Origin: an uncultured SAR86 cluster bacterium
GTDB lineage: Bacteria; Pseudomonadota; Gammaproteobacteria; Magnimaribacterales; D2472
NCBI GenBank assembly: GCA_902602595.1
Contig: CACKRJ010000001.1
Span: forward strand, 410,522 to 474,521
Reading direction: 5' to 3'
DNA length: 64,000 bases
The notes below the pieces were generated by a model. That model was not told where the DNA came from. It made no database searches and saw only the letters and a list, made by a program, of their open reading frames with translations. Shown here piece by piece: positions 1 through 64,000 of this stretch (position 1 is the stretch's first letter; each line of letters starts with the position of its first letter). The position numbers and the translations under genes are program-made.

Positions 1-341
1 GGCTCATCTAAATCCAGCCACCCTTTGGGATTGCCTGTATCGACGGAACAAAATTTGCATGCCCTAGTGCACACAGAACCCATCAACATGAAAGTGGCAG
101 TCCCGGCTGACCAACACTCTGAAATGTTTGGGCACATGGCTTCTTCGCAAACTGTATAGAGCTGCTTATCTTGAACTTGTTGTTTAACGGAATTAAATTT
201 TTTATCAAAAGTTGCTTTAACCCTTATCCACTCAGGCTTCTTCTGATTTGGAACAGATGAATACCGATTGGCTTTCTGACCATTTTTAACAGCTTTAATA
301 CCGTCTCTATTAATGATCTTTTGTGTTGGGATAATTTCCAT
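1..341 (-). CDS. lipA: Lipoyl synthase, N-terminal part (cut by window edge)
   Basis: Radical SAM enzyme that inserts two sulfurs into octanoyl groups on lipoyl domains. Only the first about 113 codons are present. Translation from ATG at 341 gives both cluster motifs: C-E-E-A-M-C followed by P-N-I-S-E-C (CX4CX5C, auxiliary cluster typical of LipA) and C-T-R-A-C-K-F-C (CX3CX2C, radical SAM cluster), then D-T-G-N-P-K-G. The start overlaps the lipB stop as TAATG, so lipB-lipA are translationally coupled in the usual pathway order (octanoyl transfer, then sulfur insertion). The rest of the gene lies left of position 1. Confidence 0.95.
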
Positions 342-988
342 TAACTAAATAGTAATTGCATTTCTTTTATTGCGACTGATTCTACATCTTCAAGGGTTAC
401 ATTTGAATCAAAATGACTAATTTGAGTGACTTCTAGACCTTCATAGCCACAAGGATTGATCAAACTAAAAGGAGTTAAGTCCATATCAACATTTAAACTG
501 ATGCCATGATAACTGCGACCCTTCGAAATTCTAAGGCCGATAGAAGCTATTTTTTTATCTCCAACATAAACACCTGGCGCTCCTTCGATGAAAGAACTTT
601 CAATGGAGTAATGCTTGAGTATGTTTTGTATTAAGTTTTGTAAATTTGCAACCAGTGCCTTAGGTCCTAATTTCTTCTGTTTAATATCTAGTAAAAAATA
701 AATCACTAGCTGACCTGGTCCGTGAAAAGTAACCTCTCCACCCCGATCAGTTTGAATAACCGGAATATCTCCAGGATTTAAAACATGACCATTGTCTGCT
801 GCAGTGCCGAGTGTGAAGACTGGTGGATGTTCTAAAAGCCAAATTTGATCATTTAAAGATTTAGCCTGGACTATAGAGCGCATTTGCTCATAAGTATCTG
901 CATAGGCTTGATTGCCTATTTTAAGAAACTCAGGAGCTATCGTCACTGTTTGTTCGTGCCTCAACAAAAGCGTCTTCTGCAATTGCAT
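341..988 (-). CDS. lipB: Octanoyltransferase
   Basis: Transfers octanoyl from octanoyl-ACP to lipoyl domains, feeding LipA next door. The family signature [12 protein letters not shown] is at residues 82-93; the acyl-thioester cysteine is C180 in N-P-C-G and the catalytic lysine is K146 in D-K-K-I-A-S-I-G. Length of 215 residues is normal. From the ATG at 988 it overlaps the upstream dctP-like gene by 59 bp. Family alignment begins only near residue 21, so the true start may be internal, for example GTG at 946 (codon 15), which would shrink the overlap to about 17 bp. The start is therefore uncertain, the function is not. Confidence 0.93.
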
Positions 989-2027
989 GAAAACTTTTTA
1001 CTTCTGCCATAAAAGTTTTGAATGAATCGTAAACTTTTTTTACGTCTGGATCATTTACAGCAGAAGTCTCTAAGATCTCTTCGGAAATAGCACGAAATTC
1101 ATTAATCACATCTACCGGCAATTCTCTTAATTGCACATCATGGTTGGTGATTAAATCCTGCAGCGCTCTGTTATTTGATGCTGTGTACTCATCCAATAAA
1201 TCTTGATTCACCGCCTTGGCTGCTACCGTGATAATCGATTGAAGATGGGGTGGTAAGGAATTCCACGCATCTAAATTAATGGTGAATTCCAGCATAGAGC
1301 CTGGCTCATGCCAGCCTGGATAGTAGTAGTATTTGGCAACTTGTTGAAATCCAAAAGCAAGATCATTGTAAGGACCGACCCATTCAACCGCATCAATGGT
1401 GCCTGTTTGCATGGCGGTGTAAAGCTCGCCTCCTGGAATATTCACTGGGATGCCGCCAGCTCTTTTAAAGACTTCACCACCAAAACCCGGAAAGCGCATT
1501 TTGAGTCCCTTGATATCATCGAGTGAATTAATTTCTTTGTTAAACCAACCAAACATTTGAGTACCAGTGTTGCCTCCAGGCAGAGGCTTCATGTTGAAAG
1601 GTTTATATAGCTCTTCCCATAGCTCTAAACCGCCGCCTCGATTAACCCATGCATTAATTTCATCAGCAGTAAAACCAAAAGGCACACCTGCAAAAAACTG
1701 TGCAGCTGGAACCTTGCCTTTCCAGTAATAAGCTCCACCATGACCCATCTCTACTGCGCCTGAAGAAACCGCATCAAAGACTCCCATAGCAGGAACAAAT
1801 TCCCCGGCTCCATAGACCGTTACCTTGAGTTGGCCTTGTGTCATTTCTTCAACCAATTTGCTAAAACGTTCTGGAGCCATTCCCAGACCAGGATAATTCT
1901 TGGGCCAAGTGGTAACCAATGACCATGAATAGTTTTGAGCTTTTGCCGCGCCCGCTGTTCTTTGCTCTGCTTGTCCGCATGCAATGAGCAAACTTAAAGC
2001 CAATCCAATTGTTAAAATATTCTTCAT
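930..2027 (-). CDS. TRAP transporter substrate-binding lipoprotein (DctP/TakP-like)
   Basis: Periplasmic solute receptor of the TRAP family, 365 residues. The N-terminus is a lipoprotein signal ending L-L-I-A-C at residue 17, predicting a membrane-tethered receptor. Motifs such as W-S-L-V-T-T-W-P, F-A-G-V-P-F-G and G-L-K-M-R-F-P-G resemble the TakP/2-oxo-acid-binding branch of DctP proteins (family knowledge). The start overlaps the uvrD stop as ATGA. No dctQ or dctM membrane subunits lie in the window, so the permease partner is elsewhere or absent. The ligand cannot be assigned from sequence; a monocarboxylate or keto acid is an inference. Confidence 0.87.
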   Translation of the reverse strand: MKNILTIGLALSLLIACGQAEQRTAGAAKAQNYSWSLVTTWPKNYPGLGMAPERFSKLVEEMTQGQLKVTVYGAGEFVPAMGVFDAVSSGAVEMGHGGAYYWKGKVPAAQFFAGVPFGFTADEINAWVNRGGGLELWEELYKPFNMKPLPGGNTGTQMFGWFNKEINSLDDIKGLKMRFPGFGGEVFKRAGGIPVNIPGGELYTAMQTGTIDAVEWVGPYNDLAFGFQQVAKYYYYPGWHEPGSMLEFTINLDAWNSLPPHLQSIITVAAKAVNQDLLDEYTASNNRALQDLITNHDVQLRELPVDVINEFRAISEEILETSAVNDPDVKKVYDSFKTFMAEVKSFHAIAEDAFVEARTNSDDSS

Positions 2028-4198
2028 CCCAACATCTCCAATTTAGCAAAGGCGAGTACCAACCATTTGCTGCCAGCTTTTTCAAAATTAATTTGAACTC
2101 TTGCTGATTCACCTGACCCCTCATAGTTTAAAACGACACCGAGTCCAAAGGTAGGGTGAACTACTTTTTGTCCCAATCCAATACCCACCTCATCTTTAAA
2201 GTCCATGGTCGATTTTTTTGGTTTTCGCACATAGGAAGTGGTCACAGAGGCGCGTGGTCTAATCTCTTCAATGAAAGCCGCGGGAATTTCTTTTAAAAAT
2301 CTTGAAGGTGGATTAAAGACATCGGATCCATGTAGCCTTCTAGATTCAACATGAGTTAAATAAAGTTTCTTCATGGCTCGAGTAATACCTACATAGCAGA
2401 GTCTTCGTTCTTCTTCTAGCTGAGAGGGAGATTCAATGGACCTACCATGCGGAAATAAAGTTTCCTCTAAACCGGTTATAAAAACCAATGGAAATTCCAG
2501 GCCTTTGGCTGAATGTAAAGTCATTAACTGAACAGCATCTTGAAACTCATCGGCTTGGGTATCTCCAGCATCCAAGGACACAGTATCTAGAAAAATTTCT
2601 GCAATCTCTTTGTGAGATTTTTCTTTTTCAAATGATTGCTCAAAGTTTTTTGCAGAGGTAACAAGCTCTTCTAAGTTTTCTATTCGTGTTTTGCCTTTTT
2701 CTCCAGCTTCTTTTTTGTGGAACTGATACAAACCAGATTTTTGGATGATGAGTTCCACTAAATCAGACAAGGGCGTGGTATCAAGCAACTCGATACAATG
2801 GGCAATCAGCTCTAGGTATGCCCTTAAACCTTGACCTGCCTTACCGCCCATTTTCCCTTCATCAAGAAGTTTTGCTGCAGCTTTGATATAAGAAAGATTA
2901 TAAGTTTTGGCGGCATCTCTTATTTTGGCTTGAGATTTAACTCCTATGCCCCTAGTTGGATTAGCAATAGACCTTTCAAACGCAGGGTTATCATGCGGGT
3001 TAAAAACTACTTTTAAATAGCTCATAGCATTTTTAATTTCCATGCGCTCATAGAACCTGAGGCCGCCATAAATTCGATAGGGAATATTGATTCGTAAAAG
3101 TGCTTCCTCCAAAGCTCTGGATTGAGCATTAGAACGATAAACAATACCCACATCTTGATAAAGCTCGCCACTATCCATCCAGTTTTTAACGGTCCCAGCA
3201 ATAAATCTAGCCTCATCCTGCTCGTTATATGCTTGATAGAGAGTTATGGGTTCGCCTTCCAATGAATCGGTCCATAGGTTTTTGCCTAAACGATCCTGAT
3301 TATTTTCTATCAATGCATTAGCCGCACTCAGGATTACGCTGGTAGAGCGATAGTTTTGTTCCAGTCGAATAATTTTAGCTTTTTCAAAACTTGCTTCAAA
3401 GGAAGCAATGTTCTCAACTTTGGCTCCTCGCCAACCATAAATAGATTGATCATCATCTCCCACAGCAGTTATGGTGGAAACGTCAGAAGCCACCTCCTTT
3501 AACCAGTTATATTGAATGGTATTGGTGTCTTGAAACTCATCTACTAAAACAGCTTTAAACCTATTGTGAAAAAATTCTTTAACGGTTTTATTGGTTTTAA
3601 CTAGCTCATATGCTTTGAGCAATAACTCCGCAAAATCTACTAAGCTGTCATTGAGACATGCTTCTTCATAATGTTTGTAAATACCTTTAACTGTTTGAGC
3701 ATAAAAGTCCCCATTATCATTTACCTTGTCAGCACGGATACCCTCATCTTTCCAGCTGTTGATTTGCCATTGCATTTGTTTGGGCGGCCAAGCGCCATCA
3801 TCAAGGCCTGCCTCTTTAGCTAAACGTTTAATTATCCGTAATTGATCATCGCTATCTAAAATAGTAAACCCAGAAATAAGCCCTGCTTCTTTGTAAAATC
3901 GTTTGAGGGTTCTGTGCGCTAAGCCATGAAAGGTCCCGCACCACATATCGCCTGCAGGAGATTGAAGCAACTCTTGAATTCTTGATTGCATCTCTTGAGC
4001 TGCTTTATTGGTAAAAGTTACCGCCATGATGGATGAAGGGTTAATACCCATGGCTTCAACGTTCCATGCAATTCTATGAACCAGCACCCTGGTCTTACCA
4101 GAGCCCGCTCCAGCCAAAACTAAAAGACTCTTATCTTCCGAGGTGACCGCTTCTCGCTGAGGGTCATTTAAGTTTTCTAGTATGTGAGAAACATCCAT
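2024..4198 (-). CDS. uvrD: DNA helicase II (UvrD/Rep-type, SF1A)
   Basis: ATP-dependent 3'-5' helicase of nucleotide excision and mismatch repair. The N-terminus M-D-V-S-H-I-L-E-N-L-N-D closely parallels E. coli UvrD. Walker A is A-G-A-G-S-G-K-T around residues 29-36; D-E-F-Q-D-T-N is Walker B; G-D-D-D-Q-S-I-Y-G-W-R-G-A and Y-V-G-I-T-R-A are later SF1 motifs. The last about 55 residues (V-V-H-P-T-F-G-L-G-V-V) match the Tudor-like C-terminal domain of UvrD, supporting UvrD over Rep. 724 residues is the normal size. Divergent from the hexR-like gene with 43 bp between starts. Confidence 0.95.
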   Translation of the reverse strand: MDVSHILENLNDPQREAVTSEDKSLLVLAGAGSGKTRVLVHRIAWNVEAMGINPSSIMAVTFTNKAAQEMQSRIQELLQSPAGDMWCGTFHGLAHRTLKRFYKEAGLISGFTILDSDDQLRIIKRLAKEAGLDDGAWPPKQMQWQINSWKDEGIRADKVNDNGDFYAQTVKGIYKHYEEACLNDSLVDFAELLLKAYELVKTNKTVKEFFHNRFKAVLVDEFQDTNTIQYNWLKEVASDVSTITAVGDDDQSIYGWRGAKVENIASFEASFEKAKIIRLEQNYRSTSVILSAANALIENNQDRLGKNLWTDSLEGEPITLYQAYNEQDEARFIAGTVKNWMDSGELYQDVGIVYRSNAQSRALEEALLRINIPYRIYGGLRFYERMEIKNAMSYLKVVFNPHDNPAFERSIANPTRGIGVKSQAKIRDAAKTYNLSYIKAAAKLLDEGKMGGKAGQGLRAYLELIAHCIELLDTTPLSDLVELIIQKSGLYQFHKKEAGEKGKTRIENLEELVTSAKNFEQSFEKEKSHKEIAEIFLDTVSLDAGDTQADEFQDAVQLMTLHSAKGLEFPLVFITGLEETLFPHGRSIESPSQLEEERRLCYVGITRAMKKLYLTHVESRRLHGSDVFNPPSRFLKEIPAAFIEEIRPRASVTTSYVRKPKKSTMDFKDEVGIGLGQKVVHPTFGLGVVLNYEGSGESARVQINFEKAGSKWLVLAFAKLEMLG

Positions 4199-4241
4199 TA
4201 GGGGTTCATTTTTTAATCTAAGAAGCCTATTCTAACCTTAT

Positions 4242-5084
4242 ATGCAAACTAAATTATTGAGAGAAATTAAAATAGCGCTGCCTAACTTGAGAAAATCCGA
4301 AGTAAAGGTTGCTGAATTCATTTTAAACAAGCCTAGCGCCATTATTGAGTTAACTACAGCCCAAGCTTCTAGTGAAATAGGTGTTAGCGAGCCTACCTTG
4401 ATCAGATTTTGTAAAGCAGTGAATTTTGATGGTTTTCAAAAATTTAAGCTTACTCTTGCTCAGCAACTAGCTGCAGATGACTATTTCAATTCATATGAAA
4501 TCGATCCCGAGGATTCGATTCAAGAACTAACAGAAAAAGTTTTCGACAGCACCATCAGTGAAATTTTAAATGTTAGATCGCAGCTTGATCAAAACGCACT
4601 TGAAGAGGCAATTGAAACTCTTGCAAATGCTAAAAGAGTTGAATTTTATGCCTTTGGTGGCTCTGTGCCAGTAGCCATGGATGCTCAACATAAATTTTTT
4701 CGGCTTAAAATTCCCTCTTCTTGTATTTCTGATCCCCATATCCAATTTATGTCTGCAAATTCTCTTAACAATAAAGATGTGGTTGTAGCAATATCTCAAT
4801 CAGGAACTACTGCAGCTCTAGTTGAGAGCATAAAGACAGTCAAAAGCTTTGGGGTAACTGTTATAGGCTTAATGCCATCTAACACACCTCTTTCAAGAAT
4901 ATGTGATATCTCGCTGGATATTGATGTGGGTGAAAATGCTAGGTTGACTAGACCGCTTACTTCAAGATTAGCTTATATGGCAATAATTGATGTATTAGCA
5001 GTGGGTGTAGCTCAGCTTAAACCAGAAGCACAAGATCATTTGTTTAATATTGTTACAAGTCAGAATTCTTTAAAAATAAAATAA
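4242..5084 (+). CDS. hexR: RpiR-family transcriptional regulator, HexR-like
   Basis: Sugar-responsive DNA-binding regulator of 280 residues. Residues 1-75 form an HTH_6 domain (L-R-K-S-E-V-K-V-A-E-F-I then I-G-V-S-E-P-T-L-I-R-F-C-K), and about 125-250 form a SIS sugar-phosphate-binding domain (F-G-G-S-V-P-V-A-M-D, A-I-S-Q-S-G-T-T). This is the HexR layout; HexR in gammaproteobacteria senses KDPG and controls Entner-Doudoroff and central carbon genes. None of those targets is adjacent here, so the regulon is inference. Its stop touches the stop of the convergent prolyl hydroxylase gene with no gap. Confidence 0.82.
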   Translation: MQTKLLREIKIALPNLRKSEVKVAEFILNKPSAIIELTTAQASSEIGVSEPTLIRFCKAVNFDGFQKFKLTLAQQLAADDYFNSYEIDPEDSIQELTEKVFDSTISEILNVRSQLDQNALEEAIETLANAKRVEFYAFGGSVPVAMDAQHKFFRLKIPSSCISDPHIQFMSANSLNNKDVVVAISQSGTTAALVESIKTVKSFGVTVIGLMPSNTPLSRICDISLDIDVGENARLTRPLTSRLAYMAIIDVLAVGVAQLKPEAQDHLFNIVTSQNSLKIK

Positions 5085-5723
5085 CTAGTATCTTAAATTT
5101 TCTCTGAACCAAAGATTAACCATCCACTTCTCGCCCTTTAGAACAGGCATGCCTCCATGCAGCGATCTTGGATGAATTTTAGGGTGGGTACCTGCATCAA
5201 TTGGTAAAGTATTATGAAAAACTACTGCATCTCCTTTTTTAGGCGGGATATCTATGCCAAGTTCTGGAAAACCTGTTTCTCCGCCCTCCTCAACATCATT
5301 TAAATAAGCAATCACCGTGATCATCCGTTGGCCGCCTGGCTCCCAATTTTTTTTACCATCATCAGTTTCATAATCAAAAGAATCATAATGAGGTTTATAT
5401 TCGGTGCCCTTTTTGTAATATACAAGCTGATATTGTTCAGCGTTTCGAATTGGGATTTGAACGAGAATTGAGAATCTCTTGCTCACTTCATGAACAATCT
5501 CGTTGGCATCATGCTCTATCCAGCAATTTTCACTTGTTCTACTTTCATGTTGAATGTGTTTATCGGGGCTAATAACTGTGGAGGGCTGAAGCTTCCCTTC
5601 TGCGGCTTTAATAAAAGCATCGCACTCATCATTGCTAAGAAAATTAGCTACTACATATAAGATAGGGTCAGCAGCATACATGGTGACATTATCAGCAATT
5701 TTTTTTGGATATTCCTTATTCAT
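5085..5723 (-). CDS. Prolyl 4-hydroxylase-type 2OG-Fe(II) dioxygenase
   Basis: Predicted to hydroxylate prolyl residues using Fe(II), O2 and 2-oxoglutarate. Counting from an upstream in-frame TTG at 5750 (221 residues), the iron ligands are H121 and D123 (K-P-H-Y-D) and H198 (S-L-H-G-G), and the 2OG-binding lysine is K208 (K-G-E-K-W). The stretch G-Q-R-M-I-T-V-I-A-Y-L-N-D-V-E-E-G-G-E-T is the hallmark of collagen/plant/Bacillus-type P4H. I prefer ATG at 5723 (M10), because the TTG version would run into the divergent gene; that gives 212 residues. It faces a hydroxyproline-GlcNAc-transferase-like gene across a 45-bp gap, suggesting the two act on the same protein. Confidence 0.88.
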   Translation of the reverse strand: MNKEYPKKIADNVTMYAADPILYVVANFLSNDECDAFIKAAEGKLQPSTVISPDKHIQHESRTSENCWIEHDANEIVHEVSKRFSILVQIPIRNAEQYQLVYYKKGTEYKPHYDSFDYETDDGKKNWEPGGQRMITVIAYLNDVEEGGETGFPELGIDIPPKKGDAVVFHNTLPIDAGTHPKIHPRSLHGGMPVLKGEKWMVNLWFRENLRY

Positions 5724-5768
5724 GAGTAGAAATAATTGTATGCTAACCAATTAAAGATCGCACATAAA

Positions 5769-6770
5769 ATGAGCATATTTATTTCAATCGCTTCCTACCA
5801 AGATCCCATGCTGGTGTCTACAATTTTTAGTGCATATAACAATGCTCAAAATAAAAATGGGCTGATTTTTAGCATATGTGATCAATCAGATAATGGAATT
5901 CAAGTAAATGAAATTGCTTTCTCGGATCAAATTCACTACGAGCATGTTGATCCCTTGTTTTCAAAAGGTCCCTGTTGGGCAAGACATAGAGCCCAAAGTT
6001 TTTTTAATGAGGAAGACTTCTTCATACAAGTTGACTCCCATACACAATTCGCACCTGGCTGGGATAATATTTTTATTGAGCATCTAGAAAAAATCTCTGC
6101 TATTCAAACAGATGATAATTATTTTAAAAAGCCAGTTATCACCTCTTATCCGCGAAGTTTTAAAGTTTTAGATTTTGAAAAGGGTATATTTTCTCTCAAT
6201 ACTGGAGACAAGCACACTCAAATCATAACCTACAGAAAAGATAGTCTATTTTTAAAAGGCTCATTTTCACGACAAATTGGCATTCCAACAAAATGTAATG
6301 ACATTACGCATGCGTTTCTAATGGCAGCAGGCTGTATTTTTACAAAAGGCTCGTTTGTAAAAGAAATTCCATATGATCCAAATTATTATTTCTACGGAGA
6401 AGAACTTTCAATGGCATTAAGGGCATTCACCCATGGCTATTCATTTTTTCATATTCCTGATGCGCCTTTATTCCATCTCTATACAGATACCAGCAATCTT
6501 CCTAGGAAACTTCACTGGGATCCAGAGGATGATGAAAATAGAGCGATAAAATGGACTGAATTAGATAGAAAAAGTTTAAATAGGCTAGATAATCTGTTTG
6601 CTGGAAAAGTTGAAGAGCCCATGAACCTAGGGAAAGAGAGATCTTTAAACGACTATGCTTTGATCAGCGGCATAGATTTAAAAAATAATATAGTGTTGGA
6701 TTTAAACAAGGCTACCAAATCTAATTTTCTTGAATCCCTTGATTGGAAAATTAGCCCACTTAAACAATAG
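5769..6770 (+). CDS. GT60/PF11397-type GlcNAc transferase (hydroxyproline GlcNAc-transferase-like)
   Basis: Resembles the glycosyltransferase family that includes Dictyostelium Gnt1, which adds GlcNAc to hydroxyproline of Skp1. Features visible: an N-terminal I-F-I-S-I-A-S-Y-Q-D-P strand, G-P-C-W-A-R-H-R-A-Q, a D-S-H metal/nucleotide motif followed by F-A-P-G-W-D (residues about 89-99 from the chosen start), and Y-F-Y-G-E-E-L-S-M-A-L-R-A-F-T-H-G-Y near residue 210. ATG at 5769 is preferred over a TTG at 5736 that would overlap the divergent gene. Length 333 residues; no signal peptide or membrane segment, so cytoplasmic. Donor sugar and acceptor are inferred from family and the adjacent prolyl hydroxylase. 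Confidence 0.78.
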   Translation: MSIFISIASYQDPMLVSTIFSAYNNAQNKNGLIFSICDQSDNGIQVNEIAFSDQIHYEHVDPLFSKGPCWARHRAQSFFNEEDFFIQVDSHTQFAPGWDNIFIEHLEKISAIQTDDNYFKKPVITSYPRSFKVLDFEKGIFSLNTGDKHTQIITYRKDSLFLKGSFSRQIGIPTKCNDITHAFLMAAGCIFTKGSFVKEIPYDPNYYFYGEELSMALRAFTHGYSFFHIPDAPLFHLYTDTSNLPRKLHWDPEDDENRAIKWTELDRKSLNRLDNLFAGKVEEPMNLGKERSLNDYALISGIDLKNNIVLDLNKATKSNFLESLDWKISPLKQ

Positions 6771-6779
6771 GAGAATTTT

Positions 6780-7196
6780 ATGAGTGATGAAGCAAGAGAA
6801 TTTTTAAACAGTTATGGAGATTTTGTTACCAAGGTAACAAGTGAACCAAGCTTAGACCAAAACAGTTTAGATGCTCGCATGAAAGAAATTGATTCCTCCT
6901 CTCCAATAGAGTCTGCAAGACTGTTAACAGCTGCACTTGGACTAGGCAGTGAAACAGGCGAATTTGTAGAAATTGTAAAAAAGATGTTCCTTCAGGGGAA
7001 ACCAGCATCAGAAGATAATATTTTTCACATGAAAAGAGAGCTTGGAGACATTATGTGGTATTGGGCTACAGCCTGCATGGCCTTAAAACTTGATCCCTAT
7101 GAGGTAATCAAAGAAAACCAAGATAAACTTGAAGCAAGATATGGAGAAAAGTTTGAAGTGGATCGTAGTGAGCACAGAAAAGATGGAGACTTATAA
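6780..7196 (+). CDS. MazG-like nucleotide pyrophosphohydrolase
   Basis: All-alpha NTP pyrophosphatase of 138 residues. The metal-binding pattern is present as E58-x-x-E61 (S-E-T-G-E-F-V-E) and E87-x-x-D90 (R-E-L-G-D-I-M-W-Y), the MazG EXXE...EXXD signature. A single short MazG domain like this is closer to phage and integron-type MazG-like proteins than to the double-domain E. coli MazG. A GGAG ribosome-binding site sits 5-8 bases before the ATG. It starts nine bases after the glycosyltransferase stop, so the two are probably cotranscribed. The nucleotide substrate is unknown. Confidence 0.85.
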   Translation: MSDEAREFLNSYGDFVTKVTSEPSLDQNSLDARMKEIDSSSPIESARLLTAALGLGSETGEFVEIVKKMFLQGKPASEDNIFHMKRELGDIMWYWATACMALKLDPYEVIKENQDKLEARYGEKFEVDRSEHRKDGDL

Positions 7197-7238
7197 TTTA
7201 AAAAAAGCCTTTTTTAGCTAGACTAAATTCTTTTGAAT

Positions 7239-8213
7239 CTAATAAGTAGATTTTTGGTTTAAATCTTTTACAGCTTCTATAAATTCTGAGGTCAATTGAT
7301 TCACTAAAGTTTGAACAGATGGTGAGTCTTTAATTGAACCAATGCCTTGCCCCGATCCCCAGATATCTTTCCATGCTTTTGCATCGGTGTTACCTCCAGA
7401 CCCAAAATTCATAGATGATTTATCTGCCTGAGGAAGATTATTTGGATCTAAACCAGCATTTTCAACAGATCCTTTTAAGTAGTTACCATGAACACCAGTG
7501 AATAAAGAGGAATATACGATATCGTCAGCAACACTTTTGACAAGCATGTCTTTGTAGCCCTGATCAGCATTAGCCTCTTCGGTAGCAATAAATCTTGTCC
7601 CTAGATATGCAAGATCAGCTCCTAGAGCTAAGCTTGATGCAACTGCGCTTCCAGAACTGATAGAGCCGGAAAGAATAATTGTTCCATCAAAAAATTCCCT
7701 AACCTCTCTAACCAAAGCAAAAGGTGACAATGTGCCAGCATGCCCACCAGCTCCAGCACAGACTAAAATCAAACCATCAACTCCCTGCTCAGCAGCTTTT
7801 TTTGCATGTCTGACACTGATGACATCATGATAAACAAGCCCGCCATATGAATGAGCGGCTGTAACAATTTCTTCAGGCGGTCTTAAAGAGGTGATAATGA
7901 TCGGAGCTTCATGCTTTACACATAGCTCCATATCACCCATCAATCTATCATTAGATGCATGACAAATTTGATTAACCGCATAAGGAGCAATGGGTAATTC
8001 TGGATTTTCAGCCTTTGCTTGAGCTAATTCTTCTTTAATTCTAATTAGCCATTCTTCAAGTACGTGTTGAGGTCGTGCATTCAATGCTGGGAACGAACCT
8101 ACAATTCCTGCCTTGCACTGTGCAATTACTAATTCTGGTCCGGATACTAAAAAAAGTGGTGCACCAATCACAGGAATTGCTAAATTATCTTGTAAAATTT
8201 TTGGAAGCGGCAT
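7239..8213 (-). CDS. Nitronate monooxygenase family protein
   Basis: FMN-dependent TIM-barrel enzyme of the 2-nitropropane dioxygenase/nitronate monooxygenase family, 324 residues. Family landmarks are the N-terminal P-V-I-G-A-P-L-F, the phosphate/flavin-binding A-G-A-G-G-H-A-G at about 153-160 and L-G-A-D-L-A-Y-L-G-T-R-F-I-A-T-E-E-A near 200-215. The family detoxifies alkyl nitronates such as propionate-3-nitronate; some members are enoyl reductases instead, so the exact substrate is open. Convergent with the MazG-like gene, divided by a 42-bp gap. Confidence 0.85.
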   Translation of the reverse strand: MPLPKILQDNLAIPVIGAPLFLVSGPELVIAQCKAGIVGSFPALNARPQHVLEEWLIRIKEELAQAKAENPELPIAPYAVNQICHASNDRLMGDMELCVKHEAPIIITSLRPPEEIVTAAHSYGGLVYHDVISVRHAKKAAEQGVDGLILVCAGAGGHAGTLSPFALVREVREFFDGTIILSGSISSGSAVASSLALGADLAYLGTRFIATEEANADQGYKDMLVKSVADDIVYSSLFTGVHGNYLKGSVENAGLDPNNLPQADKSSMNFGSGGNTDAKAWKDIWGSGQGIGSIKDSPSVQTLVNQLTSEFIEAVKDLNQKSTY

Positions 8214-8280
8214 GATAGTCCTTATTTAAAAAAAGTTAGTTTAACTTAAGCCTTGAAGTTATTAAATAGGAGTCAGTGGA

Positions 8281-9003
8281 TTAAAAAGCCTCATCTGCAA
8301 CCCAGCTGATTGACCAGTTATGCCCAAGACGATTGCCTTTATAAGTGTCTGGCAGAATGGCTACATGACTGCCCTGTATATTTATCTGTTGGGGGTCCTC
8401 TGACAAATTTTTGTATGCGCTATCAAGCCGATGTTGAGTTCTCCATTCAAAGAGCGCTGTGTTATATACAATCTTCTCAATGGGTTCGTAGCCACAAATA
8501 TTTTTTAACATCGAGGTGCCCAATAAGGGCGAGGCTACAACATGAACTTCAATTGGAGTGGTTGCTTTCCAATGTTTTAAAACATGAGAAACCAATATTC
8601 CCCCATAGCTGTGACCCATTAGTGAAACTTTTGTTATAGATTTATCTTGATTCAAAATATCATTGATTTGATTTAATAATTTTTCTGCTGAATCTTGAAA
8701 ACAGCCATTATCAGGCCATCGAAAAAAGTGCATATGCTTCTGCTTTGTATCAATTGTTTTGATAGGATATATCCACTCATAGCCCTCACTGCTGCCTCCG
8801 TGCACGGCTATAAAAATCTCCTGCGCTTCCTCTGAGCTTGGCTCCAATGCATTCAAACCAAAAGGAAGATTAATTAGCCTGTGACCTAATTTTTTTACAG
8901 ACTCATCATTTGTAAAGTCCTTCAATTGAATGGGGTTCTGAGATGATGAACCGCAACCAGCTATAAAAATAATTAGAATCAATGAACACAATAGATGTTT
9001 CAT
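8281..9003 (-). CDS. Alpha/beta-hydrolase lipoprotein
   Basis: Predicted lipid-anchored hydrolase of 240 residues from ATG at 9003. That start is chosen because it gives a clean lipoprotein signal, M-K-H-L-L-C-S-L-I-L-I-I-F-I-A-G-C, with lipidated Cys17; longer in-frame starts invade the preceding gene. F-I-A-V-H-G-G near residue 64 and the nucleophile elbow G-H-S-Y-G (Ser132) mark the alpha/beta-hydrolase fold. Substrate unknown. The start is only four bases beyond the upstream GNAT stop, indicating one transcript. Confidence 0.75.
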   Translation of the reverse strand: MKHLLCSLILIIFIAGCGSSSQNPIQLKDFTNDESVKKLGHRLINLPFGLNALEPSSEEAQEIFIAVHGGSSEGYEWIYPIKTIDTKQKHMHFFRWPDNGCFQDSAEKLLNQINDILNQDKSITKVSLMGHSYGGILVSHVLKHWKATTPIEVHVVASPLLGTSMLKNICGYEPIEKIVYNTALFEWRTQHRLDSAYKNLSEDPQQINIQGSHVAILPDTYKGNRLGHNWSISWVADEAF

Positions 9004-9007
9004 AAAA

Positions 9008-9508
9008 TTATTTAATAAAGTAAGCAACGCTATGATCATCGAAATCCCTGACACCAACTTTGTCAAAGCCCATCTTTTCATGAAAATTTAAAGAAGGCTG
9101 ATTAACAGGCTGGGTATTTACCTCTAATGCTATTGGTAAATCGTTATTTTTAGCTTGGACAAATATGTTTTTATAGATAGCTTGCCCCAAGCCTGCTCTT
9201 CTATATTGCTCATCAATTGCAATCCTGTCTACATAGAGAAATTTCTTAAGCCTTTGAGTAAAAAATTTATAATTTTCGGATCCATAACCTGAGCCCTCCC
9301 TCATGCAGATTATAAATCCAACAATCTTATCATCGTCTAGTACTAGTAAATTGTATGCGCTTAGTTCTATTAATTGTTTTAAATGGTTCATAGACTCCAA
9401 CGAGCCAACCTCTGGAGTATTTGACTGATTTAGGTCATAGATTGACTGAAGTTGAGTCTCATTAGTAGTTCCATCAGAAAAGGTGTTTAGTTTATATTGG
9501 GGATTCAT
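9008..9508 (-). CDS. GNAT family N-acetyltransferase
   Basis: Acetyl-CoA-dependent acyltransferase of unknown acceptor, 166 residues. The core strand and pyrophosphate loop are clear: V-D-R-I-A-I-D-E-Q-Y-R-R-A-G-L-G-Q-A, with R103-x-x-G106-x-G108 as the motif-A CoA-binding loop. The C-terminal half contains L-E-V-N-T-Q-P-V-N-Q-P-S-L-N-F-H-E-K-M-G-F, the usual motif B. It lies between a BI-1-like membrane protein gene and the hydrolase lipoprotein, all on the minus strand with tiny gaps. Confidence 0.85.
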   Translation of the reverse strand: MNPQYKLNTFSDGTTNETQLQSIYDLNQSNTPEVGSLESMNHLKQLIELSAYNLLVLDDDKIVGFIICMREGSGYGSENYKFFTQRLKKFLYVDRIAIDEQYRRAGLGQAIYKNIFVQAKNNDLPIALEVNTQPVNQPSLNFHEKMGFDKVGVRDFDDHSVAYFIK

Positions 9509-9512
9509 TTTT

Positions 9513-10247
9513 CTAAGAATAGCTGCCCATGGCCTCTAGAAAATACAAAATAATATTAATTATGTCTAAGTACATACTGAAGGCAAGATCGATTGCAGTG
9601 TTCCAATCATTTAAACCTTGATTAGAACTTACATTAACCATGCTGATAGAGGCAAGCAATGACATGGAGAAGGTGATAATTCCTATTACTGCTTTTATTT
9701 TTTGTGCTCCTCTTGATATACCTCTAACAAGCGTAGCAAGCTCCCAAATAATTAACATTATTATTAGAGAGGCAACTGTTGATACAAAAATTGGGTTTGC
9801 AAAGTTTATTCCACTAACAGAGACCAAAACAAACATTGCAGCAGTTGTTAGAGTTGCTCCTTTGAGACCTGTCATGCCATCGTTTTCATCCATATCCATA
9901 ATTATGAAACCGATAACAGAGCCATAAAATATGGCACTAATAGTCATAAAGATAAATTGAATAAATGAACTTGAAAAAATTATGAAAGCTGTAGCCGTCC
10001 ACATTGAAATGATCGCAAATAAGATAAACCAAAAGAAAAATAGTGTGGTGGCTTTATTTTGCACGATACAAATATCAGTCTGCCTATTTGGATTAATGGC
10101 CTCTGCAAAAGCAATGCCTAAAAATGTCTTATTTGCATAAAAGGCTTTCTTGCATTGTTGAATAATAAAAAATGTGCAGCTATAAAGGACTGCCAATTCA
10201 AAACCTAGAATTAAATAAACTTTAAAGGCTAAACTGGTGGCGCTCAT
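9513..10247 (-). CDS. Bax inhibitor-1 (BI-1/YccA) family membrane protein
   Basis: Multi-pass inner-membrane protein of 244 residues with about seven hydrophobic segments. The C-terminal F-S-M-Y-L-D-I-I-N-I-I-L-Y-F-L-E-A-M-G matches the conserved last helix of BI-1 proteins (L-Y-L-D-x-x-N-L-F-L...). M-D-M-D-E-N-D-G-M-T-G-L-K-G in the middle replaces the usual loop. BI-1 relatives act as pH-regulated calcium leaks or interact with FtsH; which applies here is unknown. The assignment rests mainly on the C-terminus. Confidence 0.68.
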   Translation of the reverse strand: MSATSLAFKVYLILGFELAVLYSCTFFIIQQCKKAFYANKTFLGIAFAEAINPNRQTDICIVQNKATTLFFFWFILFAIISMWTATAFIIFSSSFIQFIFMTISAIFYGSVIGFIIMDMDENDGMTGLKGATLTTAAMFVLVSVSGINFANPIFVSTVASLIIMLIIWELATLVRGISRGAQKIKAVIGIITFSMSLLASISMVNVSSNQGLNDWNTAIDLAFSMYLDIINIILYFLEAMGSYS

Positions 10248-10255
10248 AAGATGCT

Positions 10256-11713
10256 CTAGTTGCTTGATCCCTCTCTAATGATTTCAACATATGTTTTGAT
10301 GCCTGAAATAAAGCTATCAATCTCTATGCTTTCATTGGTTCCATGAATACCAGCCATATCCTCTGGAACAATAAAATACGGATTAAACCTAAAAGAATTA
10401 TCTGCAATTTTTGAGTAGTGTCGAGTATCAGATGCTGCGATCATTAAACCGGGAACTGGAACAATGTCACCATAAACTTTTTCTAAGGAAGAAGAGACTA
10501 TTTTAAATCCGGGAGAATCCCAAGATGAAATTTCAGAAGCTTCCCTGCCACCTAAAAATCTAACCTCCACATCATTTGATCCAACAACTCTCCTTACATG
10601 ATTAGTTACACTTTCAGTTGTGTCTCTGGGATGAAGCCTAAAATTAATTAGGGCTGTTGCTTCAATCGGAAGAACATTACTTTTTACACTACCATTCAAC
10701 ATGGTTGGCGCTGTTGTTGTTCTGATCATTGCATTAATAACTGGTGTTGAGGAAAGTTGTGAATCAAGCATTCCTCCAAACAGCCATCTATTAGCGAATA
10801 AAAAACGGTATCCAAATGGCATATGTTTGCTGACTTCGTTAAACATAGCTGCGCTAAGCCCTTCCAAGCTTCCAGGCAATGGTTCTTTTTCAAGTTTTAC
10901 GAGAGCTTCTGCAAGAATTGTGACCGCTGTTCTTTTTGGGGGCGTGGAAGAGTGTCCTCCGTTGGCCTTTGCAATAATCATTATGTTGGCGCTACCTTTT
11001 TCAGCAACGTTAATAGGAGCAATAAACTTATCTATGCCAGGAAAAAAGCCTTTATTTACAAATGAGCCCTCACCGAGCGACCATAAAAGCTGAACTCCCT
11101 CTTGTCTAAGCTTTTCCGTTATCAAAGCAGCGCCAGTGCCACCAACTTCCTCATCATGCCCGAAGCTAAAATATGTTGTTCTCTTGGGCTTAAAGTTATT
11201 TTTTATCAAATAGGTTGCGGCTTCCATTAAACCAATGACGCCACTTTTATCATCCAGTGCTCCTCGACCCCAAATTCTATTATTAGAAATTACTCCAGCA
11301 AATGGATCTTCTTGCCAAAGATTTTCAGTGCCAGGGATTATAGGTACAACATCATGGTGACCTTCAAATAAAATTGGGGCCAACATTGGATTGGCTCCTT
11401 GCCATTTAAAAAGTAACGAGTGCTCAAGCTGCTCTATCTCCATGACCTTATGAAACTCTGGATAGGTTGTTTCAGCCCACTTAATAAAATTATTAAACTC
11501 CTCGTAAGGGAAGTTTTCTTCATCTTGATAAGAGATTGTCTTAAATCTTATTGATGCAGCTAAGTTTTGACTTGCTTTAATCTCATCAATTGAAATAGCT
11601 TCGCCTGAAATAATTCGAGCAACTGAGGCTGTATGAGTAACAGTTCTATACAAAGCTATTATCAGTAAAAAAGCAAGTATACCGAGGGCTGAAAGAAATA
11701 ATTTTTTTAACAT
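10256..11713 (-). CDS. M20 family peptidase, carboxypeptidase S/PM20D1-like
   Basis: Zinc amidohydrolase of 485 residues with an N-terminal membrane anchor (residues about 5-22). Metal-site motifs are G-H-H-D-V-V-P (H119, D121), A-L-D-D-K-S-G (bridging D154) and H-D-E-E-V-G-G (catalytic E188, ligand E189). The insertion between them and the length match the CPS1/PM20D1 branch rather than DapE or PepT. PM20D1 relatives hydrolyse or form N-acyl amino acids; yeast CPS1 is a dipeptidase. Anchoring suggests a periplasmic active site. Exact substrate unknown. Confidence 0.88.
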   Translation of the reverse strand: MLKKLFLSALGILAFLLIIALYRTVTHTASVARIISGEAISIDEIKASQNLAASIRFKTISYQDEENFPYEEFNNFIKWAETTYPEFHKVMEIEQLEHSLLFKWQGANPMLAPILFEGHHDVVPIIPGTENLWQEDPFAGVISNNRIWGRGALDDKSGVIGLMEAATYLIKNNFKPKRTTYFSFGHDEEVGGTGAALITEKLRQEGVQLLWSLGEGSFVNKGFFPGIDKFIAPINVAEKGSANIMIIAKANGGHSSTPPKRTAVTILAEALVKLEKEPLPGSLEGLSAAMFNEVSKHMPFGYRFLFANRWLFGGMLDSQLSSTPVINAMIRTTTAPTMLNGSVKSNVLPIEATALINFRLHPRDTTESVTNHVRRVVGSNDVEVRFLGGREASEISSWDSPGFKIVSSSLEKVYGDIVPVPGLMIAASDTRHYSKIADNSFRFNPYFIVPEDMAGIHGTNESIEIDSFISGIKTYVEIIREGSSN

Positions 11714-11744
11714 TCTTTACTGTAATAAAAGATGGTTAAAGATG

Positions 11745-12335
11745 CTATGAAAGTTCTGGGCGTTTCCCAGCAAAGTTAGCAAAATAATCTTTGATAAATT
11801 TTAAATCTTTGTCCACATCTCCTGAAGGACTAAAAAAATCTCCAAGCTCGACAGTTTTATTAGAGAAATCTATTCCGGCCATCATGATTTTACTATTGGT
11901 TTCATTTGCAATTCGTAAGAAGCCAGATTTAAGTCTTTCTACTTTTTTTCTAGTGCCCTCTGGGGCTATAGCGATAATAAAGCCTTTATACTTCTCAGTA
12001 ACATTGTAAATCTCATTCTTTAACGCTTCTGGGTTTGCTCTATTTACAGGAATTCCACCCATTTTTCTGAGTAGCCTGCGAAAACCTTTTTTAAAAATTG
12101 AATGTTTGCCCACCCAATGAATATTTACATCAAGACTTAATATAAGTGACATTGCAAGAACAAAATCCCAATTAGAGGTATGTGGTCCAGCGATTAACAC
12201 CACACGCTGATCTTTGGGAAGATGGCCAGTAGTTTTCCATCCTGTTATTTTCATTAAGAATTTGCCTAGCCATCTAAGAGGCCTAGGTCTATATGCGCGC
12301 AAATGCTCAGGGATAAAGATTTTGTATTTGCTCAT
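11745..12335 (-). CDS. 1-acylglycerol-3-phosphate acyltransferase-like (PlsC domain)
   Basis: PlsC-domain acyltransferase of 196 residues. The catalytic HX4D motif is H52-T-S-N-W-D57 (G-P-H-T-S-N-W-D-F) and the substrate-binding motif is A-P-E-G-T-R around 124-129. The G-P-H-T-S-N-W-D variant is typical of a short, soluble-looking branch separate from classical PlsC; a second, membrane-bound PlsC lies at 55469-56110. The acyl acceptor is probably a lysophospholipid but is not demonstrated. It follows a crotonase gene on the same strand with 33 bp between. Confidence 0.82.
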   Translation of the reverse strand: MSKYKIFIPEHLRAYRPRPLRWLGKFLMKITGWKTTGHLPKDQRVVLIAGPHTSNWDFVLAMSLILSLDVNIHWVGKHSIFKKGFRRLLRKMGGIPVNRANPEALKNEIYNVTEKYKGFIIAIAPEGTRKKVERLKSGFLRIANETNSKIMMAGIDFSNKTVELGDFFSPSGDVDKDLKFIKDYFANFAGKRPELS

Positions 12336-12368
12336 GGTGGGTAGTCTATATGGTTTTGATATCTTCTT

Positions 12369-13070
12369 CTATTTTAGGCTTGTTAACTTTTCATATTTTT
12401 CTATTGCGGCTGAGATCTTTTGTCTAACATCATCTTGAGCAGATTTTTTTGTATTGGCATAAAAAGGATGTGGCAATGTTGCTAACTCAGCAGCTTTCTC
12501 CATAACCCTATCCATAAATTTTTCTTCTGGAACAACTTCATCAATATAACCAACCGAGATTGAATCCTGGACAGAATATGCATCAGCATGAAAAACTGCT
12601 GGATAAAAATAATGCTTATTGACTCTAGCTTTAAGTATTTCCATGATTTGTATTGGAATATCCATGTTATTTCGAACTTCATTTGCCTGACAAATATACT
12701 TACCATCTATAGCAATCCTATAATCTGCTGAGCAAGTCACAAACAAGCCTAATGCGATTGAGTGTCCTGAAACAGCAGCAACAATCGGCCTATCAAAGGA
12801 ATAAAGCTCTAATAGCAAACGGTAACCCAGTTGAACCATCTTAGAAATTTTTTCCATGTCGCCAGTTGCTAATGTCTTTAAATCAAATCCACCTGAAAAC
12901 AATCCCTCTCTTCCAGTTATAACAAGTGCTCCTGAATCTCTTGGAACCTTTGCAAGCAATTCGTTAACTTGACAGAGCATCTCATATGAAAAAGCATTAG
13001 CTTTACCATCATCGAGCTTGATAATTGAAATATCATTTTCTTGAGATAGGGTTGCAATTGAATTTGTCAT
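12369..13070 (-). CDS. Enoyl-CoA hydratase/isomerase (crotonase) family protein
   Basis: Crotonase-fold protein of 233 residues. Oxyanion-hole regions are recognisable: G-L-F-S-G-G-F-D-L-K near 55-64 and V-S-G-H-S-I-A-L-G-L-F-V-T-C-S-A-D-Y-R-I-A near 98-118. The second motif lacks the G-G-G triplet of classical hydratases, and I do not see the usual glutamate pair, so hydratase activity is doubtful. It could be an isomerase, thioesterase or hydrolase of the same fold. Confidence 0.78.
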   Translation of the reverse strand: MTNSIATLSQENDISIIKLDDGKANAFSYEMLCQVNELLAKVPRDSGALVITGREGLFSGGFDLKTLATGDMEKISKMVQLGYRLLLELYSFDRPIVAAVSGHSIALGLFVTCSADYRIAIDGKYICQANEVRNNMDIPIQIMEILKARVNKHYFYPAVFHADAYSVQDSISVGYIDEVVPEEKFMDRVMEKAAELATLPHPFYANTKKSAQDDVRQKISAAIEKYEKLTSLK

Positions 13071-13088
13071 ATTGTCTATGATGATGCT

Positions 13089-13412
13089 TTAGGTGGTTGA
13101 ATATATATTAACAAGAATTACTCCATTTACTATTAAGAATAGTCCTAAAATTGCTTGCCAGCTCAATCCCTGGCCATAAATAAAGTATGACAAAACTGCT
13201 ATAGACAAAACTCCTAGACCACTCCAACAAGCGTAAACAATAGCAAGAGGTATGGCTCTCAAAGCCAACGTCAGGAAATAGAAAGAAGCAAAATAACAAA
13301 CGCTCATAATTACAGTTGGCAACTTTTCAGAAAACTCCTTAGTAAGAGGAAGCATTAAGGTTCCCGCAACTTCAAAAATAATTGCGCCTAATAATGATAA
13401 ATATGCTGACAT
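13089..13412 (-). CDS. Small multidrug resistance (EmrE/SMR) transporter
   Basis: Four-helix drug/proton antiporter of 107 residues. The essential membrane glutamate is E14 (A-I-I-F-E-V-A-G-T), as in EmrE. The second half has A-I-P-L-A-I-V-Y-A-C-W-S-G-L-G, matching the conserved Y-A-x-W-x-G-x-G of SMR proteins. Normally a dual-topology homodimer exporting cationic compounds or guanidinium; substrate not predictable. Single gene, so a homodimer is expected. Confidence 0.9.
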   Translation of the reverse strand: MSAYLSLLGAIIFEVAGTLMLPLTKEFSEKLPTVIMSVCYFASFYFLTLALRAIPLAIVYACWSGLGVLSIAVLSYFIYGQGLSWQAILGLFLIVNGVILVNIYSTT

Positions 13413-13426
13413 AAATAAATTTTGCC

Positions 13427-14581
13427 TTATTGAGAAATATTATCTATGTAAGTCTTAACTTTAAGCTTGGCATTCTCTCGAATGTCCATATAAAAAAGTG
13501 CGTAATCTAAACCATGATAATTCCCAGAAGAACCGCCAAATGTCTGAAATCTAGTTCCCGTCTGATCAGATGCAAAAAGCAATCCATTTTTGCACTGAGC
13601 CTGAACATATTGCTTAAGAGGAGCTTCTAATGGACCAAAGGTTTCTCCTTTAGGGCCATCATCACCAGTGAAGTCTAGTGAAAATTTACCTGAAACATAG
13701 ACAGCACCCTTAGCATCAGAAAGATCAGATAAGCTCCCTTCATTTTTCCAAGTAATAGGATTTACACAAATATTATTTTCATAAAATGGCATTTCCTTAT
13801 TCAGATATTTCACATTGAATGTATCCCAATGAACAAGACACCCTAATTGTGTTGGATTATCACAAATAGAAAGATCGCTCATTTCATTCATTCTATCTTT
13901 AGAAATTGTGCCACCGATAATATAAGCTCCTACCATCCTTGGGTATAAATCTGTTCCGTCGATTTCTTCTTCTAGCAATCTAATAGAGTGGTGCGTACCT
14001 TGGCTATGACTTGCAAGAATAAACGGTCTTCCGTTGCTGAAGTTATCGATAAAGTGCTCGAAAGATTTTTTTACATCTTGATAAACGAATGCATGAACCT
14101 CCTCTCGAAGTTCATCAGTTCCAAAATAACTGTAAATGGATGCTTGACGATAGTGAGGGGCATAAATACTACAGCAACCATTGTAGGCGCTGGCTTGATT
14201 AGCCATCATCCATTGGGTATTTTCTTTTGTTGCCGATTCTTCTTCAAGAGGATCAGTCCAGCTATCTCCTTTTAAATATCCAGTGGGGTGAACAAAAAAC
14301 ACATCTACTTTAGAGTCTAATTGATCAATGCCCTCTTCCCCGGCTGGAATTAAGTCAGCCTCATCTTCTGTAAAGGGAAGAGATGCCCAAGAACTTTCTT
14401 TTGAATAATCGAGCTGAGGAACTGCATTATTAGGGGTAAAAGGGTGGTCTGGTCCCCCAAAAAAATAACCATATGCAGTTTCGAGTGTTAGTCCTTGGTC
14501 ACGAAGTTCGTCAATATAAGGAAAAGCCCATGCAATAAAAGCTAGAAGAAGTAATGCGAAAGTAAGAAGTGTTCTTTTCAT
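13427..14581 (-). CDS. DUF3089 lipase-like alpha/beta-hydrolase
   Basis: DUF3089 protein of 384 residues, with an N-terminal hydrophobic segment (residues about 4-20) serving as signal or anchor. F-F-V-H-P-T-G-Y and the nucleophile elbow A-S-H-S-Q-G-T-H-H (G-x-S-x-G variant with A-S-H-S-Q-G) are the family landmarks; cysteine pairs such as N-G-C-C-S-I-Y-A-P point to extracytoplasmic folding. The family is assumed to be esterase-like, with no established substrate. Confidence 0.8.
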   Translation of the reverse strand: MKRTLLTFALLLLAFIAWAFPYIDELRDQGLTLETAYGYFFGGPDHPFTPNNAVPQLDYSKESSWASLPFTEDEADLIPAGEEGIDQLDSKVDVFFVHPTGYLKGDSWTDPLEEESATKENTQWMMANQASAYNGCCSIYAPHYRQASIYSYFGTDELREEVHAFVYQDVKKSFEHFIDNFSNGRPFILASHSQGTHHSIRLLEEEIDGTDLYPRMVGAYIIGGTISKDRMNEMSDLSICDNPTQLGCLVHWDTFNVKYLNKEMPFYENNICVNPITWKNEGSLSDLSDAKGAVYVSGKFSLDFTGDDGPKGETFGPLEAPLKQYVQAQCKNGLLFASDQTGTRFQTFGGSSGNYHGLDYALFYMDIRENAKLKVKTYIDNISQ

Positions 14582-14585
14582 GGTG

Positions 14586-14888
14586 TTAATTTATTTTTTT
14601 TAGTATCCAAAAACCAAGCCAAGTGCTAACAATCGCTTTAAATGTTTGAGATAGAATAAGCGGTAATGAAAAAACGAAATTCAACCAAACATTCCAGAAC
14701 CATGAATAAAACCAATCTACTATTGGTAGCAGTAATGTGAAATAGTCTTTAATGAATTTAATGTTGGATAATGTTAGAACTTCATAATCAGATGAGAGCA
14801 CAACTTTTATACCCCATAACACAACGAAAATTTGGATGGGTGTTGTAGCGATACAAAAGTATGCAATAATTTTAAGAAATGTATTCAT
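14586..14888 (-). CDS. Small membrane protein of unknown function
   Basis: 100 residues with three hydrophobic stretches (about 5-32, 48-75 and 82-97) and several tryptophans. No family recognised. It starts at ATG 14888, divergent from the secreted-protein gene at 14939, and ends four bases before the DUF3089 gene start, so the two minus-strand genes are probably cotranscribed. Coding status rests on an open frame in a gap that would otherwise be empty and on position. Confidence 0.55.
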   Translation of the reverse strand: MNTFLKIIAYFCIATTPIQIFVVLWGIKVVLSSDYEVLTLSNIKFIKDYFTLLLPIVDWFYSWFWNVWLNFVFSLPLILSQTFKAIVSTWLGFWILKKIN

Positions 14889-14938
14889 GGTTAAATTACT
14901 CTATGAATAACTATAGTGTGTTTACAGGAGAAACAAAA

Positions 14939-15535
14939 ATGTATAAAAAGTTAAGTTTATTTTCTTTATTATTGATTTCTACATCAATATCTCTTTCGGC
15001 TTATGAGCCTTATGGGCCTCATACCTCTGACAAATGGCAAATATGGGCTTATTCAACTGCGGCTCCATCCTTCTTAGGTGATAAGGCATCCATAATAGGT
15101 AGCAGTGGAAAAGTAATACGAGAAGGTACAAACGGATGGACCTGCCAAGCAGGAAATCCAAGGCCAGTTCCTGTCAAAGGATGGAAAAGTGCCCATGATG
15201 CTATGCCCGCATGTTTTGATGCTGAGGGTGCAAAATGGATGGCAGCGTTTATGAAAAATGAAAAGCCTCAACTATCTCGCTATACCTTTATGTGGATGTT
15301 GCATGGTGATGTTGGAGAGGACAATACAACTCCATTGGTCATGAACAAAGAAGACTCGACTCCTGGTGAGTGGATTGAATCAGGTCCTCACTTAATGTTG
15401 ATTCCTAAAGACGCGTCTGAAGTTGCAAGTTTTACAGATGACTTTATGCATGGTGAGCCATATGTGATGATGCGTGATACAGATTATGCTCACATCATGA
15501 TCCCAACAGAAGGTTACTACAAATATACGAAGTAA
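14939..15535 (+). CDS. Secreted protein of unknown function
   Basis: 198 residues from ATG at 14939, chosen because GGAG lies at 14927-14930, eight bases upstream; a longer frame from 14879 has no such site. The N-terminus is a Sec signal peptide with likely cleavage after S-L-S-A. The mature part is rich in Trp, Met, Pro and His (M-W-M-L-H-G-D-V-G, D-F-M-H-G-E-P-Y-V-M-M-R) with two cysteines that could form a disulfide. I do not recognise the family. Its end shares a hairpin terminator with pssA. Confidence 0.75.
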   Translation: MYKKLSLFSLLLISTSISLSAYEPYGPHTSDKWQIWAYSTAAPSFLGDKASIIGSSGKVIREGTNGWTCQAGNPRPVPVKGWKSAHDAMPACFDAEGAKWMAAFMKNEKPQLSRYTFMWMLHGDVGEDNTTPLVMNKEDSTPGEWIESGPHLMLIPKDASEVASFTDDFMHGEPYVMMRDTDYAHIMIPTEGYYKYTK

Positions 15536-15547
15536 TTAGCTTCAATT

Positions 15548-15582
15548 AATAGAGCTCCGCTAAACTATGCGGAGTCTCTATT
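15548..15582. terminator. Bidirectional hairpin terminator between convergent genes
   Basis: Left arm AATAGAGCTCCGC (15548-15560) pairs with right arm GCGGAGTCTCTATT (15569-15582) with one bulged base and an eight-base loop. It lies directly after the secreted-protein gene and overlaps the pssA 3' end: the pssA stop (15565-15567) is inside the loop. GC-rich inner stem supports function in both directions. Confidence 0.75.
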
Positions 15583-16302
15583 AGAGCTGCTCTGCCAAGC
15601 TATTATAGAAAGAGGAATAGTTAGTAAATAAATCAAAGCTAGGACGTTTATGGTAATCCAGAGAAAGTTGATCATGCTTAGCGCAATAATAGAAAACAAA
15701 ACAAGAAATCCTAACTTTGATTGAATAAAGAACTGTTTTCTTTTTATTGAAAAAGTTGGAATTCTACTTACTAGCAAACCACTTATTAAAATTATGTAGC
15801 CTGCCACAAAATTAAGATTTTCATAGGCCCAGTTATAACCCATAAATGAATGCGTTAATGGCAAAATAATCAAAATTGCTCCAACAGGCGTTGGTATGCC
15901 GCTAAAAAAGTGTTCAGGCTCTCCGTCTGTTGTCTTCGATTTCTCTAATCGCACATTATATAAAGCTAATCTTAAGCAAGAAAAGATTATGAAAGCTAAA
16001 GCAGCAAAAGCACCAATGCCATGGTCTTGATTGAAAATAGACATATAAATTAACAAACCAGGTGCAATTCCAAAGCTTAGGAAATCCGATAAAGAATCTA
16101 GCTGAGCACCAAGATCGGATTGGCTTTGAAGGTGCCTTGCTAGCATGCCATCCAAAACATCACAAACTCCAGCAAAGAGAATACAAACAATGGCTAAATT
16201 AAAGTCCAATTCAATAGCAAATCTAATTGAGCTCAAACCAAAGCTCAATCCTGTTAGAGTAATTACATTGGGAAGAAGAACTTTAAAATCTAGTTTTTTC
16301 AT
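15565..16302 (-). CDS. pssA: CDP-diacylglycerol--serine O-phosphatidyltransferase
   Basis: Makes phosphatidylserine from CDP-diacylglycerol and serine at the inner membrane. The CDP-alcohol phosphotransferase motif is complete: D48-x-x-D51-G52-x-x-A55-R56, G65, D69 and D73 (D-G-M-L-A-R...G-A-Q-L-D-S-L-S-D). 245 residues with about seven membrane segments, the integral-membrane type II form and not the E. coli phospholipase-D-like PssA. It follows psd by three bases, giving a psd-pssA operon for phosphatidylethanolamine. Its last codons fold into the terminator hairpin. Confidence 0.93.
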   Translation of the reverse strand: MKKLDFKVLLPNVITLTGLSFGLSSIRFAIELDFNLAIVCILFAGVCDVLDGMLARHLQSQSDLGAQLDSLSDFLSFGIAPGLLIYMSIFNQDHGIGAFAALAFIIFSCLRLALYNVRLEKSKTTDGEPEHFFSGIPTPVGAILIILPLTHSFMGYNWAYENLNFVAGYIILISGLLVSRIPTFSIKRKQFFIQSKLGFLVLFSIIALSMINFLWITINVLALIYLLTIPLSIIAWQSSSNRDSA

Positions 16303-16305
16303 TTA

Positions 16306-16971
16306 TTATTTTAAGGCAGCCAAAATTGATTCGCCTGCAATGACCTTATCTCCAACTTTGCATTTTTCTACTGCATCCAATGGCATATATATATCAACTC
16401 TTGAACCAAATCTTATAAGCCCAAACCTTTCGCCTTGATTAAGTTGGTGGTTTGATGAAATAAAACTTAGAATTCTCCTGGCAATTAAGCCAGCAATTTG
16501 AACAACTATAATTTTGGCTCCATTATCTGTATTTACAACCAAGCTGCTTCTTTCGTTTTTATCACTTGCCTTATCTAAGCTTGCATTTAAGAATTGGCCT
16601 TTTTTGTATACGATGTGTTCTACTCTTCCTTGAACGGGACTTCTATTTACATGAACATTAAATACGTTCATAAAGACACAGATTCGCTTCATCTTTTCGG
16701 CCTCGATGGGAACTTCGGCTGGAGGATAAGCTTCATCAATTAAGCAAACCTTTCCATCTGCGGAGCTAATAATTAAATTTGAATCTTGTGGAGTATTTCT
16801 TTCAGGATCTCTGAAAAACCATAGAACAAAAAATGTAAGGAAAAAGCCAATTGATGCGACGGCTATTGCTATAGAAAAAAATAAAAGAATCATGGAGCTG
16901 AAAAATAAAATTCCTGAAAACTTCCACCCTTCTGGATGAATGAAATATCTTTTATTATTTTGCTTATTCAT
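16306..16971 (-). CDS. psd: Phosphatidylserine decarboxylase, short (Psd-A) type
   Basis: Converts phosphatidylserine to phosphatidylethanolamine. Counting from an alternative ATG at 16983, the self-cleavage site that forms the pyruvoyl group is R-F-G-S-R with G193-S194; S-A-D-G-K-V (about 74-79) and V-F-N-V-H-V-N-R-S-P (about 107-116) are the other family motifs. Two membrane segments lie in residues 22-57. About 221 residues, the compact form seen with membrane-type PssA. ATG at 16971 is preferred because a purine-rich GAGAGAG sits just before it. Confidence 0.92.
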   Translation of the reverse strand: MNKQNNKRYFIHPEGWKFSGILFFSSMILLFFSIAIAVASIGFFLTFFVLWFFRDPERNTPQDSNLIISSADGKVCLIDEAYPPAEVPIEAEKMKRICVFMNVFNVHVNRSPVQGRVEHIVYKKGQFLNASLDKASDKNERSSLVVNTDNGAKIIVVQIAGLIARRILSFISSNHQLNQGERFGLIRFGSRVDIYMPLDAVEKCKVGDKVIAGESILAALK

Positions 16972-17033
16972 TTGCTCTCTCATAAATCAGTCGTGCATTT
17001 TATGCCATAAAAAGCGCTTTTAAAAATTAAATG

Positions 17034-18347
17034 TTAGCTAAAGCCGATTATTTGACTATATAAAATCAACCCTGCCATTGAAATCTGCAAGATTAGGGTG
17101 ATCCACAAGAAAGTTTTGGTAATTGGTTTAGGCCTCAATTCCTCATTTAATTTACTTGTTAGGTATAAAGCACCGATATTAATTATCGGCAGACCAAGCG
17201 CTGCCCAAATTCCAGCAATTAACAAAAGAGTAATTGGATTTGGAAGTAAAAAATAAGCTATGGATGAAAACAGTGGTATGACAAATGCAATAATTTTAAT
17301 TAAGTTCGTTCGGGTATTTTCTTTTTCAGTAACCAAACCAATTGAAATTAGGTAATCTGAAATTGTTCTAGTGAATGCTGCTGTTCCAGAAAGAAGGGTT
17401 GAGAAAAGAACAAAAAAAGCCAGGGGAATAAAAAACCATTTAGCCCAAGTTCCTAAAATTGTGGTGAACATACTTAAAAGGGTTTGAATGATATCGCCGT
17501 CCGGGGGAGGATAAAGGCCTAAGGTATTTAACACAGCTGCGCCTAAAAGAAAAAATGGAAGAGTGCCTATGGTTACAAAAAAGACTGTGGCCCAAACATC
17601 TGTTTGCATTACTCTAATCCAGGCTTTGACTTCCTGTTGATCGCCATTATGTTTGGCGTAACCTTTTTCTAAACACCAATAGGTGTAGGCCATAATTTCT
17701 CCATAGCTAATTCCGGTAAAGCCAAACACTGCAAGAGCTAAAGCAGCATGCTCAAAAGGAAATGAAAATAAAAGACCTCCTAAGATTTGCGAACCTGAAA
17801 TTGCATAGGGCGTTGATTGCATTGAGATGGCAATAATTAAAGTAACGACTGAAAAGAAGAACACCATTCCAAGTAGAATTTTTTCAAGTGTTTGATAAGT
17901 TCCTAGATATAAAATAAACCAAGTAACAAAACATGCTGTTACCACCCATAATTCAGTGCTAAGCATTGGGATCATAAGGTGCCCTGCTTCTGCAACAGCC
18001 CCTGCAAGACCGCCCATGCCTGCAACGGATGGGATCACACCAATGAACATAAACCAAACTAACCATGAGGCTTGCTTGCCCCTAAGTTTTGTTTTTGGCC
18101 CAGGCATATCTGAAAAAGATTCTAGGAAAGTCTGATTTGTTGCTATGACATAACGGCTAATTTCAGCTTGTATAAGTGGTTTGCTCCAAAGACTCAATAA
18201 AAGCCACCATAACAAGGCAAAGCCAGTTGCTGCTCCCAACAATGGTGAGAGAGCTATTGAGCCACTTCCAACAACGCTGCCAGTTACAATGATGCTTGGC
18301 CCGATAAATTTTAAGCGTTGAATAAATGAGGTGGGTGCTTTAATCAT
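17034..18347 (-). CDS. NRAMP-family-related transporter lacking the canonical metal motifs
   Basis: About eleven membrane helices in 437 residues. The start I-G-P-S-I-I-V-T-G-S-V-V-G-S-G-S aligns with helix 1 of NRAMP proteins, but the D-P-G-N metal motif is replaced by G-S-V-V-G, and the helix 6 M-P-H motif appears as F-G-F-T-G-I-S-Y-G-E. The metal-coordinating Asp, Asn and Met are thus absent. Relatives of this kind are labelled Nramp-like; substrate is unknown. ATG at 18347 overlaps the upstream methyltransferase stop by eight bases; a longer start would overlap more. Confidence 0.75.
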   Translation of the reverse strand: MIKAPTSFIQRLKFIGPSIIVTGSVVGSGSIALSPLLGAATGFALLWWLLLSLWSKPLIQAEISRYVIATNQTFLESFSDMPGPKTKLRGKQASWLVWFMFIGVIPSVAGMGGLAGAVAEAGHLMIPMLSTELWVVTACFVTWFILYLGTYQTLEKILLGMVFFFSVVTLIIAISMQSTPYAISGSQILGGLLFSFPFEHAALALAVFGFTGISYGEIMAYTYWCLEKGYAKHNGDQQEVKAWIRVMQTDVWATVFFVTIGTLPFFLLGAAVLNTLGLYPPPDGDIIQTLLSMFTTILGTWAKWFFIPLAFFVLFSTLLSGTAAFTRTISDYLISIGLVTEKENTRTNLIKIIAFVIPLFSSIAYFLLPNPITLLLIAGIWAALGLPIINIGALYLTSKLNEELRPKPITKTFLWITLILQISMAGLILYSQIIGFS

Positions 18348-18978
18348 GATTTTTTTGTAGGAGCACGACATCCTTTGATTTTATTTCGCATTTCCAGTTC
18401 CTCTGAGAGGCTATCACCTGAAAGGTTTTTTCACAATAAAAAGCTACATGGGTTGGATCTCTTCGATAGTACCAATTTTCAAACATCTCATCGGAGGTTA
18501 AAAAAGAAGTCATCACACCAAGCCAGCCTCCAGGCTTAAGGAGTTCGTTAAGCGTATTGAACTCTTTAAATGGATCATAAAAGTGCTCTGCCGTTTCTGT
18601 GCAGGTTATAAAATCATATTTTTTTGATAACAGACTCTCATCCGGATAAAAAAATGGATCATACAGCGCAACCTTGAAGCCATCTTGAGTAAGCATATCT
18701 GCTAACGCTGGTCCGGTGCCACAGCCAAAGTCTAATCCATGAGAGCCAAGAGATATTTTTTCTTTAAGCGGCTCAGAAAGTCTTGATAGAAATGACCGGT
18801 ATTCTTTATCATTAATCTCATTATTATGTTCTAAGTATCTTTTCTCTTCTTCCACTGGATCAATAAAATAAGATTGATCTAAATACTTGCATCCACAGAC
18901 ATTACAACTCCAGTAAATCTTTTTATCTAGCGTTTCAAAGCTTGATGCAGCATCAGATCTGCAAATGTTACAGATCAT
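18340..18978 (-). CDS. Class I SAM-dependent methyltransferase with N-terminal zinc-ribbon-like cysteines
   Basis: 212 residues. C3-x-x-C6 and C25-x-x-C28 form a putative small metal-binding module before the Rossmann domain, whose motif I is L-D-F-G-C-G-T-G (about 83-90) and whose acidic strand is V-A-L-Y-D-P-F. L-K-P-G-G-W-L-G-V-M-T matches motif IV/V of methyltransferase family 23. The F-E-N-W-Y-Y-R-R-D-P-T-H-V segment is typical of that family. Substrate unknown. Coupled to the transporter gene by an eight-base overlap. Confidence 0.83.
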   Translation of the reverse strand: MICNICRSDAASSFETLDKKIYWSCNVCGCKYLDQSYFIDPVEEEKRYLEHNNEINDKEYRSFLSRLSEPLKEKISLGSHGLDFGCGTGPALADMLTQDGFKVALYDPFFYPDESLLSKKYDFITCTETAEHFYDPFKEFNTLNELLKPGGWLGVMTSFLTSDEMFENWYYRRDPTHVAFYCEKTFQVIASQRNWKCEIKSKDVVLLQKNHD

Positions 18979-18980
18979 TA

Positions 18981-19364
18981 TTAAATAACTTTTTTAATAC
19001 CTTCAATCGATACGAGCATTCCTTGATGAATGCCTTCAGCAAAAATATCTGGAGAAATTTCAGTTGTCCAACTTAGCGTGCACTCTCGATCATTGAGAGG
19101 TGCTACTTTCATAGTCGCTATATGATGTTCAATGGGCGCAGGTGTCTGTATGGCAGAATACTGAAGTATCATGTTTGCATGGTCTTGTTTTAAAATTTTT
19201 TCGGTAATCTGCCCCATGCCGGCCATTTCAAAATGCCTACAATCGCCCTCTAATCTAATTTTCTCGATTGTAGGAACCCAGTCACATCTTCCAACATCAG
19301 ATAGGATGGACCATAACTCATCTGCTGAGCAATTAAACTGAATCTCCTCTTTTAGTGTTTTCAT
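18981..19364 (-). CDS. SRPBCC (START/Bet v1-like) family protein
   Basis: 127 residues beginning K-E-E-I-Q-F-N-C-S-A-D-E-L-W-S-I-L-S-D, the standard first strand and helix of polyketide-cyclase/SRPBCC ligand-binding proteins, and ending in a long amphipathic helix (E-G-I-H-Q-G-M-L-V-S-I-E-G-I-K-K-V-I). Such proteins bind hydrophobic ligands; no catalytic residues can be named. Two bases separate it from the methyltransferase start. Confidence 0.75.
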   Translation of the reverse strand: MKTLKEEIQFNCSADELWSILSDVGRCDWVPTIEKIRLEGDCRHFEMAGMGQITEKILKQDHANMILQYSAIQTPAPIEHHIATMKVAPLNDRECTLSWTTEISPDIFAEGIHQGMLVSIEGIKKVI

Positions 19365-19435
19365 TTTTCTTAATCTGAAATTAATGCACTATAAAATTTT
19401 TATCTCCAATAAAAATTTAATTCTACATCAAAGCA

Positions 19436-19813
19436 TCAAGAATTAGCTCCTTGTTCAGCTTGAAGCATCACCTCAATTGGTATTTCAAAAGCACCACGGT
19501 TTAAATACCATATATTTGAGACAAAATTAGTATTTAAATCGCCATAATAATGAGGGAATGAGCTGTTTCTATTTCCAAGTGGAGGAGGAGTCTCAAATTT
19601 TAGTTGTTGATGAATTTGCGCATGATCTATTTGAAGAAGCACGACTGACTTTTCTTTAGAAAAATATAAAGACAAAGTTGCATTTAGTTGACTCGCTGTA
19701 GAAAGGTGAATAAAACCATCTTTTTGATCTGGTTCTGTAATTATTACGCCTGAAGTCTGAGCGCGCGACCACTCGTCTAGAGTAAGGACTTTGTATATTT
19801 TTACTAAATCCAC
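19436..19813 (-). CDS. DUF952 domain protein
   Basis: 125 residues with the DUF952 signature D-G-F-I-H-L-S-T-A-S-Q near residue 32 and a following T-L-S-L-Y-F; the G-x-x-F-P-H-Y-Y-G motif is present as N-S-S-F-P-H-Y-Y-G-D. The fold is related to ADP-ribosyltransferase-like domains but activity is not established. GTG start at 19813, overlapping the upstream ICMT-like gene by ten bases, with AAGG just before it. Confidence 0.78.
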   Translation of the reverse strand: MDLVKIYKVLTLDEWSRAQTSGVIITEPDQKDGFIHLSTASQLNATLSLYFSKEKSVVLLQIDHAQIHQQLKFETPPPLGNRNSSFPHYYGDLNTNFVSNIWYLNRGAFEIPIEVMLQAEQGANS

Positions 19814-20250
19814 CTTCTAGTTACTTTTATATATTTTTCAAAGTCATCTGAGAATAGATCTTTCATCGCTTTTTCTTCGGGAATAATTTGAAACTTTGTA
19901 ATATATGCACAAAATAAAGCAATGAGAATAATGCCGCCCATAAAATTAAAAAATACAGCTATCGAACCTAATACAAGCGCCATACCAAGATACATTGGAT
20001 TTCGAGAATATTTAAAAATTCCATCTGTAACTAACTTTGTTGCTTGCTCAGGACTTAAAGGGTTTACAGTTGTCTTGTCTTTTCTGAATAATCGAACAGC
20101 GGATATTAAGATAACAAAGCCTAATAACAGTAAAAGGATTCCAAAATAAAAAGAATACTTAATCTCGACTACTTGAAATATCCCTCTAGAAAAATAAATA
20201 GATAAACCAAATACCAAAGTAACTATTGGTGGTGGAATTTTTGTTTCCAT
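19804..20250 (-). CDS. Isoprenylcysteine carboxyl methyltransferase (ICMT/PEMT-like) family membrane protein
   Basis: 148 residues with four hydrophobic segments. S-R-N-P-M-Y-L-G-M-A near residue 82 and the C-terminal P-E-E-K-A-M-K-D-L-F-S-D-D-F-E-K-Y with R-R-W are the conserved SAM-site and catalytic-end motifs of this integral-membrane methyltransferase family. Bacterial members methylate diverse lipids or small molecules; the substrate here is unknown. Confidence 0.85.
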   Translation of the reverse strand: METKIPPPIVTLVFGLSIYFSRGIFQVVEIKYSFYFGILLLLLGFVILISAVRLFRKDKTTVNPLSPEQATKLVTDGIFKYSRNPMYLGMALVLGSIAVFFNFMGGIILIALFCAYITKFQIIPEEKAMKDLFSDDFEKYIKVTRRWI

Positions 20251-20251
20251 T

Positions 20252-20731
20252 TTACTTAACCCTCCTAACTCTTAAACTAGTTTTCTTTCCTTCAACCTTC
20301 ATGACATACCCACTCATAAAGCCTTCGGAAATAGTAACTTTTTGTCCTTTGCTTACTGGGGTTCGATCATAGATATCCTTTACACTTCTCCAGACTTGGT
20401 CATTCTCTAGAGTGATGTAGATTTTATAATTCCCACGTTTATTTACATTAGCTATTTTTGAGGTTATGGAAAAATCTTCTTTTGGTTTAGCTAAACCATA
20501 ATCTTTTTTCTTTTGTTCATCTATTTTTATAGCTGCTATTTTTTTGGGAATGATTTTTGCCTCGGCAATAGATTTGTTTTCTTGAAAGAGAGCATCGTAG
20601 CAACTTAGTCTTTCAGAAGGTTCTACTATATCTGTGCAATTTTGTGTGCCAGGATTATAAGAAAAAGCTGGCATGCTTAAAAAAAATAGTCCAGCCACAA
20701 AAATCGATGTTGGTTTATAAAAATTGTTCAT
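20252..20731 (-). CDS. Secreted protein of unknown function
   Basis: 159 residues from ATG at 20731, which places a signal peptide right at the start (F-V-A-G-L-F-F-L-S-M-P-A-F-S). The motif C-T-D-I-V-E-P-S-E-R-L-S-C-Y-D-A-L-F, with two cysteines, recurs in many short periplasmic proteins. A lysine-rich linker leads to a small beta-rich domain (Y-K-I-Y-I-T-L-E-N-D-Q-V-W-R) that looks SH3-like. No function can be given. One base separates its stop from the ICMT-like gene. Confidence 0.7.
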   Translation of the reverse strand: MNNFYKPTSIFVAGLFFLSMPAFSYNPGTQNCTDIVEPSERLSCYDALFQENKSIAEAKIIPKKIAAIKIDEQKKKDYGLAKPKEDFSITSKIANVNKRGNYKIYITLENDQVWRSVKDIYDRTPVSKGQKVTISEGFMSGYVMKVEGKKTSLRVRRVK

Positions 20732-20791
20732 AGTTATAAAAATATAAACCTCTAACATGAGAAGTCAAAAAGTTTTTTATACTCAGGTATC

Positions 20792-21637
20792 CTAGACTTT
20801 ATTTTTAACGTGGGTGCTAGGTGGCCCAATGATTGTACTTAACATCTCACTAAAATTATTTTTATTCTTTATGTCATCAATCATGGATGACCAAGCCATA
20901 AAAGTTATCTTTGTTGGATTATAAGTATTAACATTATTGACCAAGCCAAACTTGACAGGCTCTTCTTCTTGCTCAAACGTTCCAAACATTCTGTCCCAGA
21001 TTATTAATAGGTTCCCATAATTTTTGTCTATGTATTGCTTATTAGAACCATGATGAACTCTATGGTGTGATGGGGTATTAAAAACCCATTCAATAAAACC
21101 AAGCTTCTCAACAATTTGTGTATGCCCGACTATTCCCCACAAAGTGCTCATCACACCTGCTACCGCAATAATTGTTGGATCAAACCCAAGCAGAGGAAGC
21201 ACCATAAAAAAAGGTATTTTAGAGACAGGCCCAAACCATGCCTGCCTAAAGGAAACTGCAAAATTCATTTCTTTGCTTGAATGATGGCTAAGATGGATGG
21301 CCCAGAGGAACCTAACCCTATGTGACATTCTATGATAGATATAAAAAACAAGATCAATCATGATAAAAGTTAGGCCCCATATTGCCCATAAGGGCAATAT
21401 GCTAGAGAGCTCAATAATTTTAAATTGATACAAATAGAAATGAAACGCTAAGATTAGACCTTTGATAGAAAAGGCTACAATGATATTCCCTGTAAGCAAG
21501 CCTAAGGTGCAAAGAGTATCTTCTGCCTTGTAATACTTCTTATTTTGCCAGTTAGAAATTAGAAGTTCGGCAAAAATCATTGCAAGGACAATTGGCGCGC
21601 CAATTGCGTATACCTCATTTACCGTCAGATCAGTCAA
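20792..21637 (-). CDS. Sterol desaturase/fatty acid hydroxylase family oxygenase
   Basis: Membrane di-iron oxygenase of 281 residues. Histidine boxes are H-R-M-S-H, H-L-S-H-H (both within the 115-140 region) and H-H-R-V-H-H-G near residue 195, the expected set for the family, between four or five hydrophobic segments. The H-x-S-H-H box and overall size fit the bacterial branch related to alkylglycerol monooxygenase and sterol desaturases. Substrate unknown. Standing alone, with 134 bp upstream before the Msr gene. Confidence 0.88.
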   Translation of the reverse strand: MTDLTVNEVYAIGAPIVLAMIFAELLISNWQNKKYYKAEDTLCTLGLLTGNIIVAFSIKGLILAFHFYLYQFKIIELSSILPLWAIWGLTFIMIDLVFYIYHRMSHRVRFLWAIHLSHHSSKEMNFAVSFRQAWFGPVSKIPFFMVLPLLGFDPTIIAVAGVMSTLWGIVGHTQIVEKLGFIEWVFNTPSHHRVHHGSNKQYIDKNYGNLLIIWDRMFGTFEQEEEPVKFGLVNNVNTYNPTKITFMAWSSMIDDIKNKNNFSEMLSTIIGPPSTHVKNKV

Positions 21638-21771
21638 AATATTGCATATAAATGAGATAGGTTAATATGATTTTAATCTTTTAGCACTTTATTTAGAATC
21701 GCGGCAATAGGATCAAATCACGATTAAGGCTATTTTAACGCCTAATAATTTCTTTGCAATTATTGTTTAAA

Positions 21772-23046
21772 CTAACTCAAGTCGTTTCTGGGCTTAAATT
21801 CCAGTACGGTGGCATTAATACAGTATCTCGGCATGCCGTTAGGACCATCTGGAAAAACATGTCCCAAATGAATATCTGAGGTGACTGATCTTATTTCTGT
21901 CCTTCTCATTCCATAGCTATTATCAGGCTTAGTATAAACCGAGCCCTTAATTGGGGCCGTAAATGAAAGCCAGCCTGTAGAGGAATTAAATCTATCTTTA
22001 GTATCAAATAAAGGAGCGCCACTTAATTTATCAATAAAAATACCATCAGGGGTATTTTTAAAAATTTCATATTCTTTACAAAACCTTGCATCTGTTCCCT
22101 GCTGAAATGCAACTTTGTATGCTTCTGAGTCTCCAAGCTTAAAGTAGCCAAGAGCCTCATAAAATTCTTTGGGGTTTAAATAGCCTTGGTAGCCAAAGGC
22201 CTCTTTTCCATTTTCTAAAAATAAAATAGTTGGAGTAGCCCAAGTTGGTGAATTGATAACTAAACCTTGTAGCTGAGATGCTAATCTAAATACTAGTGGA
22301 ATATTGCCGTAATAGTTCTTTACAACATCAGCTCTAAATTTGTCACAATATGGGCAATAGCCCTCTGCTTCAATCACGATAATATGCTTTCCTGAAAGTA
22401 GATCTGAATTATCGACAATTTGAATAGTTTCTTTTTCAGCAAACTTAACACCCGTAGAATGATCGGGACAATATCCATTTGGATTTTTTGCTATGTAGTC
22501 CTGATGATATTTTTCTGCCTTATAAAAATTTTTAATCGGTTTAACTAAGGTTGTGATAGAGCCATAGCCTGCAGTTGATAAAAGCTCTTGAAAGGTTGCA
22601 AGAACCTCATCAATTATTTCTTTTTGTTCTTCTGTTGAATACAAAATAATTGATCTGTATTGGGTGCCAATGTCATTTCCTTGACGATTGAGCTGAGTGG
22701 GGTCATGTGATTCAAAATAATGCATTAACAGTGCTTTGGTAGAGATGAGGTTTTTGTTGTAAGTAACCTCTACTACCTCTGCATGATTGTTAGCATTAAA
22801 CTTATTCTTAAGTTTTGTAATTTCCCTATAAGTGGCTCGAACGCCTTTTCCATCGGCATAACCAGAAACAGCATCGATAACTCCAGGCAAAGATTCATAA
22901 CCCTTTTCAGCTCCCCAAAAACAACCTGAGCCTAAAACAATCTTTTCTGAATGAACGGTAGCTTCACTAATATTTGCAGCTGCAAGCAATCCCACAAAAA
23001 ATGGGAGTGTGCATATGTATAGCGAGAGAATTATTTTTTTCATCAA
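21772..23046 (-). CDS. Exported MsrA-thioredoxin-MsrB fusion, peptide methionine sulfoxide reductase
   Basis: Repairs both epimers of methionine sulfoxide, probably in the periplasm (signal peptide residues 1-24). Domains in order: MsrA about 34-200 with catalytic C42 in G-S-G-C-F-W-G-A-E; thioredoxin-like about 215-305 with active site C231-P-Y-C234; MsrB about 315-416 with R-F-N-S-S-T-G-W-L-S-F, S-D-I-H-L-G-H-V-F and catalytic C409 (R-Y-C-I-N-A). The four zinc cysteines of many MsrB proteins are absent. Neisseria PilB has the order Trx-MsrA-MsrB; here the thioredoxin domain is in the middle. 424 residues. Confidence 0.92.
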   Translation of the reverse strand: MMKKIILSLYICTLPFFVGLLAAANISEATVHSEKIVLGSGCFWGAEKGYESLPGVIDAVSGYADGKGVRATYREITKLKNKFNANNHAEVVEVTYNKNLISTKALLMHYFESHDPTQLNRQGNDIGTQYRSIILYSTEEQKEIIDEVLATFQELLSTAGYGSITTLVKPIKNFYKAEKYHQDYIAKNPNGYCPDHSTGVKFAEKETIQIVDNSDLLSGKHIIVIEAEGYCPYCDKFRADVVKNYYGNIPLVFRLASQLQGLVINSPTWATPTILFLENGKEAFGYQGYLNPKEFYEALGYFKLGDSEAYKVAFQQGTDARFCKEYEIFKNTPDGIFIDKLSGAPLFDTKDRFNSSTGWLSFTAPIKGSVYTKPDNSYGMRRTEIRSVTSDIHLGHVFPDGPNGMPRYCINATVLEFKPRNDLS

Positions 23047-23058
23047 GAATAGATTTTA

Positions 23059-23421
23059 TCAAATAAAATTGGTGCCCATAATAAATAAAGCAACAACAGA
23101 AAAAGTCCAAACAAGACTTCTTAAAGGTTGAGCTTGATGCCCAGATTCATTGGCAGGCTTTAAGTTAAAACCTGAAATATAAATTACTGCAAAAATGACT
23201 CTAAAAAGAAGCCAGAAAGATGCGGCCATAGTGTTTGCCTGAACATCGAGGATAATTGAAAGTATTCCTAGTGCTAGGAATGCTGGCAATGACTCTTTTA
23301 AATTTTCAGTTGCGCGCCTTGATCTGAGAAACATCTCTTCTGTCATTTTTCGCTTAAGTGTTACCGGAAGGAATAGCTGCAAAAAATATAAAAGTAAGGT
23401 GTATAAGATTATTTCAATCAT
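23059..23421 (-). CDS. MAPEG family membrane protein
   Basis: 120 residues, four membrane segments, with R-S-R-R-A-T-E-N-L-K-E-S-L-P near residue 33, the R-x-x-R-A-x-x-N-x-x-E motif of the MAPEG (eicosanoid/glutathione metabolism) superfamily. Glutathione binding and detoxification are family properties, not shown. Twelve bases upstream of the Msr fusion start, so possibly part of an oxidative-stress operon. Confidence 0.83.
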   Translation of the reverse strand: MIEIILYTLLLYFLQLFLPVTLKRKMTEEMFLRSRRATENLKESLPAFLALGILSIILDVQANTMAASFWLLFRVIFAVIYISGFNLKPANESGHQAQPLRSLVWTFSVVALFIMGTNFI

Positions 23422-23426
23422 GGTAT

Positions 23427-24269
23427 TTAGTTTAAATGCTGAATAAGAAGCGTGGGGACGTTTTGGGTATGAGATTTTACAGTAGCAACCAAAGTTTTTT
23501 CCTTCACGCCTTTTTGAATAGGCGTTACTTCAATCCCCTCATTTGAAAGTCGCTGATGAGCCTTTTTTATGTCTTTTACATCCCAAGCCAGCCCCCACAT
23601 CTTATCGCTAGGCGGTAAATCATCTTCTTGCTCTATAACTTCTATGGTGGTTTTGTTCAGTCTAAAAAAGAGCATTCTTTTTTGCCAATGCTCAATGGTT
23701 TTATCGAGGGCAAGACGAATGTTAAAAATATCTTTATAAATTTCTATGAAACCGTTTGCGTCATTGGTATTAATTACCACATGATCTAATTTGTGAGGAG
23801 ATGACGGCTCTACACTTTTGGGTTGAGGAAGACTTCCCTCGGTGTGCTCGATCACAAATGAAAAGATGCCTCTAGTTAGCTCAGGAGGAAGAAATAAATT
23901 TTTCCATTTTCTAACCCTCTGATCAGAAGAATTGATGCCCTCCCCATCCGAAGTATCCCCTATAAGGAACTTCCTCTCTTGAAGAGAGCTATGGACGCCA
24001 GCAATATCCTCTGTAGCAAAGACCATGCCAATCAAACCTTCGCCAGTAGTATCTAAGTAATAATTTACAAGATCAGCACCCAAGCCCTCACTGGTAGGAG
24101 CCAGTAACTCAAAATAAGTATTTTGGAAGTTAAACAAGGAGTTGCTTGTGCCTAATTCTTTGTGTGCGCCACTCCAAACAGGTGCCATGCCAAATAATTT
24201 TTGGTAATTATTTTCAGCCTCCTGCAAGTCTTTAACCGCAACAATAAGATGATCTAATTTGTTAAACAT
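23427..24269 (-). CDS. VOC (glyoxalase/dioxygenase-fold) family protein
   Basis: 280 residues with two VOC modules: the first begins K-L-D-H-L-I-V-A-V-K-D-L, the second H-K-L-D-H-V-V-I-N-T-N-D near residue 160. A metal-binding His opens each (D-H). This arrangement matches PF13468-type glyoxalase-like domains. No substrate can be inferred; its methyltransferase neighbour ten bases upstream and MAPEG neighbour suggest small-molecule metabolism. Confidence 0.8.
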   Translation of the reverse strand: MFNKLDHLIVAVKDLQEAENNYQKLFGMAPVWSGAHKELGTSNSLFNFQNTYFELLAPTSEGLGADLVNYYLDTTGEGLIGMVFATEDIAGVHSSLQERKFLIGDTSDGEGINSSDQRVRKWKNLFLPPELTRGIFSFVIEHTEGSLPQPKSVEPSSPHKLDHVVINTNDANGFIEIYKDIFNIRLALDKTIEHWQKRMLFFRLNKTTIEVIEQEDDLPPSDKMWGLAWDVKDIKKAHQRLSNEGIEVTPIQKGVKEKTLVATVKSHTQNVPTLLIQHLN

Positions 24270-24278
24270 TTTATATAA

Positions 24279-24896
24279 CTATTTTTTTCCAGTTAAAACC
24301 AAGGTTCCTGCCCAGTCTTCAGATTGGTTGGCACGCCAGCTTGTCACATCATTAAAACCTGCTTGCTTGAAAAAATCAGCCCACTCTGCTTCTTTAAACA
24401 TCGACATTTTGGTCCCTACTTTTTCTTCCCAAGAGTGAGAATCAGTATTTTCATAGTACAAATCTATGCCAGCGATAAATCTTCCTCCCTCATTAAGCCA
24501 AGAGTTGGCTATTTTATTCAGTATTGAAGTCGGGTCTTCTAGATAATAAAGCACCTCCATAGAATGAATGAGATCATACTGTTGGGTGGGTTCATGTTCA
24601 TCAATATTAGCAAGAATATACTTCTCATCACCTGCTCGCTTTTTTGCATTGGCGATCATTTGAGTGGCTCCATCAATGCCATGAGCATCGCTACATGTGG
24701 TATTTTCAGCAACCTTTCTTACTACCCAACCATTGCCACAGCCTAAATCTAAAAATGTAAAATTTTTATTAAAGCTCTCTCTTTCCTGAATTGCAAAATC
24801 AAGCATCTCATTGACCGCAGCAGCGTGACCTTTTTCCATGCCAATGTCTTTGCCTTGCTCAGCCCAGGCCCCAAATACATTAATTGCTTTTTGCAT
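24279..24896 (-). CDS. Class I SAM-dependent methyltransferase
   Basis: 205 residues with motif I F-L-D-L-G-C-G-N-G-W-V-V (about 49-60), acidic D at H-G-I-D-G-A and the post-I helix; D-L-I-H-S-M-E-V-L-Y-Y-L is the motif IV region and L-N-E-G-G-R-F-I-A-G-I the motif V strand. Substrate unknown. It follows the Met/His-rich outer-membrane gene by seven bases. Confidence 0.85.
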   Translation of the reverse strand: MQKAINVFGAWAEQGKDIGMEKGHAAAVNEMLDFAIQERESFNKNFTFLDLGCGNGWVVRKVAENTTCSDAHGIDGATQMIANAKKRAGDEKYILANIDEHEPTQQYDLIHSMEVLYYLEDPTSILNKIANSWLNEGGRFIAGIDLYYENTDSHSWEEKVGTKMSMFKEAEWADFFKQAGFNDVTSWRANQSEDWAGTLVLTGKK

Positions 24897-24903
24897 TCTT
24901 TAA

Positions 24904-25989
24904 TTAAAAGCTTTTTTGATAGCCAATAATGACTTGATAATCTGTCTTCATTTGAAGGTTATTCTTGTTTTGATTTACAGGTTTAAGTGCTTCAATACCG
25001 ATGCTGTCATTGCCACCAGGAAGAACGTCAAGCTTAATATTCATACCTAAACCAAAGAATATTTCTGTGCCTCCATAATTTTTTGGGTTTGCTGTTTGAA
25101 CAGGCGCCATGATTAATGCGTTGCTTCCAGATAAAACATCTTGATCAATAAACTTTAATCTAGAAGAAATGGATGCCTGTTTTGAAAATGGATACTGTAT
25201 CCATGAACTAAGCTCGGTTTGGTCACCAAAAGACCAGCTAGACTTAGATACAACCATCTTTCTTTTAAGTTGAGTGCCCCAAATCATGCCTTCTTTTAAC
25301 TCTCTGGTATTAGTTAGACCTAAAACTAAGCTGGAGGAATCATCCCCAGGCTGCATAGCATAAGGCATGATCATGTTCATTTTCATGCCCATTGGCGTCA
25401 ATGTTTGCGCCATTGAATTATCTTTGCCAATGGATTTTTTAAAGGAAATCTCTCCATGCCATTTTGAATGTTTAGTTTGGGCAATCTTAAACAATGTGCT
25501 GAAAGAAATATCAGATAGATCACTTGAAGAGGTGTTGAATTGACCTATGAGTCCTCTGCTCATCATTGGAGAGTAAGTATTGAGCTTCATGTCTCTAGAG
25601 GCATAGGTAGCCATGACCATAAATGTTAAATTATTTGATGGGGCATACATGGCATCTATCATTGTCATCTTCATATCCATGCTCTGAGGAATGACTGAAA
25701 GGTTTGTTGGCATATTGCCCAGTGGATTAGGCATCTCTAAAATCTTTGAATTGCTGATATTCTTTCCATCAAATATGTTGCCATTCATCTTCATAAATCC
25801 ATGTTTGATGGAAAGCATAAATCCCTTGTGATGCATGCTTCCCATAATCCCAATTGGGGCTGATGCATGGCGCATAGAATGATGCTTTGAGCTCATTTTT
25901 TCCATTTTGGAATGATCATGCATTGGCTCTCCGTCTTGCGCAAAAAGACCAATTGAAAAGCAGGCTAATAATATAAAAAGAAATTTCAT
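24904..25989 (-). CDS. Met/His-rich outer-membrane protein (metal-associated transporter-like family)
   Basis: 361 residues: a signal peptide (to about F-A-Q-D), then a histidine/methionine-rich leader (H-D-H-S-K-M-E-K-M-S-S-K-H-H-S-M) and A-P-I-G-I-M-G-S-M-H-H-K-G, followed by alternating beta strands ending in Y-Q-V-I-I-G-Y-Q-K-S-F, a typical porin-type C-terminal aromatic. The A-P-I-G-x-M-G opening is the one found in an outer-membrane family often next to copper or PepSY genes. Methionine is abundant throughout, suggesting Cu(I)/Ag(I) contact. Coupled by ATGA to the PepSY gene. Confidence 0.75.
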   Translation of the reverse strand: MKFLFILLACFSIGLFAQDGEPMHDHSKMEKMSSKHHSMRHASAPIGIMGSMHHKGFMLSIKHGFMKMNGNIFDGKNISNSKILEMPNPLGNMPTNLSVIPQSMDMKMTMIDAMYAPSNNLTFMVMATYASRDMKLNTYSPMMSRGLIGQFNTSSSDLSDISFSTLFKIAQTKHSKWHGEISFKKSIGKDNSMAQTLTPMGMKMNMIMPYAMQPGDDSSSLVLGLTNTRELKEGMIWGTQLKRKMVVSKSSWSFGDQTELSSWIQYPFSKQASISSRLKFIDQDVLSGSNALIMAPVQTANPKNYGGTEIFFGLGMNIKLDVLPGGNDSIGIEALKPVNQNKNNLQMKTDYQVIIGYQKSF

Positions 25990-26528
25990 GATTTTTTAAA
26001 AAATAATATCACCCCTGAAATAGAGGTAAATAAAGCAATAAATGAAAAAATTTTTAACAATAAATTATCAATATTATCTCTATCTACCCAATCCATTATG
26101 TGCAGACCCCACATCAAATCCCAGACTCTCCACTGAGCAGATCTTATGGCAACGATTTCGCCTGTAAATGGATCTTGATAAACATTGATTTCTTTGCCCG
26201 CATTAGAAAGAGTTACAACTTTATACAAGGGCAGCTCTCTTCCTCGATACTCTGAGCCTCTTTGTGGTTCATTAATAATCTCAATTGTTTGTGGCCGAAG
26301 AATCGTTCTATTTTTTACAATCTGCATTGCAGATTCAAAACCTAGTTTTTCTACTTTCGGTTTATCGGCAATAGATGCTTCTACCTCAGCAATCAGATAT
26401 TGTTCGCCGCGGACGTTTTCTATTTTGTTAAAAGAAAAATAAATTCCTGATACGGTCCATAAAAGGAGCTGAATGGCGATAAGAAGGCTAATGTATTTAT
26501 GAAACTTTCTTAAGGTAATTTTTGCCAT
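25986..26528 (-). CDS. PepSY-domain membrane protein
   Basis: 180 residues: an N-terminal helix (L-R-K-F-H-K-Y-I-S-L-L-I-A-I-Q-L-L-L-W-T-V-S-G), a periplasmic domain with two PepSY-like halves (V-Y-Q-D-P-F-T-G-E-I-V), and a C-terminal helix. R-K-x-H-x-x-I-S and W-x-x-S-G are hallmarks of iron/copper-associated PepSY-TM proteins. Start overlaps the MerC-like stop as TAATG; end overlaps the outer-membrane gene. The trio is best read as one metal-handling operon. Confidence 0.82.
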   Translation of the reverse strand: MAKITLRKFHKYISLLIAIQLLLWTVSGIYFSFNKIENVRGEQYLIAEVEASIADKPKVEKLGFESAMQIVKNRTILRPQTIEIINEPQRGSEYRGRELPLYKVVTLSNAGKEINVYQDPFTGEIVAIRSAQWRVWDLMWGLHIMDWVDRDNIDNLLLKIFSFIALFTSISGVILFFKKS

Positions 26529-26959
26529 TACTCATGACATTCGCAAGCAAGTTCTTTGCAGGCTTTATAGTTTTTGTAGTGTGAAGAAGCAACTATGATC
26601 GAGCCTATTAAAGTTAATGATTTCTCAGTAAGCTCTCCAAAAACACCCTCTCCAAAAAAAACTGCAAAAAATAGGAGCCACAAACCTGATATACCAAAAT
26701 AAAGATATGAAAGGATTTTATGATTTTGATATCCAGTGATCAAAGCATATAGGCTAACTGGGAGGACTATTATTAAAAAAACCCTATGAATAAGCTCGTT
26801 GTCTATAGACATAGCAAGAAAACCTGAAGTCAAAATTAAGAATGAGGGCATTAAAAGACAGTGGATCATGCATGCCAATGACAATGTAATTGATAATTTA
26901 TCTGCTTTTACTTGTGTATTCATCTCTTGAGTGGGCTTAATTCTATTGAACAAATTCAT
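26528..26959 (-). CDS. MerC-domain inner-membrane protein
   Basis: 143 residues with four membrane segments. C-M-I-H-C-L-L-M-P in the first helix is the MerC metal-binding motif; the C-terminus A-C-K-E-L-A-C-E-C-H-E adds three cysteines and a histidine. MerC in mercury operons imports Hg(II), but chromosomal MerC-domain proteins without merA, as here, are of unproven metal specificity. ATG at 26959 or the internal ATG at residue 13 are both possible starts. Upstream of PepSY and 45 bp downstream of gloB. Confidence 0.83.
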   Translation of the reverse strand: MNLFNRIKPTQEMNTQVKADKLSITLSLACMIHCLLMPSFLILTSGFLAMSIDNELIHRVFLIIVLPVSLYALITGYQNHKILSYLYFGISGLWLLFFAVFFGEGVFGELTEKSLTLIGSIIVASSHYKNYKACKELACECHE

Positions 26960-27004
26960 TTAATGAAACCATTAAAACATAGTCGTCAAGTGGTGTCTTA
27001 ATTT

Positions 27005-27802
27005 CTACCAAGAATCCCGTAATTTACGAAGACCAATAAAGGTTTTTTGATTGTCCAGACTCATCACGTCAAGATCAAGGCTGGATGCTAGCCCCGCCCT
27101 TACTTGATTTTCATTCAGTCTAAAGAAAACATTTATTTCTCGCTCTAGGCCAATATCACTTACAAAACTTTCTGCATCCAGACCATTTTTAAATTTATCT
27201 CGCAGAGAAAGTGCAGTCTTGTTATCAGGTTCACGATCAAGAGTAAACTCTAAATTGTTCTCAATGTAATCGTGGCCTGGGAAAATCCGAACATCATCAG
27301 CAAGTGGGAAAATATGATCCTCAAAAGTCTTGTGGAGGATTTTAGGCTCGCCACCAAAATCACACCTGCCGACTCCTGCATTAAATAATGTGTCTCCACA
27401 AAACAATGCAGGTTGCTCATCTGCATTACCAGGATAATATAAACAGATGTGGCTCATCGTATGTCCAGGTGTATCCAACACTTTTAAAACAAAGTCGCCA
27501 CACTGCAACTCATCTCCAGCATTCAAACCCCTGTTTACGTTGGGTATCGCATCCATTGCGTCTTGATGAGAAACCAACTCAGCTCCTGTTGAAGCAATCA
27601 CAGGACCGTTGCCACCAATGTGGTCATGATGATGATGAGTATTAGCCACGATTGTTATTTTCCATCCCATTTCTTTTGCAGTCTCAAGGCATAAGGCATG
27701 ATCCAATGGATCTATGGCTATAGCCTCAGATGTTTTTTCACATGCCATTAGGTACATGTAATTTTTTAAGTCGTTTCGAATGGGTATTTGCTTTATTAGC
27801 AT
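27005..27802 (-). CDS. gloB: Hydroxyacylglutathione hydrolase (glyoxalase II)
   Basis: Hydrolyses S-lactoylglutathione to lactate and glutathione, the last step of methylglyoxal detoxification. The metallo-beta-lactamase metal motif T-H-H-H-H-D-H is at 55-61; D-T-P-G-H-T, F-C-G-D-T-L-F and F-P-G-H-D-Y-I supply the remaining ligands. The C-terminal HAGH domain (G-L-E-R-E-I-N-V-F-F-R) binds glutathione. 265 residues, normal size. A Cys-rich micro-ORF and hairpin lie 68 bp upstream. Confidence 0.94.
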   Translation of the reverse strand: MLIKQIPIRNDLKNYMYLMACEKTSEAIAIDPLDHALCLETAKEMGWKITIVANTHHHHDHIGGNGPVIASTGAELVSHQDAMDAIPNVNRGLNAGDELQCGDFVLKVLDTPGHTMSHICLYYPGNADEQPALFCGDTLFNAGVGRCDFGGEPKILHKTFEDHIFPLADDVRIFPGHDYIENNLEFTLDREPDNKTALSLRDKFKNGLDAESFVSDIGLEREINVFFRLNENQVRAGLASSLDLDVMSLDNQKTFIGLRKLRDSW

Positions 27803-27861
27803 CTTATTTTTGATATAGAAGTGCGAAGACCTTTAAACAGAAGGTATGAAGAAAAACTTTA

Positions 27862-27883
27862 ATTGTTGCTTATGAGCAACAAT
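27862..27883 (-). terminator. Hairpin with T-rich tail (terminator or attenuator)
   Basis: On the minus strand ATTGTTGCT, loop CATA, AGCAACAAT form a perfect nine-bp stem followed by TTAAAGTTTTTC. It lies downstream of the tail-anchored protein gene (stop at 27976) and upstream of gloB. The stop of the cysteine-rich micro-ORF falls in the loop, and its last codons form the left arm. Low GC in the stem makes it moderate in strength. Confidence 0.5.
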
Positions 27884-27914
27884 CGCAGTTACAACAGCTA
27901 CAGCAATCACACAT
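27870..27914 (-). CDS. Putative 14-residue cysteine-rich peptide
   Basis: ATG at 27914 opens a complete short frame reading M-C-D-C-C-S-C-C-N-C-D-C-C-S and then TAA: nine cysteines of fourteen residues. No convincing ribosome-binding site is visible. Its end is embedded in a terminator-like hairpin and gloB (glutathione-dependent) follows 68 bp later, so it could be a leader peptide or a metal-binding micropeptide; it could also be chance. It is too short for similarity-based support. Confidence 0.35.
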   Translation of the reverse strand: MCDCCSCCNCDCCS

Positions 27915-27975
27915 ACGCTTAATATAAACTAAATTAACAATTATTTCATTTAATAAAATCATTAAAAAATGCTCA

Positions 27976-28482
27976 CTAGACTAGCAATGTTACAAATATA
28001 ACTAAAAAAGCTATTGCAAGTGGAGTTATTTTGTCTAAAAAAGCCAAAATATCGTCCTTTTTGGGCAGCTTTGAGTAATCAATGAAGGAAAAGTACCCAT
28101 CAGATTCATTATAATCACTGTATAAATCAGCTTTTTCCATGAGTACATTTTTATCATTAAAATCCTTTTCTTTCATGTTTTTTTCTATTTTGTACGCACC
28201 ATTATTTTTTTCATAGTTTTTTATGGGTACATATTTTTCTTCATGTAGATTTACGTGATTAGAATCTGTGAGTACATTTTTATTTTTATTCTCTATATCC
28301 TTAAGTTCATCAAGAATTTTGTCTCTTCTCTCACGAGCAATGATAATGTTGTTTGTTTCTAATGATTTTTTTATAAAATCTTTTCCTATTATGTTAGAGA
28401 TTTTCTTAGACACCCTTTTCTGAATGAAGTATATGTCTTTGTTCTTTCCTCTCAAAACTAGGTATTTATCATTTGTACTCAT
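27976..28482 (-). CDS. Integrase-N-terminal-like (DUF6538-type) protein with C-terminal membrane anchor
   Basis: 168 residues. The first about 65 (K-Y-L-V-L-R-G-K-N-K-D-I-Y-F-I-Q-K-R-V, I-I-G-K-D-F-I-K-K-S-L-E-T-N-N, A-R-E-R-R-D) follow the pattern of the N-terminal domain found ahead of many tyrosine-recombinase integrases. No SAM-like or catalytic domain follows; instead there is a charged linker and a final hydrophobic helix (about 148-168, I-T-P-L-A-I-A-F-L-V-I-F-V-T-L-L-V), as in tail-anchored proteins. The gene is very AT-rich and carries five ATGRGTACA-like repeats internally, two more at and just before its start codon and one further upstream. Function unknown. Confidence 0.62.
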   Translation of the reverse strand: MSTNDKYLVLRGKNKDIYFIQKRVSKKISNIIGKDFIKKSLETNNIIIARERRDKILDELKDIENKNKNVLTDSNHVNLHEEKYVPIKNYEKNNGAYKIEKNMKEKDFNDKNVLMEKADLYSDYNESDGYFSFIDYSKLPKKDDILAFLDKITPLAIAFLVIFVTLLV

Positions 28483-28535
28483 AATGTACCCATGATATTA
28501 AACTCAATTTTTTAAATTTGCAAATTTGTACTCAT
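28092..28535. repeat. Cluster of eight ATGRGTACA-like 9-bp repeats
   Basis: Exact ATGRGTACA (either strand) at 28139-28147, 28223-28231, 28474-28482, 28485-28493 and 28527-28535; one-mismatch copies at 28092-28100 and 28268-28276; a weaker copy (GTGCGTACA) at 28191-28199. They occur in both orientations and different reading frames, so the repeat is at DNA level. One includes the start codon of the anchored protein. Another exact copy is at 31965-31973. Confidence 0.65.
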
Positions 28536-28601
28536 ATTCTTAAATCCATTGATCATTGTCGGTAGTCAGACTATTATTTAATAAAAACTTATACAAATAA
28601 A

Positions 28602-29705
28602 ATGGGAAAAAAAAGATTCTTTGATGATCGATTGAAATACCTTTCGTTTATTCAAAATACCGGAGAAAAAAAAGCAATCTCTAAAAAAATTTTTTCTTAT
28701 GTTGCAAGTTTGTCTGAAAATAAATCATATTTAAGGATCCTAGATGCTGGTACAGGCGATGGGACAATATTCTCTAATGTAATTAAAAGCTTTCATAAAT
28801 ACCATCCCTATACTTCGCTTTTAATTACTGGAAAAGAAATAAGTTATGAAGACTTAAAAAATACTCTAGAGAAAATGCCAGATAGATTTGTTGAGCATCC
28901 AAACTTGCTGATCACTATGACCAATGTAAAATTTTCTGAATTAGGGTTAATTGAAAGCTCAAATAAAATTAAAGATAAAAAGGTTAAGGAATATAATCTA
29001 GTGCTTAAAAGCAATAATTCTTTTGATTTTAATTCTCAGATGACAAGCAGTCTCTTGAATAATTTCATTAAAAAGAATTGGGGTATAGAGATTGATAATA
29101 ATAATAAAACATCATATTCAAACCCCTGCATCATAAGAGTCTATAGAAAAGATCATAGGAAGCAGTTAGAGAAATTTCTTAATAACGATTATAAAAATAA
29201 TAATTATGACCTTATCATCGCATCTCAGGCATACAGAGCTGCTGCCTCCGTCAAGGTTAAGGTTAATAATGTAATTGGTCCTTTAATGAGGCTTCTAAAT
29301 AAATCTGGGAAGCTATTGGTAACTCATACATGTGGAGGAGATTCTATACAAAAAGTTTTGAAACTAGCATTTAAAGAAAAGGAAGCTTTCCCAAATGCAG
29401 CAAAAGATATTATTGAATATTTAAAAAGCAATCCAATTGGAGAGAATAATATCTATAACTTTTCTAAACCTATAAATTACTTTTTCGAATTTAAAGGAGC
29501 TCCTGACCAAACAGTAACAGAGCTGTTTGGTCACAACGTAGATGCTAAATGGGCAAATATATTATACGTAGGGCAAATACCAGAAAGAGATATCCAAAAT
29601 TTAGAAAACAACCGAAATCTTGTAAATAAAATAAGAAAGACCATTGATGGCTTTGATCAAATTCAATTTAAAAACGAGCTATTCAGCATTACCAAAACAA
29701 GATAG
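28602..29705 (+). CDS. Methyltransferase-like protein of unknown function
   Basis: 367 residues, very rich in Lys, Asn and Ile. Motif I of class I methyltransferases is clear (L-R-I-L-D-A-G-T-G-D-G-T-I, about 43-55), and N-N-Y-D-L-I-I-A-S-Q-A-Y followed by L-L-N-K-S-G-K-L-L-V-T-H-T fits motifs IV-V. A poorly conserved insert of about 100 residues separates them. The Rossmann half alone supports SAM binding; substrate unknown. Divergent from the anchored integrase-like gene; sampled composition here (15 G/C in the 60 bases 28981-29040) is well below glmS (27 in 33001-33060), suggesting acquired DNA. Confidence 0.62.
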   Translation: MGKKRFFDDRLKYLSFIQNTGEKKAISKKIFSYVASLSENKSYLRILDAGTGDGTIFSNVIKSFHKYHPYTSLLITGKEISYEDLKNTLEKMPDRFVEHPNLLITMTNVKFSELGLIESSNKIKDKKVKEYNLVLKSNNSFDFNSQMTSSLLNNFIKKNWGIEIDNNNKTSYSNPCIIRVYRKDHRKQLEKFLNNDYKNNNYDLIIASQAYRAAASVKVKVNNVIGPLMRLLNKSGKLLVTHTCGGDSIQKVLKLAFKEKEAFPNAAKDIIEYLKSNPIGENNIYNFSKPINYFFEFKGAPDQTVTELFGHNVDAKWANILYVGQIPERDIQNLENNRNLVNKIRKTIDGFDQIQFKNELFSITKTR

Positions 29706-29716
29706 TTTGTTTAAGA

Positions 29717-29734
29717 CTGCTCCACCCTTAGAGA
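29717..29734 (-). repeat. Possible degenerate glmS 3'-end copy
   Basis: Minus strand TCTCTAAGGGTGGAGCAG resembles the S-V-T-V-E-stop repeats (12 of 18 bases shared with the copy at 30138) but lost the stop codon and the exact protein sense. It would bound the GFA gene on its far side. Weak on its own. Confidence 0.3.
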
Positions 29735-29759
29735 AAATATTGAAACAGTGAATAAACAT

Positions 29760-30137
29760 TCATGGTGTTTTCACCCAATCAAGCATATCTTCAACATACA
29801 TATCGCCATTTGGTTTAAAGTCTTGGGGCTTGTCTAGGCTACAAATAGTGACATAAATATATTTAGGATGCTCGTCAAGAAGGCAGACTAAGGGAGTTCC
29901 GCAATCTTTACAAAAGTATCTAGTTCCTTGAGACGAGGAAATTAGTTTTTTAGGGTTGCCTTTTTTGTATTCAAAGCGAGTTAATGGAATAGCCATCCAA
30001 GAAAGAAAAGCAGCCCCTGAGGTGCGTCTGCACATAGAACAATGGCAATTTGAAGAAGGGTAATTGTCGGATTCAAAACTATAACGGACTGAACCACAAA
30101 AACACCCCCCCTCAGTGAAATTATTCACTGTTTCCAT
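29760..30137 (-). CDS. GFA/CENP-V family zinc protein
   Basis: 125 residues with the family zinc cysteines: C12-x-C14, C31-x-C33-x-x-C36 and C76-x-x-C79, around the beta-rich fold (G-G-C-F-C-G-S-V-R-Y; C-H-C-S-M-C-R-R-T-S-G-A-A-F; Y-F-C-K-D-C-G-T-P). The family includes glutathione-dependent formaldehyde-activating enzyme, but most bacterial members have no proven activity. Its ATG directly abuts the TAG of a glmS-like 3' remnant, so the gene once followed glmS or a copy of it. Confidence 0.87.
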   Translation of the reverse strand: METVNNFTEGGCFCGSVRYSFESDNYPSSNCHCSMCRRTSGAAFLSWMAIPLTRFEYKKGNPKKLISSSQGTRYFCKDCGTPLVCLLDEHPKYIYVTICSLDKPQDFKPNGDMYVEDMLDWVKTP

Positions 30138-30155
30138 CTACTCTACCGTTACTGA
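30138..30155 (-). repeat. glmS 3'-end repeat copy A
   Basis: Minus strand TCAGTAACGGTAGAGTAG encodes S-V-T-V-E-stop, the exact C-terminus of GlmS. Sixteen consecutive bases (ACTCTACCGTTACTGA on the plus strand, 30140-30155) are identical to the live glmS end at 32212-32227. No further glmS similarity upstream. Confidence 0.8.
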
Positions 30156-30235
30156 ATATTTTCATTTGCAAAATAAATTTCTTGTAGAACTTTATATTTT
30201 TTTTATCCATATAAAGAATTATATAATAATTAAAT

Positions 30236-30280
30236 TGTAACCTTTACTTCTCATATTAATAATGATAAGTTTACGTTACA
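30236..30280. promoter_or_regulatory. Imperfect inverted repeat upstream of the DUF6249-XRE operon
   Basis: TGTAACCTTTACTT (30236-30249) and AAGTTTACGTTACA (30267-30280) are inverted copies matching at 11 of 14 positions, 17 bases apart, ending 23 bases before the ATG at 30303. Position and symmetry suit an operator for the XRE regulator encoded by the same operon. Confidence 0.45.
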
Positions 30281-30302
30281 TTTTATTTACAAGAGGATAT
30301 TT

Positions 30303-30692
30303 ATGAACGATATAGTGCCAATTTTAGGAATACTTGTATCAATTATAATCCCATTATCGGTATTCATTTGGTTGTATTTAGAAAGCAAAGATAGAAATAG
30401 AACAATATTAGAGATATCTAAAAATTTAGAAGACCCCTCAAAGATCGAGGGTATGATCGATATGCTTGATGAAAGAAAAAAAGAGCCAATTGATTATAGA
30501 AGAACTGGGGTTGTCACATTATTTACAGGTGTAGGCCTGTTTCTTTTTGGGGTATTTTTTCTGGGTTCGGTGCTCAAGGGTGTTGGGGCACTAGTTGCTG
30601 CTATTGGTTTAGGACAGATAATTGCTGGTTATCTTTATCCGAATACAAGTGAAGAATTAACAAATGCGGTTGAAGACTTCGAAAAGAAATAA
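30303..30692 (+). CDS. DUF6249-type small membrane protein
   Basis: 129 residues: one N-terminal helix (I-L-G-I-L-V-S-I-I-I-P-L-S-V-F-I-W-L), a charged cytoplasmic stretch (residues about 28-70), and two C-terminal helices. This layout is that of DUF6249 proteins, often encoded beside small DNA-binding regulators. GAGG lies eight bases before the ATG. Two bases separate its stop from the XRE gene, so the pair may be a membrane-linked regulatory module. Function unknown. Confidence 0.72.
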   Translation: MNDIVPILGILVSIIIPLSVFIWLYLESKDRNRTILEISKNLEDPSKIEGMIDMLDERKKEPIDYRRTGVVTLFTGVGLFLFGVFFLGSVLKGVGALVAAIGLGQIIAGYLYPNTSEELTNAVEDFEKK

Positions 30693-30694
30693 TT

Positions 30695-30913
30695 TTGGGT
30701 AAAGATCATAAAAAACTTCTAAACAATCTTGAGGAACTTCGCAAGAATGCAGGATTAACGCAACAGGAGTTATCTGAGAGCGCTGATGTTTCTAGAAAAA
30801 GCATTAATGCGATTGAGAATGGAATATATGTTCCTTCTACCGTTCTTGCTTTAAAAATTTCTAAAACTCTCGGATGTAAGGTAGAGGATTTATTTAGATT
30901 GCCAAGTAATTAA
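30695..30913 (+). CDS. XRE-family transcriptional regulator
   Basis: 72-residue single HTH domain: N-L-E-E-L-R-K-N-A-G-L-T-Q-Q-E-L-S-E-S-A-D-V-S-R-K-S-I-N-A-I-E-N-G, followed by P-S-T-V-L-A-L-K-I-S-K-T-L-G-C-K-V-E-D-L-F, the standard YozG/Cro-like pattern. Start is TTG at 30695, two bases after the upstream stop; no ATG fits before the HTH. Probably represses its own operon through the inverted repeat at 30236-30280. Confidence 0.85.
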   Translation: MGKDHKKLLNNLEELRKNAGLTQQELSESADVSRKSINAIENGIYVPSTVLALKISKTLGCKVEDLFRLPSN

Positions 30914-30927
30914 TTCTGCAAACGAAA

Positions 30928-30945
30928 TTACTCCACCGTAACAGT
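30928..30945 (-). repeat. glmS 3'-end repeat copy B
   Basis: Minus strand ACTGTTACGGTGGAGTAA encodes T-V-T-V-E-stop. It differs from the live glmS end mostly at wobble positions and is preceded in frame by a stop codon, so only the terminal codons are retained. Confidence 0.7.
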
Positions 30946-31049
30946 TTATCCTGTGAATGATAGATTGCTTTTAGTTCATCATTTATTTCACAGATTTCTT
31001 TTGAGATTTCTGTCTTGATGCAAATCACGATTTTGAATGTCCTTTTATA

Positions 31050-31337
31050 TTAAGTTATCAGCTTGGGTATTATTCCTAGTTGAGCAAGAATACCAAAGAT
31101 AATTAAAAATATAATACTGCTGATTATTTTAAGATTCTTCTTTTCAATCCATTCAAATAAGTTATCTATTAATTTTCTTATCCGTTTATCAGCTATATCC
31201 ATCCATTTAATAGCTTTTCTTGTCCATGAGTCAGTCATGTCAATTAATAACAAAGAAAATGCTGCGATAATGAGCCACACTAAACCGTTAAGAGTCATGT
31301 CTATGATCCAACCGACTGCTATCCAGTTTATTTCCAC
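31050..31337 (-). CDS. Small membrane protein of unknown function
   Basis: 95 residues with hydrophobic helices at about 5-31 and 70-91 and a basic amphipathic middle (R-K-A-I-K-W-M-D-I-A-D-K-R-I-R-K-L-I-D). GTG start at 31337, six bases after the stop of glmS repeat copy C. No family recognised. Coding status is supported by its place as sole cargo between repeat copies B and C. Confidence 0.5.
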   Translation of the reverse strand: MEINWIAVGWIIDMTLNGLVWLIIAAFSLLLIDMTDSWTRKAIKWMDIADKRIRKLIDNLFEWIEKKNLKIISSIIFLIIFGILAQLGIIPKLIT

Positions 31338-31343
31338 TATGAT

Positions 31344-31361
31344 TTATTCCACCGTTACGGA
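31344..31361 (-). repeat. glmS 3'-end repeat copy C
   Basis: Minus strand TCCGTAACGGTGGAATAA encodes S-V-T-V-E-stop with synonymous changes relative to glmS. Similarity to glmS ends just upstream (L-I-N-N in place of N-L-A-K). Confidence 0.75.
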
Positions 31362-31442
31362 GTTGTTTATAAGTGTTATTGGGTTAATCGTCATTCGTTA
31401 CCTCTACTGTATCGCCATTTATTTCATCTATTAGCTTAAGAG

Positions 31443-32129
31443 TTATATAAATCCATATGCTAATAAAAAATAAAAAATTGTAACTAACAAGAAAAAACCA
31501 TAACCATCGTAATCAAAAGCACTGTCTAAAAACCACAAAAAACCAAATAAAATAATGTTTGAAAACCAAAAAAACACAGAGTCTCCCCAATAACCTAAAA
31601 ACATCCATGAAAATGGAAATCCGATGAAAATGAATATAACAAAAGCACCGTAATAATCTTTCCAAGAAACAAGTCCGTATCTAGAGGACATCTTTTCCTT
31701 AAATTTTTCATACTTACTAGGTGGTTCAGGAAGTGTGAAACATTCATCGTCTAAAAAACAAAACTCTACAGAAAAATCCTCTATATTAATAAAGCTACCA
31801 TCACTCATTGATATCCACTTCTTTCCCTCTATTTTAATTGCTACTGATTTTAAAAATTTCTCAATAAATTCTTCTTTTATTAATTCCTCATATTTTTTTC
31901 GAAAAGATATAATTAATTTATTTCCAACCCATTCATTAATTATGTAATCGCCGACATCAGAATTTGTACTCATAGAATATGTTGAATATCCTCTATATCC
32001 TTTGGGACTAATATATCCACGCCAATAATCAACCCCAAAAAAATAAGAACTTACAGTGTATGATTCTTCTAATTTTCGACGCTTCTCTTCTGCTAAAATA
32101 GAATCGAGATCTTTTTTATCTATTTCCAA
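31443..32129 (-). CDS. Membrane protein of unknown function, islet cargo
   Basis: 228 residues: a charged N-terminal helix, a soluble part rich in Tyr, Ser and Phe (residues about 25-150), and two or three C-terminal hydrophobic segments (about 160-228). TTG start at 32129 with AAGG nearby; the next ATG is near residue 53. No family recognised. It lies first after glmS on the same strand, 80 bp beyond its stop, and contains one exact ATGRGTACA repeat (31965-31973). Confidence 0.5.
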   Translation of the reverse strand: MEIDKKDLDSILAEEKRRKLEESYTVSSYFFGVDYWRGYISPKGYRGYSTYSMSTNSDVGDYIINEWVGNKLIISFRKKYEELIKEEFIEKFLKSVAIKIEGKKWISMSDGSFINIEDFSVEFCFLDDECFTLPEPPSKYEKFKEKMSSRYGLVSWKDYYGAFVIFIFIGFPFSWMFLGYWGDSVFFWFSNIILFGFLWFLDSAFDYDGYGFFLLVTIFYFLLAYGFI

Positions 32130-32209
32130 TTATCTTACCTTTTTAACCAAATCATTGCGTTGGAAAATAATATTAAAGGTTAAAGTTTTTACCGAATACG
32201 AACTTAAAA

Positions 32210-32227
32210 TCACTCTACCGTTACTGA
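32210..32227 (-). repeat. Live glmS 3' end, presumed insertion site
   Basis: Minus strand TCAGTAACGGTAGAGTGA, the last five codons and stop of glmS. The three downstream repeat copies share this sense and orientation; it is the probable attachment site for the islet modules. Confidence 0.65.
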
Positions 32228-34036
32228 CTTAGCTAGGTTCCTTGGTTGATCCAGATCAGTCCCACGTTGGCATGCTACTTGGTATGCAAGAATCTGAAGC
32301 GGAATGGTGTATATAATTGGAGCAAGCAACTCGCTGCACTCTGGCATTTGAATATAAGCCCCTCTTTCAATATTTATTTTAGAGTTTGGCCCGCCAAAGA
32401 CATAAAGCGTTCCACCTCTAGCTTTTACCTCTTCAAGATTAGAGACCAGTTTTTCAGTTAAAGTATTTTCAGGAGATAGGGCAACCACTGGGATTTGATC
32501 ATCTACTAGGGCCAATGGTCCATGTTTTAGCTCACCCGCTGGATAAGCTTCAGCGTGGATGTAAGAAATTTCTTTAAGTTTCAATGCGCCCTCTTGAACA
32601 ATTGGGAAAAACATTCCTCGACCCAAAAATAGTGCGTTATGTTTATCGGCAATGTTGGGAACTATGCCCGAGATTTCATCTGACAGCTTTAATGTTTCAT
32701 TGATGATTTTAGGCAAAGATCTTAATTCGTTGGCAAGATTTTTTCTTACCTCTTTATCTCCATCTAGGCTTTTTGCTATCGACATGGCAAGCAACATAAG
32801 CCCTGCAAGTTGAGTAGTGAATGCTTTGGTTGAAGCAACGCCTATCTCTGGACCGGCATTGGTGAATAAAACATGTTCGGATTCTCTGGCCAGCGAACTG
32901 GTTGGTACATTACAAATTGATAGGGTGCTCAGATAATCTTTTTCTTGTGCATACCTTAATGCAGCAAGTGTATCTGCCGTCTCACCTGATTGTGATATGG
33001 TCACAAACAACGTGCCCTCTTCTACAAGCGGATCCCGGTATCGATATTCACTAGCAAAATCCACATAACAGGGAATTTTTGCTATTTGTTCAAACCAAAA
33101 TCTGCCTACTTTACCTGCATGCAAGCTGGTTCCACAAGCAACAAACTGAATTCTTTTAGTTTTACTAAAGACTTCGGACGAGCCTAAACCAAATATGTTG
33201 TCTAGAACGTCATCCTCTCCGAGCTTCCCATTGATGGTGTTGGCAACTGCTTCGGGCTGCTCATAAATTTCTTTTTCCATGAAGTGAGAATATTGACCTT
33301 TTGTTACGGCATTAACTGCTATGTCTATTTTAGTTATATCTCTGATTACCGGAGAATCATTGCCATCAAACACTTGGTAATTTTCTTTGGTAATTTCCGC
33401 GACATCGCCATCTTCTAAAAAGACAAACTCACTGGTAAGCTGAGAAAGAGCCAATGGATCAGAGGCGGCAAAATTTTCTTCCAAACCAACTCCAATTAAA
33501 AGTGGGCTTTTATTTCTTGCAACGATGAGTCTGTTTTTGTCAGCAATATGAATAGCTGCTATAGCATAAGCTCCATCTAACTCTTTGATTGCATCATGCA
33601 TGGCAAGAAGTAGATCGCCCGAGGACTGAAAATGTTGGTGAAGTAAATGAGCTATGACCTCCGAGTCAGTCTCTGATTGGAAGGTATAACCAGATTTGGT
33701 TAGTTTTTCGGTTAACTCAAGGTAATTCTCTATGATTCCATTGTGGACAATGTGAACATCTCCGCTGGATGCATGCGGGTGTGCATTTTGTTCTGAGGGT
33801 TGGCCATGCGTAGCCCATCGGGTATGCGCAATACCGAGCTTGCTTTTCGGGCGTTGCTCAATCATTCCATCCTCAAGCAAACTGACTTTGCCTAAAGTTC
33901 TTAGGTTAAAAATGCTGTCTTTTTGATGGAGGGCGATTCCGGCAGAATCATAGCCTCGATATTCCATCTTGTGCAAACCTTGAACCAGGAGTTTGCCAAC
34001 GTTGCGAGATGATGCCGCGCCTATAATTCCACACAT
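32210..34036 (-). CDS. glmS: Glutamine--fructose-6-phosphate aminotransferase
   Basis: Makes glucosamine-6-phosphate from fructose-6-phosphate and glutamine, the entry to UDP-GlcNAc, peptidoglycan and LPS. 608 residues: class II glutaminase domain with nucleophile C2 (M-C-G-I-I-G), then two SIS isomerase domains (C-G-T-S-L-H-A-G; T-I-S-Q-S-G-E-T-A-D; L-K-L-K-E-I-S-Y-I-H-A-E). C-terminus is the conserved A-K-S-V-T-V-E. One base separates its start from the glmU stop. Its last 18 bases are the template for the repeats at 30138, 30928 and 31344. Confidence 0.98.
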   Translation of the reverse strand: MCGIIGAASSRNVGKLLVQGLHKMEYRGYDSAGIALHQKDSIFNLRTLGKVSLLEDGMIEQRPKSKLGIAHTRWATHGQPSEQNAHPHASSGDVHIVHNGIIENYLELTEKLTKSGYTFQSETDSEVIAHLLHQHFQSSGDLLLAMHDAIKELDGAYAIAAIHIADKNRLIVARNKSPLLIGVGLEENFAASDPLALSQLTSEFVFLEDGDVAEITKENYQVFDGNDSPVIRDITKIDIAVNAVTKGQYSHFMEKEIYEQPEAVANTINGKLGEDDVLDNIFGLGSSEVFSKTKRIQFVACGTSLHAGKVGRFWFEQIAKIPCYVDFASEYRYRDPLVEEGTLFVTISQSGETADTLAALRYAQEKDYLSTLSICNVPTSSLARESEHVLFTNAGPEIGVASTKAFTTQLAGLMLLAMSIAKSLDGDKEVRKNLANELRSLPKIINETLKLSDEISGIVPNIADKHNALFLGRGMFFPIVQEGALKLKEISYIHAEAYPAGELKHGPLALVDDQIPVVALSPENTLTEKLVSNLEEVKARGGTLYVFGGPNSKINIERGAYIQMPECSELLAPIIYTIPLQILAYQVACQRGTDLDQPRNLAKSVTVE

Positions 34037-34037
34037 A

Positions 34038-35390
34038 TTATTTTTTGTTTTTTGCCCAATCTTCTTTGGTCACCTGTTTGCCTCGACCTACAGCCAAAGC
34101 CTCATCAGGAACGTCCTTGGTAATTACAGAGCCTGCTCCAATGTATGAACCTTTACCGATATTGACTGGCGCTACCAATGAAGAGTTTGTTCCAATAAAG
34201 CTTTCTTCGCCTATGGTTGTTTGGTGTTTATTGGTGCCATCGTAATTGCAGGTAATGGTTCCAGCGCCGATGTTTGTTTTGTCGCCTATATCAGCATCGC
34301 CCAAATAGGCTAGATGGTTAGCTTTTGCGCCATCCCCCAGTTTGGTTTTTTTGGTCTCAACAAAGTTACCAACTTTGGCATTATTTCCTATTTCTGAGCC
34401 CTCTCTAAGACGAGCATAAGGGCCTATATTGCAATTAGAACCTACCGTTGCAGAAGAGAGATGGCTAAAAGAATCAATAATGGAGTTATCTCCAATAGAA
34501 ACGTCTTGCAAGACAACATTTGATTTAATGGTAACGTTTTTACCTAGAGTTACTTTGCCCTCAAAAATAACATTTACATCTACAGAACAATCTTTGCCAG
34601 CCTCAACCTCGCCTCGAACATCAACGCGCGTTGCATCCATGAGGGTGATCCCTTGTTCTAATAATTTTTCAGCACTCATTTTTCTTAAAATTGATTCCAG
34701 TTCATGCAATTCGTGTTTATTATTTGCTCCCAGCACTTCCTTAGGATTGGCTTGTATACAATTTATTTTAACCCCTTTTGCAGAAAGTATCTCTACCAGG
34801 TCTGTAAGATAGTACTCATTGGCAGCATTTTGGTTGTTAATTTCATCTAAAGCAGGCCCCAACAAACTACCGTCAATCAATAAAATACCAGTAAAGACCT
34901 CTTGAATTTTTCTTTCATCTTCAGATGCATCTTTTTGCTCAATGATTCTTAGGGCTAGGTTTTCATCATCAGTTATTATTCTTCCATAGCCGGTTGGATT
35001 ATTTAATTTCATGGATAGAAGCGTACAATCTTGTCCAGAATTAATTAGTGCTTCTATAGTCTCAGAAGTAATTAAAGGAACGTCGCCATATAAAACAAGA
35101 ACTTTTTCATCTTCCTTTATCAAATGAGAGGCGGTTTTGACTGCATGTGCGGTTCCAAGCTGTTCACTTTGATATGTTGTTTGAATGTATGGATTAATCC
35201 TGGCTATATGTTCTTTTAGGAGATCTTTTTCATGTCCTACAATGACGGTTATATTTTTGCTTCTAGCTTTGGCGGTTTTAATAACATGAGAGATAAGGGT
35301 TTGCCCGCCAAGCGGTTGCATTACCTTTGGTAAATTAGTGTTCATTCGAGTTCCTTTGCCTGCCGCAAGGATAATAGTATGAATATTCAA
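34038..35390 (-). CDS. glmU: Bifunctional UDP-GlcNAc pyrophosphorylase/GlcN-1-P acetyltransferase
   Basis: Last two steps to UDP-GlcNAc. N-terminal uridyltransferase with L-A-A-G-K-G-T-R-M and the following lysine (N-L-P-K), C-terminal left-handed beta-helix of hexapeptide repeats from about residue 250 (I-G-D-N-S-I-I-D, I-G-P-Y-A-R-L-R, I-G-A-G-T-I-T-C-N-Y-D-G). 450 residues, normal. Directly upstream of glmS on the same strand, so both UDP-GlcNAc enzymes are coexpressed. Confidence 0.97.
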   Translation of the reverse strand: MNIHTIILAAGKGTRMNTNLPKVMQPLGGQTLISHVIKTAKARSKNITVIVGHEKDLLKEHIARINPYIQTTYQSEQLGTAHAVKTASHLIKEDEKVLVLYGDVPLITSETIEALINSGQDCTLLSMKLNNPTGYGRIITDDENLALRIIEQKDASEDERKIQEVFTGILLIDGSLLGPALDEINNQNAANEYYLTDLVEILSAKGVKINCIQANPKEVLGANNKHELHELESILRKMSAEKLLEQGITLMDATRVDVRGEVEAGKDCSVDVNVIFEGKVTLGKNVTIKSNVVLQDVSIGDNSIIDSFSHLSSATVGSNCNIGPYARLREGSEIGNNAKVGNFVETKKTKLGDGAKANHLAYLGDADIGDKTNIGAGTITCNYDGTNKHQTTIGEESFIGTNSSLVAPVNIGKGSYIGAGSVITKDVPDEALAVGRGKQVTKEDWAKNKK

Positions 35391-35422
35391 CGTAATAACG
35401 AATTAAGCCTGATACAAGTACC

Positions 35423-35836
35423 TTACTTGTTTTTTCTTAATTTTTGAATGGTTTTAATTCTTGCTGCTGCTTCAGCCAATTGCGCTGCTGCTTTGGTGTA
35501 ATCCAACTCTGACTCTTTATCATGCATATTTTTTTCTGCAAGTTCTTGGGCTTTGATAGCTTCGGCCTCATCCATTGATTCTGCGCGCTCGGCCCTATCA
35601 GAAAGAAAAGTTACTAAATCAGGTTGTATTTCAATAAATCCCCCTGAGCAAAAAAAGGTTTTTTCATCGTCGCCGTTTTGAACTCTAACAGGTCCTGGAG
35701 CAAGACCAGTAAGAAGAGGTGTATGCCCAGGAGCAATACCTATTTCACCAAGAGAGCCTGTAGCAAAAACCATGGTGCCTTCACCAGAATAAATTTCCTC
35801 ACTTGATGAAACTATGCTAACTCTAATGGTGGACAT
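35423..35836 (-). CDS. atpC: F1Fo ATP synthase subunit epsilon
   Basis: 137 residues. N-terminal beta sandwich (V-S-I-V-S-S-S-E-E-I-Y-S-G-E, G-E-I-G-I-A-P-G-H-T-P-L-L-T) and C-terminal helical hairpin rich in Ala/Glu/Lys. Inhibitory central-stalk subunit. Last gene of the atp operon, three bases after atpD. Confidence 0.97.
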   Translation of the reverse strand: MSTIRVSIVSSSEEIYSGEGTMVFATGSLGEIGIAPGHTPLLTGLAPGPVRVQNGDDEKTFFCSGGFIEIQPDLVTFLSDRAERAESMDEAEAIKAQELAEKNMHDKESELDYTKAAAQLAEAAARIKTIQKLRKNK

Positions 35837-35839
35837 AAA

Positions 35840-38111
<2,272 letters not shown>

Positions 38112-38122
38112 TACTTATAAAA

Positions 38123-39667
38123 TTAAAATGTTTGAGTTTTTTTAAATTGCTCAACAACCTCTACAAATTGCTTTTCAATATCATCATTCCAATCTCCTGT
38201 GTCATTGATACTTTTTTCAAGGTCAGCTTTTTCTGAGGTGAAATAGCCATGCAATGCTTCTTCAAAGCTGCCGATTTTATCAACCTCAACATCATCCATA
38301 TAACCTCTATCTGCTGCAAAAATACTCAGTGCTTGTTGAGCTACGCTCATGGGGGAATACTGCTTCTGCTTGATCAACTCAGTAATCCTAATCCCTCTGG
38401 CAAGCTGAGCTTTGGTAGCATCATCTAAATCTGATGCAAATTGAGAGAAAGCAGCCAGCTCTCTGTATTGAGCGAGCGCAGTTCTAACCCCGCCACTCAA
38501 TTTTTTCATAATCTTAGTTTGAGCTGCGCCACCTACCCTAGAGACAGAAATACCTGGATTAATAGCAGGCCTTATACCTGAATTAAATAGGTCGGTTTCT
38601 AAGAAAATTTGTCCATCAGTAATTGAAATAACGTTGGTGGGAACAAAAGCTGATACATCTCCTGCTTGAGTTTCAATAATTGGTAGAGCAGTTAAAGACC
38701 CTGTTTTGCCTTTAACCTTTCCATTTGTAACTTTTTCCACATAATCTGAATTTACCCTTGCCGCTCTTTCCAATAGTCTTGAGTGCAGATAAAAAACATC
38801 TCCTGGATAAGCCTCTCTTCCAGGGGGTCTTTTTAAAAGCAAGGATACTTGTCTATATGCAACAGCTTGTTTAGAAAGGTCATCATAAACAATTAATGCG
38901 TCCTCTCCCCTGTCTCTAAAATACTCGCCCATTGAACAGCCTGAATATGCTGAAAGATACTGCATAGGAGCTGGGTCAGATGCTGATGCTGAAACAACAA
39001 TTGTATGTTCCAATGCTCCATGTTCCTCAAGCTTCTTAACAACATTAACAACGGTTGATTGTTTCTGCCCAATAGCAACATAAATACATTTAATACCGGT
39101 TCCCTTTTGGTTGATGATTGCATCAACAGCAACAGCAGTCTTGCCTGTTTGTCTGTCACCAATGATAAGCTCTCTTTGACCCCTTCCTATTGGAACCATC
39201 GCATCCACAGCTTTTAGACCAATTTGTACTGGTTGATCAACTGACTGTCTTGCAATAACGCCGGGTGCCACAACCTCCACTGGAGCGGTTGCCTCTGTTT
39301 TAATTTCACCCTTACCATCAATAGGATTGCCCAAAGCGTCTACAACTCTTCCTAGCAACTCTTCGCCAACCGGAACCTCTAAAATTCTTCCTGTACAAAC
39401 CGCTTTTTGACCTTCGATTAAACCCAGATAGTCACCAAGCACTACTGCGCCCACAGAATCTTGCTCTAGATTAAGGGCAAGCCCCAACACACCGTTTTCA
39501 AACTCTATGAGTTCGCCGTACATAACATCTCCCATGCCGTGAATACGGACAATTCCGTCTGATACACTAACAATAATGCCTTCATTTTTTCTTTCAGCAG
39601 AAAGATCAAGGCCTGAAATTTTTTCCTTTAATACACTGGAAATTTCTGATGGATTTAATTGGCTCAT
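38123..39667 (-). CDS. atpA: F1Fo ATP synthase subunit alpha
   Basis: Non-catalytic nucleotide-binding subunit, 514 residues. Walker A is G-D-R-Q-T-G-K-T-A, with the characteristic [16 protein letters not shown] is the arginine-finger segment. Normal length and position. Confidence 0.98.
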
Positions 39668-39676
39668 TTTTTCACC

Positions 39677-40213
39677 TTAAAAATTTAATTGGTTTACTAA
39701 TTTTTTGACCTTTCCCCTTATGGATAGATCTAGAGTTTCATCTCCGATTTTGATAGATAGACCGCCCATAATTGAGGGATCTTTCGAAAATTCTATTTTT
39801 GAACCCTCTCCATGTTCTGCAAAAAGTTTTTCAGTGATAATTTTTTTATTATCATTGGTGGGTTGATCTGCAACATTAACAACAATAGATTTGGTATTGT
39901 TATGTAGCTCTAAAAGTTCTTGGTAACTGATATTAATTGCCTCGATAAGATTGAGCCTTTTGTTGTCCGCAAGAAGTTCTAACATCTTATTTGACAGGTC
40001 GCCCACCTCTCCGTCTGCCAAACCTATAATGGTTTGAGCAATTTTTTCCTTTGAGAGCTCTGGGTCTTCGATTAAACTTGAGACCTCTTTGGTTTGAGAC
40101 ACCGCAGACAATAAAGCTAGGTCATTTGCAACCATCTTGTGATTGTCAGCGTCTAAAGCTGCATCGAAAATGGCTTTGGCATATGGTCTGGCAAGTGGAG
40201 ATAATTCAATCAT
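39677..40213 (-). CDS. atpH: F1Fo ATP synthase subunit delta
   Basis: Peripheral-stalk connector, 178 residues. N-terminal A-R-P-Y-A-K-A-I-F and the C-terminal G-G-L-S-I-K-I-G-D-E-T-L-D-L-S-I-R-G-K are family hallmarks. Nine bases before atpA. Confidence 0.96.
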   Translation of the reverse strand: MIELSPLARPYAKAIFDAALDADNHKMVANDLALLSAVSQTKEVSSLIEDPELSKEKIAQTIIGLADGEVGDLSNKMLELLADNKRLNLIEAINISYQELLELHNNTKSIVVNVADQPTNDNKKIITEKLFAEHGEGSKIEFSKDPSIMGGLSIKIGDETLDLSIRGKVKKLVNQLNF

Positions 40214-40216
40214 TTG

Positions 40217-40687
40217 TTATAACTCTGCAGCTGCTTTTTTAAGCAACTCTTGATGTTTCTCTGGGCTAATTTCGTCACCCAAAATTTTTTCAGAAGTGTC
40301 GATAATAAGTTCTGACATTTTTTGTCTTAGCTCTTCTTTTGCTTTATTGACATCATTTTCAATAGTTTTAGATGCTGAAGATAAAATCTTTTCAGCCTCA
40401 ACTTCTGCCTTTTCTGTTGCATCATTAATGATTTGAGAGGCTCTAGAGTTGGCTTTTTCTAATATTTCAGCAGCCTCTAATTTTGCTTTGTTCATCTCCT
40501 CATCAAAGGCAAGTTGTGCCTCTTCCAAAGAGTCATCTGCTTTTTTTGCTGCCTCTAAACCATCTGCTATACGCTTCTCTCTTTCTTCCATAATCGCAAT
40601 AATTGGGGGCCATACATACTTCCAACAAATTGCTACAAAAATAACAAATGCTAAAGTTTGTCCTAAGAGCGTTGCGTTAATATTCAT
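40217..40687 (-). CDS. atpF: F1Fo ATP synthase subunit b
   Basis: 156 residues: one N-terminal membrane helix ([22 protein letters not shown]) then a long charged coiled coil, the peripheral stalk dimer. Only one b gene is present. Confidence 0.96.
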
Positions 40688-40694
40688 TGTTTAT

Positions 40695-40931
<237 letters not shown>

Positions 40932-40946
40932 CTAAAAATTAAAGAC

Positions 40947-42105
<1,159 letters not shown>

Positions 42106-42190
42106 CCAGTTGTTTTGTAGTGTATTAATTTTAATTCAAGTATGTTTTTTACGGGGCTGATTATAAAAATTTATAGTCTTAAGAACAAGC

Positions 42191-43033
42191 TTAATTTTTC
42201 TTTAATTTTAATAATTTGCTGATGATAATTTCTCTTTCGTCCTTTGAGGAGTATGAGATAGATATTTTTCCTTTTGAGGTGGTTTGTTGTTCAATTTGAG
42301 TTTTGTGGCCTATGTTTTCTGATAACTCTTCCTCTATATTTAAAAGGTCTTTATTTTTAGTTTTTGTTTTGTTTTTTGTTGTGTTTGGTTTATTTGAGGA
42401 GGCCGCGTCTTTGACCGTCATACCCAAAGAAACTATCTTTTTTGCAAGCTCTTCTGCTTCTTTGGGCTCCATGGATGCAAGAATTTTGGCGTGGCCTTTT
42501 TCTAATTCACCACTATATAAAAGATCGATAATAGAGGTGGGAAGATTTAACAACCTCATTGAGTTAGCCACAGAGCTACGAGCCTTTCCTGTTACTTCAG
42601 CAATTTTATCTTGCGTTAGGGAAAACTCTCTTTTAAGCCTGTCATAACCCCTAGCTTCTTCAATTGGGTTCAGGTCTTCGCGTTGAAGATTTTCAATCAA
42701 CGCAAGCTCTAATGAAAGCTGATCTTCGGCTGAATCAACCATACATGGAGCGGTTTGAAGCCCCGCCTGTTTCGCCGCTCTTAGTCGTCTTTCGCCTGCA
42801 ATTAACTCAAACCCACCCGCACCAGTTTCTCGAACCAAGATTGGAGAGAGAATACCGTGTTTTGCAATAGATTGAGACAACTCTGTTATTTTCTGTTCAT
42901 CGAATGACTGTCTGGGTTGAAAACGATTGGGTTTAATTTGGGTGAGATCTATTTCTTTGATGGATTGTTTGTTTGGGGCCGCAACATCACCAAGAAGGGC
43001 ATCTAGGCCTGTGTTTAATATTTTATCTACCAC
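42191..43033 (-). CDS. parB: Chromosome partitioning protein ParB
   Basis: CTP-dependent clamp that loads at parS, 280 residues. N-terminal domain has Q-P-R-Q-S-F-D and A-G-E-R-R-L-R-A-A-K-Q-A-G (CTP/parS coupling); the HTH follows (L-T-Q-D-K-I-A-E-V-T-G-K-A-R-S-S-V-A-N). GTG start at 43033 overlaps the parA stop by 11 bases, with GGAG upstream. A matching parS palindrome lies at 53518. Confidence 0.96.
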   Translation of the reverse strand: MVDKILNTGLDALLGDVAAPNKQSIKEIDLTQIKPNRFQPRQSFDEQKITELSQSIAKHGILSPILVRETGAGGFELIAGERRLRAAKQAGLQTAPCMVDSAEDQLSLELALIENLQREDLNPIEEARGYDRLKREFSLTQDKIAEVTGKARSSVANSMRLLNLPTSIIDLLYSGELEKGHAKILASMEPKEAEELAKKIVSLGMTVKDAASSNKPNTTKNKTKTKNKDLLNIEEELSENIGHKTQIEQQTTSKGKISISYSSKDEREIIISKLLKLKKN

Positions 43034-43778
43034 CTTCTATTCTCCTGATAAGTTCACCCGCTAGAGCTAAATAAGCCTTAGCACCAAATGAGGATGGCAT
43101 ATATTGTATTACCGAAGTTCCATGGCTTGGCGCTTCAGCTAATTTAACATTTCTTGGTATAAGGGTGTTAAAAACCAAAGCGGGAAAATGTTTTTCCAGC
43201 TCTTCGGAGACCTCTTTGGCCAGGTTGTTACGCATATCTACCATAGTTCTAATAATCCCGAACACCCTATTATTTGTAAGGTTTTTGTTTTTGAGTGTGT
43301 TAATAGTATTTATAAGCGATGAGATTCCCTCTAAAGAATAATATTCACATTGAAGGGGTATGAGTGTTGCGGTAGCAGCAAACAGGGACTCCAGGGTTAG
43401 TTGGTTGAGTGAGGGTGGTGTGTCCATGATGATGAATTCATGGTCTAGGGGTGCTAGTTGTTTTTTTAGCTCCCCTTGCTTTCCTTCGTTTCTTATATAA
43501 ACCTCGAGAGCTATAAGGTTTTCCCCGCCTGGCACAACATCATATCCACTAGGAGATGTGATTATATGTTCTTCTATGTCTAGATTTTGAGAATATATTT
43601 GAAATAAGGTTTTTTCATTTTTGGGGGATCCTGCTGCTGTACTAGCATTTCCTTGGGGGTCTAGATCTATCAATAAAACCTTTCTTTTTGTCGCGGCAAG
43701 TGCAGCGGCTAGGTTCACCGCTGTTGTTGTTTTTCCAACGCCTCCTTTTTGGTTAGCTATAGCAATAATGTGTTTCAT
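43023..43778 (-). CDS. parA: Chromosome partitioning ATPase ParA
   Basis: Walker-type ATPase of 251 residues that moves ParB-bound origins. Deviant Walker A K-G-G-V-G-K-T-T at residues about 11-18; Walker B as F-I-I-M-D-T-P-P-S. ATGA overlap with rsmG stop. Confidence 0.96.
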   Translation of the reverse strand: MKHIIAIANQKGGVGKTTTAVNLAAALAATKRKVLLIDLDPQGNASTAAGSPKNEKTLFQIYSQNLDIEEHIITSPSGYDVVPGGENLIALEVYIRNEGKQGELKKQLAPLDHEFIIMDTPPSLNQLTLESLFAATATLIPLQCEYYSLEGISSLINTINTLKNKNLTNNRVFGIIRTMVDMRNNLAKEVSEELEKHFPALVFNTLIPRNVKLAEAPSHGTSVIQYMPSSFGAKAYLALAGELIRRIEGGR

Positions 43779-44407
43779 TTTTGTGTTATTTCTATAATGT
43801 GTCTGTTTGTTTCTGTGTTTTTTGTTTTGTGGATAGTATAAGAGTATGTATTATTTTCCAGCTGGGCAACCTCTTCATTTATTTTTTCTATTGCTCCCTT
43901 CATAAAAAGAAACTTTCCTTTATTGGATAAAAGGTGTTTTGACATCTCTATTATTTTTGGTGCTGGTGCTAGCGCTCTGGCTGTAATGATGTCAAATTTG
44001 CTTGCTGTAATTAGATTGGGTGTAACGGCCTCATCTAGGATTTTTGCGTTTTCAAGTTTCAAGGTTCTAATTGTTTTTTTAATGAAATAGGCTTTTTTTT
44101 TGTTTTTTTCAGACATGGTTACTTTGGTTTGGGGTTGGTGTATGGCTATTATTAGGCCTGGCAGCCCTGCACCACTACCAATGTCTAATATGTTTTTTGC
44201 AGATTTTGTGTGCGGAAGAATTAACTCGCAATCAAGAACGTCTAAAAGGTTTATTTCCGATTCTGTTAAACGTCCAACTATGTTGTGGGCTTTGTTGAAC
44301 CTTAGAATCTCTTCTACAAAAGCCTTGGTGAGTTCGTTTGTTTTGCTTTGGTTTTTGATTTGGTTATATCTTCTCAAGCAATTGTTTCTTTTTAATGGTG
44401 ATGGCAA
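43775..44407 (-). CDS. rsmG: 16S rRNA (guanine527-N7)-methyltransferase
   Basis: 210 residues as drawn. Motif I is [23 protein letters not shown] is the N-terminal RsmG signature, and [10 protein letters not shown] is motif IV. No ATG is available: TTG at 44407 overlaps mnmG by 44 bases, and TTG at 44377 by 14; the shorter start fits family alignments better. Confidence 0.93.
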
Positions 44408-46181
44408 TTAGGTTGGTTGCTGCGGGTGTTACGCCCTCCAATCTGCTTGCTTGACCCAAGGTTGATGGTTTGTGTTTGATTAGCTTTTCAACAACCTCGT
44501 TTGAGAGGCCTTTAATGCTGGAGTAGTTGGTGTCTCTTGGTATCAACACTTTTTCGTTCTTTTTAGAGCTTTCGACTTCTCTTTTTTGTTTTGCAATATA
44601 ACCGCTGTATTTAATTTCGTTTGCTGCTCTTTTAAAAAACTCTTCTTTGTCTTTGGAGATCTTTAGAAGCAACTTAATTTCGCTTAAGGCGAGGTCGGTT
44701 CTTTTGAGTAAATCTTCTCCGGTTGTGGGTTTTTTGTTGTATTTTATTTTTATTTTTTTTGTTTGCTTTAAAAAGTTTTGGTATTTGTTTTCTTTTTCCA
44801 GGTAAGCGCCAAAGTTTTTTTCTGCAATCAACCCAAGTGAGTGACCCTTTTCGGTTAACCTCTGGCACGCGGTATCTTGTGAAAGCATGAGGCGGAACTC
44901 TGCTCTGCTTGTAAACATTCTGTATGGTTCTGTTACACCATGAAGTGTTAAGTCATCTATCAGGACGCCTATATATGCCTCGCTTCTATCAAATACTACA
45001 TCCGGTTTATTAAGAATGTTTTGAACAGCGTTAATACCCGCAACAAGGCCTTGTGCAGCGGCCTCTTCGTATCCTGTTGTGCCGTTTATTTGACCAGCAA
45101 GATAAAGGTTTTTAATAAATTTTGTTTCTAGTGTTGGTTTTAGTGACCTGGGGTCGATAAAGTCATATTCTACGGCGTAACCAAACTCTTCTATTATGCA
45201 GTTTTCCATCCCTTGAATAGACTCTACAAATTCTTTTTGTGCAGAAGCGGGCAGACTTGTGGAAATGCCGTTTGGATAAACAAGGTCCTTTTCTAGGCCC
45301 TCAGGTTCTATAAAAATTTGATGGCTATCCTTTTCACCAAATTTGTTAATTTTATCCTCTATAGATGGACAGTATCTTGGCCCTATTCCGGAAATTTTTC
45401 CGGAGTACATTGCAGATAGGTGGGTGTTATCTGAAATGATTTTGTGGGTTTTTTTGTTGGTCCTTGTTATATAACAGGAGATCTGCGGAAGTGTTGCTTG
45501 CGGTGGTTGAAGAACAGACATAGGAGGTGGGTTTTTGTCACCCGGTTGTTCTTCCATGAGGTTTAGATTGATGCTGGAAAGTTTTATTCGCGCTGGTGTT
45601 CCTGTTTTAAGCCTCCCCATGGGTAGTTTTAAATCATAAAGTTTTTCCGACAAAGGTATTGATGTGCTGTCTCCAACACGACCTCCTGAAATCTTTTCAT
45701 CGCCTTTATACATTACCCCGTTTAAAAATGTTCCTGTGGTTAAAATAGTCTTAGATGAGTTGATTTTTTCACCTGATCTTAATTCAACCCCAAGAATGGT
45801 ATTCTGTTCAAGGATAATATCTACCACCTCACCCTCTTTAATGGTTATGTTTGTTTCAAGCAGAAGTTCCTGTATAGCTTGTTTATATTTATCTCTGTCA
45901 CACTGAACTCGAAGAGCCTGGACCGCAAAACCTTTTCTGGTATTAAGGGTTCTTGATTGAATGCCCGAACTATCTGTGGCTTGAGCCATAATTCCACCCA
46001 AGGCATCAACCTCTCTAACAAGGTGAGATTTTCCAAGCCCCCCAATAGCTGGATTGCAAGACATTTGACCTATGGTTTCGGTTTTAAAAGTAACCAGACA
46101 GCAGTTAAGGCCCTGTCTATGAACCGCGTGCGCAGCCTCAACACCAGCATGACCCCCACCAATTACTATTACATCAAACAT
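44364..46181 (-). CDS. mnmG: tRNA uridine-5-carboxymethylaminomethyl modification enzyme
   Basis: FAD enzyme that with MnmE modifies U34 of several tRNAs. FAD-binding [12 protein letters not shown] at 6-17; [12 protein letters not shown] and [13 protein letters not shown] are the family motifs. 605 residues, slightly short. Reads away from a 208-bp gap that separates it from mnmE. Confidence 0.97.
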
Positions 46182-46196
46182 ATATATAAGAATGTT

Positions 46197-46223
46197 ATAA
46201 CAACAATATATTATTGTTGTTAT
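46197..46223. other. Perfect AT-rich hairpin upstream of mnmG
   Basis: ATAACAACAATA (46197-46208) and TATTGTTGTTAT (46212-46223) form a 12-bp inverted repeat with a three-base loop, starting 16 bases before the mnmG start codon. No T-tail. It may be a protein-binding palindrome or an mRNA leader hairpin. Confidence 0.5.
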
Positions 46224-46389
46224 TATTAAGAAGTTTTTCTTTGTAGATAAAATGCATGCGCCCTGTCTCTAAAAGAAATTCAAGCATTGATAAATTATGT
46301 ACACCTAAACCCATAAACTGTAACTATTTATTAAATAACTTGTGGACAAAAAAAACAAAAAAATTAAGCACAAATTCTCCACATTTTAT
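46224..46389. other. mnmG-mnmE intergenic region with DnaA-box-like sites
   Basis: AT-rich gap containing TGTGGACAA (46341-46349, the complement of the box TTGTCCACA) and TTCTCCACA (46375-46383, one mismatch from the consensus TTATCCACA). In E. coli oriC adjoins mnmG, so this is a secondary origin or DnaA-regulated promoter candidate. No gene seen here. Confidence 0.4.
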
Positions 46390-47697
46390 CTACTTACCTA
46401 TACAGAAATCATTAAAAATATCACCCAATAACTCATCCGGATATTTAACACCCAGAAACTCATCAAAAGAAGACCGCACCATTCTCAAATCTTCAGCCGC
46501 AATATCAACATCGCTCTCTTTTGAAATTTTATCTATACAAGCATCAAGGCTTGATAAGGCTGATTTAAACAAAATAAGATGTCGCTCTCTAATAATAAAA
46601 GTCTTTTTAGAACCCCGGTTATTTTTTTGAATAGAATTGAAAATTAATTTTTTTAATTCCTGAACTCCCTCACCCGACTTTGCGGACACAACGCAATCAT
46701 ATGCTTGTCTTGGAGACCTTTCATCTGATTTGTTGAAAACAAACAAATGGTTTTTTTTATTCAAAACTAACGAGAAGTCTTTGGCTAGGCTTTCAGTAAG
46801 ATGATCAAGAACAACCAAAACCAATGCAGAATCACGAACCTCATCTCCAGAGCGTGCAACACCCTTTGCTTCGATCAAATCATCGGTTTCCCTAACACCC
46901 GCAGAGTCAACCAGCTCCATATTTATGCTGTTATAAAAAATTTCTGAATCTATTAAGTCTCTAGTGGTTCCTGGAACATTTGAAACAAGAGCCCTGTCAA
47001 ACCCAAGAACCCTATTAAACAAAGAAGACTTTCCGGTATTAGGAGGTCCAAAAAACAAAACCCTGTTTTTTGTTAGTTTTTTTGTTGATACTAAAGATGA
47101 GTCAATCAAATTTCTCAAATCAGACCTAATTTTAACTAACCGCTCATTCACGGAGCCCTCAGAAATAAAATCATAATCCTCGTCAGAAAAATCTATGCTT
47201 CCTTCTATAAAAACCCTTAAAGCATCAACCCTATTGCCCAGGGTTCTTATCATATTGCTCAGCTTACCGGCAACCGCCTCTGAGGAAAGCATCCCCCTGC
47301 TTTCATCTTCAGAATGAATAAGGTCAACAATTGCCTCAGCCTCATTTAAGGAGAGTTTTCCGTTCTCAAAAGCAATTCTTGAAAATTCACCAGGACCAGC
47401 TTCTCTAAAACCAAGACTTAGAAAAACGCCTGTCAAAGACTTAATTACAGATAGGCCTCCATGACAAAATATCTCAACAGAATCCTCGCCCGTGTAACTG
47501 CTTGGGGCTGAATAAAAAACAATTGAGCACCTATCGATAATAACCCCATCCCAAAGAATATCTCTTAAGAAAACCCTTCGATAATCAGAAATGGGTTTGT
47601 TGAGAATTTCGTTGAATTTTACACAACAACCAGCTCCCGAAACTCTAAAAACCCCAATGGCAGACTGGGCTACAGGTGTTGCAAGTGCGAATATCAA
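46390..47697 (-). CDS. mnmE: tRNA modification GTPase
   Basis: Partner of MnmG, 435 residues. N-terminal tetrahydrofolate domain, G domain with G-P-P-N-T-G-K-S-S (P-loop) and V-P-G-T-T-R-D switch, and the invariant C-terminal C-I-G-K. TTG start at 47697, two bases after the yidC stop; upstream in-frame codons offer no ATG. Slightly shorter N-terminus than usual. Confidence 0.96.
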   Translation of the reverse strand: MIFALATPVAQSAIGVFRVSGAGCCVKFNEILNKPISDYRRVFLRDILWDGVIIDRCSIVFYSAPSSYTGEDSVEIFCHGGLSVIKSLTGVFLSLGFREAGPGEFSRIAFENGKLSLNEAEAIVDLIHSEDESRGMLSSEAVAGKLSNMIRTLGNRVDALRVFIEGSIDFSDEDYDFISEGSVNERLVKIRSDLRNLIDSSLVSTKKLTKNRVLFFGPPNTGKSSLFNRVLGFDRALVSNVPGTTRDLIDSEIFYNSINMELVDSAGVRETDDLIEAKGVARSGDEVRDSALVLVVLDHLTESLAKDFSLVLNKKNHLFVFNKSDERSPRQAYDCVVSAKSGEGVQELKKLIFNSIQKNNRGSKKTFIIRERHLILFKSALSSLDACIDKISKESDVDIAAEDLRMVRSSFDEFLGVKYPDELLGDIFNDFCIGK

Positions 47698-47699
47698 AA

Positions 47700-49250
47700 T
47701 TATGCTGGGGCGCTTGGAGCACCATACTTCTTATACATTGCCTTTTGTTGAACAAGAGAAATGGCGCTGTTTGCAACAGAATAAAGCACAAGGCCTGCTG
47801 GCATAATTACAAAAATAGCGGCTATCATAACCGGCATAAACTTCATAATCTGAGCTTGTGTTGGATCCATGCCGGGGGGTTGCGGGTTTAGCTGCTGTGT
47901 TAAATACATAAGTGCCGCAAAAACAACAGGAAGTATAAAAAAAGGATCAGGAGCAGACAAGTCTTGTATCCAAAAAAAGAATGATTCATGTCTAAGCTCA
48001 ACGCTTTCTCTCAAACAAAAGAAGAATGCTATAAAAACCGGCATTTGGAGCAAGAGCGGAAAACAACCACCAGCTGGATTTATACCTTCTTTTTTATACA
48101 AGGCCATCATTTCCGTTCCAAGCTTTGCTCTGTCGTCTTTATACCTCTCCTGAATTTCTTTTAGTTTTGGGCCCACTGTTCGCATCTTTGCCATGCTTGA
48201 GAAGCCTTTTGCAGAAACCGGCCAAAGCAACAACTTAATTAAAACCGTCAATAAGATAATTGAAACACCCCAGTTTCCAACAAAAATATTTATCATGCTT
48301 AACAACATCATTAATGGTTGAGCCAAAAACCAAAACCACCCCATATCAATTGTTAGTTCTAGGTCTGGCGCCCTGCTTATTAAGTCAGATCTTATCTTGG
48401 GACCAACGAACACCCTGTGCTGGATACCTGAAATCAACTGGCTCGCTTTAGTTTCCCTTGAAATGGCGCCCATAACGTATGTATCTGAACCGTTTGAAGG
48501 GGGTAAAGCTGTCAAAGTTTGAACCCTGTCTGATGGGGTAAGAATTGCAGCCATAAAATATTTTTGTATAAATGCTACCCAACCACCGCGTTGGAAATAT
48601 TCAATCCCATCACCAATACCCCTCAGCCTTGTATTTGCATAAGGCTCTGCGGGGGTGTTAAAGGCTACCCCGGTGTAAGAGCTATTTTCAAAAAAATTAT
48701 CCCTAGCATCAAGAGGTTTTCCGTCTGTCCTGTACATTGCGATATATGGAGTTGGAATATCAGCAGGAATTTCATCAACCCACTTATCTACAATAAAAAG
48801 CTCATAATCGTTTTCTTTTAGGGAAATTGTTTTTGATATCCTCCCATCAAGTGAAATAAGCTTTACTGTATCTGCTCCAACCTCCAAAACCTCAAAACTC
48901 TTGGCCTCTTCAACAAAACCACTATTAAGATAAAATTTAAAACCTGAAAGCAAATCAAATCCAAATAACCGCACGCCCTGGGAATTATCATTGTTTAAAT
49001 ATGTGTGTTCTTTAAGCCTTGCCTGCCAAACCTTTCCAGAAGAAGGGCTAATTTGAACAATAAGTTTACTGTTTTGTATTTCAACAAAACCCAGCGTTTC
49101 GCCTTGAGGAAGCATTTTTTCATTTTGGTTTTGCTCTATCAAAGATGCTTCCACAAACTCTTGTTTTATCTCTTTTTCTGCATTCCAGGACAAAAATAAT
49201 ACATATGACAAAGCAACAATAGAACCAATATAAAAATATCTCCAATTCAT
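47700..49250 (-). CDS. yidC: Membrane protein insertase
   Basis: 516 residues: N-terminal anchor (about 3-20), large periplasmic beta domain, then the conserved five-helix core from about 305 (W-G-V-S-I-I-L-L-T-V-L-I-K-L-L-L-W-P-V-S, with the hydrophilic-groove arginine region) including I-N-P-A-G-G-C-F-P-L-L-L-Q-M-P. Gram-negative form. Start overlaps the yidD stop by ATGA. Confidence 0.97.
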   Translation of the reverse strand: MNWRYFYIGSIVALSYVLFLSWNAEKEIKQEFVEASLIEQNQNEKMLPQGETLGFVEIQNSKLIVQISPSSGKVWQARLKEHTYLNNDNSQGVRLFGFDLLSGFKFYLNSGFVEEAKSFEVLEVGADTVKLISLDGRISKTISLKENDYELFIVDKWVDEIPADIPTPYIAMYRTDGKPLDARDNFFENSSYTGVAFNTPAEPYANTRLRGIGDGIEYFQRGGWVAFIQKYFMAAILTPSDRVQTLTALPPSNGSDTYVMGAISRETKASQLISGIQHRVFVGPKIRSDLISRAPDLELTIDMGWFWFLAQPLMMLLSMINIFVGNWGVSIILLTVLIKLLLWPVSAKGFSSMAKMRTVGPKLKEIQERYKDDRAKLGTEMMALYKKEGINPAGGCFPLLLQMPVFIAFFFCLRESVELRHESFFFWIQDLSAPDPFFILPVVFAALMYLTQQLNPQPPGMDPTQAQIMKFMPVMIAAIFVIMPAGLVLYSVANSAISLVQQKAMYKKYGAPSAPA

Positions 49251-49459
49251 TTTCTCACCTCATCTGTTCCACCGACTGACCACGGACCACATTTTAAAAT
49301 TCTTACCAAAGAATAATAGCCCCCAATAAAAGCACCATGAACCTCAATACTCTCTTTTGCATATTGAGAGCACGTTGGCTCAAACCTACAATTCTTACCC
49401 AACAAAAAACTCAAATATTTTTGGTAAAAACTTATTATAAATATTAAAAACTTTTTCAT
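49247..49459 (-). CDS. yidD: Membrane protein insertion efficiency factor
   Basis: 70 residues with the diagnostic C-R-F-E-P-T-C-S-Q-Y-A and G-G-Y-Y-S-L-V-R-I-L-K-C-G-P-W motifs; an N-terminal hydrophobic helix (F-L-I-F-I-I-S-F-Y). Starts one base after the rnpA stop. Confidence 0.95.
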   Translation of the reverse strand: MKKFLIFIISFYQKYLSFLLGKNCRFEPTCSQYAKESIEVHGAFIGGYYSLVRILKCGPWSVGGTDEVRK

Positions 49460-49460
49460 A

Positions 49461-49745
49461 TTAATTATCTTGCTGTTTATTTACAAAATTATCTAATGCA
49501 ACCTGAAAGCTAGAAGAGATATTTTTAAACCCAGCTTCCAAAAATCCGCGTCTTACAACAACAATATACCCTTGGCCCAAGATATTTTTATTAAAAATTT
49601 CCCTTATCCAGCGCTTAATTTTATTTCGTTGGACCGCTAAAGAATAATCTTTCTTTTTTATTACAATTTTTAATTTCTTTTTAGGGGAGCCAGCATCAAA
49701 AAATATCGATGAACAACCGGAATGATAAATTTTTTTTGAAATAAT
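49461..49745 (-). CDS. rnpA: Ribonuclease P protein component, no canonical start
   Basis: Protein cofactor of RNase P. The frame reads K-I-V-I-K-K-K-D-Y-S-L-A-V-Q-R-N-K-I-K-R-W-I-R-E-I-F, containing the RnpA signature R-N-x-I-K-R-x-x-R-E, and ends with TAA at 49461, one base before yidD. Upstream the frame is closed by TAA at 49767-49769, and no ATG, GTG or TTG occurs between it and the conserved core. The coordinates given use ATT at 49745 (94 residues), which is an assumption. The N-terminal helix and the first strand of usual RnpA are largely missing. An 8-A run after the possible start could hide an indel. Confidence 0.75.
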   Translation of the reverse strand: MISKKIYHSGCSSIFFDAGSPKKKLKIVIKKKDYSLAVQRNKIKRWIREIFNKNILGQGYIVVVRRGFLEAGFKNISSSFQVALDNFVNKQQDN

Positions 49746-49758
49746 GAAGCCTAAATAA

Positions 49759-49893
49759 CTAAGCGGTTAATACCTTGCGACCCTTTTTTCTTCTGTTAGC
49801 AATGATCGCCCTACCAGCCTTGGTTGACATTCTTGCTCTAAAGCCATGAGTTCGCTTTCTTTTTAATGTGCTGGGTTGAAATGTTCTTTTCAT
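49759..49893 (-). CDS. rpmH: 50S ribosomal protein L34
   Basis: 44 residues: [19 protein letters not shown], then [19 protein letters not shown], the near-invariant L34 sequence. ATG at 49893. First gene of the minus-strand origin-proximal cluster, divergent from dnaA. Confidence 0.97.
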
Positions 49894-50070
49894 AATTACC
49901 TAAAAAATTAGCACAAAATTATATAGCATTGTGGGTGAATTGAAAGAAAAATAACCCAAAAATAGATCCATTAGATGCCCACAAGTTATCCACAGAAAAT
50001 ACATATGCTTATGCTGTAGATATCTTGTTAGTTTTTGTTAGACTAACTTTTCTACTGGAGGTCTAATAAA
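49894..50070. other. Candidate chromosomal origin (rpmH-dnaA gap)
   Basis: 177 AT-rich bases with a perfect DnaA box TTATCCACA at 49986-49994. Genes switch from minus (42191-49893) to plus (50071-55472) exactly here, as expected at a replication origin. Only one strong box is evident, so the origin may extend to other boxes near mnmG. Confidence 0.55.
49986..49994 (+). promoter_or_regulatory. DnaA box
   Basis: Perfect consensus TTATCCACA, 77 bases before the dnaA start. Likely used for initiation and dnaA autoregulation. Confidence 0.75.
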
Positions 50071-51360
50071 TTGAAATTTTGGTCTGAGTGCACTGAAAAA
50101 CTTGAAGCAAAGCTCTCACAAGAAGAGTTTAACACCTGGATTAAGCCCTTGAGAGCCGATATTAATAACAATGATTTAGAGATTAGCGCCCCAAATGATT
50201 TTGTTCTCACATATGTAAAAGATAATTTGGGTCAAATCATAGAAAATTTAGTAAATAAATCCGACGAGTCTCTAAATGTAAAATTTAAAACACTTGATAA
50301 GTCAACATTTGTTGAGAAACTTAATGTCACAGAGGAAAATACTCCCGGTTTAGTTCAAAACTTCACATTTAATACTTTTGTTGAGGGGAAATCCAACCAT
50401 ATGGCTTTGGCTGCCGCAAAACAGGTTGCGGCCAACCCAAAAGGGGATTACAACCCGCTATTCATTTACGGCGGTGTTGGGCTTGGAAAAACCCACTTAA
50501 TGCATGCTGTTGGCAATGAAATACTTAATTCAGACACCTCTAAAAGAATAGTCTATGTTCATTCTGAAAAATTTGTTGCAGATATGGTAAAAGCCCTTCA
50601 ATTGGGCGCTATGAGCGAGTTTAAGGGGTTTTATAGGAATGCAGATGCCCTTTTAATTGATGATATTCAGTTTTTTGCGGGCAAAGAACAGTCACAAGAG
50701 GAGTTTTTTCACACATTTAACACCCTTCTCGACCGTAATCACCAGATGATACTTACATGTGATAAGTATCCTAAAGAGATAGATGGGCTTGAGGAGCGCC
50801 TCAAATCAAGGCTTGGCTGGGGCCTACCTGTTATTATTGAGCCCCCAGAGCTTGAAACACGAGCTGCGGTATTATTAAGCAAGGCAAATTCTATGGGAGT
50901 TACCCTTCCAAATGATTGTGCTATATATATAGCACAAAGGATTAGATCAAACATTAGAGAGTTAGAGGGCGCACTAAAAAGAGTGGTTGCAAATTCTCGG
51001 TTTGCTGATCAAGAGATAGATATTCCATTTGTAAAAGAGGCGTTAAAAGATCTCTTTGTTATTTCTGCAAAAATGGTAAGTATAGATAACATTCAAAAAA
51101 CAGTAGCCGAATATTACAACATCAAATTGTCTGATCTTTTATCAAAACGAAGAAGCAGGTCTATCACTAGGCCAAGACAATTAGCTATGGCACTAACAAA
51201 AGAATTAACAAACCACAGTCTCCCTGAAATTGGAGAAGCTTTCAATGGCAGAGATCATACAACCGTTCTTCATGCTTGCAGTAAGATCAAAGAATTAAGA
51301 AAAGAAATACCTTCACTTGAAGAAGATTACAGAAACCTTAACAGGACACTAACAAACTAA
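50071..51360 (+). CDS. dnaA: Chromosomal replication initiator DnaA
   Basis: 429 residues. N-terminal [24 protein letters not shown]+ Walker [20 protein letters not shown]-terminal DnaA-box-binding [14 protein letters not shown] start at 50071 is set by a strong GGAGG nine bases upstream. Followed immediately by dnaN. Confidence 0.98.
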
Positions 51361-52458
51361 ATGGAAATCACTGTTAAAAAAGAGGATATTGTTTCTGCTC
51401 TTAATATTACCTTGGGCGTAGTAGAAAAAAGACAGACACTTCCAATTCTCGCCAATGTTCTTTTTGAGGTGGGTGAAAATACTTTTAAGTTAACAGCCAC
51501 CGATCTTGAATCGGAAGTTACAACTAGCGGCCCGTTATTAAATTTAGAATCCTCAGGTAAGACGACAACTTCAGCTAAAAAATTAAATGAACTTTGCCGA
51601 TTGATTCCTGATGGAGAGGAAATAAACCTATCCTTAAACGGCGATAAATTAAATATCAAAACAACTAATGGTAAGTACTCACTATCAACACTTCCCAGTG
51701 CTGACTTTCCTGTATTTGATATAGCTTCTGGTGATTTGCCTATTGTGATACCAGCAAAGGATCTAAGAGGGTTAATTAAAAATACATCTTTTGCCATGGG
51801 CAACCAGGACTGGCGGCATTATTTAAATGGCCTGTATTTATCAATTAGCGGAAGAGAAATAACAGCCGTCACCACTGATGCTCATAGGTTGGCGGTGGCA
51901 AATGTCTCTATTCAATCTGACAATTCTTTTTCAGGAATAATTCCAAGAAAATCAATTAACGAAATGGCTAAATTTTTATCTGATGAAGATGGAGATGCTG
52001 AGTTGAAAATTAATGAAGCTTCATTGGAGCTCTCCGTTGGAAGTCTAATTTTCAAAAGTAAATTAATAGATGGAAAATTTCCAGATTATCAGCAGGTAAT
52101 TCCCTCGGGTGAAAGCTCAGTTTTAGAAATTAATGTAAAAGATTTTTCAGAAACATTGAGCAGGGTTTCTATTTTGTCTAGTGAAAAATATAAAGGGGTG
52201 AGATTAATCACTGCTGCAGATGGTGTTAGAATTTCAGCAAATAATCCAGAACAAGAAGAAGCAGAAGAATTTTTCCCAGCTTCTTATGATGGAGAAGAGT
52301 TAGATATTGCCTTTAATGTAACTTATCTTCAAGAAATAATGTCGCACATGCAAACAGATATATGTCACATTAACTTCTTTGGTTCTGATAAAAGCTGCCT
52401 CCTAACACCCCCAGGAAGCGATAGCCCCAAATATGTTGTAATGCCACTCCTTATTTAG
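51361..52458 (+). CDS. dnaN: DNA polymerase III sliding clamp (beta)
   Basis: 365 residues, three clamp repeats; V-V-E-K-R-Q-T-L-P-I-L-A-N-V and the C-terminal Y-V-V-M-P-L are family standard. ATG abuts the dnaA stop with no gap, so translation is coupled. Confidence 0.98.
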   Translation: MEITVKKEDIVSALNITLGVVEKRQTLPILANVLFEVGENTFKLTATDLESEVTTSGPLLNLESSGKTTTSAKKLNELCRLIPDGEEINLSLNGDKLNIKTTNGKYSLSTLPSADFPVFDIASGDLPIVIPAKDLRGLIKNTSFAMGNQDWRHYLNGLYLSISGREITAVTTDAHRLAVANVSIQSDNSFSGIIPRKSINEMAKFLSDEDGDAELKINEASLELSVGSLIFKSKLIDGKFPDYQQVIPSGESSVLEINVKDFSETLSRVSILSSEKYKGVRLITAADGVRISANNPEQEEAEEFFPASYDGEELDIAFNVTYLQEIMSHMQTDICHINFFGSDKSCLLTPPGSDSPKYVVMPLLI

Positions 52459-52462
52459 GTTA

Positions 52463-56110
<3,648 letters not shown>

Positions 56111-56194
56111 AGAGACACAAACAAGGCTTGATAAGAATATAAAATAAAATATAACTATATTAATTATCTTAATCCGCCAAATATAAACTTTTGT

Positions 56195-57544
56195 CTACTT
56201 TAATATCATGTCCTCTAAATACTTTGAGAGTTTTGATATCTCTATTCTTGTTTGTTGCATTGTGTCCCTATCTCGAACTGTTACTGATTTATCCTCAAGG
56301 GTTTCAAAATCAACGGTTATACATAATGGCGTTCCAATTTCATCATGGCGCCTATAGCTTTTGCCAATATTACCTGAGTTTTCAAGCAAGACTCTGCCCA
56401 ACCTAAGTTTTTGCAAATCCTTTTTTATATTTGATGCAGTATCTACCAAATCTTCGTTATTTTTTTTAAGCGGTATAACAGCTGCCTTTATTGGCGCAAG
56501 GTGTGGTTTAAGATTCAGAACCGTTCTAGTTTTACCATCATCAAGCTCTTCAATTTTATAGGCTTCATTCAATATGGCAAGAACCCCTCTATCTACTCCT
56601 GCCGAGGGCTCAATTACATATGGAACAGTCCACTCTTTTGTTTCCAGGTTTTGTGTTGCTAGTCTTGAATTTGATTCATTGTTTTCCATAACAGCAGCCT
56701 GAATATTTAGATCTTCTTGATTTTTGCTGTGCGATCCCAAATCAAAGTCTGTTCTATTAGCAATACCCTCTAATTCTTCAAGACCATGGGGAAATTTATA
56801 CATAATATCCACAGTAGCTTTTGAGTAGTGAGCAAGCTCATCTTTTGGCACTTTATATAGTTCTATACTTTCTCTACTTACCCCCTGTTCTTCCCACCAT
56901 TTTATTCTTTTATCAACCCAGCATTTATGCCACTCATCATCTGTCCCAGGAGCAACAAAGAATTCAAGTTCCATCTGTTCAAATTCTCTTACTCTGAAGA
57001 TAAAATTTCTAGGTGTTATCTCATTTCTAAACGCTTTACCAATTTGCGCTATTCCAAAGGGGACTTTTCTAGACGTTGAATCTATAACATTTTTAAAATT
57101 TGTAAAAATATTTTGAGCTGTCTCAGGTCTAAGATATGCAAAGGAATCTTTGTCCTCAACAGGTCCAACTGCTGTTTTAAACATCAGGTTAAACTGCCTT
57201 GGCTCAGTAAGGTCTTCTTTTTTACAATGATCTGGAACTTGATCAGCTCTGAACCGCTGATTGCAAGATTTACAATCCACCATTGGGTCTGAAAATGTAG
57301 TCTCATGACCTGAAAATTTTAAGACATTTGGCTTTGTTAATATGGACGCATCTAAGCCCTCTACATCATCTCTATCAAAAACCATTTCTCTCCACCATGA
57401 CTGCTTTAAGTTATTTTTGAGCTCAACGCCCAATGGACCGTAATCATATAAACCCTGTAAACCGCCATAAATTTCATTAGACTGAAATATAAACCCTCTT
57501 CTTTTACAGAGAGCTACCAATTCTTCCATTGTTTTTGCTGTCAA
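56195..57544 (-). CDS. glyS: Glycine--tRNA ligase, alpha2 (eukaryote/archaea-like) type
   Basis: Class II synthetase of 449 residues. Opens [15 protein letters not shown], has the C-K-S-C-N-Q-R-F zinc-like region, motif 2 F-R-N-E-I-T-P-R and motif 3 near P-S-A-G-V-D-R. This is the homodimeric GlyRS; most gammaproteobacteria use the unrelated alpha2beta2 GlyQS. TTG at 57544 or ATG at 57529 are the possible starts; the former matches homologues' length. The 139-bp gap before lpxL holds the divergent promoters. Confidence 0.95.
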
Positions 57545-57683
57545 GATAGGCCTTTATATTTCATATTAGTGAAGACTATATTATGCAGTTATTTTAATTA
57601 TATCTACATAGATTTTCTCAACTCTTAATAGATAAGCATATAAAATGACCAATTAAAGTAAGATAATCAAAAAAAAACTTTAT

Positions 57684-58547
57684 ATGAAGATAATTTTTTA
57701 TATTTTTACAATTTTTCCTCTGAAGTTTGCATTTCTTATAATGGATGCTGCTTTTAAGGCTATACCTTTTCATGTCTTAAGTTTTTTACCTCCACTTAAG
57801 GTTACCAAGAAAAATTTATCCATTGCTTTTTCAGATCTGTCTGAAAATGAATTAAATTTGCTCGCCAAAGAAAGTTACAAAGAAACATTAAAAAGTTTTT
57901 ATGAAACTTTATATACTTGGTCTCGCTCCAGCAAAAAAATACTTCATGAAACAAAGAAAATAAACAATAGGTTTTTATTTAACAATCCTGATCAGGCGAG
58001 TGGATTAATAATCTTTGCTATTCACAATAGAAGCATAGATTTTATGCTTAGATGGATTAGCATACAAAGATCAAACACATCACTTTATAAAAAAATTAAA
58101 TTAAACCCTGTCGATAGATTTGTAAAAAAATTTAGAGAAGAGGGGAATTGTAAAATGGTTGAAACTGGAATAGGGGGAGTAAAAGCTATTCTTAATTCTT
58201 TGAAGGATAACCAAATGATTTGTATGGCTTCTGATCAGGTTCCAGCTAGAGGCCTTGGAGTTTATGCAAAATTTTTTGATCATGAGTGCTATTCATTTGC
58301 ATTGGCCCCAAATTTAGCCCGCAAGTCTAAAAAACCAATTCTTCTTTCATACCTTTCCTATGAAAAAAATATAGGACATGTTATGAATTTTATAAAACCA
58401 AGCAAAAATATTTATTCAGAATTCGGTGTTCAAGTAATGAATGACGAAATGGAGACAGTAATTAGACAATCACCTGCTGAATACTCATGGGAATATAAAA
58501 AGTTTAGAAGGCTACTCTCAGCACCACAAGATGTTTATAGTGATTAG
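57684..58547 (+). CDS. Lipid A/lysophospholipid acyltransferase, LpxL/HtrB family
   Basis: 287 residues: N-terminal membrane segment, then catalytic I-H-N-R-S-I-D (HX4D) near residue 113 and A-S-D-Q-V-P-A-R-G near 190. Adds secondary acyl chains to lipid A in well-studied members. Sequence is AT-rich and lacks other lpx genes nearby. Its stop overlaps the convergent trkH stop by four bases. Confidence 0.85.
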   Translation: MKIIFYIFTIFPLKFAFLIMDAAFKAIPFHVLSFLPPLKVTKKNLSIAFSDLSENELNLLAKESYKETLKSFYETLYTWSRSSKKILHETKKINNRFLFNNPDQASGLIIFAIHNRSIDFMLRWISIQRSNTSLYKKIKLNPVDRFVKKFREEGNCKMVETGIGGVKAILNSLKDNQMICMASDQVPARGLGVYAKFFDHECYSFALAPNLARKSKKPILLSYLSYEKNIGHVMNFIKPSKNIYSEFGVQVMNDEMETVIRQSPAEYSWEYKKFRRLLSAPQDVYSD

Positions 58548-59986
58548 CGACGCCAAAATGCAGGGGTGAATAATACAAGTAGTGTAAATATCTCAAGCCT
58601 GCCTAAAATCATTGCAAAGCATAAAATATATTTTCCAAGCTCGCTAATACTTGAATAGTTGTTAGCCACATCGCCCAACCCAGGACCTAAATTATTTAGG
58701 CAAGCACCAACAGCAGAAAACGCAGTCTCAAAACTTACCCCAGTTCCAAGCATTGCCATAAGAAGAAACATAAATATAAAAACGTAGATAGAAAAAAAGC
58801 CCCAAACTTTTTCAGCAATTTTTGCATCAATAACTTTAGTTCCAATCTTTGAAGTAAGGACAGCATTTGGATGAATCGTTTTTAATATTTCCTTGTACGC
58901 TTGGTTAATCATAATTAAAACCCGCCAAGCTTTTATGCCTCCACCAACAGACTGAGAGCATGCTCCCATAAATGCTCCAACCAGCAAAAGATATGGCAAA
59001 AAACCTGGCCATAGGGAGAAGTTGTCTGTGGTAAAACCTGACGTTGTAACTATGGAAACAGCATGAAAAATAGTTGAACTAATCATAGAAAAAACATCGG
59101 TAAAAGAGTTACTTACAGAGTGAACAATTACTGATATTATAATTATCAATAAAACCACAGATAAGAAAAATTTAAATTCTGAATCGTAAAAATATTTAAG
59201 GGGCTTCCCTCCAAATATTGCAGCGTAATGCACGGCAAATGAGGCGGCAGAGAGTAACATAAAGATAATACAAGTAGCTTCTATAAATGCGCTATTAAAA
59301 AAACCTATACTTTCGTCATGAGTTGAAAACCCGCCTCCAGCGACAGTGCTTAAACTGTGAGCAATGGAATCAAATAAACTCATCCCAGCAAGCAGATATA
59401 GCGTAGCGCACATAAATGTGAGACCGGCATATATTTTCCAAAGAGCTTTGGCGCTATCTGTTATTCTAGGAGTAAGTTTTTGACTACCATGACTGCCAGG
59501 AAGCTCCATTTTATAAAGCTGGCCTCCGCCAATTCCTAGTGCTGGCATTACTGCAACAGCTAAAACTATTAAACCCATTCCACCTATCCATTGAAGGAGC
59601 TGTCGATATAAAAGAATTGATTTTGGAAGATTGTCTAACCCAACTATAGTTGTAGCACCAGTTGTTGTAATTCCTGAAACTGATTCAAAAATGGCGTCGC
59701 TGATATTTATTCCAAAAAAATAAAATGGAATTGATCCAACACATGCCAGAACAACCCAGAATAAAGTCGTGATAATAAAGCCATCAGAAATATTGAGGGG
59801 TAAATTTTGTTGACGAGAAGATGCCCATATAGACACACCTAAAATTGAGAAAAATATGAAAGAGTATAAAAAGATTTCTTTACCAGGCTCATCATATAGA
59901 AAAGTAAGAACTAAAGGCGGCACAAAAGAAAGACTGAATATTCCAAGCAGAATACCCAACAAGTTAAAAATTGATTTGTAGTTCAT
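58544..59986 (-). CDS. trkH: Trk potassium uptake channel subunit
   Basis: 480 residues with four channel repeats; selectivity-filter segments such as S-G-I-T-T-T-G-A-T, V-A-G-G-G-F-S-T-H and T-S-G-F-T-T-D are visible. Needs the regulatory TrkA encoded upstream with a TAATG overlap. Confidence 0.95.
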   Translation of the reverse strand: MNYKSIFNLLGILLGIFSLSFVPPLVLTFLYDEPGKEIFLYSFIFFSILGVSIWASSRQQNLPLNISDGFIITTLFWVVLACVGSIPFYFFGINISDAIFESVSGITTTGATTIVGLDNLPKSILLYRQLLQWIGGMGLIVLAVAVMPALGIGGGQLYKMELPGSHGSQKLTPRITDSAKALWKIYAGLTFMCATLYLLAGMSLFDSIAHSLSTVAGGGFSTHDESIGFFNSAFIEATCIIFMLLSAASFAVHYAAIFGGKPLKYFYDSEFKFFLSVVLLIIIISVIVHSVSNSFTDVFSMISSTIFHAVSIVTTSGFTTDNFSLWPGFLPYLLLVGAFMGACSQSVGGGIKAWRVLIMINQAYKEILKTIHPNAVLTSKIGTKVIDAKIAEKVWGFFSIYVFIFMFLLMAMLGTGVSFETAFSAVGACLNNLGPGLGDVANNYSSISELGKYILCFAMILGRLEIFTLLVLFTPAFWRR

Positions 59987-61344
59987 TAGCCTTCCAGAAA
60001 AAGATTTTCTATTTTTTCTTTATCAGTTTTTCCGAGAATAAAAACTATGATCCTATCATTTGGTTTTAGAAGTAAATCTTCTGAATGCATAAAAATATCT
60101 TCCCCTCTTATTACTGCTGCAATAACACAACCTTCTGGAAGAGGAAGTTCAGAAATAGGCTTATCAAAAAATCCTTTAGTAAATTTATTTTGATGAATTA
60201 TTCCTTCAATCGCCTCAGCACCGCTCTGCATTTTAAATATAACTTCTTGTGGAACATCACCTTTTGCAAGATGTTGTAAAACCATAGAGACGGTTAGTCT
60301 TTGCGGCGACAGAGCAATGTCAACAAAATTTTTAGGAAGGATGTTTATGTATGTGTAATTATTTACAATAATGATTGTTTTTTTGGCACCAAGTTTTTTT
60401 GCAAGAAAGGCTGACATAATGTTGGTTTCATCATCGTTCGTTAAAGCACAAAAAATGTCTATATTTTCTATATTCTCACTTTTAAGGAGTTCTTCATCAG
60501 ATCCGCCACCTTTTAATACAATTGTTCTGTTTAATTCCTTTGAAAGGAGCTCACACCTATCTTTATCTGGATCTATAATCTTAATTTTATAGTCCTCTTC
60601 TAGTGTTTTTGCTAATGTAAAACCTATTTTTCCGCCGCCTATTATCATTATTCTTGAGCTAGATGTGTCTTGTAGCCTCATTTCCTGCACAACACTATCG
60701 ATATCGTTTTCTGCGGCTAAGAAGTATATTTCATCATTTTCTTTTATTATTGTTTTGCCCTCTGGTATCAAGGGCTTCCCTTTTCTATATATTGCAGGAA
60801 CAAATGTATCAGTGTCTGGCATATCACTCTTTATGCTTTTAAGTTCTCTATTAACCAACATTCCGTCTTTTTTAGCTTTTACTGAAACTACTTTGAGGTA
60901 ACCATTTGCAAATGATTCAATTTGCTCCGCACCTGGATGCTTAATTAAATCAACAAGATGATCAGTAACCTCATTCTCAGGTCCAATAGCAATATCAATA
61001 TTTTTCTCGCCAAATGCCTCCAAAGAATTAAGGTAAGAAGAATCAGAAAGCCTACAAATTGTTTTTTTAACATTAAATTTAGATTTTGCAATTTGGCAGG
61101 AAGTAATATTGCATTCATCACTATTAGTTACAGCTAGCACAATAGTCTCTTGATCTGCTCCAGCCCTTTCAAGGGTATTAGGGTGGGAGGCATGACCAAT
61201 TTCCGTGGCTAAATCAAAATCTTCCTGAAGTCCTAAAAGTTTATCTTTATTTAGGTCGACTATACTAACTTCATATTCTTGCTTTGAAAGTGTAGATGCA
61301 AGGCTGCTTCCTACTCTTCCTGCACCCAGAATTAAAATTTTCAT
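59986..61344 (-). CDS. trkA: Trk potassium uptake regulatory protein
   Basis: 452 residues, two RCK modules: N1 G-A-G-R-V-G-S-S-L-A at 7-16 and N2 G-G-G-K-I-G-F-T-L-A near 236, each followed by a TrkA-C domain. NAD/ATP-binding gate of TrkH. Normal size. Confidence 0.96.
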   Translation of the reverse strand: MKILILGAGRVGSSLASTLSKQEYEVSIVDLNKDKLLGLQEDFDLATEIGHASHPNTLERAGADQETIVLAVTNSDECNITSCQIAKSKFNVKKTICRLSDSSYLNSLEAFGEKNIDIAIGPENEVTDHLVDLIKHPGAEQIESFANGYLKVVSVKAKKDGMLVNRELKSIKSDMPDTDTFVPAIYRKGKPLIPEGKTIIKENDEIYFLAAENDIDSVVQEMRLQDTSSSRIMIIGGGKIGFTLAKTLEEDYKIKIIDPDKDRCELLSKELNRTIVLKGGGSDEELLKSENIENIDIFCALTNDDETNIMSAFLAKKLGAKKTIIIVNNYTYINILPKNFVDIALSPQRLTVSMVLQHLAKGDVPQEVIFKMQSGAEAIEGIIHQNKFTKGFFDKPISELPLPEGCVIAAVIRGEDIFMHSEDLLLKPNDRIIVFILGKTDKEKIENLFLEG

Positions 61345-61396
61345 TGTTATAAATTAAACCTCTTTTTAGTTAATTGGAAGAACTGCAGAATTTAAA

Positions 61397-62317
61397 TTAT
61401 CCTTCAAAAAATTTAGCATATGAATTTGCAGCATCTATAGCGGGGATAATACGCTTTCCCGGAAACTGTAAGTGAGTGATAACTATCGCAGAATCTATTG
61501 TTTTTACGAGCAAACCACTAGATATAAATCTAAAACTATTGACTTTAAGGTCCGTATTGCCACCTTTATACTTCTCCAATCCATGGATCTTAATCACCGT
61601 ATTATTTTTTTCAAAATACAGACCTGGCCAGCCAATATAGGCCTTATGTTTTTGCATTATATCGGCGGTATTTTCTTTCTTAAATTCAACTTTGCCTGAC
61701 AATTTATTTATCTTTTTACAATAGTTTGCCTCAGAATCATTTTGTTCAGCAGGCAGAAGCTTTTTATGAAAAATATTATCGAGGTCTGCAGCAATATTTT
61801 TAATACATAAAGAAGTTAGTCTATTTTCAAGTTCTCTTTTATTTTCATCTCTTAAAATCTCTGTTTCATGAAAACAATAAACCGGCCCTTCATCCATGCC
61901 TTGAATCATCTTCATGAGCGAGACACCTGTTTTTTTATCACCATTTAATATTGCTGTCTGTATAGGAGAAGCTCCTCTATATTTTGGCAAAAGAGAAAAA
62001 TGGATATTTACCGGAGAAACCTTCGGACTCTTAAGCAACCAATCTGGCAATATTTTTCCGTAGGCTGAAACCAACAAGAAATCAAAATCTAAGAGCTCAA
62101 TTTCTTTTTTAAAGTATTTATCCAGAGATGCAGGTTTAAAAGTTGGGATCCTAAGTTTAAAAGCTTCTTTAGAAACAGGAGATGCTTCTTTGCCTTTTCC
62201 TCTATTTGATCTTTTATCAGGTTGACTTATTGCCCCAACAACCTTAAACCCTTCTTTAACAAGAGAGTTTAGTATTTGCGCAGATGATTCGGGGGAGCCA
62301 GCAAATAAAATTTTCAT
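61397..62317 (-). CDS. fmt: Methionyl-tRNA formyltransferase
   Basis: 306 residues. N-terminal F-A-G-S-P-E-S-S, catalytic H-F-S-L-L-P-K-Y-R-G-A-S-P-I-Q and the D-E-G-P-V region; C-terminal OB domain. Follows def by 18 bases, the usual def-fmt pair. Confidence 0.95.
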   Translation of the reverse strand: MKILFAGSPESSAQILNSLVKEGFKVVGAISQPDKRSNRGKGKEASPVSKEAFKLRIPTFKPASLDKYFKKEIELLDFDFLLVSAYGKILPDWLLKSPKVSPVNIHFSLLPKYRGASPIQTAILNGDKKTGVSLMKMIQGMDEGPVYCFHETEILRDENKRELENRLTSLCIKNIAADLDNIFHKKLLPAEQNDSEANYCKKINKLSGKVEFKKENTADIMQKHKAYIGWPGLYFEKNNTVIKIHGLEKYKGGNTDLKVNSFRFISSGLLVKTIDSAIVITHLQFPGKRIIPAIDAANSYAKFFEG

Positions 62318-62335
62318 ATTTTCTTATAAATTCTT

Positions 62336-62827
62336 TTATTTAGAAGCTTTCTTCCTGATCCTATCTCTTTTTAAAGGAGATAGATAATCAACCATTAACT
62401 TTCCTTCAAGATGATCAATCTCATGCTGGATGCAAACAGTTAATAATCCAGATGGCTCTGCTTCGTGAAAATTACCTTTTATATCTTGCCAAGATAGATA
62501 AATACTATCAGGCCTTGTAATCTCTTCGTTAACTCCAGGTACAGATAAGCAGCCCTCAGTAAAAGAAAGTAGACTTTTGTCGTTTAAAATCTTAAATTCA
62601 GGATTAATGAATATTTTAGGATCATTTTGCTCTTCAGAAAGATCCATAACTATAATTCTTTCATGAATATCAACTTGTGTTGCTGCAAGACCTATTCCCC
62701 CCTCTGCATACATGGTTTCAAGCATATCAGAAGTTATGTTTTCTAAACTTTTGTCGAATTTTTTAACTGGTACAGCAACTTGTCTTAATCTTGGGTCAGG
62801 AAATGTTAAAACTTTTAGTTTAGCCAT
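62336..62827 (-). CDS. def: Peptide deformylase
   Basis: Iron/zinc hydrolase removing formyl from nascent peptides. Motifs G-I-G-L-A-A-T-Q, E-G-C-L-S and H-E-I-D-H-L-E-G are all present. ATG at 62827 (163 residues) chosen; a GTG two codons upstream is possible. Confidence 0.96.
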   Translation of the reverse strand: MAKLKVLTFPDPRLRQVAVPVKKFDKSLENITSDMLETMYAEGGIGLAATQVDIHERIIVMDLSEEQNDPKIFINPEFKILNDKSLLSFTEGCLSVPGVNEEITRPDSIYLSWQDIKGNFHEAEPSGLLTVCIQHEIDHLEGKLMVDYLSPLKRDRIRKKASK

Positions 62828-62891
62828 ATACACATTATATGTTCATTCTTTATAATCAACATCTTTATTTGTACTTTTAGGGAGCTATTTT

Positions 62892-63386
62892 ATGTCCGAT
62901 AACATCTCAGTTTCAATATTTATGGGTTCTAAATCTGATTTACCAGTTGTTCAAGCTGCGTCAGACACTTTGAATGAATTTAATATACCTCATCGTATGT
63001 ATATACTTTCAGCACACAGAACTCCTGAAGAAGTTGTTAAAAAAGTTAAAGAATCCGAAGCAAAAGGCGCTAAAGTATTTATAGCCGCCGCAGGTATGGC
63101 CGCGCATTTAGCTGGAGCTATTGCTGCCCAAACGAAAAAACCAGTATTAGGTATTCCATTGGGCGGAGGTGATCTTGATGGAATGGATTCTTTGCTTGCA
63201 ACAGTTCAAATGCCTAAAGGAGTTCCTGTAGCAACATTTGCTATAGGAAAATCTGGAGCTATAAACGCAGCAATTTGTGCAGCACAAATAATAGGCACAA
63301 GTGATGAAGCGATGGCAAAAAAATTAGACGAATATAAGTTAAAAATGCATGCGGATGTCTTAGAAGCAAACAATTCTATTCAATAA
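62892..63386 (+). CDS. purE: N5-carboxyaminoimidazole ribonucleotide mutase
   Basis: 164 residues, purine synthesis. M-G-S-K-S-D-L-P, S-A-H-R-T-P-E and A-A-A-G-M-A-A-H-L are diagnostic of class I PurE. A GGGAG ribosome-binding site lies about seven bases before ATG. No purK follows; tsaC does. Confidence 0.97.
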   Translation: MSDNISVSIFMGSKSDLPVVQAASDTLNEFNIPHRMYILSAHRTPEEVVKKVKESEAKGAKVFIAAAGMAAHLAGAIAAQTKKPVLGIPLGGGDLDGMDSLLATVQMPKGVPVATFAIGKSGAINAAICAAQIIGTSDEAMAKKLDEYKLKMHADVLEANNSIQ

Positions 63387-63390
63387 AAAT

Positions 63391-63948
63391 TTGAATAAAA
63401 TTTTTAATCCAGAAGATGCCACCGAATGGTTAAACCAAGGAAAAATATTAATACATCCAACAGAAGGAGTATGGGGAATTGGCTGCGATGCTTTTAATCA
63501 ATCAGCAGTTGAAAAAGTAAATATTCTTAAGCAAAGAGACTCTTCTAAAAGTTTTATTTTGTTGGCTCCCTCCACACAAAAAGCTCTTCAATATTTTAAA
63601 CCGCTTTCTGAGCAACAAAATGAATTTGTTAGGAATCATTGGCCTGGACACATAACTATAATTTTTACTTCAACTGATAAAGTTCCAAGTTACTTGAAAG
63701 CTGAAAATAATAGCATTGCAATGAGAGTAAGCAATCACAAACCAATAATTAATTTGCTGTCTCTTTTTAATAATTTAATGGTTTCTACATCTGCCAATAT
63801 AAGTAATCTACCAACCCCTAAAAAGTTAGAAGATATAGCTGAAATCTTTTCAGATCCAGATGTTGCTTTTTATTATTTCGAAAATGGAAAATCAAAAAAA
63901 CCATCCTCTATAATTGATCTAAATACAATGGAATATATTCGTGAATAA
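63391..63948 (+). CDS. tsaC: Threonylcarbamoyl-AMP synthase (TsaC/YrdC)
   Basis: 185 residues; first step of t6A37 tRNA modification. H-P-T-E-G-V-W-G-I-G-C-D-A, K-Q-R-D-S-S-K-S-F-I-L-L, W-P-G-H-I-T-I-I-F and S-T-S-A-N-I-S are the YrdC-domain motifs. TTG start at 63391, four bases after purE. Confidence 0.93.
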   Translation: MNKIFNPEDATEWLNQGKILIHPTEGVWGIGCDAFNQSAVEKVNILKQRDSSKSFILLAPSTQKALQYFKPLSEQQNEFVRNHWPGHITIIFTSTDKVPSYLKAENNSIAMRVSNHKPIINLLSLFNNLMVSTSANISNLPTPKKLEDIAEIFSDPDVAFYYFENGKSKKPSSIIDLNTMEYIRE

Positions 63949-64000
63949 ACTCACAAATAAAGAATTGAAAAAACTAGAATCTCTTTTTACAAAGATTCAA
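63941..64000 (+). CDS. Start of a downstream gene (partial)
   Basis: GTG at 63941 overlaps the tsaC stop by eight bases and opens a frame of 20 codons to the window edge (N-K-L-T-N-K-E-L-K-K-L-E-S-L-F-T-K-I-Q). It could be the N-terminus of HemF, which often follows tsaC, but too little is present to decide. Confidence 0.4.
   Translation, partial: MNKLTNKELKKLESLFTKIQ

Follow-up and report, generated by a model that had tools for sequence, protein, structure and literature searches.

Does a prolyl 4-hydroxylase (P4H) gene that faces a glycosyltransferase (GT) gene in an uncultured SAR86 cluster bacterium act with it in a two-step protein modification? The pair lies in the window, the whole 64,000-nucleotide stretch of DNA that was analyzed. 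According to excerpts of the cited papers, the Skp1 pathway includes PhyA, which hydroxylates one proline, and the GT60 enzyme Gnt1, which adds alpha-GlcNAc (PMC6939170, PMC8724618, PMC9472816, PMC7864055). Toxoplasma Gnt1 activity depends on PhyA (PMC6939170), and protist Skp1-pathway enzyme pairs are often fused (PMC8724618). GT60 is described in PMC8724618 and PMC9472816, and T. cruzi OGNT1 is reported there to act on Thr. Excerpts of the literature describe hydroxyproline glycosylation in plants, green algae, and protists; judged from titles and abstract openings, none of the papers listed describes a bacterial P4H-GT pair.

The pair is read here as a two-step cytosolic protein modification, in which P4H hydroxylates a protein and GT adds a sugar to the same hydroxyproline (probability roughly 0.6). 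If true, a two-step protein modification known until now from amoebae and related protists would also occur in bacteria. A bacterial protein would then carry a sugar whose addition depends on O2 and 2-oxoglutarate and involves two small genes, and there would be a bacterial system against which to set the origin of the eukaryotic PhyA-Gnt1 pathway.

Gene pair and predicted proteins

The following features of the window are used below.

4242–5084, forward strand: RpiR-SIS regulator gene that bounds the slot on one side; many pair-less loci retain it
5085–5723, reverse strand: P4H, collagen type, 212 aa, by matches to PF13640, 2jig, and 3itq
5127–5390, reverse strand: span of the P4H Fe/2OG residues, from the translation
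5127–5129, reverse strand: P4H K199, 2OG lysine
5157–5159, reverse strand: P4H H189, Fe/2OG residue
5382–5384, reverse strand: P4H D114, Fe/2OG residue
5388–5390, reverse strand: P4H H112, Fe/2OG residue
5724–5768, no strand: AT-rich region of 45 bp between the P4H and GT starts
5769–6770, forward strand: PF11397 (GT60-like) GT, type A, 333 aa, by Pfam and structural model
6033–6041, forward strand: D89-S90-H91 of GT, invariant in the 44 of 46 GT rows that read through the site, the window's among them
6393–6404, forward strand: Y209-G210-E211-E212 of GT, the GE motif, with Y209 as type-A marker
6780–7196, forward strand: MazG-like gene that bounds the slot on the other side; retained at pair-less loci

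By ORF translation, the P4H ATG is at 5723 on the reverse strand. The protein matches PF13640 (2.4e-17) and, among solved structures, 2jig ('PROLYL-4 HYDROXYLASE', 5.6e-34), an algal P4H, and 3itq ('Prolyl 4-hydroxylase, alpha subunit domain protein', 6e-32), a Bacillus-type P4H. A profile of 16 rows of relatives matched 3itq (2e-37), 2jig (1.8e-36), and human P4H alpha-2 (2.4e-31), and no PHD, PPHD, or PhyA chain was among the matches listed up to E 10. On these comparisons the enzyme is classed as collagen-type and is not detectably PHD/PhyA-type. The first-pass annotation had named a P4H with a full H-x-D...H...K active site; H112-x-D114, H189, and K199 are all present, and all four residues are kept in 43 of the 47 P4H rows of the window's family, the window among them.

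The GT ATG is at 5769 on the forward strand, also by ORF translation. The earlier call of a PF11397/GT60-like enzyme is borne out by a PF11397 match of 1.4e-44 and 153.5 bits, against a curated cut-off of 21. No sequence match to solved structures was obtained (best E 0.17 and 0.36). Structural modeling, proposed earlier as a check, gave a model with pLDDT 86.3 and pTM 0.88 that fits the GT60-like call. Polypeptide GalNAc-transferases, of about eight different kinds, take all of the first 29 places among its structural matches (Z 18.8–21.9, rmsd 3.2–4.1 over 251–273 residues), including GalNAc-T2 at Z 21.9 and rmsd 3.3 over 263 residues. The next entry is chondroitin polymerase (Z 18.2), and other GT-A enzymes tie with the lowest of the GalNAc-transferases. 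All 50 chains listed by Foldseek are polypeptide GalNAc-transferases, with TM-scores of 0.47–0.58 on the query. The model thus predicts that the enzyme folds like the GT-A polypeptide HexNAc-transferases. It also carries their two motifs, GE and the metal-binding DxH (D89-S90-H91); the fold alone proves neither donor nor acceptor. Polypeptide GalNAc-transferases form family GT27. They and the protist polypeptide alpha-GlcNAc-transferases of GT60 resemble the window GT in fold, in DxH and GE motifs, and in the PF11397 match. In contrast to them, the window GT has 333 aa, thus no lectin domain, and no signal anchor was seen by eye.

No signal peptide was seen by eye in P4H, and neither a signal peptide nor a signal anchor in GT, so both proteins should be cytosolic. 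NCBIfam had no match for P4H, GT, or MazG. The two ATGs are separated by 45 bp (5724–5768), the distance of about 45 bp given earlier for the divergent genes. The short common upstream region suggests co-regulation of P4H and GT, and 5724–5768 is perhaps a two-way promoter. Start-to-start gaps are 22–66 bp in the 39 of 45 family pairs where both starts are measurable (6 lack a measurable start). The run ATAATTGTA in the P4H-GT gap recurs in groups g1, g6, and g10 and is not found in g8 and g9.

Joint inheritance in a chromosomal slot

The family sample comprised 107 genomes, including the window genome (G000; 1.35 Mb, 21 contigs, 82.8% complete). PF11397 matched 46 of the 107 and P4H 47. The first-pass annotation had asked how often the two families are neighbors: in all 45 genomes with both genes they are adjacent and divergent on one contig, within 220 bp between match edges. 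Two genomes with a single gene, G071 (GT only) and G091 (P4H only), have loci cut at contig ends. This leaves G052 as the sole family genome truly with P4H and without GT.

Two loci depart from the common form. In G052 (L080:8271-9089), a 272-aa ORF stands in the place of GT beside an intact P4H; it is 2OG-oxygenase-like by eye only and has no Pfam match up to E 1. In G039, GT (L079:7236-8283) is split by stop codons and P4H is intact.

The slot in the family reads lipB-dctP-uvrD-rpiR-(P4H<>GT)-mazG, with few borders changed. A further 47 loci were read in genomes without a match to the pair: rpiR alone stands between uvrD and mazG in 27, the interval is empty or differently filled in 17, and three are not judgeable, among them G029, where GT is cut at a contig end. 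Both borders persist at many pair-less loci, so rpiR and mazG are placed outside the module. The UvrD tree contained 87 rows (UvrD under 500 aa left out), 84 of them with both traits, and the slot was read without P4H in 42 genomes. P4H requires 11 changes on this tree and GT 10. GT moves with P4H in 8–9 of nine independent contrasts on well-supported branches, and never against it (sign test p 0.004–0.008). One deletion removes both neighbors, so these contrasts show a cassette rather than a shared function, and co-occurrence by itself supports a common role only weakly.

The adjacency could be mere conserved gene order, with the two genes hitch-hiking in a stable slot without joint function. 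Synteny of lipB-dctP-uvrD-rpiR-(pair)-mazG in most of the family fits this explanation, but 42 genomes of the tree have a readable slot that lacks the pair, and the pair is intact in G100 and G102, where the left border has changed. The same pairing recurs in cyanobacteria and as a fusion, with five P4Hs seen at GT loci against about 0.03 expected (see below), and hitch-hiking is judged very improbable. The pair kept beside the changed border of G100 and G102, together with pairing outside the family, is evidence beyond a cassette, and a functional pairing of P4H and GT is well supported.

The surroundings of the slot vary in a few genomes. In G100 and G102 (L077, L090), a gene that looks TonB-receptor-like by eye adjoins P4H and replaces rpiR and uvrD; it is in pieces in G100. 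In some g8 genomes (L092, L096, L101, L103), two extra genes, dehydrogenase-like by eye, are inserted after mazG, which is another variable part of the slot neighborhood.

Recurrence in other lineages

Beyond the family, the search started from GTs, whose fetched flanks of up to 5 kb were then tested for P4H. A collagen-type P4H was found near GT at five of 79 genome loci (the best 79 of 256 confirmed stretches) and was absent at the other 74. Kordiimonas sediminis (L214:4260-6887) encodes a single 875-aa protein with P4H (residues 6–208), PF11397 GT (246–546), and tubulin-tyrosine-ligase-like (TTL-like; 663–857) domains. Vulcanococcus sp. SFB_649D, V. limneticus LL, and Synechococcus GreenBA-s have P4H and GT head-to-head by domain positions, and the GTs of the latter two are 98% identical. 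In the Umea1 cyanobacterium the genes are tail-to-tail. The neighborhood check proposed earlier came out in favor of the pairing beyond the family as well, with the cyanobacterial pairs and the Kordiimonas fusion added to the family's adjacency and joint presence and absence.

The P4H background was counted in 50 of the 79 genome loci. These 50 GT-bearing genomes (199.6 Mb, all five paired ones included) hold 17 P4H places in 13 genomes, five of them at GT. About 0.03 P4Hs would be expected within 2 kb of the 79 GTs; five were observed at GT loci. The class sample has PF11397 in four of its 369 genomes and the phylum sample in 28 of 398, the window's own included in both. Among 39 outer loci tested (L108–L112, L160–L193), P4H was found only at the Kordiimonas fusion. 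The cyanobacterial order sample has GT in 19 of 250 genomes and P4H beside it in two of the 19. GT is uncommon and the pair rare in the drawn class and phylum samples. The broad GT tree, from which L271, L278, and L279 are missing (start-codon rule) and near-identical rows were thinned, separates the clade of the window's family from the GTs of Kordiimonas and Umea1; its rows do not include the GTs of the three cyanobacteria with head-to-head genes. On this tree, the pairing may have more than one origin, or may be old and often lost.

Shorter ORFs of G930 and G927 contain stretches with 39–43% identity to the Kordiimonas TTL-like domain.

Hydroxylase decay beside one GT type

The family GT tree, from which GTs under 200 aa were left out (G039, G071), separates 36 rows of type A from eight of type B. 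The residue before GEE is Y in 38 of 38 type-A and H in eight of eight type-B GTs. P4H identity follows genera and GT type does not: in G034 and G037, the P4Hs are 84–94% identical to the same-genus type-A P4Hs compared, and the GTs just 47–50%, so GT was replaced in place in these two genomes.

All 37 genomes that hold both a type-A GT and P4H have an intact P4H active site (the GT of G039 being broken by stops). A predicted-dead P4H occurs in four of the 47 rows (G015, G019, G046, G047), and all four accompany type B (four of eight). The first Fe ligand is lost in G015 and G019, and several active-site residues are lost in G046 and G047. The type-B GTs beside these dead P4Hs keep the DxH and GEE motifs. 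P4H is intact in the remaining type-B members (G034, G036, G037, G050).

Selection was estimated from 16 genome pairs tried. Where computable, dN/dS is 0.02–0.08 for live P4H and 0.05–0.16 for GT in live-P4H pairs. The G046/G047 pair has 0.30 for the dead P4H versus 0.068 for GT. For G015/G019, P4H has 0.18, with synonymous sites near saturation and GT not computable. Motifs intact beside predicted-dead P4Hs suggest that a PF11397 GT beside a P4H is not always dependent on it. The pattern can be read as type A needing the hydroxylase and type B having lost that need or being able to lose it, over few independent events, perhaps two or three. The split between types and the dead hydroxylases form a natural experiment on when a GT needs hydroxyproline.

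The same observations bear on a rather unlikely alternative, in which the enzymes act on the same protein or pathway at different residues, GT adding a sugar to Ser/Thr and P4H separately hydroxylating one of the target's prolines. Polypeptide GalNAc-transferase relatives act on Ser/Thr. Intact type-B motifs where P4H is dead and the low GT dN/dS in G046/G047 agree with independent action, as do the 74 of 79 genome GT loci (best 79 of 256) without a collagen-type P4H neighbor and the Kordiimonas protein, which adds TTL as a third domain of a protein-modifying family. Independent action is countered by the intact P4H beside 37 of 37 type-A GTs and by P4H decay only where the GT type differs. 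We keep to action of both enzymes on one proline as the preferred reading.

The residue before GEE was also considered as a marker of P4H pairing. It is Y/F at all five paired loci outside the family, but among readable loci without pairing it is also Y/F at 18 of 62 in the genome set and 12 of 14 in the cyanobacterial set; it follows ancestry too and was kept as a hint only.

Viral relatives of the two enzymes

PF11397 GTs are common in viral contigs, with at least 580 confirmed stretches. Eleven annotated records carry GT (three phage, eight plasmid), and five of their neighborhoods (phage H3; plasmids H34, H35, H36, and H38) had no P4H match. A viral scan with the single window GT as query gave no match. 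P4H has only remote relatives in phages, with less than 60% identity in every one of 57 records. P4H was found in the fetched flanks of none of 159 viral GT loci (from lists of the best 80), and a phage origin of the pair was set aside on that count.

The module could instead decorate a surface or phage-exposed component and be swapped as phage resistance. Presence is patchy within genera, the GT type was replaced in place with P4H kept in G034 and G037, and the GTs nearest to the family's among 65 outside rows of the broad tree are those of viral contigs L293, L295, L298, and L299. However, neither protein has a signal peptide by eye, GT dN/dS of 0.05–0.16 gives no sign of diversifying selection over the whole gene, and P4H is missing at all 159 viral GT loci (from lists of the best 80). 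A role in phage resistance is judged improbable, and a cytosolic acceptor is preferred.

Candidate acceptor proteins

EF-Tu and S12 were compared as candidate acceptors in a set of 18 genomes. No proline column tracks P4H loss in EF-Tu (16 genomes, three with dead P4H) or in S12 (15 genomes, four with dead P4H), which neither proves nor excludes either protein. The window genome, an incomplete assembly, had neither an EF-Tu match above the cut-off nor any match to S12. GT and the neighboring genes on either side of the pair contain 87 conserved proline columns, and only one, within GT, is lost in all dead-P4H genomes. This proline, as taken here, is P in 36 of 36 readable type-A rows and none of eight type-B rows; it marks type A versus type B and is therefore no substrate lead.

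Proposed modification and known systems

The proposal builds on what computation shows: what the two genes are, their active-site motifs and fold class, their inheritance as a unit, and pairing that recurs elsewhere, once as a natural fusion. In the first step, the collagen-type P4H would use O2, 2-oxoglutarate, and Fe(II) to convert a proline of a host protein to 4-hydroxyproline. In the second, the PF11397 enzyme, as a retaining GT-A GT, would transfer an alpha-linked sugar from UDP-HexNAc, probably UDP-GlcNAc, to that hydroxyl. From the computed features we infer both enzyme activities, the retaining mechanism, the donor sugar, the shared target residue, and a substrate. In some type-B lineages the hydroxylase would be dispensable; most simply, GT or its acceptor would now use a natural hydroxyl (Ser/Thr). 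Counting against the proposal are the predicted-dead P4Hs beside type-B GTs with intact motifs, the P4H kept without GT in G052, the scarcity of collagen-type P4Hs beside other PF11397 GTs (lacking at 74 of 79 genome and 159 of 159 viral loci, both from lists of the best 80, and present in two of 19 GT-bearing cyanobacterial genomes), and the failure of EF-Tu and S12 prolines to follow P4H loss.

The first-pass annotation drew a parallel to the modification of Skp1 on a single proline. The GT side of it stood, with a fold that fits a GT60-like enzyme; the likeness to PhyA was not supported, as the nearest solved relatives of P4H are collagen-type. As far as excerpts on Dictyostelium, Toxoplasma, and Pythium describe it, the Skp1 pathway shares with the window pair a cytosolic P4H plus a GT60 GT. 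It differs in that the window pair is bacterial and its hydroxylase collagen-type, not PHD/PhyA-type. As far as computation can tell, the bacterial module should work in the same order as the Skp1 pathway. A wider reading, tentative and set at slightly short of even odds, is that bacterial hydroxyproline O-glycosylation was assembled separately from that pathway and more than once, in the window's family, the Kordiimonas fusion, and picocyanobacteria. It would mark a cytosolic protein in an oxygen-dependent way and, within the window's family, would shift between a form that requires the hydroxylase (type A) and one that does without it (type B).

Pseudomonas PPHD is a bacterial, PHD-like prolyl hydroxylase that acts on EF-Tu (PMC7864055, from an excerpt). 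The window P4H is likewise bacterial. PPHD differs from it in being PHD-like and was not among the sequence matches listed for it; glycosylation is unmentioned in the excerpt of PMC7864055.

Hydroxylase and GT also occur within one protein elsewhere. The Kordiimonas fusion has this arrangement in common with LH3-type lysyl hydroxylase/glycosyltransferases and with giant alphaproteobacterial proteins. It also resembles a dual-function P4H/GlcNAc-transferase that, by the title of a report, is said to exist in a plant pathogen. The giants were seen in uncultured alphaproteobacterial loci (L216, L217, L219, L223, L225, L227, L243) as ORFs of 1313–2456 aa in which two to four tandem PF11397 domains accompany an oxygenase domain of PF13640; AhpC/TSA-like and PF13661 domains are present in most of them as well. 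The oxygenase of L217, the one giant tested, is nearer to PKHD hydroxylase and LH3 than to collagen P4H. A wider P4H model matched L217 (4e-6) and L219 (1e-4) weakly, and the giants were not counted as collagen-type P4H. These GT-AhpC-2OG proteins are a module separate from the P4H-GT pair. We know of no paper on a giant hydroxylase-glycosyltransferase megaenzyme family.

Unpaired PF11397 GTs were also seen near type I secretion genes (L108, L241, L248, L250, L259, L282). For L108, where a large calcium-binding protein lies next to them, these genes are annotated as such; at the other five loci they were recognized by eye. This placement hints at modification of secreted adhesins by unpaired GTs.
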